Part shown: positions 1 through 33,886 of the stretch, piece after piece | Layout: each line of letters begins with the position of its first letter | How positions within the stretch are numbered: position 1 is the first letter of the stretch | Source: an uncultured Chloroflexus sp. | GTDB lineage: Bacteria > Chloroflexota > Chloroflexia > Chloroflexales > Chloroflexaceae | DNA: 33,886 nt | Assembly: GCF_937951745.1 (NCBI RefSeq) | Contig: NZ_CALFBQ010000064.1 | Location: 1-33,886 of the forward strand | Reading direction: 5' to 3' | The notes under the pieces: generated by a model | The model's input: the letters and a program-made list of their open reading frames with translations, nothing else | Database searches by the model: none | What the model was told of the DNA's origin: nothing | Made by a program: the position numbers and the translations under genes

Positions 1-486
1 CTCTTCTGCCTGTGCATCATTCTCAATGCCAGAGTATCTATACCAAGCACCGTCAAGAACTGCAAACTTGAATGTACCTAGCCCCCTTATCATAAAAACT
101 ACACAAGTATATCCTTTGTCTTGAAAGTCGTAGGCATTCCCAACAATTACTTCATCTGAAGCCAATGTAAGATTGTAAGTTTTTCTTGTTGCTCCGCCTG
201 TAACATCAGATGCCACCAATTGAACACGAGACACAGGCTGGATAACAGCAACTGTAGCAGGCAAAGTAGGATATGGTGTAGCAGTAATAACCACAACCAC
301 TTGACCGAGTGCCTGTGTTGGGTTTTGTTGAACAGAAACTTCGTGTGTAGGAAACCCTACTTCCACAACGCCAAGATTAAGCCCCGTTACGCGAGCGCCA
401 ACTAGATTGAGTATCAGCATTGTGACCGCACCAATGCCAATACCAATGCCGATCATTGAGATGGAATTACGCGGTTCTTTTTCCAT
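1..486 (-). CDS. Partial membrane-anchored secreted protein of unknown function (cassette-like)
   Basis: An open frame of 162 codons runs from an ATG at 486-484 off the left edge without a stop, so the C-terminus is missing. The start has a GGAGA ribosome site nine bases upstream. The N-terminus is a short charged stretch (MEKEPRNS) followed by a Gly/Ile/Val-rich membrane segment at about residues 9-30. A Thr/Pro/Val-rich linker (TATPYPTLPATVAV) and a probable extracellular domain follow. Base use is clearly more AT-rich (many AAA, TTT, ACA, GTT codons) than the housekeeping genes to the right, which suggests foreign origin. It starts 28 bases after the attC-like site at 514-585 and reads away from the integrase relic, the position expected of an integron cassette gene. 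I do not recognise the family; single-pass export is inferred from the hydrophobic segment. Confidence 0.75.
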   Translation of the reverse strand, partial: MEKEPRNSISMIGIGIGIGAVTMLILNLVGARVTGLNLGVVEVGFPTHEVSVQQNPTQALGQVVVVITATPYPTLPATVAVIQPVSRVQLVASDVTGGATRKTYNLTLASDEVIVGNAYDFQDKGYTCVVFMIRGLGTFKFAVLDGAWYRYSGIENDAQAEE

Positions 487-513
487 AGCATTGTCTCCGT
501 CGGCAGTGATGAC

Positions 514-585
514 GCCCAACAGCCTGCGCTTCACCAGTGCCGAGAAGCACAGCGGAGCGGCGTCAGGTGGAAGCGCGTGTTGGCT
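514..585 (-). other. attC-like integron recombination site
   Basis: This is a 72-base imperfect palindrome. Read on the minus strand it begins AGCCAAC (585-579, R''-like, one mismatch to RYYYAAC) and ends GTTGGGC (520-514), a perfect GTTRRRY R' box. Inside, GCGCTTCCACC pairs with GGTGAAGCGC leaving one extra C, like the extrahelical base of attC L boxes. The two box pairs are separated by short unpaired spacers, and the middle (TGACGCCGCTCCGC and a small GTGC/GCAC stem) acts as the variable terminal structure. This architecture is the diagnostic of folded attC sites. It lies 77 bases upstream of an integron-integrase relic and 28 bases before a minus-strand gene. The fold was built by eye; whether it is recombinogenic is unknown. 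Confidence 0.6.
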
Positions 586-662
586 GGCAATTTCGAGACA
601 CCTAGCTCGCTAAGATGGTAGGACAAAAACCGAAGGGTGTCAATCCCATCGGAGGAACACCA

Positions 663-1410
663 ATGGAACCAATTCCCTAGAACCTGCTCGACCAAGTCCG
701 CGATACCCTGCGCCGTCACCACGACTCCATCCGCACCGAAACCGCCTCCGTGGACTGAATCCGGCGCTTTATCCTGTTCCATGGCAAACGCCACCCTCAC
801 GAGATGGGGACGCCCAACGTCAAAGCATTCCTCACCCATCTGGCAGGCAAAGCGACTGTCGCCGCCTCCACTCGATATCAAGCCCTCAGCGCTTTTCTGT
901 TCCTCTCCCGCGAGGCGCTGAAAAGGAGCCGAGGCCCGATTGCCGCCCTGCACGCCACGAAGCCCAAACGCCTGCCCGCCGTCCTCGTCAACGAGGAAGT
1001 GCGCCGCGTCCTCGACCACCTCTCAGACACCCACCGACTGATGGTGCAACGCCGCTACGGCTCCGGCCTGCGCCTGATGGAGCGCCTGCGGCTGCGTGTC
1101 AAGGACCTCGACTTCGCTCGACGATCATGGTGCGTGACGGTACGGGTATGAACGACCGAGTGACCATGGTGCCCAACAGCCTCGTCGCACCGCTTCAGGA
1201 GCACCGGCACGAGGAGGGCCTAGCCAAAGGCTACGGTGCCGGTTCCCTCCCCTATGCCTTGGAGCACACGTACCCGTATGCCAACCGGGAGTGGACTTGG
1301 CCCGATGTCTTTCTCTCAGACCGGCTGTCGGTGACCTCGCACAGCGGCGTTGTGCGCCGCCATCACCCAGGCGAGCGTGGCCTGCAAAAGGCCATCCGTC
1401 AGGTGGCCCA
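663..1410 (+). pseudogene. intI: Integron-type tyrosine recombinase (IntI family), broken
   Basis: Conceptual translation gives an IntI-like protein: an N-terminal SAM-like region (LLDQVRDTLRRHH, then [17 protein letters not shown]), a core with the first catalytic Arg in [17 protein letters not shown], and the IntI-type insert (LPYALEHTYPYANREW, SGVVRRHH). It has at least three lesions: TAG at 678-680, TGA at 756-758 where family members have Trp before IRRF, and a frameshift near 1123 (DLDFAR continues in another frame as [17 protein letters not shown]). Similarity stops at about 1405-1412 (LQKAIRQVA), before the HxxR and Tyr boxes, where an IS5-type transposase begins. It cannot encode an active recombinase. 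A GGAGG ribosome site precedes the ATG. Its 5' end faces the attC-like site, as intI genes face their cassette array. Confidence 0.82.
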
Positions 1411-1700
1411 ATGGGTCATGCGTACCGGCACGGCTTGGGCCGATATGCCGAGCCGATACCCGCTCGGCTCAACCCACCATCGGTACCTCCAAGCCTAGGG
1501 AAAAGCCGACGTGTGTATCCAGACTCTCGATGTCCTCGCCGAAGACCTATATGCCCGCGCTCGGATCGACCTGTCCGAATGCTTCATAGCTGGCACAAAC
1601 GTGCCGGCCAAGAGGAGGCGACGGCGTCGGCAAGACCAAGCGCGGCAAAGCGAGCGCACCGATTTTGCGCGGTTACGCCGATTGACCAGTTCAACATCAA
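1411..1700 (+). pseudogene. IS5-family transposase, N-terminal/central remnant
   Basis: Directly after the integrase break the translation becomes WVMRTGTAWADMPSRYP, the IS5-family WVLRTGaPWRDLPerY region. It continues to a tag-stopped LQA*GKADVC (TAG 1496-1498) and then LDVLAEDLYARARIDLSECF and IAGTNVPAKR. In working relatives the last segment is CFIDGTFVPAK, with the first catalytic Asp of the DDE triad; here it is Ala, so the enzyme is dead apart from the stop codon. After about 1640 the frame shifts (GKTKRGKASAPILRGYAD is in another frame) and similarity fades by 1700. The matching C-terminal part appears at 2269-2600, so an ISKra4 element probably entered in between. Nothing recognisable was seen at 1700-1818. 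Confidence 0.7.
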
Positions 1701-1818
1701 CTAGCTCAAGCCGGACGCCGCTCCGCAGGACAGCACGCATTCGATCAATGGGCGGAAGGGTCGCCGAAGACAAACAATCGGTCGGGGTACATTTCTCTAG
1801 AGGGGCAACATATAGGGC

Positions 1819-2230
1819 ATGACAAACGACAGACTCATCTAAGCGATTCGTGAAGAGACCGACGCCGAGATTGCTGCCCTGTTGGAACGGGGAAATCAGG
1901 CCGAAGGTGCGACTCTGACGGATATTGAGGACTGCGTGCTGGAGGCGCACCAGCGGATTGGCCAAGTTCTGATGCGCACACTGCTCGAACAGCAGGAAGA
2001 ACGACGGAACGCCGAGATACGGGTCAATCCCGAAATCGGTAAGCGGCTGCACCTAAAGGAACGGGGGCGATCGTGACCCGCTTGGGAACGATCACCTACG
2101 AACGGGTATACTACTATGATCCGCACAAGTGCTAGGGTGGTATCCTCTGGACGAGCGGTTGGGCATCTGGGGGCAGCTCAGCGCCGGATTGGCGCGCGCA
2201 ATGGTCTTTCTGGGGGCGTATCTGCCACCG
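1819..2230 (+). pseudogene. ISKra4-family transposase, N-terminal remnant
   Basis: From ATG 1819 the frame reads MTNDRLI, a TAA at 1840-1842, then a helical N-terminal region (TDIEDCVLEAHQRIGQVLM, EQQEERRNAEI). This is followed in a second frame by VTRLGTITYERVYYYDPHKC and, after a TAG at 2133-2135 and another shift, by GWYPLDERLGIWGQLSAGLA and RAMVFLGAYLPPA. The order of a helical N-terminus, vRtRLGtvryeRpyY..C..C, and YPLDErLGL..g..SpgLar is that of ISKra4-family transposases. The catalytic core is absent: after LPPA the sequence passes into the IS5 C-terminal relic. The element therefore survives only as a fragment with multiple stops and frameshifts. Confidence 0.65.
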
Positions 2231-2268
2231 GCGAGTCGGTTGAAGCGGCGCGCTGAGCCTGTCGAAGC

Positions 2269-2600
2269 GTGGCGTTCGTCGACCAAAGCTATACAGGGGA
2301 ACAACCGGCGGCCGACGCCCACGGCATCCGGCTGGCGGTCGTCAAAAGGTCGGAAGCCAAACGGGGCTTCGTGCTGCGCTTCGATGCGCTCAGCGCACCG
2401 CTGCCGCACCGCTAGGTCGTTGAGAGAGTCTTCGCTTGGCTCAGCGCTTCGCTAGGCGAAGCGTCGAAGCGATGGCGCGCGTCTGCCGGCTGGCATGCGA
2501 TGATGAGCGGTTGCCGGAGACCTTGGCGGGATTGCATGTTCTGGCCTTTGCGATGCTCATGCTGAAACGGTTCATTACCTTTATGCTCGAATGTACATAA
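2269..2600 (+). pseudogene. IS5-family transposase, C-terminal remnant
   Basis: The translation gives [20 protein letters not shown], then [13 protein letters not shown], a TAG at 2413-2415, VVERVFAWLS, and in another frame ERLPETLAGLHVLAFAMLML with KRFI and a stop at 2598-2600. This matches the end of IS5-family transposases: FVDqGYtGe, the RWVVERSFAWL box carrying the catalytic Glu, and ERLPETLAGLHflAFa.LmLrRFv. The stop falls on the Trp of RWVVER. A perfect 17-base hairpin (2446-2462, GCTTCGC/GCGAAGC) interrupts the reading frame. The remnant ends within a few bases of the broken aminotransferase, so this insertion or a later deletion removed that gene's 3' half. Confidence 0.75.
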
Positions 2601-2602
2601 CA

Positions 2603-3238
2603 GGCCCCTAGCTCAGCGAGATTGAGATCGATCTGGCCGGGAGCATGCGCACCATCAATCACACTGAGGATGCCGGCAGCGCGCGCCCGCCGGCAGATTT
2701 CGGCCACCGGCATAACCAATGCGGTCGGCGAGGTGATATGGCTGAGCAAGATTACACGGGTGCGCGGTGTCACGCCGCGCCAAATCTGTTCGACAATCTC
2801 ATCATACGTCGCCACCGGCAGCTCAACCGGCTGGTTGACGTAGGTCGCGCCGCGTTGCAGACACACATAGCGCCATGTGCGTTCGATCGCGCCATACTCA
2901 TGAGTGATGCCCAACACCTCATCCCCCGGTTGCAACGCGATTGAGCGGGCAACGATATTGAGCGCGTAGGTCACATTCGGCACAAAGACCAGATCATCCG
3001 CCAGCGCGCCAACGAATGTCGCTAACTGCGCGCGCGCTTGGCGCAGCAGGTCGGGCAAGCGGCGACCGAGAAACTCGACCGGCTGGGATTCGAGGGTGCG
3101 TTGCCATTGTTGGAAGGTATCGAACACCGGACGTGGGCAGGCGCCAAAACTGCCATGGTTGAGAAAGGTCATATCGCGCCGGAGCAAAAACTGCTCGGCG
3201 AGAGCAGGCAACGGTAGCGAGAGGGTCGGAGCAGCCAT
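2603..3238 (-). pseudogene. Class V aminotransferase, 3'-truncated by IS remnant
   Basis: From ATG 3238 (AAGGA ribosome site ten bases upstream) the frame encodes about 211 residues of a PLP-dependent class V aminotransferase of the isopenicillin-N-epimerase/cysteine-desulfurase-like group. Visible are FLNHGSFGACPRPV at the N-terminus, FVPNVTYALNIVAR, the HEYGAIERTW segment, and the PLP-ring Asp in VIDGAHAPGQID. Similarity ends at NLAELGA; in intact relatives the next segment carries the catalytic Lys in HKW. Beyond that, the open frame reads about 54 unrelated residues through antisense IS5 sequence down to 2441. About half of a normal 380-400 residue protein is missing, including the cofactor lysine, so no activity is expected. 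The substrate cannot be told. Confidence 0.8.
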
Positions 3239-3305
3239 ATCACATCCTTACCAATTCGATGCAATTGCAGCCATGTTCGCCGGAAACGGCATTTCGTCAA
3301 GCGGT

Positions 3306-3334
3306 TTGACGAGCAACGCAACCGCTTCTACCAT
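3306..3334 (+). promoter_or_regulatory. Putative sigma-70 promoter for pth
   Basis: TTGACG (3306-3311) and TACCAT (3329-3334) are separated by 17 bases and lie about 60 bases upstream of the pth start. The match is 5 of 6 to the -35 and 4 of 6 to the -10 consensus. It sits in the gap between the divergent aminotransferase relic and pth. Confidence 0.45.
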
Positions 3335-3395
3335 GGCGCGACGGCGGGAACCTGAAGGGGCACAGCACACTGTACCCGTACATGAGGGATATTCT

Positions 3396-3962
3396 ATGTG
3401 GTTGATTGTTGGGTTGGGCAATCCGGGCGAACGGTACGCGCGAACCCGGCATAATATCGGCTTTCGCAGCGTCGAAACGCTGGCCGAACGCTATGGGCTA
3501 GCATTTCGCAACCAGCGCGCCAACAGCGAGATTGCCGAAGGCAACATTCGCGGGCAGCGGGTAGCATTGGTCAAACCGCAGACCTACATGAATCTGAGTG
3601 GGCAAGCAGTGTCGGCGTTGCGCAACTGGTACAAGATCGATCCGGCGCGCGAACTGCTGGTGATCTATGACGATCTCGATTTACCGTTCGCCAAACTGCG
3701 TCTGCGCGAGCGGGGCAGCGCCGGCACCCACAACGGCATGCGCTCAATCGTCGGCCAACTGGGTACGACTGAATTCCCGCGGCTGCGGGTAGGCATTGGC
3801 CAGCCGCCGGGCAAGATGGACGCCGCCGATTACGTGTTGAGCCGGTTTACGCCGGAAGAAGAGGCGGTGCTACCTGATCTGTTAGCACGGATCGCTGATG
3901 CGGTCGAAGTCGTACTGGGCGAGGGCTTGATCACGGCGATGAACCGGTATAATCCGTTGTGA
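3396..3962 (+). CDS. pth: Peptidyl-tRNA hydrolase
   Basis: This 188-residue cytosolic enzyme cleaves peptidyl-tRNA released by stalled ribosomes, freeing the tRNA. The sequence starts MWLIVGLGNPGERYARTRHN, with the conserved GLGNPG loop, the catalytic His19 and Asn20 in TRHNIGF. It continues with KPQTYMNLSG and the DDLDLPF acidic segment, then GSAGTHNGMRSI and RLRVGIGQP. Length is normal for the family. The frame stays open upstream to about 3096, but that part is antisense to the aminotransferase relic; ATG 3396 is chosen because the family begins exactly here and GAGGG lies upstream. The gene precedes msrA on the same strand with a 70-base gap that could carry its own signals. Confidence 0.97.
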   Translation: MWLIVGLGNPGERYARTRHNIGFRSVETLAERYGLAFRNQRANSEIAEGNIRGQRVALVKPQTYMNLSGQAVSALRNWYKIDPARELLVIYDDLDLPFAKLRLRERGSAGTHNGMRSIVGQLGTTEFPRLRVGIGQPPGKMDAADYVLSRFTPEEEAVLPDLLARIADAVEVVLGEGLITAMNRYNPL

Positions 3963-4032
3963 TCCTCCCGCTGACTGCCAACCTGAGGTAGACTACAAAG
4001 AGAGTAGCACATTTCACTAGAAGGAGACTAGT

Positions 4033-4569
4033 ATGCCTCTCGAAACGGCCACGCTGGCTGGCGGTTGCTTCTGGTGCCTCGAAGCAGTCTACGATCAGGT
4101 GATCGGTGTGCAAGATGTGGTCTCAGGCTACACTGGCGGCCACGTCCACAACCCGACCTACCGGCAGGTGTGCGATGGCGACACCGGCCACGCTGAAGCG
4201 GTGCAAATCCGCTTTGACCCTAGCCAAATTAGCTATCGCGAACTACTGGAAATCTTTTTCAGCATTCACGACCCAACCACGCTCAACCGGCAAGGGGCTG
4301 ATGTCGGCACCCAGTACCGTTCGGCGATCTTCTACCATTCGGACGAGCAGCGGCAGATTGCCGAGCAATTGGTGCGTGAATTAAGCGAGCAGCAGGTGTT
4401 TCGCAACCCGATTGTGACCGAGATCGTACCGGCTACCACCTTCTACCCTGCCGAGGATTATCACCAAGAGTACTTTGCGCGCAACCCCTACCAGCCCTAC
4501 TGCCAATTTGTGGTTGCACCCAAAGTGGCCAAGTTCCACAAGCTGTTCGCCACGAAGGTGGCGCGCTAG
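4033..4569 (+). CDS. msrA: Peptide methionine sulfoxide reductase A
   Basis: This 178-residue enzyme reduces the S epimer of methionine sulfoxide in proteins, repairing oxidative damage with thioredoxin as usual donor. The catalytic Cys12 lies in GGCFWC, followed by the family segments [27 protein letters not shown], and a late Cys in QPYCQF that could serve as resolving residue. Length and order are standard for a one-domain MsrA with no fused MsrB. A strong AAGGAG ribosome site precedes ATG 4033. It follows pth and converges on the phosphatidyltransferase gene, with a shared hairpin at the junction. Confidence 0.97.
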
Positions 4570-4576
4570 CGGCACA

Positions 4577-4611
4577 CGCAAAGGCGCAATCGGTTACATT
4601 GCGTCTTTGCG
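4577..4611. terminator. Hairpin between convergent msrA and pgsA-like genes
   Basis: Two 13-base arms (4577-4589 and 4599-4611) pair with a single G-T wobble around a nine-base loop. It lies just after the msrA stop and overlaps the last codons of the minus-strand gene. There is no strong T run on either side, so a role as bidirectional terminator is inferred from position and stem length only. Confidence 0.5.
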
Positions 4612-5175
4612 TTCTGCATTGCTCTGATCGTCGCGCATAATCTGGATAAAACGCCAGCCATACTGCACAAACGACAAGCTAAACGGCACCAATGCCGCGT
4701 AGAGCGCTGGTTTGCCCCAACGCGGGCCGCCGGCAAGGTAGAGCAGGGCGACAATCGTCATTGCTAGCGTCGTGAGCTTCCCGCTGCTTTCGGCAGTAGT
4801 GATCTGTGCTTTCCGGCGCAGCACGATCAACCCGGCCAGCAGAATCCCAACATCGCGAAAGATGAGCAACCCGGTTGCCCACCACGGAAAACCGCGAGTG
4901 CGCGATAGCATCACCGCTGCCGAGTCAATCAGCGCCTTATCCGCAATTGGATCGAGGATCTGGCCTAGCTTCGAGACCTCGCCCCGGCGGCGGGCAATCG
5001 GCCCATCAAGCGCATCAGTAATCATCGTTATTGTGAGCAATAGCAATGCCCGTTTGCGCCGATCGGTGCGCTGCATGTAGTAGATCGTCGCCGGCAAGAG
5101 TAGCAACCGGCTGATGGTGAGCAGATTAGAGGGATAGAGGAGTTCTCGCGGTTCGATCAGGTCACGGAGCGCCAT
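4594..5175 (-). CDS. pgsA: CDP-alcohol phosphatidyltransferase (PgsA-like)
   Basis: This 193-residue integral membrane enzyme transfers a phosphatidyl group from CDP-diacylglycerol to an alcohol; phosphatidylglycerophosphate synthesis is the likeliest reaction. The family signature D-x2-D-G-x2-A-R-x8-G-x3-D-x3-D is complete: Asp54, Asp57, Gly58, Ala61, Arg62, Gly71, Asp75 and Asp79. Several hydrophobic segments surround it (about residues 17-33, 42-54, 98-118, 130-150, 155-172). Start ATG 5175 lies 13 bases after the stop of the DUF4013 gene, so the two are probably cotranscribed. The alcohol substrate cannot be fixed from sequence; phosphatidylinositol- or cardiolipin-type members share the same signature. 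Confidence 0.88.
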   Translation of the reverse strand: MALRDLIEPRELLYPSNLLTISRLLLLPATIYYMQRTDRRKRALLLLTITMITDALDGPIARRRGEVSKLGQILDPIADKALIDSAAVMLSRTRGFPWWATGLLIFRDVGILLAGLIVLRRKAQITTAESSGKLTTLAMTIVALLYLAGGPRWGKPALYAALVPFSLSFVQYGWRFIQIMRDDQSNAERKDAM

Positions 5176-5188
5176 AGCGTTCTCCCGC

Positions 5189-5851
5189 TTACATCAGCGA
5201 CGGTGGTGATGAAACTTGGCGAACGGTTTGCCAGAGTAGGTGACCAAAGACGAGCGCAGCGTAGGCGGTTGTGAATAAGACACCAAAGAACACGACAATT
5301 GCGCCAAGGCCGGCGACGAAATTGCACAAGATCGAGAGCAGCCACAGCACTAGCCACTCAGCCGGATTGCGCCGCAGCAACGCAACCACCTCGCCCAATT
5401 GTAATGCCGCCCCGGCAGAGCCGGTCTGCACGTAGCGACCGCTGCCCACGATCAGCAACAGTTGGGTAATTAGCGCCAACGGCACCAGCAGGAGATTCAG
5501 GCAAAGTGCCAAACCGATCAACATCCCGATCGGCGGTTCGTTATTGCCCGTTGCGACCACCACTGCCACGATCAGACACGCAAAGAGACATATGATCACA
5601 ACCATTGGCAGGTAGTAGACGATAGAGATGAATGCGCCGTACAAGCCTTCGCTGAAGACAGCGCCGAACTGGTTGAGGCGCGGCAGCGGGCGATCGCTCC
5701 CCCTAGCGACGGCGCGGGCTGTGTACAAGATACAACCCAAGGCGGCAATCTGGCCGATGATTGGCACCAGTTGCAACAGGCCGACGACGACGACCACTTG
5801 CCACCAATCAGGGTCATCGAACACAAAGCTGAAGGCGCGGGTTAGATTCAT
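5189..5851 (-). CDS. DUF4013 multi-pass membrane protein
   Basis: This 220-residue protein opens with FDDPDWWQVVVVVGLLQLVP and ILYTARAVARGSDRPLPRLN, which matches the DUF4013 pattern of a DPDWW-like start, a first helix, and a basic/PLP loop. It has about six membrane segments (roughly residues 17-45, 73-100, 105-135, 165-185, 188-210). Function is unknown; the family is often next to lipid or membrane-biogenesis genes, and here it lies 13 bases upstream of a phosphatidyltransferase in the same direction. A CGGAG ribosome site precedes ATG 5851. A second protein of the same general type is encoded at 6227-6952. Confidence 0.85.
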   Translation of the reverse strand: MNLTRAFSFVFDDPDWWQVVVVVGLLQLVPIIGQIAALGCILYTARAVARGSDRPLPRLNQFGAVFSEGLYGAFISIVYYLPMVVIICLFACLIVAVVVATGNNEPPIGMLIGLALCLNLLLVPLALITQLLLIVGSGRYVQTGSAGAALQLGEVVALLRRNPAEWLVLWLLSILCNFVAGLGAIVVFFGVLFTTAYAALVFGHLLWQTVRQVSSPPSLM

Positions 5852-6007
5852 GCAGGCGCTCCGGTGTCGTTATCGCGCAGTGCGCGTATGAGGAATGCTC
5901 TATTAACAACTAAGGCTTGCGTCACCACCCTTCACAAGGACGCAAACCCCTCTGCCAGTGTGCAGACACGCAACCTCTTGTCATGGTAGCGAGCTCAGTC
6001 CCCTTTA

Positions 6008-6108
6008 TCATTGCGAGGGCGCACAGTGCCCGCAGTAATCCTCTGTTCAGGCGCCCCTCCTGCACTCGCGGGGGATTGCTGCGCCGCACTCCGCCCGGCT
6101 CGCAATGA
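6008..6108. repeat. Dispersed repeat with inverted ends, copy 1
   Basis: The element starts TCATTGCGAG (6008-6017) and ends CTCGCAATGA (6099-6108), perfect inverted ends. Its interior has the motif GGGGGATTGCTGCGCCGC near the right end. The same ends and interior (GCAATCTCCCGCT and GGGAGAT) recur at 13936-14079 and 19460-19573. It has no coding capacity; a MITE-like or REP-like intergenic element is the best description. Confidence 0.75.
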
Positions 6109-6122
6109 CATTGGTTCATTTG

Positions 6123-6175
6123 TCATTGCGAGAGGAGCAGCGCCGCAGCACTCTCCCGTTTCAGCGTGAGGAAGA
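6123..6175. repeat. Partial copy of the dispersed repeat
   Basis: TCATTGCGAG at 6123-6132 restarts the repeat 14 bases after the first copy ends. It continues with AGGAGCAGCGCCGCAGCA and CTCTCCCGTTTCAGCG, the left-half and internal motifs, but no right end is seen. It is a truncated second copy in tandem. Confidence 0.6.
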
Positions 6176-6226
6176 GTGTAACCACTGTGTTCGCACAACA
6201 ACCTTACTGTACCACAACCAAGCCAG

Positions 6227-6952
6227 CTACGCGCACAATTCTCGTTGCGCCTGCCGTTCGGCGGCAACGTACAATTGCACGCCAACCAGTTGGGCGAAGA
6301 TGCCGACGCTGCACAAGAGCCAGCCAGCAAGGATGATGAGCAGAAGCGGAGCATTGTTCGTGATCAACCAACCAGTGAAGGCTGCGATCAACCCTGCCGG
6401 CAGATACGCTGCCAGACTGGCCAAGCGCGCGCGCCAAAAGTGTGCCCGATAGGGCGGCTGCAACGCGCGCCGCACCGTCTCGATGCTGAGGGCGTGCTCG
6501 ATCTGGCCCTCTTCGGCGAAGATGAGCCGGCCAACCGGCGCAACGCCGATCAGCAAAAAGAACAGCCAGACCAATCCTATCAGCGCCACCATACCGGAGA
6601 TGATCGGCTTAAGCAGCGCGGTCTGCGCTGCCAACACGAGCGCCAAACCGCTGCAACCGAGCACCAGCCCGCCAACCATCAGCGGCAACAGAAAGAACGC
6701 CAGATCGATCAACAAGGCGAAAATCCCGGTCAGCGCGCGCAGCGTCCAATCACGCCACGGCGGCAACGGAATGGGGAACCCGCGCCGGGTATTGTCGTAG
6801 CTCTCCATAATAAAGCCGGTGGCCAGCGGCAAGCCGATAATCGTCATTGCCAAGGCGCCGTGGAGCAAGCATTTGTGCCACCACGCCGGATCGCGCCAGA
6901 TTAGCGCCACGGCAGCCGGTAATGTGGTAGGTGAAGGCAACGGCGCGTACAC
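6227..6952 (-). CDS. DUF4013-like multi-pass membrane protein
   Basis: This 241-residue protein begins at a GTG (6952-6950) whose first base is the last base of the cinA stop (TAGTG), so translation is probably coupled. The N-terminus has IWRDPAWWHKCLLHGALAMT, echoing the DPDWW start of the protein at 5189-5851, and there are about six hydrophobic segments (roughly residues 28-50, 72-97, 98-120, 121-145, 183-205, 207-230). The ends of the two proteins differ enough that they are diverged paralogues at best. Function is unknown. The gene lies downstream of cinA in the same transcript and ahead of the repeat-filled gap leading to the DUF4013/pgsA pair. Confidence 0.8.
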   Translation of the reverse strand: MYAPLPSPTTLPAAVALIWRDPAWWHKCLLHGALAMTIIGLPLATGFIMESYDNTRRGFPIPLPPWRDWTLRALTGIFALLIDLAFFLLPLMVGGLVLGCSGLALVLAAQTALLKPIISGMVALIGLVWLFFLLIGVAPVGRLIFAEEGQIEHALSIETVRRALQPPYRAHFWRARLASLAAYLPAGLIAAFTGWLITNNAPLLLIILAGWLLCSVGIFAQLVGVQLYVAAERQAQRELCA

Positions 6953-8139
6953 TACTCCGGCTCCCCGGCCAGATAGCGGCGCAGCAAGTCGAGCGCCGCC
7001 GTGCCGATAAACTCGCGGCCCTCGGCTGAGCGCAGGTCAAAGGGGCGGGTTAAGCGCCGTTCGCCGTTTGGCGTCACCAACGCAAAGCCTACCGCAGTAA
7101 AACCCTGTTCATTGGCGATGCTGGCTGGTTGCACACCTAACGCCAGATCGCTCTGCCAATGGTCAGCCACGGTAGATGCGCCAGCGGCAGCCAAATCTGA
7201 CGCTGCCTGCTCGTCGGCTGGCCGGTCAAGCGGATGGATTTCAACGCCGCGCAGGCGCTGTTCGATATCTGGCGCAGCCAGCAGCGCATGCAATACCGGC
7301 GCTTGAATGATCCCTTCGTACAGTGACAGGGTGAGGTTTCGTTCGCGCAACAAGCGGGCCACCACCGCCGGCAACTCTTCGTCGCCGAGCAAATATTGGC
7401 CGAGGCGCTCGCGGATGATCGCCTCGGTCTGGGTGATCATCGCTTCGGCTGCGGCTTGGCTCTCGGCGCGGGCGCCGATGCGCAACTCGTAGCGCGCCCG
7501 CTTGGCCGAAATACCGACGGTCGGATTAGCCTGTTGCATGAGATCGGCGATGCGTTCGCCAATCACACTCTCGCCTAAGCCAACCGCGTGGAGGGTGCGC
7601 ACGAGGATCACGGTGGTGATGCCGCGTTCCTCCCGCAAATAAGGAATGACTGCCGTCTCGAACAGATAGCGCATTTCGCTTGGCACGCCGGGCAATACGA
7701 TGACCGTGCCGCGCGCGTCTTCGACTAGAAAAGCGGGAGCGGTGCCGCGCGGATTGGGGATCACGCGCGCGCCTGCCGGCACGTATGCCTGCCGGCGATT
7801 GCTCTCGCTCATCGGGCGGTTCATAGCGGCAAAGCGAGCCGCAATCTGGTCGAGCAATTCGGGGCGAAACTCAAGCGGGCGATCGAACGCCGCCGCCACC
7901 GCTTCGCGGGTCACGTCATCGAGGGTCGGGCCAAGCCCGCCGGTACAGATGACCAGATTGGCCCGGTCAAGCGCCTCACGCACCGCCTGCTCGATCCGCT
8001 TGGCGTTATCGCCGACGACCGTCTTGCGGTAGACATTCACGCCGGCGGCAGCCAGTTGGCGGGCAAGGTAGGCGCTGTTGGTGTCGATCGTTACGCCTAG
8101 CAGCAATTCTGAGCCGATCGCGATGATTTCGGCGTCCAT
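6952..8139 (-). CDS. cinA: CinA-family protein with degenerate C-terminal amidase domain
   Basis: This 395-residue protein has an N-terminal MoCF/COG1058 domain: AEIIAIGSELLLG, TNSAYLARQL, and CTGGLGPTLDDVTREA, with nucleotide-binding motifs intact, and VLPGVPSEM. The C-terminal third aligns in order with CinA amidase (LLRERNLTLSL at the start, GFALVTPNGE and AALDLLRRYL at the end). However, the expected AES-TGG serine motif reads LYEGIIQAPV, the YSNEAK segment is missing, and TGIAGP is not present, so NMN deamidase activity is unlikely. ATG 8139 (MDAEII) is chosen over upstream codons because AGGAAA lies directly before it and homologues begin here. The remaining role may be the ADP-ribose/CoA pyrophosphatase activity reported for the N-terminal domain. 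It overlaps the next membrane-protein gene by one base. Confidence 0.92.
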   Translation of the reverse strand: MDAEIIAIGSELLLGVTIDTNSAYLARQLAAAGVNVYRKTVVGDNAKRIEQAVREALDRANLVICTGGLGPTLDDVTREAVAAAFDRPLEFRPELLDQIAARFAAMNRPMSESNRRQAYVPAGARVIPNPRGTAPAFLVEDARGTVIVLPGVPSEMRYLFETAVIPYLREERGITTVILVRTLHAVGLGESVIGERIADLMQQANPTVGISAKRARYELRIGARAESQAAAEAMITQTEAIIRERLGQYLLGDEELPAVVARLLRERNLTLSLYEGIIQAPVLHALLAAPDIEQRLRGVEIHPLDRPADEQAASDLAAAGASTVADHWQSDLALGVQPASIANEQGFTAVGFALVTPNGERRLTRPFDLRSAEGREFIGTAALDLLRRYLAGEPE

Positions 8140-8152
8140 AGATTTCCTCATG

Positions 8153-8216
8153 GGGCGACGCATGTATCGCCCTTACGCTGGAGCGCGATGTTAGGGCGAC
8201 GCATGCGGCGCCCTTA
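8153..8216. repeat. Pair of 23-base direct repeats, each palindromic
   Basis: Two 23-base units at 8153-8175 and 8194-8216 share GGGCGACGCATG at the start and CGCCCTTA at the end, differing at three positions in between. Each unit is itself near-palindromic (GGGCG...CGCCC). The second unit supplies the stop codon of the minus-strand YtxH-like gene, and the first lies just upstream of the cinA start. Confidence 0.65.
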
Positions 8217-8642
8217 TGGTGTCGTTGATGGATCGGACGATGGCGGTTCGCTTATTCGTTTGCGATACTCGCGCCACAGCTCTTGTTCGCGTTCGGCGGC
8301 GGCACGCTGGCCGGCCGCGATTGCGGCGCGCAGCCGTTCAATGAATGACTGGCGGGTGACGCTGGCGCGGGCCGCGAGCGTCTGGCGAATGTCGCGACCC
8401 GAACGCGGGTTGAGCAACGCCACTGCTGTGACCCCGACGGCAGCGCCGATGAGCAACCCGGCAATAAACGCAGCGGTGGCCGAAGCAGTTTGGCGTTCAT
8501 GTTCGCGGCGCAACGCGGCCAAGAGGCGTTGGGCGGCTTCGCGCTCGGCTGCTAACGCATCAAGCGTGGCGGCCCGTTCGGCGTGGATCGACTCGGCAAA
8601 GCGGCGCGCGACCTCGGCGATCGCGTCATTCTCAACGGTCAT
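8214..8642 (-). CDS. YtxH-like single-pass membrane protein
   Basis: This 142-residue protein has a charged, Ala/Glu/Arg-rich N-terminal helix (about 1-62), one membrane segment (FIAGLLIGAAVGVTAVALL, about residues 62-82), then NPRSGRDIRQTL and a second long Ala/Arg/Glu helix. The membrane segment followed by (A)PxSGxxxR is the YtxH-domain pattern seen in small stress-related envelope proteins. Both flanks look like coiled coils. The start at 8642 has GAGGAG nine bases upstream; the frame extends 24 codons further up but without ribosome-site support. It lies between cinA and thrS, all on minus, and starts after a hairpin that probably ends the thrS transcript. Function is unknown. Confidence 0.75.
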   Translation of the reverse strand: MTVENDAIAEVARRFAESIHAERAATLDALAAEREAAQRLLAALRREHERQTASATAAFIAGLLIGAAVGVTAVALLNPRSGRDIRQTLAARASVTRQSFIERLRAAIAAGQRAAAEREQELWREYRKRISEPPSSDPSTTP

Positions 8643-8733
8643 CGGCGTGCTCCTCAATTTGTCAGGATGGGTAGAGCCTGTCGGTGAAGCGGGTGCTCTA
8701 AACCACTTGCGCATCGCTCGCTCCCCACTGCAT

Positions 8734-8759
8734 CCCTCTCCCTGTGCGCGGGGAGAGGG
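8734..8759 (-). terminator. Hairpin downstream of thrS
   Basis: CCCTCTCCC (8734-8742) and GGGAGAGGG (8751-8759) form a perfect nine-base stem with an eight-base loop. It lies 39 bases after the thrS stop on the minus strand and before the YtxH-like gene. No T run follows, so termination is inferred from position. Confidence 0.5.
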
Positions 8760-8797
8760 AGCATCACTCGCTTGTTCGCTATCGCCACTACCGAAAC

Positions 8798-10582
8798 CTA
8801 ACTGCGGGTGCGGATCTCTTCCAAGGCGCGGGCCAAGAAGGTCTCAACTGGCATTGCGCCAAGATCTTCACCGGCGCGGGTGCGAACGGCGACAGCATCA
8901 GCAGCTTCCTCTCTGGCGCCGATTATAAGCATATAAGGTATCTTCTGCAACTGTGCCCGCCGGATCTTCCCTTGCATGCGGTCGCGATTATCGTCAAGCT
9001 CCACCCGTAAGCCGGCAGCAAAGAGGCGTTGGCGCACGTTGCGCGCATACTCCATCTGCTTGTCGGTAATCGGGATGACCACCGCCTGCACCGGGGCCAA
9101 CCAGAGCGGGAACGCGCCGCCGTAATGCTCGATCAAGACCCCCATAAACCGCTCGGTGGTACCGGTGACGGCGCGGTGCAAGACGACCGGTGTGTGCGGT
9201 TTGTCGTCTTCGCCGATGTACTCGCAGCCTAAGCGGGCCGGCTGGATGAAATCGACTTGAATCGTGCTCAATTGCCACTCGCGCCCCAGCACATCGCGGG
9301 CCAAGAAGTCGGCTTTCGGGCCGTAGAAGGCCGCTTCACCCTCGGCCTCAAAATACTCGACGCCATTGGCTTCCAGCGCCGCGCGCAAGGCAGCCGTCGC
9401 CTGCTCCCACTTTTCGTCGTCTTGCACATACTTGCCCTCGTTGCCACGCAGCGATAAGCGCACCTTGTAATCGGTGAACTTGTAGGTTCCCAACACCTCG
9501 CGGATCACTTGCAGGGCAAGGCTAAACTCTTCTTGAATCTGGTCTGGCCGGCAAAAGATATGGCAATCGTCTTGGGTCAAGGCCCGCACCCGCGTCAGGC
9601 CGCTCAACGCGCCGCTATCTTCGTAGCGATAGAGCGTGGCAAACTCGGCGAAGCGCAGCGGCAGATCACGATAGCTAATCACGCCAAGCTGGTTGTAGAG
9701 CGTCATGTGGCTAGGGCAGTTCATCGGCTTTAGCCGGAAGACCAGATCCTCGCTCTCGACCATCGGCGGGAACATGCTGTCGCGATAGTTGTCGTAGTGG
9801 CCCGACTTGCGGTAAAGCTGTTCCTTCACCACATTGCCCGTCCAGACGTGCTGATAGCCGTAACGGGTTTGCACCTCACGCACGAACTTCTCCATCTCGT
9901 GCCGGATAATTTCGCCTTTGGGCGTAAAGATTGGCAGGCCGGGGCCAATGTCGTCAGAGAAGAAGAACAGGCCCAATTCCTTGCCCAGACGGCGATGGTC
10001 GCGCTTGCGCGCCTCTTCCAACTGGTGCAGATAGGCTTCCAGCTCTTCTTTAGTATTCCAACCAGTGCCATAAATGCGCTGCAACTGGCGATTCTTCTCA
10101 TCGCCGCGCCAATACGCGCCGGCAATACTCATCAGCTTAAATGCTTCGGGATTGATCTCGCCGGTATGGTTGAGGTGCGGCCCGCGGCAGAGATCCTCGA
10201 ACGTGTCTTGGCGATAGGTCGAGATAACCGTATCGCCGTGGTGGGTCTCGCCGTATTCGTCCAATCCCTTCGCCAACCCTTCAATCAATTCAAGCTTGTA
10301 AGGCTGGTTGGCAAAGAGCTGGCGGGCCTCTTCGGCGCTCACCTCGCGGTAAATAAAAGGATGATTCCCGGCAATAATCCGCTTCATCCGCTGCTCGATC
10401 TCGGTCAGATCCTCGGGCGTCAGCGGGCGGGGCAAGTCAAAGTCGTAGTAAAAGCCATTCTCAATCGGCGGCCCGATCGCCACTTTACCATCAGGAAAGA
10501 TTTCAAGTACAGCCTGCGCCATGACGTGGGCCAGCGAGTGGCGCAGACGGTAATACGGATCGCTCTTGGGATCAACCGGCAT
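8798..10582 (-). CDS. thrS: Threonyl-tRNA synthetase lacking the TGS domain
   Basis: This 594-residue class II synthetase charges tRNA-Thr. The editing domain is present: HSLAH (His15, His19) and the second metal-site-like motif CRGPHL (Cys132, His136). The catalytic core shows the Zn-ligand Cys in MNCPSHM, motif 2 (TLYRYEDSGALSGLTRVRAL with TQDDCHIF) and motif 3 (HRAVTGTTERFMGVLIEHYG). The anticodon-binding domain closes the protein (VVIPITDKQ to the end). Usual ThrS is about 640 residues with an N-terminal TGS domain; here the protein begins directly at the editing domain, and no start or in-frame coding sequence is available upstream because the preceding gene ends 12 bases away. An AAAGGAG ribosome site confirms the start. 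It is the second gene of a T-box-controlled operon. Confidence 0.97.
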   Translation of the reverse strand: MPVDPKSDPYYRLRHSLAHVMAQAVLEIFPDGKVAIGPPIENGFYYDFDLPRPLTPEDLTEIEQRMKRIIAGNHPFIYREVSAEEARQLFANQPYKLELIEGLAKGLDEYGETHHGDTVISTYRQDTFEDLCRGPHLNHTGEINPEAFKLMSIAGAYWRGDEKNRQLQRIYGTGWNTKEELEAYLHQLEEARKRDHRRLGKELGLFFFSDDIGPGLPIFTPKGEIIRHEMEKFVREVQTRYGYQHVWTGNVVKEQLYRKSGHYDNYRDSMFPPMVESEDLVFRLKPMNCPSHMTLYNQLGVISYRDLPLRFAEFATLYRYEDSGALSGLTRVRALTQDDCHIFCRPDQIQEEFSLALQVIREVLGTYKFTDYKVRLSLRGNEGKYVQDDEKWEQATAALRAALEANGVEYFEAEGEAAFYGPKADFLARDVLGREWQLSTIQVDFIQPARLGCEYIGEDDKPHTPVVLHRAVTGTTERFMGVLIEHYGGAFPLWLAPVQAVVIPITDKQMEYARNVRQRLFAAGLRVELDDNRDRMQGKIRRAQLQKIPYMLIIGAREEAADAVAVRTRAGEDLGAMPVETFLARALEEIRTRS

Positions 10583-10594
10583 AGCGGGACTCCT

Positions 10595-11164
10595 TTACCT
10601 CAACACAATCGTCAGCATCCTATCATCAATCCGAGCGGCGACAATCTGGCGGCCCTGCCGGAGTAACTCGGCATTGAGCCGCTCGTTAAGCGCAACCGTG
10701 AGATCGCTTGCCGAAACCAGCGCCGCCAGCGGCCCCTCGATCTGCGGATCGACCGCCACCACCCGGCCATCGCGCACCGTCAGGCCTGTGCTAGCCACGC
10801 TGGTCATACCATACGCGCGCACGGTTATGATGGCGCGATCGGCAACCAACCGCACACTAGCAGCTTCAACCGGTAACACCGCGTCGATCCCGGCCAGATA
10901 GCCGTTGATCTCGGCTTCGCTGACCGTCATTTCACCGGCGGGCAACGCAGCGATCAATTCGGGTAGCGGCGCACCGGTCGTCGGAACGGGTGGCGCGAGC
11001 AGGTCGGCGATGCTACGACCAAGAGCCGCGCTGAGCTGTGGGCGGGCCAGCCATAAGAAGAGGGCGGCAATCACCAATAGACCCACGCCAAGGCGAGCCA
11101 ACTGGCCGGCGCACCCGCTTGACTCACGGCGTCGCGCCGGCAACCGGCGCGCGGAAGAACGCAT
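10595..11164 (-). CDS. Membrane-anchored protein of unknown function in the thrS operon
   Basis: This 189-residue protein has a short Arg-rich cytoplasmic tail, one membrane segment (LGVGLLVIAALFLWLA, about residues 25-40), and an outward domain of about 145 residues with alternating short strands. That domain includes TVSEAEINGYLAGI, LTVRDGRVVAVDPQIEGPLA and a C-terminal strand (IVAARIDDRMLTIVLR). I do not recognise the family; the layout resembles lipid-binding or tube-like envelope domains but this is only impression. ATG 11164 has AAGGAG upstream. The stop is 12 bases before the thrS start, and the T-box leader lies directly upstream, so production should rise on threonine-tRNA shortage together with thrS. 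Confidence 0.75.
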   Translation of the reverse strand: MRSSARRLPARRRESSGCAGQLARLGVGLLVIAALFLWLARPQLSAALGRSIADLLAPPVPTTGAPLPELIAALPAGEMTVSEAEINGYLAGIDAVLPVEAASVRLVADRAIITVRAYGMTSVASTGLTVRDGRVVAVDPQIEGPLAALVSASDLTVALNERLNAELLRQGRQIVAARIDDRMLTIVLR

Positions 11165-11195
11165 AGAAACTCCTTGCAGATCTCATAATGTCAAC

Positions 11196-11436
11196 AGCTC
11201 TCCGCCCGCACGGGGACGAAGAGCTGCTTCGTGGTTCCACCCTGTGTTTACGCAACGCCAAACGACAGCGTTGCGCCTCATTGTTCGCGATAACGGGCGA
11301 ATCCCGTGCTCCCATACTAGCATGCAGCGTTCCGGGAGCCGCTCGGAGGGGGTTTTCACCGGGCCCGTCACCAGACGCGCTCTCAGTCACGGCGCGCCCT
11401 CCCTGTGGCCGGAACCGGGTTACTCGTCCTCGTCGG
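11196..11436 (-). promoter_or_regulatory. T-box riboswitch (threonine specificity likely)
   Basis: On the minus strand the 14-base T-box AGGGTGGAACCACG lies at 11243-11230. Around it an antiterminator forms: AGGG with CCCC and ACGAAG with CTTCGT, leaving the TGGAA bulge that binds the tRNA end. The competing hairpin 11225-11196 (AGCTCT...AGAGCT with CCC/GGG inside) uses the same bases, giving the on/off switch. Stem I features lie upstream: GACGAGGACGAGTA (11434-11421), CTGAGAG, and GTGAAAACCCCC in the specifier region, where ACC (Thr) can be the specifier codon. A further hairpin, ACGGG/CCCGT, sits between. The U-run after the terminator stem is weak. Downstream genes are the 189-residue membrane protein and thrS. 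Confidence 0.88.
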
Positions 11437-11597
11437 CGCTTTGATTATCTAACCAATTGACATGGTAGCGCGAAGCACGCGGCGCGTCAAGGAGGAATAG
11501 CCGCAAGAAGACGTAAACGACGCGAAAAAGAACCTCCTCCTTGTGCGTGTTGGGTCTTTTCGTGGCTCTTCACCGCCGGTGCGCCACAGCCTAGCAG

Positions 11598-12386
11598 TTA
11601 TGCCCCTACCGCGCTGTAGCGAGATACCCCCTCGCGCCACAGCCAGCCCAGCAACAACCCCAACAGCACTGCCCACCCGATCTGGTGGGCAATCCCCCAC
11701 GCGATCGCCGCCGGTTCGAGCCGACCCAGCAGGAGTTCCAGCGGGAAGGCCAGCATAGCGCGGAATGGCAGCCACGCCAGTACTGCTGTCACCGGCGGCG
11801 GCAACAGGTCGAGCGGAATGAGATAACCGCTGCTAAAGGCATAAACCCCAAACCAAAAATCTTGCAACGCCAACACCTGCGTCCACCAAAAACTGAGCGC
11901 GCCGATACAGCACTGGTTGAGGAAGTAGACCGTAAACGCCAGCGCGATCGTTAGCGGCAAGACGGCCCAACTAAGCGGATCGGGCTGGGGGATGGCGCCG
12001 GGAGCGATCAGGGCGGCGATCAGCGCGATTGGTGCGACCATGATCAGGCGCAGCGGTTTGTCGGCCAGTGCCATGGCTAGATAACGCCAGAGTGGATGCA
12101 CCGGTCGCAACAGGTGCGGTGACAGCTCACCCAAGCGGATGTCGCGCTCCATATCCCAGATGATCCAGACCCCAGTCAGTTGGCGAATACAGAGCGCACC
12201 GACAAAATAGGCGACAAAATCGTCGCTGGCGTAGCCGCCGATCACGCCATTGCCAGCTAACGTGCGCCAGACGGCTAGCATGATCAGCGGTAGCATACCG
12301 GTGATAACCCAGATGAAAAGTTGGGCGCGGTAGGCGAGGGCATCGGCCCATGCCGCGCGTATCAAGACGGCGAATTTAGCTGGCAT
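11598..12386 (-). CDS. ABC-2 family permease
   Basis: This 262-residue membrane protein has six predicted segments and the order seen in the ABC-2 permease group that partners Nat/COG4586-type ATPases: an N-terminal helix pair (LFIWVITGMLPLIMLAVW), a conserved loop (WDMERDIRLGELSPHLLRPV), then HPLWRYLAM and the late segment FSSGYLIPLDLLPP. Substrate is unknown. The probable ATPase partner is encoded on the opposite strand at 14230-15204, separated by a glycosyltransferase gene, so the transporter genes are not one operon. The usual second permease is not in the window. No clear ribosome site precedes ATG 12386. Confidence 0.87.
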   Translation of the reverse strand: MPAKFAVLIRAAWADALAYRAQLFIWVITGMLPLIMLAVWRTLAGNGVIGGYASDDFVAYFVGALCIRQLTGVWIIWDMERDIRLGELSPHLLRPVHPLWRYLAMALADKPLRLIMVAPIALIAALIAPGAIPQPDPLSWAVLPLTIALAFTVYFLNQCCIGALSFWWTQVLALQDFWFGVYAFSSGYLIPLDLLPPPVTAVLAWLPFRAMLAFPLELLLGRLEPAAIAWGIAHQIGWAVLLGLLLGWLWREGVSRYSAVGA

Positions 12387-12646
12387 AGGATTGTCGCTGT
12401 CAACGTAAGAGCGATCTGCACTTCATTTATGTTATCGAGGATGATCCCAACTTCTCTCCAGTGTTTTAAGGACAGCCAGCACACATCAGCATCTGTAGCC
12501 GATGGCTTTTGAGATGTGCCAGTTCACCCTTACCCCCAGCCCCTCTCCCGTGCCAATGGGAAAGAGGCCGCTGTATTCCGCTCCCACACTGGCGTCACCC
12601 CTCTCTTGCTGTGAAGCGGAAGAGGGGCCTGAGGATGCAGGCTATC

Positions 12647-12690
12647 AGCCCGCGTAGCGGGCTTCATGGCCTAGCCCGGTCCTGCCGGGC
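12647..12690. repeat. Two tandem perfect hairpins
   Basis: AGCCCGCGTAGCGGGCT (12647-12663) is a seven-base stem with a three-base loop. GCCCGGTCCTGCCGGGC (12674-12690) is a six-base stem with a five-base loop, ten bases further on. Both sit in the gap before the glycosyltransferase gene and resemble REP-type intergenic repeats; no T run follows. Confidence 0.6.
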
Positions 12691-12804
12691 CGGGTTTCCT
12701 GCACAACGGTAAGCGGCTGTACTAGATCATACGTTCTGTTCGCTCCTCAACCTCTAACAGGGGCGGTTGGGAAGGGTGAAAGCATCCCAGTGGCAGTATT
12801 GTAT

Positions 12805-12833
12805 CAGACAACTTTCCCACTTTGGATTATGAT
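12805..12833 (+). promoter_or_regulatory. Putative promoter for the glycosyltransferase gene
   Basis: CAGACA (12805-12810) and TATGAT (12828-12833) are spaced by 17 bases. The -10 matches five of six consensus bases, the -35 four of six. The expected start of transcription near 12840 gives a leader of about 27 bases before ATG 12867. Confidence 0.5.
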
Positions 12834-12866
12834 AGAAACGGTATCGCTATTGCATTCGGAGACCCC

Positions 12867-13922
12867 ATGCGCATCGCGTTTCTCGACTCGTGGCTCCAGC
12901 AGGTAGCCGAAGGTAGCGGCACCGCCGCTGCGATCGGCGGCTTGGGTCGCGCTCTCCGCGCCCATGGCCATCACGTGGCCCGGATTGCCCCGCCGGTGGC
13001 ATGGCCGTCGCATCTCACCCTGCGCCGGCTCTTGTTTAATCTGTACGTTCCTGCGCTCCTGCGCGCGTTGCCCTACGACCTCATTGTTGGCGTGGACATT
13101 GACGGCGTATTGGTGGCGGGGCGCGTCACCACGCCGTATGTGTGCAGTGTCAAGGGGGTGATTGCCGAAGAGCTGCAACACGAACGCGGCAATGTGCGCC
13201 GCCTGCTCTGGCTGCTCTCGCGGCTCGAGCGGATCAATACCCGCCGCGCGTCGTTGGTCATCACTACCAGCGACTATTGCCGGCGTAGCATCCAGCACCA
13301 CTACGGCGTGCCGGCAGAACGCATCCGGCTGGTGCCGGAAGGAATCGATCTGGCGGCGTGGCCGCCGCCGTCACCTCGTGGCGCCGGCCAGACTATTTTG
13401 TGCGTAGCTCGCCAATACCCGCGCAAACACATTGCCGACCTGATCCGCGCCTTTGCGCAGGTGCGGCAACGCCTGCCTGCCGCCGAACTGGTGATTATTG
13501 GCGATGGGCCAGAACACAACAACCTGCGCGCGCTGGCCGCTGAATTGAAGCTGGGATCGGCCTGCCAGTTGCTCGGCGCGGTACCCGACGATGATGAGGT
13601 GAAGGCGTGCTACTACCGTGCCGATCTCTTCTGCCTGCCCAGCGTGCAAGAGGGGTTTGGCATCGTCTTTCTTGAAGCGATGGCCGCCGGTTTGCCGGTC
13701 GTCGCGACTACCGCCGCCGCGATTCCCGAAGTGGTGCCCCACGGTGAGGCGGGCCTTTTGGTGCCACCCGGCGATGTGCCGGCCTTAGCTGCGGCATTGA
13801 CCACCCTGCTGGCCGATCCAGCCCTCCGCCAGCGATATGGCGCGTTTGGCCGCGAGTATGTCGCCCGCTTCGACTGGATGCGGGTAGCAGAACGGTTTTT
13901 GGAAGTGACGCGGGGATGGTGA
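12867..13922 (+). CDS. GT4-family glycosyltransferase
   Basis: This 351-residue GT-B fold enzyme probably transfers a sugar from a nucleotide-sugar donor to a surface glycan or lipid. The N-terminal half has the glycine-rich acceptor-side loop (GSGTAAAIGGLGRAL). The C-terminal Rossmann half has ILCVARQYPRKHIADLIRAF, LVIIGDGPE, and the donor-site EX7E motif at Glu262 and Glu270 (EGFGIVFLEAMAAGLPVVA), ending VPPGDVPALA. ATG 12867 is preferred over a more upstream codon because GGAGA is seven bases before it and the family starts with RIAFL. A promoter fits 34 bases upstream. Acceptor and donor sugars cannot be deduced. Confidence 0.92.
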   Translation: MRIAFLDSWLQQVAEGSGTAAAIGGLGRALRAHGHHVARIAPPVAWPSHLTLRRLLFNLYVPALLRALPYDLIVGVDIDGVLVAGRVTTPYVCSVKGVIAEELQHERGNVRRLLWLLSRLERINTRRASLVITTSDYCRRSIQHHYGVPAERIRLVPEGIDLAAWPPPSPRGAGQTILCVARQYPRKHIADLIRAFAQVRQRLPAAELVIIGDGPEHNNLRALAAELKLGSACQLLGAVPDDDEVKACYYRADLFCLPSVQEGFGIVFLEAMAAGLPVVATTAAAIPEVVPHGEAGLLVPPGDVPALAAALTTLLADPALRQRYGAFGREYVARFDWMRVAERFLEVTRGW

Positions 13923-13935
13923 ATGACTTTTCCTG

Positions 13936-14079
13936 TCATTGTGAGGGAATGGCGGTACCCAGCCACGCTGGGTGCCGTCCGACCGACGCAATCTCCCGCT
14001 CTAGCGGGAATAGGTGCGTGCCGGCATCGCTCTCGTGCGCGGGGGAGATGACTGCGCCGCCTCTGGCGGCTCGCAATGA
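13936..14079. repeat. Dispersed repeat with inverted ends, copy 2
   Basis: Ends are TCATTGTGAG (13936-13945) and CTCGCAATGA (14070-14079). The interior has GCAATCTCCCGCTCTAGCGG and a right-half GGGGGAGAT...GCGCCGC, matching the copies near 6008 and 19460. It fills most of the gap between the glycosyltransferase and the ABC ATPase gene; no gene was seen in the rest of that gap (13923-14229). Confidence 0.75.
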
Positions 14080-14229
14080 CAGCGCGGGCGATGGCTGCGT
14101 CGCTATCGGCACACCACAACAGGACACCCTAGCCGAAACTGGCATTCCCTCTCACAATCATCAGGAGTAGTACAATCTTCCTAGCAACGCAAGCTGTGAG
14201 CGCCCCTGCGTTCAGCGAGAACGAACCCT

Positions 14230-15204
14230 ATGTCGATTGAAGTACGTGGCCTGCGCAAATATTACCAAGTCCATCGCAAAGAGGCCGGACTCGCCGGCTC
14301 GCTACGTGCATTCGTGCGCCGGCGTTACGAGACGGTGAAGGCCGTCGATGGAATTGATTTCACTATCGCCCCCGGCGAGATGGTCGGGTTTCTTGGCCCC
14401 AACGGCGCCGGCAAAACCACGACGCTGAAGGTGCTGGCCGGCCTGCTCCATCCTACTGCCGGCGAAGTGCGGGTGCTGGGGTTTACGCCCTTTGACCGCC
14501 AGACCGCGTTTCTCAAGCAGATTACGCTAGTGATGGGGCAAAAGCAGCAATTGCTGTGGGATCTGCCGGCGATCGAAACGTTTGAAGTCAATCGGGTGAT
14601 CTTCGAGGTACCCGCTGACGACTACCGGCACACGCTTCATGAGCTGGTCGAGCTACTCGAACTCGGTGATCTGCTCAATAAGCAGGTGCGCAAGCTGAGT
14701 TTGGGTGAGCGGATGAAGTGCGAATTGGCGGCAGCCCTGCTCCATCGTCCCAAGGTGCTCTTCCTCGACGAGCCGACCATTGGTCTCGATGTGACGATGC
14801 AGGCCCGTGTGCGCGAGTTTGTTGCCGAATATAACCGGCGCTACGGCGCGACGGTGCTGCTGACCAGCCACTATATGGCCGACGTAACCGCGCTCTGCCG
14901 GCGGGTGATTGTAATTAATCATGGACGCTTGCTCTACGATGGCAACTTGCAGAGCATGGTTGAGCAGGTCGCGCCGCACAAGATCATTCATCTCGTGTTG
15001 AGCGAGCCAGTGCCGGTTGAGACGTTGGCTCGCTACGGCGAGGTGCAGCGCGCTGACGGGCTTGAGGTCGAATTGAAGGTTGCCCGCCACGAAACCACCC
15101 GCACCGGCGCGCGCCTGCTAGCCGAGTTGCCGGTAGCCGATGTCAACATCGCCGAGCCGCCGATCGAAGCGATCATTGGCGAGGTCTTTGACCAACCGGT
15201 GTAG
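14230..15204 (+). CDS. ABC transporter ATP-binding protein (COG4586-like)
   Basis: This 324-residue ATPase energises an ABC-2 exporter. Walker A is GPNGAGKTT (residues 56-64), the signature is LSLGE (156-160), Walker B VLFLDEP (176-182) and the H-loop His214 in TSHYM. Two family traits mark it as the Nat-like COG4586 group: a basic insertion before Walker A (RAFVRRRYETVKAVDGI) and a C-terminal extension of about 90 residues with a strand-rich fold. The probable membrane partner is the ABC-2 permease at 11598-12386 on the other strand. Substrate is unknown. No strong ribosome site is visible at ATG 14230, but homologues begin at this point. Confidence 0.9.
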   Translation: MSIEVRGLRKYYQVHRKEAGLAGSLRAFVRRRYETVKAVDGIDFTIAPGEMVGFLGPNGAGKTTTLKVLAGLLHPTAGEVRVLGFTPFDRQTAFLKQITLVMGQKQQLLWDLPAIETFEVNRVIFEVPADDYRHTLHELVELLELGDLLNKQVRKLSLGERMKCELAAALLHRPKVLFLDEPTIGLDVTMQARVREFVAEYNRRYGATVLLTSHYMADVTALCRRVIVINHGRLLYDGNLQSMVEQVAPHKIIHLVLSEPVPVETLARYGEVQRADGLEVELKVARHETTRTGARLLAELPVADVNIAEPPIEAIIGEVFDQPV

Positions 15205-15227
15205 CGGCGAGGCAGGCACCGTCCCTC

Positions 15228-16355
15228 CTACCCAGACGTAACCACCTCCCCAGCGGCGACAATTGCGCCACGGGTTCGCATGTCGGTCAAGGTCAACATG
15301 CCATTGACCACCGCGACCGGTTGGATACTCGTATCTTCGGTTGCGGCAAGCACCACATGCGGCCCAATTTGCGCCCGGTCGTCAAGCCACGAATGGCTGA
15401 TCATCGCGCCAGCGCCAACCATCACCCCACTGCCGATCACTGATCCGCCTATCATTGCTCCACTACCGATTGTTGCCCCGGCTTCAATTGCCGAAGCAAT
15501 GATCAATGTCCCCGACCCAACGACCACCCGTGGGCCAATCACGGCTGGCCCAATAATCTTCGCTTGTGGACCGATTACCGCACCCTCGCCAATCACTACC
15601 ACCCCTTCGATAGCAGCCGCTGGGTCAATCTGCGCAGTGCGCGCAATCTGCGATTGCGCCAGTCGCGCCAGCAAAAACCGCGCTGCCAGTAAAGCTTCCC
15701 ACGGCGTACCGACCGGGATCCAGTGGCCGGTGCAGATGTGGCAGGCGACCGGATGGTGATTAGCCAATAACGCGATCAGATCGGTCAATTCGAGTTCGCC
15801 GCGCGGCGAAGGGATAATCTGGCGTAACAGCGGAAAGACGGCCTCGTCAAAATGGTAAATACCGGGGTTGGCGAGCGCATCTGCCGGCGGGTTGACCGGC
15901 TTCTCGATAATCCGGTACACTAGCCCATCTTGGACATCAAGCACGCCAAACGAGCGCGGATCGGCGACGCGCAATCCGGCAACGGCATAGCCGTGCTGGC
16001 TCACGCCAATAACATCGGCGCGGTCAATCAAATTATCGCCGTAGAGCAATAAAAACGGTTCGTCAATCGGTTCTGCGGCTAGCAATGCGCCAGCCGTGCC
16101 GTTAATCACAGTCTGATGAACGTAGCGCAGCGCCATCCCGCGATACGAGTCGCCGAACGTGGCGATGATCTGATCGGCCCGATAGCCGACCACCAGCGTC
16201 ACCCGCTCTACCAACCCAACCAGTTCATCGAGGATATGGGCCAGCAGCGGTTTGCCCAGCAGCGGGATCAACGGCTTAGGGCGATGTTCGGTCAATGGCC
16301 GCGTGCGGGTAGAGGCGCCGGCAACCAGAATGACAGCGTGGCGAGCAGCAGGCAT
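15228..16355 (-). CDS. Sugar-1-phosphate nucleotidylyltransferase with left-handed beta-helix
   Basis: This 375-residue two-domain protein activates a sugar phosphate with a nucleoside triphosphate. The N-terminal domain has VAGASTRTRPLT and RPKPLIPLLGKPLLAHI, with the nucleotide-binding Arg and Lys, LLYGDNLI and IIEKP. The first motif is unusual: the usual G-x-G-T-R reads GASTR, with Ser for the second Gly. The C-terminal part from about residue 235 is a hexapeptide-repeat left-handed beta-helix (IGEGAVIGPQAKIIGPAVIG, then IGSGAMIGGSVIGSGVMVGA), as in GlmU and archaeal bifunctional enzymes. Whether the helix carries an acetyltransferase activity cannot be told; uridylyl- and thymidylyltransferases share this layout. 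GGAGGAG precedes ATG 16355. Confidence 0.87.
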   Translation of the reverse strand: MPAARHAVILVAGASTRTRPLTEHRPKPLIPLLGKPLLAHILDELVGLVERVTLVVGYRADQIIATFGDSYRGMALRYVHQTVINGTAGALLAAEPIDEPFLLLYGDNLIDRADVIGVSQHGYAVAGLRVADPRSFGVLDVQDGLVYRIIEKPVNPPADALANPGIYHFDEAVFPLLRQIIPSPRGELELTDLIALLANHHPVACHICTGHWIPVGTPWEALLAARFLLARLAQSQIARTAQIDPAAAIEGVVVIGEGAVIGPQAKIIGPAVIGPRVVVGSGTLIIASAIEAGATIGSGAMIGGSVIGSGVMVGAGAMISHSWLDDRAQIGPHVVLAATEDTSIQPVAVVNGMLTLTDMRTRGAIVAAGEVVTSG

Positions 16356-16581
16356 GGTCTCCTCCCTTGACGGATCGATCCAGCTTCAGGATACCATGAC
16401 CTGTAGATGTACCGCCAAACTGCAATCGCAGTTAAGGCGCAAAGGTGGCAGGGGTTCTAAACGCAAAGGCACCGAGAATGCAAAGAGTTGGGGGAAACGA
16501 TTCGGGCACGCTTATACCCTGCCCTCCTCCACGTCTTCTGCGCCCTCTGCGATAAACGAACACCCTAGCGAGAGATGGACG

Positions 16582-17163
16582 TTATCCTCCTGCCAACTGG
16601 CGGGTGAGCAAAATCGCCTGCGCCACTTCGCGCATCGTCTTGCGATTGCGCATCGCCAATTGCTGAATGCGACGGAAGGCTTCCGCTTCACTAAGACCGT
16701 GCAAATCCATCAGCACACCTTTGGCCTGCTCGATCTCCTTGCGGGTTTCGAGTCGGTCGCGCAATGCGATGACCTCACTGCGGCGCGCTTGATACACCTG
16801 CCAGCGGGCCAGCGTCACTTCGATCAACGGCATCAATTCGGCATCGCGGAAGGGTTTTGTCAAATAGCCAAAGACGCCGGCCATACGCGCTCGTTCGGCC
16901 AATTCACGCGACGTCGAGGCCGTGAGCAGGATCACCGGCGCAATTCCTTCGTGGCACAAGATGGTTGCCGCTTCTAGGCCATCAAGATGTGGCATTTTAT
17001 AATCGAGCAACACCAAGTCAGGCCGCGTTTGGCGTGCCATTGCCACCGCTTGCTGCCCGTCTGCCGCTTCGCCAACGATCACATAACCAAGCGCAAACAA
17101 TGTCTCGCGCAGGTGCATCCGGATCAACGATTCATCATCAGCAATCAAGAGTCGCGCTACCAT
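16582..17163 (-). CDS. Response regulator with ANTAR RNA-binding output domain
   Basis: This 193-residue two-domain regulator has a receiver with acidic pair Asp9/Asp10, phosphoacceptor Asp54 (VLLDY), Thr81 and Lys103. An ANTAR domain follows (about 130-190: LETRKEIEQAKGVLMDLHGL, AFRRIQQLAMRNRKTM). ANTAR proteins bind paired hairpins in mRNA leaders and prevent termination when phosphorylated. No sensor kinase is next to it, so the partner is elsewhere. GGGAG precedes ATG 17163; upstream codons in the same frame lack such support. The target RNA could be elsewhere; I did not see a paired hexaloop hairpin leader next to the gene. Confidence 0.95.
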   Translation of the reverse strand: MVARLLIADDESLIRMHLRETLFALGYVIVGEAADGQQAVAMARQTRPDLVLLDYKMPHLDGLEAATILCHEGIAPVILLTASTSRELAERARMAGVFGYLTKPFRDAELMPLIEVTLARWQVYQARRSEVIALRDRLETRKEIEQAKGVLMDLHGLSEAEAFRRIQQLAMRNRKTMREVAQAILLTRQLAGG

Positions 17164-17326
17164 GCGTGCTCCCGAAACAATAAGCACCCGCCGCCGCAAC
17201 GGTGCGACGCGCAGGTGGCATCAATGCGATGGGTCAATATAAGATTAAGTATACGCTTTGGTAGCAGTGAATGCTATGGCAGAATTGCACAATGAAAGCT
17301 GGGGAAAATTTGTAGAGACGTACCTG

Positions 17327-18406
17327 TTACAGGTTCGCCGGTTCGACTCCGTGGCCGGCGATAATGTGGCTAAGGTCGATCGTTCCACCCCGCAGCACAA
17401 AACCGCCCGCAAACGGGTTTTCGGCCAAAAAGAGAGGCGTGTCAAGATCGACGAAGCGGAAGCCGCCCAGACCGGCAGCGAAGTGGGCCGACATCGTCAT
17501 AGCGAGGATCGACTCAACCATGCCGCCAATCATCAACCCCAAGCCGGCAGCGCGGGCAATGGCTGCGATCTCTAGCGCCTCGACCACGCCTGTCTTCATC
17601 AGTTTAATGTTAATCACATGCGCCGCTCGCTCGTGAGCGATGCGCAACACATTCAACGCGCTTGAGGCTGTCTCATCGGCGGCGATTGGTGCGCCGCCCC
17701 ACTGCACGAGCTGGCGCATACCGGCCCAATCATCGGCAGGCACCGGCTGCTCAACCAAAGCCGGCACAATCTGCTGCAAGCGTAACGCGCCGAGCAATTC
17801 TAGCATCACCTCGGCAGTCAAGCCGCCGTTGCCATCGAGGATCAACGGTACGTCGGGAGCAATCGCGCGGATGGCAGTGATGCGGGCTAAGTCGTGGCTC
17901 AAATCGCTGCCGCCGATCTTGACTTTGATCTGGCGAATACCTCGATCAAGAATATCGAGCGTAGCCAGCGCTGCCGCTTCAACTGTACCGGTGGTGATGG
18001 TCATATCGGTTTCGAGTGTATGCCCAGCGCCGCCAAAGAAGACGTACAGCGGCAAGCCGTAATAGCGAGTGAGCGCATCGAGCACCGCCGTCTCGATCGC
18101 GCAACGGGCCGAGCCATAGCCGCCGATCTGCTCACGCAACCGGCATGCAATGGCCCGCCATTCGCGCGCGTCAGCGCCCTCGACTGCCGAACGCACCGTC
18201 TCAATCGCCGCCCGTGCGCCGGTCTGCGTCTCGCCATTAAACGCCGGGAAGGGGGCCGCTTCACCGTAACCGCACATCCCATTGGCCAACTCGACTGTCA
18301 CCAATAGATTGCGGGCAACATCTTGCGCGCCGCCAGCAATACCAAACGGACTGCGCAGCGGAATATCGAGCGGCGTCACCGACAAAGCTCGGATGGTGGT
18401 TGTCAT
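17327..18406 (-). CDS. Dipeptide epimerase (enolase superfamily, L-Ala-D/L-Glu type)
   Basis: This 359-residue enzyme inverts the alpha carbon of the second residue in a dipeptide, typically L-Ala-D-Glu from murein to L-Ala-L-Glu. The muconate-lactonizing barrel is complete: capping domain with GYGEAAPFPAFNGET, the KxK acid/base pair Lys161/Lys163 (IKVKIGG), metal ligands Asp191, Glu219 and Asp244, and the opposite-face Lys268 (NIKLMKTG). A C-terminal D-x-D motif in FVDLDTPLF is also typical of this group. The gene follows an EamA-type transporter in the same direction after 49 bases, and the MurF-Alr fusion lies beyond that on the other strand, which supports a role in peptidoglycan peptide recycling. 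Confidence 0.92.
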   Translation of the reverse strand: MTTTIRALSVTPLDIPLRSPFGIAGGAQDVARNLLVTVELANGMCGYGEAAPFPAFNGETQTGARAAIETVRSAVEGADAREWRAIACRLREQIGGYGSARCAIETAVLDALTRYYGLPLYVFFGGAGHTLETDMTITTGTVEAAALATLDILDRGIRQIKVKIGGSDLSHDLARITAIRAIAPDVPLILDGNGGLTAEVMLELLGALRLQQIVPALVEQPVPADDWAGMRQLVQWGGAPIAADETASSALNVLRIAHERAAHVINIKLMKTGVVEALEIAAIARAAGLGLMIGGMVESILAMTMSAHFAAGLGGFRFVDLDTPLFLAENPFAGGFVLRGGTIDLSHIIAGHGVEPANL

Positions 18407-18455
18407 AGGCGGCTCACAACAACGTCAATCAATCCCGGCTCCCTCCGCATCCCCC

Positions 18456-19397
18456 TCACACCCGATACTGCCGGCGCAGATAGACCGTAATCGTTACCAA
18501 CACGATCACCGCCCCTAGCGCCTGCCAAACACTCTGCAACCGCTCGCCGAGCAGCAGGGCAGCCAACGCCAGCGCGCTTACCAGCCGCCATCCCATGGTG
18601 CTGCTCACCAATGGCGCGCCGAGTTGGCGCAAAGCGGCAATCTGGCCGAGGTTCGCGCCCAGCAAGACAAAGATGATGAAAGCCGCAAACACCGCCCAAT
18701 CGCGCGAGCCAATCTCGCCAAACCGCTGCCATGGCTCGCCCAAGAGCAGGCTCATTGCGCCGCAAGTGACAGTCAGCGCGATCAGTTGAATCAGCAGCAT
18801 TGCTTCAGCCCGCACCTTGCCCGCCCCAGTCGCGCGCGGCACCAGCATCATATAGAGTGCCAGCGCGCACGCCGAGACAAAGGCCATCGCGATGCCCACC
18901 ACATCGCTCGCTGTCAAGCGCAAGACCGTACCGCTGGCAAAATCGCCGCTCATCAGCAACAATGAGCCAACGATTGAAAGGGTAATGGCGGGAAGCGTAA
19001 ACGGCGGCAGCCGCTCGCGGAAGAAGAGCTTGCTCATTAGAGCAACGATCAACGGAGTGAGCAGCGTGATCAGTTGCACATAGATCGCCAGCGTAAAGCG
19101 CGCTGAAGTCAGGTTCGTTATCGCGCGCACGCTCACCACCAGCGCAAACAGCCAGATGATCGGCGTCACCCAGACTTTGCGGTCAACATGGCGATAGGCG
19201 AAGGGGAGATAGACAAGCAGCGCGATCGCGTTGCCAAGGCTGAGAATAGCCATACTCGGCAAGTGACTAATCGTCTGGAGATAGCGGGCTAGCACCGGGT
19301 AAGCGCCCCAGCCGGTGTGGGCAAAGAGGGCAACCGCCAACCAGAGCCACGAGACTCCGGCGCGAGTTGCAGTTGCAGTGGCGGATGAATTGCTCAT
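18456..19397 (-). CDS. EamA/DMT-family transporter
   Basis: This 313-residue protein has ten hydrophobic segments in two five-helix halves, the pattern of drug/metabolite transporters of the EamA family. Visible landmarks are GWGAYPVLARYL near the start, LTSARFTLAIYVQLITLLTP, the FFRERLPPF loop ending the first half, and LGANLGQIAALRQLGAPLVS and LLGERLQSVWQALGAVIVL in the second. The frame extends 76 codons upstream to 19625, but that part is a repeat element; ATG 19397 is chosen because the first helix follows and a TATAAT is seven bases before it. It lies directly upstream of the dipeptide epimerase in the same direction; transport of a murein peptide or amino acid is inferred only from this. 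Confidence 0.85.
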   Translation of the reverse strand: MSNSSATATATRAGVSWLWLAVALFAHTGWGAYPVLARYLQTISHLPSMAILSLGNAIALLVYLPFAYRHVDRKVWVTPIIWLFALVVSVRAITNLTSARFTLAIYVQLITLLTPLIVALMSKLFFRERLPPFTLPAITLSIVGSLLLMSGDFASGTVLRLTASDVVGIAMAFVSACALALYMMLVPRATGAGKVRAEAMLLIQLIALTVTCGAMSLLLGEPWQRFGEIGSRDWAVFAAFIIFVLLGANLGQIAALRQLGAPLVSSTMGWRLVSALALAALLLGERLQSVWQALGAVIVLVTITVYLRRQYRV

Positions 19398-19404
19398 AGC
19401 GGGT

Positions 19405-19413
19405 ATTATAACA
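19405..19413 (-). promoter_or_regulatory. Extended -10 promoter, probably leaderless start
   Basis: On the minus strand TGTTATAAT (19413-19405) is a perfect -10 with a TGn extension. The ATG of the EamA gene begins seven bases after TATAAT, where transcription would start, so the mRNA would have almost no leader. No good -35 is present, as expected with an extended -10. Confidence 0.5.
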
Positions 19414-19459
19414 AAGGTTGATTGAGCCATAAACGAAGCGGTGGGAGCATGCCCTATTG

Positions 19460-19573
19460 TCATTGCGAGGTGGCGTAGGGCTGCTAGCGCGGCAATCCCC
19501 CGCTTCAGCGGGAACGGAGACTGAGGGGAGCGTTCGGTGCTCGCGAGAGATGGCGTTGCTCCGCTCGCAATGA
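19460..19573. repeat. Dispersed repeat with inverted ends, copy 3
   Basis: The element runs from TCATTGCGAG (19460-19469) to CTCGCAATGA (19564-19573). Its interior has GGCAATCCCCCGCTTCAGCG and GAGATGGCGTTGCTCCGCTC, matching the copies near 6008 and 13936. It lies between the divergent EamA and MurF-Alr genes. Confidence 0.78.
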
Positions 19574-19648
19574 CGAGCCGCAGCGCAGGAAACGGAGTGG
19601 TTGGGAATAATATTGGCATGGGCATTCGTTGGCATTAGGAGCATCGCT

Positions 19649-22081
19649 ATGCCGATTTATCTCGCCGATCTCATTGCCGCCGGCGGCGCATTGGCCAGCC
19701 CGGTGCATACCGATACCTTCACCGATTGGAGCTACGACTCGCGTTTGACCAGCGCCGGCGAATGTTTTATCGCTCTCCGCACAGCACGGGCCGACGGCCA
19801 CGACTATATTCCAGCGGCAATTGCTGCCGGTGCGCGAGGTGTGTTGTGCAGCCGCCCGCCCCACGATGCCGGCAACGCGACGGTGATCGTCTGTCCTGAG
19901 CCACAGGCGTTGTTGCTGCGCTGGGCTAGCGCCCGCTTGCACGCGCTGCAGCCCACTGTCATCGCTGTGACCGGCGGGATCGGCAAGACGCTGGCCCGGC
20001 GCGCGATTGCCGCTGTGTTGAGCCGGCAGGCCACTACTTTCCAAAGCCGGCGCAATTTCAATTCGCTATTGGGATTGCCAATTGCACTCGCCCGCCTGCG
20101 CGACGGCGATCGCTATGCGGTGCTCGAATTCGCCGGCGAGCATCTTGCCCCGCTGGCGGCCGCTTTTCCACCCCACCTTGCCGTGATCACGCCCGCCGCC
20201 GATCCAACAATGGCGGCATGGTTAGCTGAGCAAGGCGCACAGCTTCTCATTGCCGCCGAACCGTTCCGTTACATCGGTGCGAACAGGATTGATCTGCGAG
20301 CGACGGCGATTGATTACCGACACGATGGCGTCTCGTTCATTGCCCAAGGCAGTGAAGGCGAACTCGCGATCACCACCCCGCTGCTCGGCCCTCCCGGCGT
20401 GGCGGCGGCGCTGGCAGCAGTGGCGGTAGGGCGCTTGTGCGGGGTGGCGCCAGAGGCGATTCAACAGGCGTTGGCCCAGCTCGTAGCGCCGGCAGGACGC
20501 CTGCGGCCTTTAGTGGGGGCACAGGGGGAGATGATTCTTGACGACAGCTTCAATGCCACGCCGCTGGCGATGCGAGCCGCCTTGCAAACATTGGCCGCTT
20601 TACCAGCGCGACGGCGGATTGCGGTGTTAGGCGCGCCAACCGAATTGCCGGCCATTGACCCGACGCCGATCTTGACCGAACTTGGTGCGCATGCGGCGCA
20701 GAGCGCCGATTACCTCGTGCTCAAGGGGATCGGCGCGGCGACGATGGCCCACGCCGCACGCCTTGCCAATCCGGCGGTAAGCATTCACGTCGTTGACACC
20801 AACGACGCAGCGCGGGCAGCACTCCCCACCGATCGGGGCAATACCGATCTCGTGTTGGTGTCGGGCGGCGCAAGCGAACGGCTCGAACAGGTAATCGCAC
20901 CACTGCTCGCCGCCGATCATCCGCCTGAACACTCGCTGGTGCGGCAAGAACCGGCATGGCGTAGTGTGCGGATCGGCGATCCGGGCCGTCCGACGTGGGT
21001 GCATCTCGATTTATCCGCTATTGCCGATAACGTCCGCGCCCTCCGCGCCCATGCCGGCGTTCCGCTGATAATCGTGCTCAAAGGTGATGGGTATGGTCAC
21101 GGCGCCGCGCGGGTAGCGCGGGCGGCCTTAGCTGCCGGAGCGGAGGCATTGGCCGTCGCGACGCTCGGCGAAGGGCGCGCGTTACGTGCCCAAGGCATCA
21201 ACGCGCCGATTCTGGTGTTGGGGTATACCCCGCCGTGGCAGGTTGCCGACGCAATCCGGCTTGATCTGATGATCACACTCTTTGACGACGACACCGCACA
21301 GGCGCTCAGCGCCGCTGCGGTGGAATTAAGCCGGCCCGCCCGCGTTCACATCAAAGCCGACACCGGCATGGCCCGGCTAGGGCTGTCGCCTGCCGAAGTA
21401 GGCCCGTTTCTCCACCGGCTCCGCAATCACCCCGGCATCGAGCCAGTCGGTCTCTACACCCATTTTGCCCGCGCCGACGAAGCCGATCCTGCTCCAACTG
21501 AACAACAACTGGCCCGCTTTCAGGCCATCCTAGCCGAACTCACCAGCGCCGGCTTGCGCCCGCCGATCGTCCATGCGGCCAATAGCGCCGCCACGTTACG
21601 CTTTCCAGCCGCGTGCTTTGATATGGTGCGGCCCGGTCTCGCTTGCTACGGCCTTGCCCCTAGCCCGGATGCGCCGCTCTTGCCCGGCATGCGCCCAGCT
21701 CTCAGCTTTTACAGCGAAGTTGCCCAAGTGCGCGCGCATCCCGCCGGCACGCCAATCTCGTATGGCGGCGTCTACGTCACCCCGCGCCCAGCGCGCATCG
21801 CCACCATCCCAGTTGGCTACGCCGACGGTCTCCGCCGGTCGCCGCCGTGGCGCGAGGTGCTGATTCGAGGCCGCCGTGCGCCCATTGTCGGGCGCATCTG
21901 CATGGACTACATCATGGTTGATGTCACAGATATTCCGGGAGTGCAGCGCGGCGATACGGTGACGATCATCGGACGGCAGGGTGATGATGCGATTGGGGTG
22001 GATGAAATCGCCGGCTGGCTAGGCACGATCAGTTATGAAGTGTTGACTGGCATCTTGCCGCGCGTGCCGCGTGAGATTTAG
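19649..22081 (+). CDS. Fusion of degenerate MurF-like domain and alanine racemase
   Basis: This 810-residue fusion has a MurF-type half, residues 1-435, with DSRLTSAGECFIALRTARAD, a P-loop TGGIGKT (108-114), RNFNSLLGLPIALARL, and DDSFNATPLAMRAAL (298 on). Several MurF catalytic features are altered: the P-loop is followed by LARR instead of TT(K/R)E, and the NVGPAHLE segment is absent after AVITP. ATP-dependent D-Ala-D-Ala ligation is therefore doubtful. The racemase half, from about 447 (TWVHLDLSAIADNVRALR), keeps the PLP Lys478 in VLKGDGYGHG, the catalytic Tyr in ISYGGVYVTPRP, and MDYIMVDVTDI near the end, so L/D-alanine interconversion is likely. AGGAG precedes ATG 19649. MurF-Alr fusions are known in other phyla. 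It is divergent from the epimerase/EamA pair. Confidence 0.9.
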   Translation: MPIYLADLIAAGGALASPVHTDTFTDWSYDSRLTSAGECFIALRTARADGHDYIPAAIAAGARGVLCSRPPHDAGNATVIVCPEPQALLLRWASARLHALQPTVIAVTGGIGKTLARRAIAAVLSRQATTFQSRRNFNSLLGLPIALARLRDGDRYAVLEFAGEHLAPLAAAFPPHLAVITPAADPTMAAWLAEQGAQLLIAAEPFRYIGANRIDLRATAIDYRHDGVSFIAQGSEGELAITTPLLGPPGVAAALAAVAVGRLCGVAPEAIQQALAQLVAPAGRLRPLVGAQGEMILDDSFNATPLAMRAALQTLAALPARRRIAVLGAPTELPAIDPTPILTELGAHAAQSADYLVLKGIGAATMAHAARLANPAVSIHVVDTNDAARAALPTDRGNTDLVLVSGGASERLEQVIAPLLAADHPPEHSLVRQEPAWRSVRIGDPGRPTWVHLDLSAIADNVRALRAHAGVPLIIVLKGDGYGHGAARVARAALAAGAEALAVATLGEGRALRAQGINAPILVLGYTPPWQVADAIRLDLMITLFDDDTAQALSAAAVELSRPARVHIKADTGMARLGLSPAEVGPFLHRLRNHPGIEPVGLYTHFARADEADPAPTEQQLARFQAILAELTSAGLRPPIVHAANSAATLRFPAACFDMVRPGLACYGLAPSPDAPLLPGMRPALSFYSEVAQVRAHPAGTPISYGGVYVTPRPARIATIPVGYADGLRRSPPWREVLIRGRRAPIVGRICMDYIMVDVTDIPGVQRGDTVTIIGRQGDDAIGVDEIAGWLGTISYEVLTGILPRVPREI

Positions 22082-22447
22082 TAGCATGGAATAGCAAAGA
22101 AACTCAAAAGACACAAATATATCGCGTTTTGGGTCTTGTTACGGCTGTTCCCTTCTACAATCTCGCCGATCATCTAATATATGGCGGCGGGAGACCTGTT
22201 TTCCCTGCACCTCCTGCGCTCTCGGCGGTAAAAAACCTGCCCTTGGCCGGTTCCGCAGCGCGGACACTATCGTCCCCGGCACGCAGGCGTTGACTCTGTC
22301 GTCCAGCAATCCCACTGCGCAACCGGCGGGGCGGGCTAGTGCGCTACGGCAAGAGACGCCAATGACGCAGGAGAAAAGCCCAATCCTACGCGCTCTCTAT
22401 GGTTAACATCATCTGCTGCGTAGACCTCCCTGCGTGCGCGACATAAG
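22082..22447. other. Intergenic stretch without a gene
   Basis: These 366 bases between the MurF-Alr stop and the rpsO promoter show no credible coding frame. The left part has A-rich CAAAG-type sequence followed by CTCCTGCGCTCTCGGCGG, similar in style to 16430-16560; the remainder shows nothing recognisable. Confidence 0.6.
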
Positions 22448-22477
22448 TTGGCAAAACGCAACGATCTATGCTATAAT
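22448..22477 (+). promoter_or_regulatory. Sigma-70-type promoter for rpsO
   Basis: TTGGCA (22448-22453) and TATAAT (22472-22477) are 18 bases apart, with a TG one base before the -10. It is the best promoter match in the window and gives a leader of about 60 bases to the rpsO start. Confidence 0.75.
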
Positions 22478-22545
22478 AGCGACGCTTATATCAGGAACGC
22501 CGGGCTGCGCCGGCCCGCGCGCGATTACACGAGGAGGAACTGCTC

Positions 22546-22815
22546 GTGGCGCTTGAAAAAGAGGAAAAGTCGCAAATTATTAACGGCTATCAGATCCACG
22601 AGACTGATACCGGTTCGCCCGAAGTTCAGGTCGCGCTCTTGACCGAGCGGATCAACCAGTTGATCGAGCATTTGCGCGTTCATATTCACGACCATCACTC
22701 GCGGCGCGGTCTGCTCAAGCTGGTCGGGCGGCGGCGGCGGCTGCTCAACTATCTGCAGTCCAAGGATCGTGAACGCTACCGCAATGTTATCAATCGCCTC
22801 GGTCTGCGCCGCTGA
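22546..22815 (+). CDS. rpsO: 30S ribosomal protein S15
   Basis: This 89-residue primary binder of 16S rRNA in the central domain of the small subunit has normal length. Key segments are [39 protein letters not shown] and [13 protein letters not shown], with the conserved [11 protein letters not shown] rRNA-binding region. Translation begins at GTG 22546, confirmed by a strong GAGGAGG eight to nine bases upstream and by the family N-terminus. A promoter lies at 22448-22477. pnp follows on the same strand after 235 bases with a hairpin-rich spacer, the widespread rpsO-pnp order. Confidence 0.98.
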
Positions 22816-22853
22816 TATGATAGTGGCAACCATCAGTGTAAGCTAAGGTCAAC

Positions 22854-22890
22854 GAGGGCGCCAGCGGCATTCGCCGCCCGGCGCTCTTTG
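22854..22890 (+). terminator. Probable rpsO terminator/attenuator hairpin
   Basis: GAG-CGCC-GCGGC segments at 22854-22868 pair with GCCGC-GGCG-CTC at 22873-22886, with small bulges and an ATTC loop, followed by TTTGCTT. It lies 38 bases after the rpsO stop, so it probably ends or attenuates the rpsO transcript before pnp. Confidence 0.55.
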
Positions 22891-22903
22891 CTTGCAGTTA
22901 TCT

Positions 22904-22975
22904 GGCGCGGTGGTTCGGGATTGGCGCATGCGCGTGAGTCGCTCGCGCGTATTCACCAGTGCCGAACTCCGCGCC
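22904..22975 (+). promoter_or_regulatory. Long leader hairpin upstream of pnp
   Basis: An almost continuous 72-base hairpin: outer arms GGCGCGGTGGTTCGG (22904-22918) and CCGAACTCCGCGCC (22962-22975) with one bulge; a middle ATTGG/CCAGT; and an inner 11-pair stem ATGCGCGTGAG (22928-22938) / CTCGCGCGTAT (22942-22952) with two wobbles and a three-base loop. In enterobacteria pnp is autoregulated through an RNase III-cleaved leader hairpin in this position; a similar role here is inference. Confidence 0.65.
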
Positions 22976-23009
22976 CCGGCCGCTAACGCACGGCCATCAT
23001 GGTTTCAGC

Positions 23010-23027
23010 GGGGCGCACTGGCGCCCC
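23010..23027 (+). promoter_or_regulatory. Perfect hairpin just upstream of the pnp ribosome site
   Basis: GGGGCGC (23010-23016) and GCGCCCC (23021-23027) pair perfectly around ACTG, ending 15 bases before the AAGGA ribosome site of pnp. It may influence ribosome access or mRNA stability. Confidence 0.5.
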
Positions 23028-23050
23028 AGTTACAGGAGTTGTAAGGAAGT

Positions 23051-25339
23051 ATGACAGAACGGAAGATTTATACCGTGAGTGCGGAGATCGCTGGCCGTAC
23101 CTTGACCCTTGAAGCCGGTCGTTTCGCCGAACAGGCTGATGGAGCGGTGGTAGCGCGGTATGGCGATACGATGCTGCTGGCCACTGTTGTCTGCGCCAAA
23201 GAGGCGCGGGAAGGAACCGATTTCTTCCCCCTTACTATTGATTACGAAGAGAAGATGTATGCCGTGGGCAAGATTCCCGGCAATTTCTTCAAACGCGAAG
23301 GCCGCCCCACTACCACCGCTATTCTTATCTCGCGGCTGACCGACCGCCCGCTGCGCCCGCTCTTCCCCAAGGGGTTCTATAACGAGGTGCAGGTGATTAT
23401 CACCACCTTCTCGATCGATATGGAGAACGACCCCGGCCCGCTGGCGATTATCGCCGCCTCGGCAGCTCTGTCGATCAGCGATATTCCTTTCGCCGGCCCG
23501 GTCGGCGCGGTGCAGATGGGCCACCTCAACGGCCAGTTGGTCGTTAATCCCAAGATGGGCGAGATGGAGCACAGCCGGCTCGATCTGGTCGTAGCTGGTA
23601 CCAAAGATGCGGTGTTGATGGTCGAGGCCGGCGCATACGAGTTGACCGAAGATGAGATGTTGCAGGCGGTGATCGATGGTCACGCGGTTTGCAAGCAGAT
23701 CTGCGATCTGCAAGAGCAGTTGGTACAGCTCTGCGGCAAGCCCAAGCGCCCCTTTACTCCGCCGGTCATTGATACTTCGCTTGAAGAGGCTATCAGCACG
23801 TGGATGGGTGATCGCTTGCGCCAAGCGGTGCGTAGCCCAATCAAGCAGGAGCGCGAGGCGCAGACTGAGGCGCTGAAGGCTGAGGTGATCGCCCACTTTA
23901 CCGCCGATGAGCCGGAGGAAGAGATTCCCAACCGTACCAAAGAGGTCAGCAAGGCGTTCGAGAAGCTGCTCAAGGATGAAGTGCGCAACGCGATCCTCGA
24001 TGAAGGGATTCGGGTTGATGGCCGCGCTCTCGATGAGATTCGCCCGATCAGCATCGAAGTCGGCGTGGTGCCGCGCGTCCACGGTTCAGCCGTCTTTACC
24101 CGCGGCCAGACGCAGGTGCTGACCATTACTACTCTTGGCTCGCCCGGCGATGAGCAGAAGGTGGATGATCTCGGAGTCGAGACGACTAAACGCTATATTC
24201 ACCACTACAACTTCCCGCCGTTCAGCACCGGCGAGGTACGCCGGCTCGGTACGCCGCGCCGCCGTGACATTGGCCACGGTGCGCTTGCCGAGCGATCGCT
24301 GTACGCTGTACTGCCGAGCGAAGAGGAGTTTCCCTACACGATCCGGCTCGTCTCTGAGGTGCTCTCGTCGAATGGTTCGTCGTCGATGGCCTCGGTCTGC
24401 GGTTCGTCGCTCAGCCTGATGGATGCTGGCGTGCCGATTAAGGCCCCGGTGGCCGGCGTGGCGATGGGCCTGATCACTGGCGAAGATGGGCGTTGGCGCG
24501 TGTTGACCGATATTCAGGGGCTTGAAGACGCGCTCGGTGATATGGACTTCAAGGTGGCCGGCACTGCTAAGGGTGTCACCGGGTTGCAGATGGATATCAA
24601 GACGACCGGGATTACCTACGAGATTATGCGGCAGGCGTTTGCGCAGGCACGGGCCGGACGGCTCTTTATTCTCGATAAGATGAATGCGGTGATTAGCGCG
24701 CCACGGCCTGAGTTGTCGATCTACGCGCCGCGGATTATGACCATCCAGATTCCGGTCGAGAAGATCGGCGCGCTGATCGGCCCCGGCGGCAAGACGATCC
24801 GCAATATCTGCGATACCACCGGCGCCCAGATTGATATTGAAGACGACGGTCGCGTCTTTATCACCACTCCCGACGGTGAGGCGGCCAAGAAGGCGCTTAG
24901 TATGATCGAAGGTCTTACCCGCGAAGCAAAAGTCGGCGACATTTTCCTTGGCAAAGTGGTAAGCATCAAGCCGTTTGGCGCCTTCGTCAACATCTTGCCC
25001 GGCAAAGACGGTATGGTACATGTGTCAGAGCTTGACGATAAACGAGTCGAGAACGTCGAAGATGTGGTCTCGCTCGGTGACGAGATCAATGTGATGGTGA
25101 TCGACATTGACCGCACCACCGGCAAGATTAGTCTCAGCCGGCGGGCAGTGCTCACCGGTGAGACGCCGGAAGAGCGGAAGGCAGCCGGCACTGCGCCCCG
25201 TCCGCGTCCGCGCGAGGAGTCGCGTGGCGGTCGGGATGAGCAGCGCGGCGGGCGTGAAGAGCCGCGCAGCTTGCGCGAAGAATTGCGCGGCCCGCGCCGC
25301 GATGCCGATCGCCCGCGCCCACGGCGGCGTGATGACTAA
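23051..25339 (+). CDS. pnp: Polyribonucleotide nucleotidyltransferase (PNPase)
   Basis: This 762-residue phosphorolytic 3'-5' exoribonuclease has all standard parts: a first RNase PH domain (from [20 protein letters not shown]), a helical linker, a second RNase PH domain with [20 protein letters not shown] and the catalytic acidic segment DMDFKVAGT...DIK, a KH domain (about 561-620, [10 protein letters not shown]), and an S1 domain (about 627-700, [18 protein letters not shown]). After S1 comes a tail of about 48 residues dominated by Arg, Gly, Glu and Pro ([20 protein letters not shown] and more), longer than in many PNPases and likely disordered. AAGGA precedes ATG 23051. It follows rpsO and a strong leader hairpin. 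Confidence 0.98.
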
Positions 25340-25381
25340 GCGCCACTGATGATATTGCGCTGAACCACATTGCCACCATCG

Positions 25382-26224
25382 ATGATCGCGCTCAACGCCG
25401 CCACTACTCATCGTGAGCTCGGGGGTCACGGCCCCCGTCTCATCCATATCGCGCCGGCCAATGGCTTCCCACCAGAAGCCTATGTCCCCCTCGCCGCCGG
25501 TCTAGCGCCGTTTGGGCGCATTCTCGGCTACCGGCCACGCCCGTTGCGTGTCGATGGCGATGCGCAGCCGGGGGGGACATGGCGCGATTTGGCGGCGGAT
25601 CTGATGGCCGACTTGCAAGCAGTTGCGCACGAACCAGTGATCGGAATCGGCCATTCGCTCGGCGGGATTTTAACTCTTTACGCTGCGGTTGAGCGGCCGG
25701 AACTGTTTCGGGCGGTGGGGTTGATTGATCCGGTCTTCTTTCGCCGCCGCTTCCAAGTGCTGATCTGGCTGCTGCGCAAAAGCGGGCAAGGTTATCGCTT
25801 TCCGCTGGCGCAAGGCGCGTTGCGCCGCCGCGACCATTTCGCCAGCATTGACGAGGCCCGCCAGCGTTGGCAGGGGCGCGGTGTGTTTGCCGATTTTACC
25901 CCCGCCGCACTCGAAGGCTATCTCAGCGGCGGCCTGAAGCCGCACGGCAACGGCTATACGCTGGCATGGCCGAAATTGTGGGAGGCGCATATCTTCGCCT
26001 CATCACCGCTCGACGCATGGCGCGATTTGCGCCGCTTGCGCCGGCCTCTCCTGATAATTCGCGGCACGCGCTCTGAGTTGATCACCGATTCGGTCTGGCG
26101 CCGTTTCCGCCGGGTAGCGCCCCACATCACCTTGGCCGAGGTTGAGGCAGGTCATATGCTGCCGATGGAAAAGCCGGATGAGGTAGCCGCGATCATCGCG
26201 CGCTGGATGCAGGGGATCGGATGA
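25382..26224 (+). CDS. Alpha/beta hydrolase
   Basis: This 280-residue alpha/beta-fold hydrolase has the nucleophile elbow GIGHSLGG (Ser92), a strand-end Asp in LIDPVF, GTRSELITDSV and the catalytic His258 in EAGHMLPMEKPDE. The early segment HIAPANGFPPEAYVPLAAGL provides the oxyanion loop, and an Arg-rich region (about 115-160) is the lid. The start is uncertain: ATG 25382 has no visible ribosome site, and a TTG four codons earlier is possible. It lies 42 bases after pnp on the same strand and may be read through from it. Substrate cannot be deduced; the layout fits small esterases and lipases. Its stop is six bases from the convergent ABC-2 permease stop. Confidence 0.85.
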   Translation: MIALNAATTHRELGGHGPRLIHIAPANGFPPEAYVPLAAGLAPFGRILGYRPRPLRVDGDAQPGGTWRDLAADLMADLQAVAHEPVIGIGHSLGGILTLYAAVERPELFRAVGLIDPVFFRRRFQVLIWLLRKSGQGYRFPLAQGALRRRDHFASIDEARQRWQGRGVFADFTPAALEGYLSGGLKPHGNGYTLAWPKLWEAHIFASSPLDAWRDLRRLRRPLLIIRGTRSELITDSVWRRFRRVAPHITLAEVEAGHMLPMEKPDEVAAIIARWMQGIG

Positions 26225-26230
26225 TTGCGA

Positions 26231-27106
26231 TTATCCCGTCGCCTCGTCTGGATGCACCCCACGGATCGCTAACCACAGACACCCCGCAGCAATCATCACC
26301 GCTATCGCGGCGTAGACGAGCCACGGCGATGGTACCGTTAAATTGCCCACTGATGATGGCACTTCCCACAACCATGGGCCGCTGCCCATCTCAAGTGCGC
26401 TGGCGGTGATGCCTAGCGCAATGAATGGGTGCAGGCAAAGAAAAGCGCCCATAGTGTAGACGTAGAGCGGGGTCGGTTGGCCGTCAAAGGCATTAATCAG
26501 CAACGAAATCACAAAAAACAGAAACGGCACCAACAACAGAATTGCGATCACCGTCCCCTGCGCCATGACCGTCGCCCCCAACGTCGAGCGCATCACGGTT
26601 GACCAAAACAACCCGATTGCCGCGTAACTCACCGCCGTCACTAGTAGGCCTATTACTCCGATCAGCACCTCTTGGGCAGTGACGCCGCCGAAGATCAGGG
26701 CTAATCCAGCGATCGGCAGCGAGGCCATAATCAACAACAGGGCAAAGGCAATCGCTGACACTAGCTTGCCGGTCACAATCTGCGCCGGCGACAAGAGCGA
26801 CGCCAGCAAAAGATCGTATGTCTGCCGCTCTTTTTCGCCGACAATTGCGCCAGCGGTGAGCGACGGCGAGAGAAAGCAAACTTGCACAAGGGCTGCCGTC
26901 ATCACGGTAAAGAAGATCGCTTTGCCGATCGAACGCGCTGTATTCGGGTCGTTCATACTAGCCGAATTGGCAAAGACGGCGTAGATCAGCAGGGTGATTG
27001 CTCCGATGATGGTTAAATAGCCGGTCAAGATCAGCCACGCATTACGCCCGCGAATCCGGCCAAACAGTTCGCGAGTTAGTACCGGGTTGGCAATCAGTTC
27101 ACGCAT
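26231..27106 (-). CDS. ABC-2 type transporter permease (COG1277-like)
   Basis: This 291-residue membrane protein has six main segments and the family landmark LTAGAIVGEKERQTYDLLLA and SLLSPAQIVTGKLVSA between the second and third helices, as in the ABC-2 permeases of the NosY/COG1277 type. The N-terminus NPVLTRELFGRIRGRNAWLI is also characteristic. No ATPase gene is adjacent; the next gene upstream on the same strand is panE. AAAGGAG precedes ATG 27106. Substrate is unknown. Confidence 0.9.
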   Translation of the reverse strand: MRELIANPVLTRELFGRIRGRNAWLILTGYLTIIGAITLLIYAVFANSASMNDPNTARSIGKAIFFTVMTAALVQVCFLSPSLTAGAIVGEKERQTYDLLLASLLSPAQIVTGKLVSAIAFALLLIMASLPIAGLALIFGGVTAQEVLIGVIGLLVTAVSYAAIGLFWSTVMRSTLGATVMAQGTVIAILLLVPFLFFVISLLINAFDGQPTPLYVYTMGAFLCLHPFIALGITASALEMGSGPWLWEVPSSVGNLTVPSPWLVYAAIAVMIAAGCLWLAIRGVHPDEATG

Positions 27107-27189
27107 CGGTACTCCTTTGCGACACGAAATGGAAACAGTTGCGCATGCTTATATTATCCACTACCGGATAGGAGCGCAATTGCGCCCTT

Positions 27190-27250
27190 GCGGGGATGGC
27201 TCTCGCTTGCGCAGGAGATTGCTTCGGACGCTTTGCGCCCTCACAATGAC
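27190..27250. repeat. Decayed copy of the dispersed repeat
   Basis: GGAGATTGCTTCGGACGCTT followed by TGCGCCCTCACAATGA (ending about 27249) resembles the right half of the repeat at 6008-6108, with the end CTCGCAATGA changed by one base. No left end was found, so it is a relic in the gap between the permease and panE. Confidence 0.45.
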
Positions 27251-27297
27251 CGCGGGGCGGGTGGGGAACTGCCGCACTCCAGATCGTAGCATAGCTA

Positions 27298-28278
27298 TCA
27301 CTGCCCGCAGTTTACCCGATCTAGCAGCGACGTGACAGCGTAAATCGCGCGCATAGTTGGCGTCGGGACGCCGGTCAGATCGGCGAGTTCGACCACTGCC
27401 CCTAACAAGGCATCGATCTCGGTCGGACGTTTAGCCTCGATATCTTGTAGCATTGAGGTCTTATGTGCGCCGATCTCTTCGGCCATACGGATGCGGCGCT
27501 CGATCGAGACGGGGAACCGCACCCCTAGTGCCTCAGCCACCTGCTGCGCCTCAGCCATCATTGTCACCACCAGCGCGTAGGTGCCCTTATCGGCAATGAT
27601 TCGGTCGAGCGTGGCGCGGGTTAGGGCGCTAATCGGGTTGAACGAGAGATTGCCCCACAGCTTGAGCCAAATTTCGTTGCGAATATCGGTTTTCACCGGT
27701 GCGCGCAAGCCAACCGATTCGAGCAACTTGCTCAGCCCGAGCGCCCGCTCGCTCCGGCTGCCGTCGGGTTCGCCGAGCGTAAGCCGGTTGCCTTCGATAT
27801 GTCGGATCACGCCGGGCTGCTCGATCGCCGCCGCCGGGTAAACGACACAGCCGATCACCCGCTCGATCTCAGTATTGGCCGCGATTACGCCGCCGGGATC
27901 GACCGCCTCGATTCGGCGGCCTTCATAGGGGCCGCCGTGGCGCAAGAAGTACCACCATGGAATGCCGTTCTGGGCATAGACAACCGCCGTATCCGGGCCA
28001 TAGAGCGCGCGCATCGGCGCAGCTAGCGCCGGCAGCGACTGGGCTTTGACCGCCACGATCACCATATCGTGCGGGCCGGCGGCGGTCATATCGGCAGTGG
28101 CCAACGCCGGACGCACCACCTCTTGACGACCGTCGCGGTAGAGTATCGTCAAGCCATTCGCGGCAATGGCCGCTAAATGCGCGCCGCGCGCAATCAGCGT
28201 CACTTCAGCGCCAGCCTGTATTAACTTCGCACCGAGCCAGCCGCCAATTGCGCCGGCCCCGACAATGCAGATGCGCAT
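27298..28278 (-). CDS. panE: 2-Dehydropantoate 2-reductase (ketopantoate reductase)
   Basis: This 326-residue NADPH enzyme reduces ketopantoate to pantoate for coenzyme A synthesis. The Rossmann motif GAGAIGG (7-13) is followed by LGAKLIQAGAEVTLIARG and DMVIVAVKAQS. The C-terminal domain has the substrate-binding region (EIWLKLWGNLSFNPISALTR with its catalytic Lys) and the signature HKTSMLQDIEAKRPTEIDAL. Length is slightly above the usual 300. GAGGA precedes ATG 28278. It lies upstream of the ABC-2 permease on minus, and coaA lies about 4 kb further right, so the window carries two steps of the pathway but not in one operon. Related 2-ketoacid reductases of the same fold cannot be fully excluded. 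Confidence 0.88.
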   Translation of the reverse strand: MRICIVGAGAIGGWLGAKLIQAGAEVTLIARGAHLAAIAANGLTILYRDGRQEVVRPALATADMTAAGPHDMVIVAVKAQSLPALAAPMRALYGPDTAVVYAQNGIPWWYFLRHGGPYEGRRIEAVDPGGVIAANTEIERVIGCVVYPAAAIEQPGVIRHIEGNRLTLGEPDGSRSERALGLSKLLESVGLRAPVKTDIRNEIWLKLWGNLSFNPISALTRATLDRIIADKGTYALVVTMMAEAQQVAEALGVRFPVSIERRIRMAEEIGAHKTSMLQDIEAKRPTEIDALLGAVVELADLTGVPTPTMRAIYAVTSLLDRVNCGQ

Positions 28279-28845
28279 ATCAATCCTCGTTTGTTCGCAC
28301 GTGCAGGTGCTAAAAAGATATATAAGGACAATCGACAGGCTATGGTCTTCCCTGCAAACCGTTGCGCGGTTGCATTTCCCTACTCAACTCAGGATAGCAT
28401 AAACATAGAGGCATAACGTTGCCCATGAAGGTGACAGTCAGCATCTCTTTGACCCGATCCGGATCGAAAGCAGGAGCCTGCGCTAGCGAAATGAGGCGTT
28501 CCCTCACCCAAACATGCAACACCTATCCACCGACGGCGCGCCGACCATGCTCTGAGCAGCGATACAGGCTCTATGCCTGCCCTGATAGGAGCGACAGCAC
28601 CTTGGACGCCATCTAGGGGAGGGCGTTCATAAAAATCCCCCCATTGAGTCGTTGACAACTGCTTCAGCGAGAACATGTCGTTTAAGTCGTCCTAGTCATT
28701 GACTACGTAAGACACGCAGCCTTTACAGTTCGGTGAAAAATCTTCCCCCTCGGTGCAGTTCGGTAGCGACGAAGGTGCTGGTTCCGTTGCTGACGCACCG
28801 CATGCGCGAGACGCGGGCCGCACACACCACACCCTTCGCGGCAGT
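28279..28845. other. Stretch without a recognisable gene
   Basis: A 95-codon minus frame (28389-28676) and a 60-codon one (28340-28522) exist, but neither resembles a known protein and no ribosome site supports them. A repeated CAGTTCGGT (28726 and 28757 region) is the only local pattern seen. The stretch may hold degraded coding sequence. Confidence 0.5.
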
Positions 28846-29055
28846 CACGTTGGGGTTTTCACGATCGTTTTGAATGTGCCGATCAACAACGCGGTGCTTG
28901 CGTCGGATCGGGCTGCTCTGCCAGCTGACTGAGAGACTACTCGCACGCCATGGAATACCTTGAACGCCATTCGCATACCAATAAACTATTTAAGCTTCTT
29001 ACTGATGATTTAGCTGGTAGTTAAATTGCTTAATGTCACACCGAACTAAGCATTG
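28846..29055 (+). pseudogene. DUF1772-like membrane protein, degraded C-terminal part
   Basis: The frame from 28846 reads VGVFTIVLNVPINNAVLASD, RAALPAD, a TGA (28930-28932), then TTRTPWNTLNAIRIPINYLS with FLLMI and a TAG (29011-29013). DUF1772/anthrone-oxygenase-like proteins end with a similar pattern: a helix with NVPIN(N), A.LPadWe..R.RW...ha.R, then a final hydrophobic helix. The TGA sits where Trp (TGG) is expected. The N-terminal helices are not visible upstream, so only about the last third remains. Pseudogene status is clear if the similarity is right; the similarity rests on a short match. Confidence 0.45.
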
Positions 29056-29240
29056 TTTCCACCATAAAAGCCCTCTCTTACTACCACTCCCAACTTAGGC
29101 AAATCAGTGGTCACTTGTACCGCATCTAGGGCTGGAGAATGAGGCCGAAGCGCTAGGCTTGAACAAAGGCAGACCGGCACGCACACCAATCCCAAGACGA
29201 GCCGAGCATAGCGAGGCAAAACCTATGTGTAGGCGCACCA

Positions 29241-31895
29241 TCATAGCTTGTCTCGCAATATTAATGGTAGGAAAACCGTCTTTTCCTGAAACTCATACGC
29301 TCCTATGTCCACTGTCCCACCAACGAGACGCGGATTGCCATCTAGGTCGGTAGTAACACCAGCGGGAACAGAGACGTTATCTCCTGCGTCGATGGCGGGC
29401 GAGTCAGACTGAAGGCGATAGTTTGCCTCAGTGGGGTTCACGAAGCGCGGGTCGCCTTCCACATGGTTTGTCCCATGCGTCTCGCCTTCTTCGCCGCGAA
29501 AGCCGTCAATCAAGTTATGATCAATCACCACCGAGCGAACGCCTGCACTCACTACAATCTGGAACGAGAGGTTGCTACTGACGATATTGTTGCTCACCAG
29601 CACCTCTTCAGCTTCGTTACTGTCTACAGTAATCCCGCCACCCCAGTCGTCAAGACCGTTACCTCTTACTGTGTTGTTGACGATGGAGATACCGCGCATC
29701 GGGTGGAACGCCGAGTCGCCGTTACGTGTGATGGCGATTCCAACATAGCGGTTGTGGTACGAAAGGTTGGCATACACACGGACATTTTCCAACAGCCCGC
29801 CCCTCTCGGAAGCCAGCGCAAAACCGTCGTTCTGTACATCGTGAACAATGTTTTGGTAAACATCAATGTTATAGGTGTGTTTGTCCCAAGCGTCCACGTA
29901 GATACCCGGTCGCGGCAGGTGATGAACGTGGTTACGATAGATCTTGCCATTGGCGGAGCCGTCTTTGACATCTATCCCTTCGCCGCCATTGGTACCGGGG
30001 CCGCCGTCGTGGATATGGTTGTCCCGCACTTCAAAGGTATCCGTTCCAGCGATGGTAATATCCTCCTGCGCGCCATCGTTGCAGGCTAAGACAACCTCGT
30101 TACCTGCCACGATCACGTCGTGGCTATTCCAAACCCCAATACCTGAAGAGACGGTGTTGTGAGTATAGTTCTGCTCGATCACGATATGGCTGGCGGTGTC
30201 GGCAAAAATGCCTGCCTGCGCCGAGTTGACGACTCGCAGTCCACTGATCTTGATAAAGCTGCGCCCAGAGAGGTCGAACAGACCACTGTACTGTGGCACT
30301 TCCACGCCGTTACCGTCAATCGTGACTGTCTCGCTGGGGTAGGCAGCGTAGACGATGAAATTCCCTGCGCTACCGGAGTGTTTTGGCACAACCCGCTCAC
30401 GATACGTTCCGCCACGGATATAGACCATCTCACCGGCGTTCAGCGTATCAGCCGCCTTTTGAATAGTCCGCCACGGTCGGTCAATGGTGCCGGGGTTAGC
30501 ATCGTTCCCGTTGGGCGCGACGTAATGGATTCGTGCGAACGCTTCAGGTGGGACATAAATTTGATACATCTCCACCTGCTCAGTTCCAGCACGGCCCCAG
30601 TTGGTGGTGAAGAGAACGCGCGTCAGACTGCGGTTAGCAGTCGCTTGCGGTTCGGCCCAGTAATCGTGTTCTTGATTCTCATCCACTAGCGAGTATGTGT
30701 GCGCTAAGCGCACGACACGCCCGTTCGCTGCAAGTTCGATGAGGAAGACCGAGTCGTCCATCCAAGCATGCGAGACGGCATCGCCGTCGTGGGTAGAAAT
30801 CACCGCCCAGCCGGGGTGGTTGAAGGCACGTCCGGAGAAGTGCAGACCAACTCTCGTGGAGGAAAAATCAATCGGCCAGAGAGAGGTGACAGCGCCTGTC
30901 GCTAGATCAAGCATAGCAATATGGTCGGTGTCTATGTCTTGATACACCAAGACCTCACGCCCTTGCGCGTCGAGTGCGGTGTCAGAGTGGCCGATGATGC
31001 GCAGCAGGCCACGCCCGTTCTGTAAGGCGCGGTCATACACCATAAGACCGCAGGGATTGGCGGTCGTGCCCAGATGCCCCAACGCACAGGATTCATCCAT
31101 GGAGACAAGGAAATAATTTCCCAACGGGCTGATGGTAACGCTGTCTATCTCGCGGGCAGTTTCAGACCAGCCGCGCGTATCGAGCGTGGCCGTTACTTGA
31201 TTCATCTGTAGGTCGTAAACGAGCAGCGCGCTAGTCAGCCAGTGTTCGTCTTCAGCCATTAGTCCCCACCAGCGACCATCGCGGGAAGGACTACCTTCAT
31301 AACGTCCCCACACGGCGACTAAGCGCTGGTCGGGGAAATCATTGGCAAATTCGTGGACGAGAGTGGTCTGCTGGGTGGCGATATGGTACGACATCAGGCG
31401 CGTCTCGTCTGAAAAATAAATGATGTTGGGATCGGTCATGCTCCAACGTGGGTCGATACCGAGCGGTAGTGCGCCGAGCGGCTGAAGGGTCTGAGCGTGG
31501 TAAAGATACCAGCCGCCCTGCGTGCTCATAACAAGGATGCGAGTCTCGTCGGCATTGAAGGACTGGACACGCGCATAGGTGTTCTTCAGCCCGCTCGCTT
31601 CAGTTTTGTCGTTCACGCGGTCGGTAACGCGGATCACGCAGCGGCCAAAGACCGGGTCGCGGAAGGCAGTACGCGGTGTAGGTTCACTCATGGCGGGCGG
31701 TTGGCGCACAGCGAGGTCGGTGATTGGCGACGGTTCGGTATCGGAACATTGGAGCGGTACGGCGAATCCGTTCTGCAACAAAGGCGGCGAGAGTGTGTCA
31801 GTAGGCGCTACGGTTGTTTGTGGTATAGACGTAGACATACAGGAGACGAAACCTATTGCCAGCAATGTACACCAAATGATCACCTTATTTGTCAT
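29241..31895 (-). CDS. Secreted beta-propeller/beta-helix lipoprotein
   Basis: This 884-residue exported protein has a short N-terminal hydrophobic signal with a lipobox-like FVSC (Cys19), so it may be a lipoprotein. A Thr/Pro-rich linker follows, then a region of about 360 residues (75-450) with repeated short WD/propeller-like strands (FSDETRLMSYHIATQQTTLV, YFLVSMDES, VLVYQDIDTDHIAMLDLATG). From about 456 it is a right-handed parallel beta-helix of the pectate-lyase/DUF1565 type (IHYVAPNGNDANPGTIDRPW opening) with many N-x-(V/I)-x-x-N ladder turns. It ends with a choice-of-anchor-Q-like segment (LQSDSPAIDAGDN, VDIGAYEF) and the tail VFLPLILRDKL. Polysaccharide binding or cleavage is plausible but unproven. 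The start has an AAAGG about 12 bases upstream, inside a palindrome. Confidence 0.85.
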   Translation of the reverse strand: MTNKVIIWCTLLAIGFVSCMSTSIPQTTVAPTDTLSPPLLQNGFAVPLQCSDTEPSPITDLAVRQPPAMSEPTPRTAFRDPVFGRCVIRVTDRVNDKTEASGLKNTYARVQSFNADETRILVMSTQGGWYLYHAQTLQPLGALPLGIDPRWSMTDPNIIYFSDETRLMSYHIATQQTTLVHEFANDFPDQRLVAVWGRYEGSPSRDGRWWGLMAEDEHWLTSALLVYDLQMNQVTATLDTRGWSETAREIDSVTISPLGNYFLVSMDESCALGHLGTTANPCGLMVYDRALQNGRGLLRIIGHSDTALDAQGREVLVYQDIDTDHIAMLDLATGAVTSLWPIDFSSTRVGLHFSGRAFNHPGWAVISTHDGDAVSHAWMDDSVFLIELAANGRVVRLAHTYSLVDENQEHDYWAEPQATANRSLTRVLFTTNWGRAGTEQVEMYQIYVPPEAFARIHYVAPNGNDANPGTIDRPWRTIQKAADTLNAGEMVYIRGGTYRERVVPKHSGSAGNFIVYAAYPSETVTIDGNGVEVPQYSGLFDLSGRSFIKISGLRVVNSAQAGIFADTASHIVIEQNYTHNTVSSGIGVWNSHDVIVAGNEVVLACNDGAQEDITIAGTDTFEVRDNHIHDGGPGTNGGEGIDVKDGSANGKIYRNHVHHLPRPGIYVDAWDKHTYNIDVYQNIVHDVQNDGFALASERGGLLENVRVYANLSYHNRYVGIAITRNGDSAFHPMRGISIVNNTVRGNGLDDWGGGITVDSNEAEEVLVSNNIVSSNLSFQIVVSAGVRSVVIDHNLIDGFRGEEGETHGTNHVEGDPRFVNPTEANYRLQSDSPAIDAGDNVSVPAGVTTDLDGNPRLVGGTVDIGAYEFQEKTVFLPLILRDKL

Positions 31896-31904
31896 CGCAT
31901 TGTG

Positions 31905-31918
31905 CCTTTCGCGAAAGG
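31905..31918. promoter_or_regulatory. Palindrome covering the ribosome site of the beta-helix gene
   Basis: CCTTTCGCGAAAGG is a perfect 14-base palindrome ending ten bases before ATG 31895. On the minus strand its AAAGG is the only candidate ribosome site. It could be an operator or a small RNA hairpin that limits translation. Confidence 0.4.
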
Positions 31919-32555
31919 AGTGATAGGTGCATTACCCAACAAGTTGCCGCTCTGCTACGTCGGATGGTAGCGAATGACGCCTGTTCGCAACGAAATCTAC
32001 CAGCTATAGCACGATTGAAAATAAGGTGCGCGAGGGCATTGGGACATCCTATCGTTGACGTTTCTGGTGAAGCTACACAACCGATTTGAACAAATGCTTT
32101 GGGGCTGCTATTCCGGCAAGCACTATGCCCAGTGGCGTCTATGATCTACATGCGACAGTTGTGATGATCAGAGATGCCAGAGGTGATCGCCTTTGAGCGG
32201 CTAGCCATCGTGTTTCTCAGGTACATCGGAAGCATCGGATGGTGAAGAACAGTACTCTGCTATATCATCCTATTTTCATGCGAGCGTATCAAAAATGAAG
32301 GGTCACCTCCAACGACGGTCAACATCACCAGCAGAACATCAATATAGAATCTGAGACGTTAAGAGTTTTCATAAACGCAACGGCGCGCACGGACTAAGCA
32401 TATTGTATGGTTAAGACAGCATGTCTTCCATATCATTAGCGATCTATAAATGCACAATAATGAAGGGTAAGCGACTATCCACTTCCTCATATCTCTGACA
32501 GATGTGCGCCTTTGCACGTCATCCTGCGCAACGTTGCACCTCTACGCCATTGCCT
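31919..32555. other. Stretch without a recognisable gene
   Basis: About 640 bases between the lipoprotein start and the coaA stop hold no open frame with family similarity or a ribosome site. Base composition is more AT-rich than the flanking coding regions. The promoter of the minus-strand lipoprotein gene should lie at the left end; no clear -35/-10 pair was found. Confidence 0.55.
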
Positions 32556-33512
32556 TCACAGTTTACGCAAATATACTCGCTCTAGCTCGTGCCGTGATCC
32601 CTTCACCAAAATCAGATCGGCACTCCAGCGCGTCGGCTCGATGTTTTGTTTGAGGTTCACATAGTTGATTTCGCGCCAGATCCGGCGAGCGGTAGCAATC
32701 GCCTCAGCCTCGCTCAACTCGGCGTAGCGCCGGAAATACGATGACGGATCACGGAATGCCGTTTTACGCAGTTGCAAAAAGCGCTCGATATACCAGCGTT
32801 CGAGGTCTTGTTCATTAGCATCAACATAGATCGCAAAATCGAAGAAATCCGACACATAGAGCTGCGGTTCGCGCCGGGTACTGGCGCCGCGCTGCAACAC
32901 ATTCAACCCTTCGACGATCAATACATCGGGGTGATCGACTACCTGAAACTGATCGGGGACAATATCGTATGTCAAGTGCGAATAAACCGGCGCAGTCACC
33001 GGGCCATACCCCGACTTGATATCAGCGATGAATTGTAACAGCCGGCGTCGATCATAGCTTTCCGGGAAGCCTTTGCGGTGCATAATGCCCCGCTCTTGCA
33101 GCACCCGATTAGGGTAGAGAAAGCCATCGGTTGTCACCAGATCCACCTTGAGCTGATCGGGGCCACGGGCCAACAGCGCCTGCAAAATACGGGCAGTGCT
33201 GCTCTTGCCCACTGCGACGCTTCCCGCAATGCCGATCACGTAAGGAACGCGGGCCGTTACCGAACCAAGAAACGAGCTTGTCGCCTGATACAACCGGCAA
33301 GCGTTTTCGTAATAAAGCTGCAACAAGCGCACTAGTGGCAGGTAGATGTCGGCGACATCTTCCATTGAGACACTATCGTTTAAGCTCACCAGTGAGTCCA
33401 ACTCGTCGGCGCTCAGCGGCAAGGGTGTGCCGTTCCGTAATGCCGACCATTCCGACCGCGAAAAACTCACGTAGGGCGAGAGACGCCGTTCGAGTTCAGG
33501 CTTGGGGATCAT
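32556..33512 (-). CDS. coaA: Pantothenate kinase, type I
   Basis: This 318-residue kinase phosphorylates pantothenate, the first committed step of coenzyme A synthesis. The P-loop is GSVAVGKSS (97-105). Family segments include [20 protein letters not shown] near the N-terminus, [20 protein letters not shown], the substrate loop [16 protein letters not shown], and VEGLNVLQ, closing with [20 protein letters not shown]. Length is usual for the bacterial type I enzyme, which is normally feedback-inhibited by CoA. AGGAAG precedes ATG 33512. The gene lies 211 bases from the next minus-strand gene, and panE, another CoA-pathway gene, is about 4 kb to the left. Confidence 0.97.
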
Positions 33513-33723
33513 GCCGCTTCCTGTGTGTCAACGCCGGAGGTGGTGGCCGGCAGCATCGTTGCGATGATGAGCAGTCAATGCGTTGTAATTTGCCAATAAC
33601 ACTATCATACCGCAATTTTGGCGTGGCTTGTAAAGCTTTTCACAGCATGTTGCGAACGGCAGGCGGTTCACCTTCCTATGGCATATGGCGGTCTAACTGC
33701 CGCCCTCCATGGCAACGCTCTGC

Positions 33724-33886
33724 CTAGGCTAACCCCAGCGTCTTGGCCATTGTAATCCGTTGCAGCTTACCGGTCGCACCGCGTGGCAACGCGCTGAGGA
33801 TATGGATCGCGCGCGGCACTTTGAAATCGGCCAACCACCGGGCACAGTGGTCGCGCAGTTCGCGTTCGCTGGCCTCCATCCCCTCG
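33724..33886 (-). CDS. AMP-forming acyl-CoA synthetase/ligase, C-terminal fragment
   Basis: The last 53 codons of a gene entering from the right edge end with TAG at 33724-33726. The sequence has LRDHCARWLADFKVPRAIHI and LPRGATGKLQR, the C-terminal hallmark of the adenylate-forming family; the Lys of the ATGK motif catalyses adenylation. Substrate (fatty acid, aromatic acid or other) lies in the missing part. It converges on no gene; coaA starts 211 bases further left on the same strand, and no gene was seen in that gap. Confidence 0.9.
   Translation of the reverse strand, partial: EGMEASERELRDHCARWLADFKVPRAIHILSALPRGATGKLQRITMAKTLGLA

Follow-up and report, generated by a model that had tools for sequence, protein, structure and literature searches.

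Results

The window analysed here, a stretch of 33,886 bases, is one whole contig (C64) of a genome assembled into 94 contigs (4.25 Mb, 99.4% complete), and its base 1 is a contig end. Everything up to position 2602 belongs to a 2.6-kb block that interrupts a class V aminotransferase gene. From left to right the block holds an orphan open reading frame (ORF) that runs off the contig, an attC site, a promoter-like sequence, the pseudogene of an integron integrase (intI) and remnants of insertion sequences (IS). It contains an integron wreck: a dead integrase gene, one recognisable attC and an adjoining orphan gene.

The attC site is a 72-base palindrome on the minus strand at 514-585. It is composed of R'' (585-579), L'' with one extrahelical base, a variable loop, L' and R' (520-514), with unpaired spacers. 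R' is a perfect GTTGGGC and R'' (AGCCAAC) departs once from RYYYAAC, just as the first-pass annotation of this DNA had described. By these sequence features 514-585 is an attC, and it stands in array orientation, on the strand opposite intI. Motif-plus-fold scanning, strict and relaxed, found one site in the window. A covariance search, one of the checks proposed with the first-pass annotation, placed the site far above background (66.9 bits, E 1.6e-13; the runner-up in the window reached 11.5 bits, E 1.2). Searched genome-wide, it is recovered at E 2.0e-11, with at least one other match at E ≤ 0.5 (C28:36289-36350). BLAST with 505-600 gave matches at E ≤ 0.001 in 17 of the order's 82 genomes, the window's own among them; the best match in another genome is 90% identical over 72 bases. 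The bottom-strand fold, a further check from the same source, gave a more qualified result: the strand does fold (−18.2 kcal/mol as DNA) but modestly against shuffles, of which 7 in 200 were equal or better (z −2.04).

The 16 attC sites behind the covariance model come from G064, G065 and G006, three further genomes of the order; the window's site was excluded. An initial alignment took in 19 of the 38 sites from the relaxed scan. The remaining 19 were set aside by eye; they include the sites of the window, of contig C28 and of locus L068, all later recovered by the model. Removal of two sites with a gapped arm and of one near-duplicate left the 16 seeds. The seed loci were picked partly by BLAST with 514-585 and oriented from their arms, so that the held-out test is of partial independence, and the model's E-values are rough.

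The seed alignment describes two helices, with a single bulged base in L'' and with spacers 2 and 5 bases long; 92.0% of 288 cells pair. Cells changed on both sides number 21, against 9.2 in shuffles (none of 500 as high), and versions with the structure slid have at most 4. Two other measures are weaker: pairs with two-sided change (7 against 4.8 in shuffles, equalled or exceeded in 31 of 500) and additional pair types (14 against 10.9, equalled or exceeded in 10 of 500).

These data bear on the reading of 514-585 as an ordinary repetitive palindrome and no attC. The fold taken by itself, just two standard deviations above shuffles, fits that reading. The bulged base, the unequal spacers, the differing genes between attC copies and the array arrangement beside full-length intI in related genomes speak against it, as do the covariance score and the two-sided pair changes, and we give it virtually no credence. 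A chance palindrome was likewise excluded, by the score, by the two-sided changes within the family and by the arrays.

The attC family is widespread in the order. At least 35 of the 82 genomes (own included) have a match at E ≤ 0.01 in an order-wide model search that scored 61 candidates per genome under stricter filters; among the candidates scored, 47 of the 82 genomes gave none. The search of the window's own genome scored 150 of 6727 candidates. Counts of attC per genome from both searches are lower bounds, and a second attC on C28 (39.4 bits), absent from the 150-candidate search, was found when that locus was searched.

Leading away from the attC is ORF 486-1 (1-486, minus strand, 162 aa and still open where the contig ends), a probable gene cassette. 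By eye, it has an N-terminal membrane segment and a putative RBS, GGAG, just 5' of its ATG. The first-pass annotation had rightly seen an AT-rich gene here (44.2% GC, against 59.4% for 2603-33886), though 27 bases, not 28, separate its start from the attC edge. The ORF matches no Pfam, NCBIfam or PADLOC family and, among the order's 82 genomes, is present in its own alone. A scan of genome contigs, which reaches close relatives only and may not include the own genome, returned 42 pattern stretches and no relative. Conservation of the gene in the genus was considered and excluded: none of the seven other genomes carries it, in line with the first-pass annotation.

The same genome has a cassette-like unit on contig C28 (36289-37262; 15494-16467 of locus L008), in which a GNAT acetyltransferase ORF lies between two attC matches (L008 15494-15555 and 16397-16467). 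The ORF begins 32 bases after its attC, and the GNAT ORF stretch is 40% GC (0.404). We found no IntI match on C28 at E ≤ 1e-5. The two ORFs can be weighed together against the proposal that ORF 486-1 is an ordinary strain-specific gene that landed beside an attC. Narrow distribution and low GC are not specific to cassettes, and an attC of the ORF's own is not seen, the contig ending inside the ORF with one attC seen at the locus. On the other side, both ORFs start close to an attC and read away from it, and both are low in GC. We consider an ordinary gene unlikely.

On the other flank, profile searches bear out the integrase relic that had been placed 77 bases from the palindrome. It occupies 663-1411 on the plus strand. 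NCBIfam profile TIGR02249 matches it in two frames of the window (2.4e-31 and 1.1e-17), and the matches span positions 1-149 and 148-251 of the 315 in the profile. In the genome search the matches are 684-1127, with one TGA inside (2.4e-43), and 1118-1411 in another frame (9.3e-18). Both fall under the family cut-off for the whole protein. From ATG 663, 77 bases off the attC edge, the frame runs into TAG at 678 and TGA at 756 and shifts near 1120; these lesions were read from the sequence. Around 1411 the gene breaks off at a transposase remnant and its 3' end is missing, with nothing past the last matched profile position. The gene is thus present as a pseudogene of an integron-type tyrosine recombinase, and an active integrase with a complete catalytic region was not found, given two stops, a frameshift and the 3' loss.

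This is the only intI-type pseudogene in the genome search. The assembly's other TIGR02249 matches, on C48 and C33, are weak, at a threshold that 14 of 14 control genomes also pass. In a tree of 27 rows the relic is a long branch at an open fork. Its nearest neighbours by tree path are the integrases of loci L016 and L017, and also L067a; the short stretches examined at L016 and L017 gave no attC match.

The space between attC and intI holds no recognisable attI. No GTTRRRY was found there in array orientation (585-684), even when one mismatch after GTT was allowed; G064 and G065 retain the attI next to their intI. The attC occupies attI's place, and it would therefore close a lost or gene-less cassette rather than be the own attC of ORF 486-1. 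The first-pass reading of an integron with its first cassette is accordingly right about the relic integron and wrong about the ORF as the cassette of this attC. ORF 486-1 would instead be the following cassette, with its own attC past base 1. A promoter-like TTGACA-17-TACCAT (615-643, minus strand, 10 of 12 consensus matches) points at the array from the place of a Pc promoter; in a scan of 400-800, shuffles average 0.3 such sites. Going by the consensus match, 643-615 may be a promoter for the cassettes.

Downstream of the broken integrase, the block consists of IS remnants. Joined to the intI end is an IS4/IS5-type transposase remnant (DUF4096; 1400-1600, plus strand), whose start rests on family matches below curated cut-offs and whose extent to about 1600 was judged by eye. 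The translation of 1820-2160 (plus strand) resembles a transposase that we take to be of ISKra4 type. At the block edge (2180-2602, plus strand) lies an IS element, presumably IS5-type, represented by its C-terminal part and right end. The stretch 2129-2452 matches no Pfam family. This right end has six further copies in the genome, five of the six followed by CTAG or CTAA.

At 2603 the aminotransferase gene begins abruptly (2603-3238, minus strand; Pfam Aminotran_5, 2.8e-18). The window has residues 1-214, and residues 210-398 lie on contig C19 of the same genome, at about 451-1020. The gene is whole in each of the six relatives used for comparison (G006, G007, G008, G009, G010 and G012, leaving out G011), with 398-399 of 399 residues in one piece, and homology to relatives at the locus ends inside it, at window 2603-2619. 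CTAG is kept at both junctions (window 2603 and C19:451), and C19 begins with the N-terminal part of an IS4/5-type transposase (DUF4096, 3.9e-4, below the curated cut-off). With IS ends at both edges, the integron relic lies inside an IS-bordered block if C64 joins C19, a join that the gene order of the relatives suggests. The block may derive from one invaded IS or from two flanking copies; both fit. No strong attC was found on the C19 side of the broken gene, where the best of 26 weak matches reached 12.8 bits.

Integrons with a full-length intI and the same attC family exist in G064 and G065 (loci L063, L064 and L065), which we take to be Roseiflexus-like genomes. Their attC sites are up to 90% identical to the window's over 72 bases and have the same orientation. 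They differ from the window in that intI is full length, with 48-49% protein identity to the window's over the N-terminal part, in a GTTAGCC crossover some 160 bases away from where the intI match begins, and, for G064, in having 9 attC matches in a 20-kb stretch against one in the window. G064 and G065 have 168 bases of intI-proximal DNA in common, at 97.6% identity, up to GTTAGCCCGC; between two G065 contigs this DNA is identical at 169 of 169 positions up to the same point. Past it, G064 and the two G065 contigs diverge except at attC sites. We read this shared flank followed by divergence as a sign that cassettes were exchanged at attI. Just before the crossover in all three loci we noted by eye two copies of a direct repeat, ACATAGAGAGTC.

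The orientation seen in the window recurs. In seven loci with intI (the window and L063-L068), all 28 attC matches, 16 of them seeds and 12 non-seeds, lie opposite the intI strand; in L066, attC sites flank intI relics on both sides. A related IntI, also broken, is present in G006, where two attC sites lie some 1.7 kb off in the same orientation as the window's. Across 18 further intI loci, represented by short stretches (the longest 6,627 bases), two have an attC at E ≤ 0.05 (L028 and L015).

Two side observations concern these loci. In G006, two broken intI copies stand in tandem (L067 8494-10350). In G051 (C3:757571-758629; locus L014) an attC lies 45 bases from an intI match on the same strand, an inverted integrase arrangement, and by eye follows a glyoxalase-like gene. 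The orientation is therefore not universal.

We also came across an unnamed gene of about 110 residues (MRTR..YGDRLVCVRYRYD..) with 10 full-length matches at E ≤ 1e-24. Nine of the ten have an IntI gene no more than about 1.1 kb away and are either divergent from it or located at its 3' end. Two members tested match no Pfam or NCBIfam family. Eight of nine stretches with this gene (L016, L012 and L125-L130) gave no attC match; in the ninth, L067, there are two at a distance of about 1.7 kb. Elsewhere, Chloroflexus-like genomes have short relatives, one of which is in the window's own at C60:30040-30222.

Discussion

The attC and the decayed intI stand in canonical relative orientation, beside an ORF absent from the relatives searched. 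Very probably, block 1-1411 is a decayed chromosomal integron of the type that has a full-length integrase elsewhere in the order. We propose the following history. A working IntI would have acted on attC sites as a folded bottom strand, recombining them with an attI immediately left of its own gene, so that cassettes stacked leftwards on the minus strand and were perhaps expressed from the promoter near 643-615. The intI gene died through stops and a frameshift and lost its 3' end against transposase remnants. The attI and the gene of the first cassette would also have disappeared, so that the attC of this cassette (514-585) now stands 77 bases from where intI starts, and ORF 486-1 would be the cassette next after the lost first one. 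In favour of the integron reading count the covariance score, the two-sided pair changes, the 28 of 28 attC matches opposite intI, the shared attI flank of G064 and G065, the C28 unit and the narrow distribution of the ORF. Weighing against it are the single visible attC, the contig end inside the ORF, the unrecognisable attI crossover, the long branch of the relic in the tree, the same-strand attC of G051, the partial independence of the model and the modest fold.

An alternative is that chance or IS traffic joined a lone attC to a dead intI, the relic of an unrelated IntI-type recombinase that never served this attC. The block is rich in IS remnants, and some IntI relatives appear to have no array nearby, given that L067 alone among the nine small-gene loci shows attC. 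Yet the genome has a single intI-type pseudogene and at least two attC matches at E ≤ 0.5 in 4.25 Mb (plus the weaker one on C28), and relic and attC come within 77 bases of each other in the canonical orientation. The broken IntI of G006, too, is accompanied by its two attC sites. We judge a chance meeting very unlikely. Rather improbable as well, if slightly less so, is the idea that the dead intI belongs to the mostly array-free lineage with the ~110-residue gene and sits inside an IS5-type element that split the aminotransferase gene. If this were true, the relic would record a recombinase switching between a cassette-collecting life and another mobile life.

As a decayed chromosomal integron, the locus can be set beside known systems. 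Sedentary chromosomal integrons share with it an intI with an integron-specific profile, the canonical attC orientation and an adjoining low-GC orphan ORF. They differ in that the window's integrase is dead and short, its attI is unrecognisable, it has one attC and the contig ends in the array. IntegronFinder 2.0 distinguishes complete integrons, In0 and CALIN, and draft assemblies split integrons at contig ends (PMC9024848). The C28 unit, two attC around a GNAT ORF with no IntI match, is like a CALIN, a cluster of attC sites without an integrase; the window differs in that its attC still adjoins intI remains.

Also comparable are the intI pseudogenes of a 2008 study, which made up nearly a third of the intI genes there and likewise carry stops and frameshifts (PMC2426708). 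That study counts Chloroflexi among the divisions with intI; the genome analysed here is not named in those parts of its text on which we draw. Chloroflexota are again listed with integrons in PMC9668308 and PMC8618304, an IntI class is given as about 60% similar to taxa including Chloroflexi (PMC9176274), and sul4 is reported with integron integrase genes, one host being a member of Chloroflexota (PMC12772301). The first-pass statement that integrons are little described in this lineage is to be corrected to this extent: the phylum was already listed with them. Full-text searches for Roseiflexus with integron returned no paper and, judged by title, those for Chloroflexus with integron none on Chloroflexus integrons. 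We found no description of the present loci in the literature searched.

The relic is real but ordinary, a further case of a known kind, the decayed chromosomal integron, and by itself it leaves the general picture of integrons unchanged. Its contribution is a clear remnant in a genus that is probably a photosynthetic member of Chloroflexota. The comparison with the Roseiflexus-like genomes adds different first cassettes behind one attI flank. Together these loci are few and tractable, and they allow attI, attC and cassette turnover to be read directly outside Proteobacteria.
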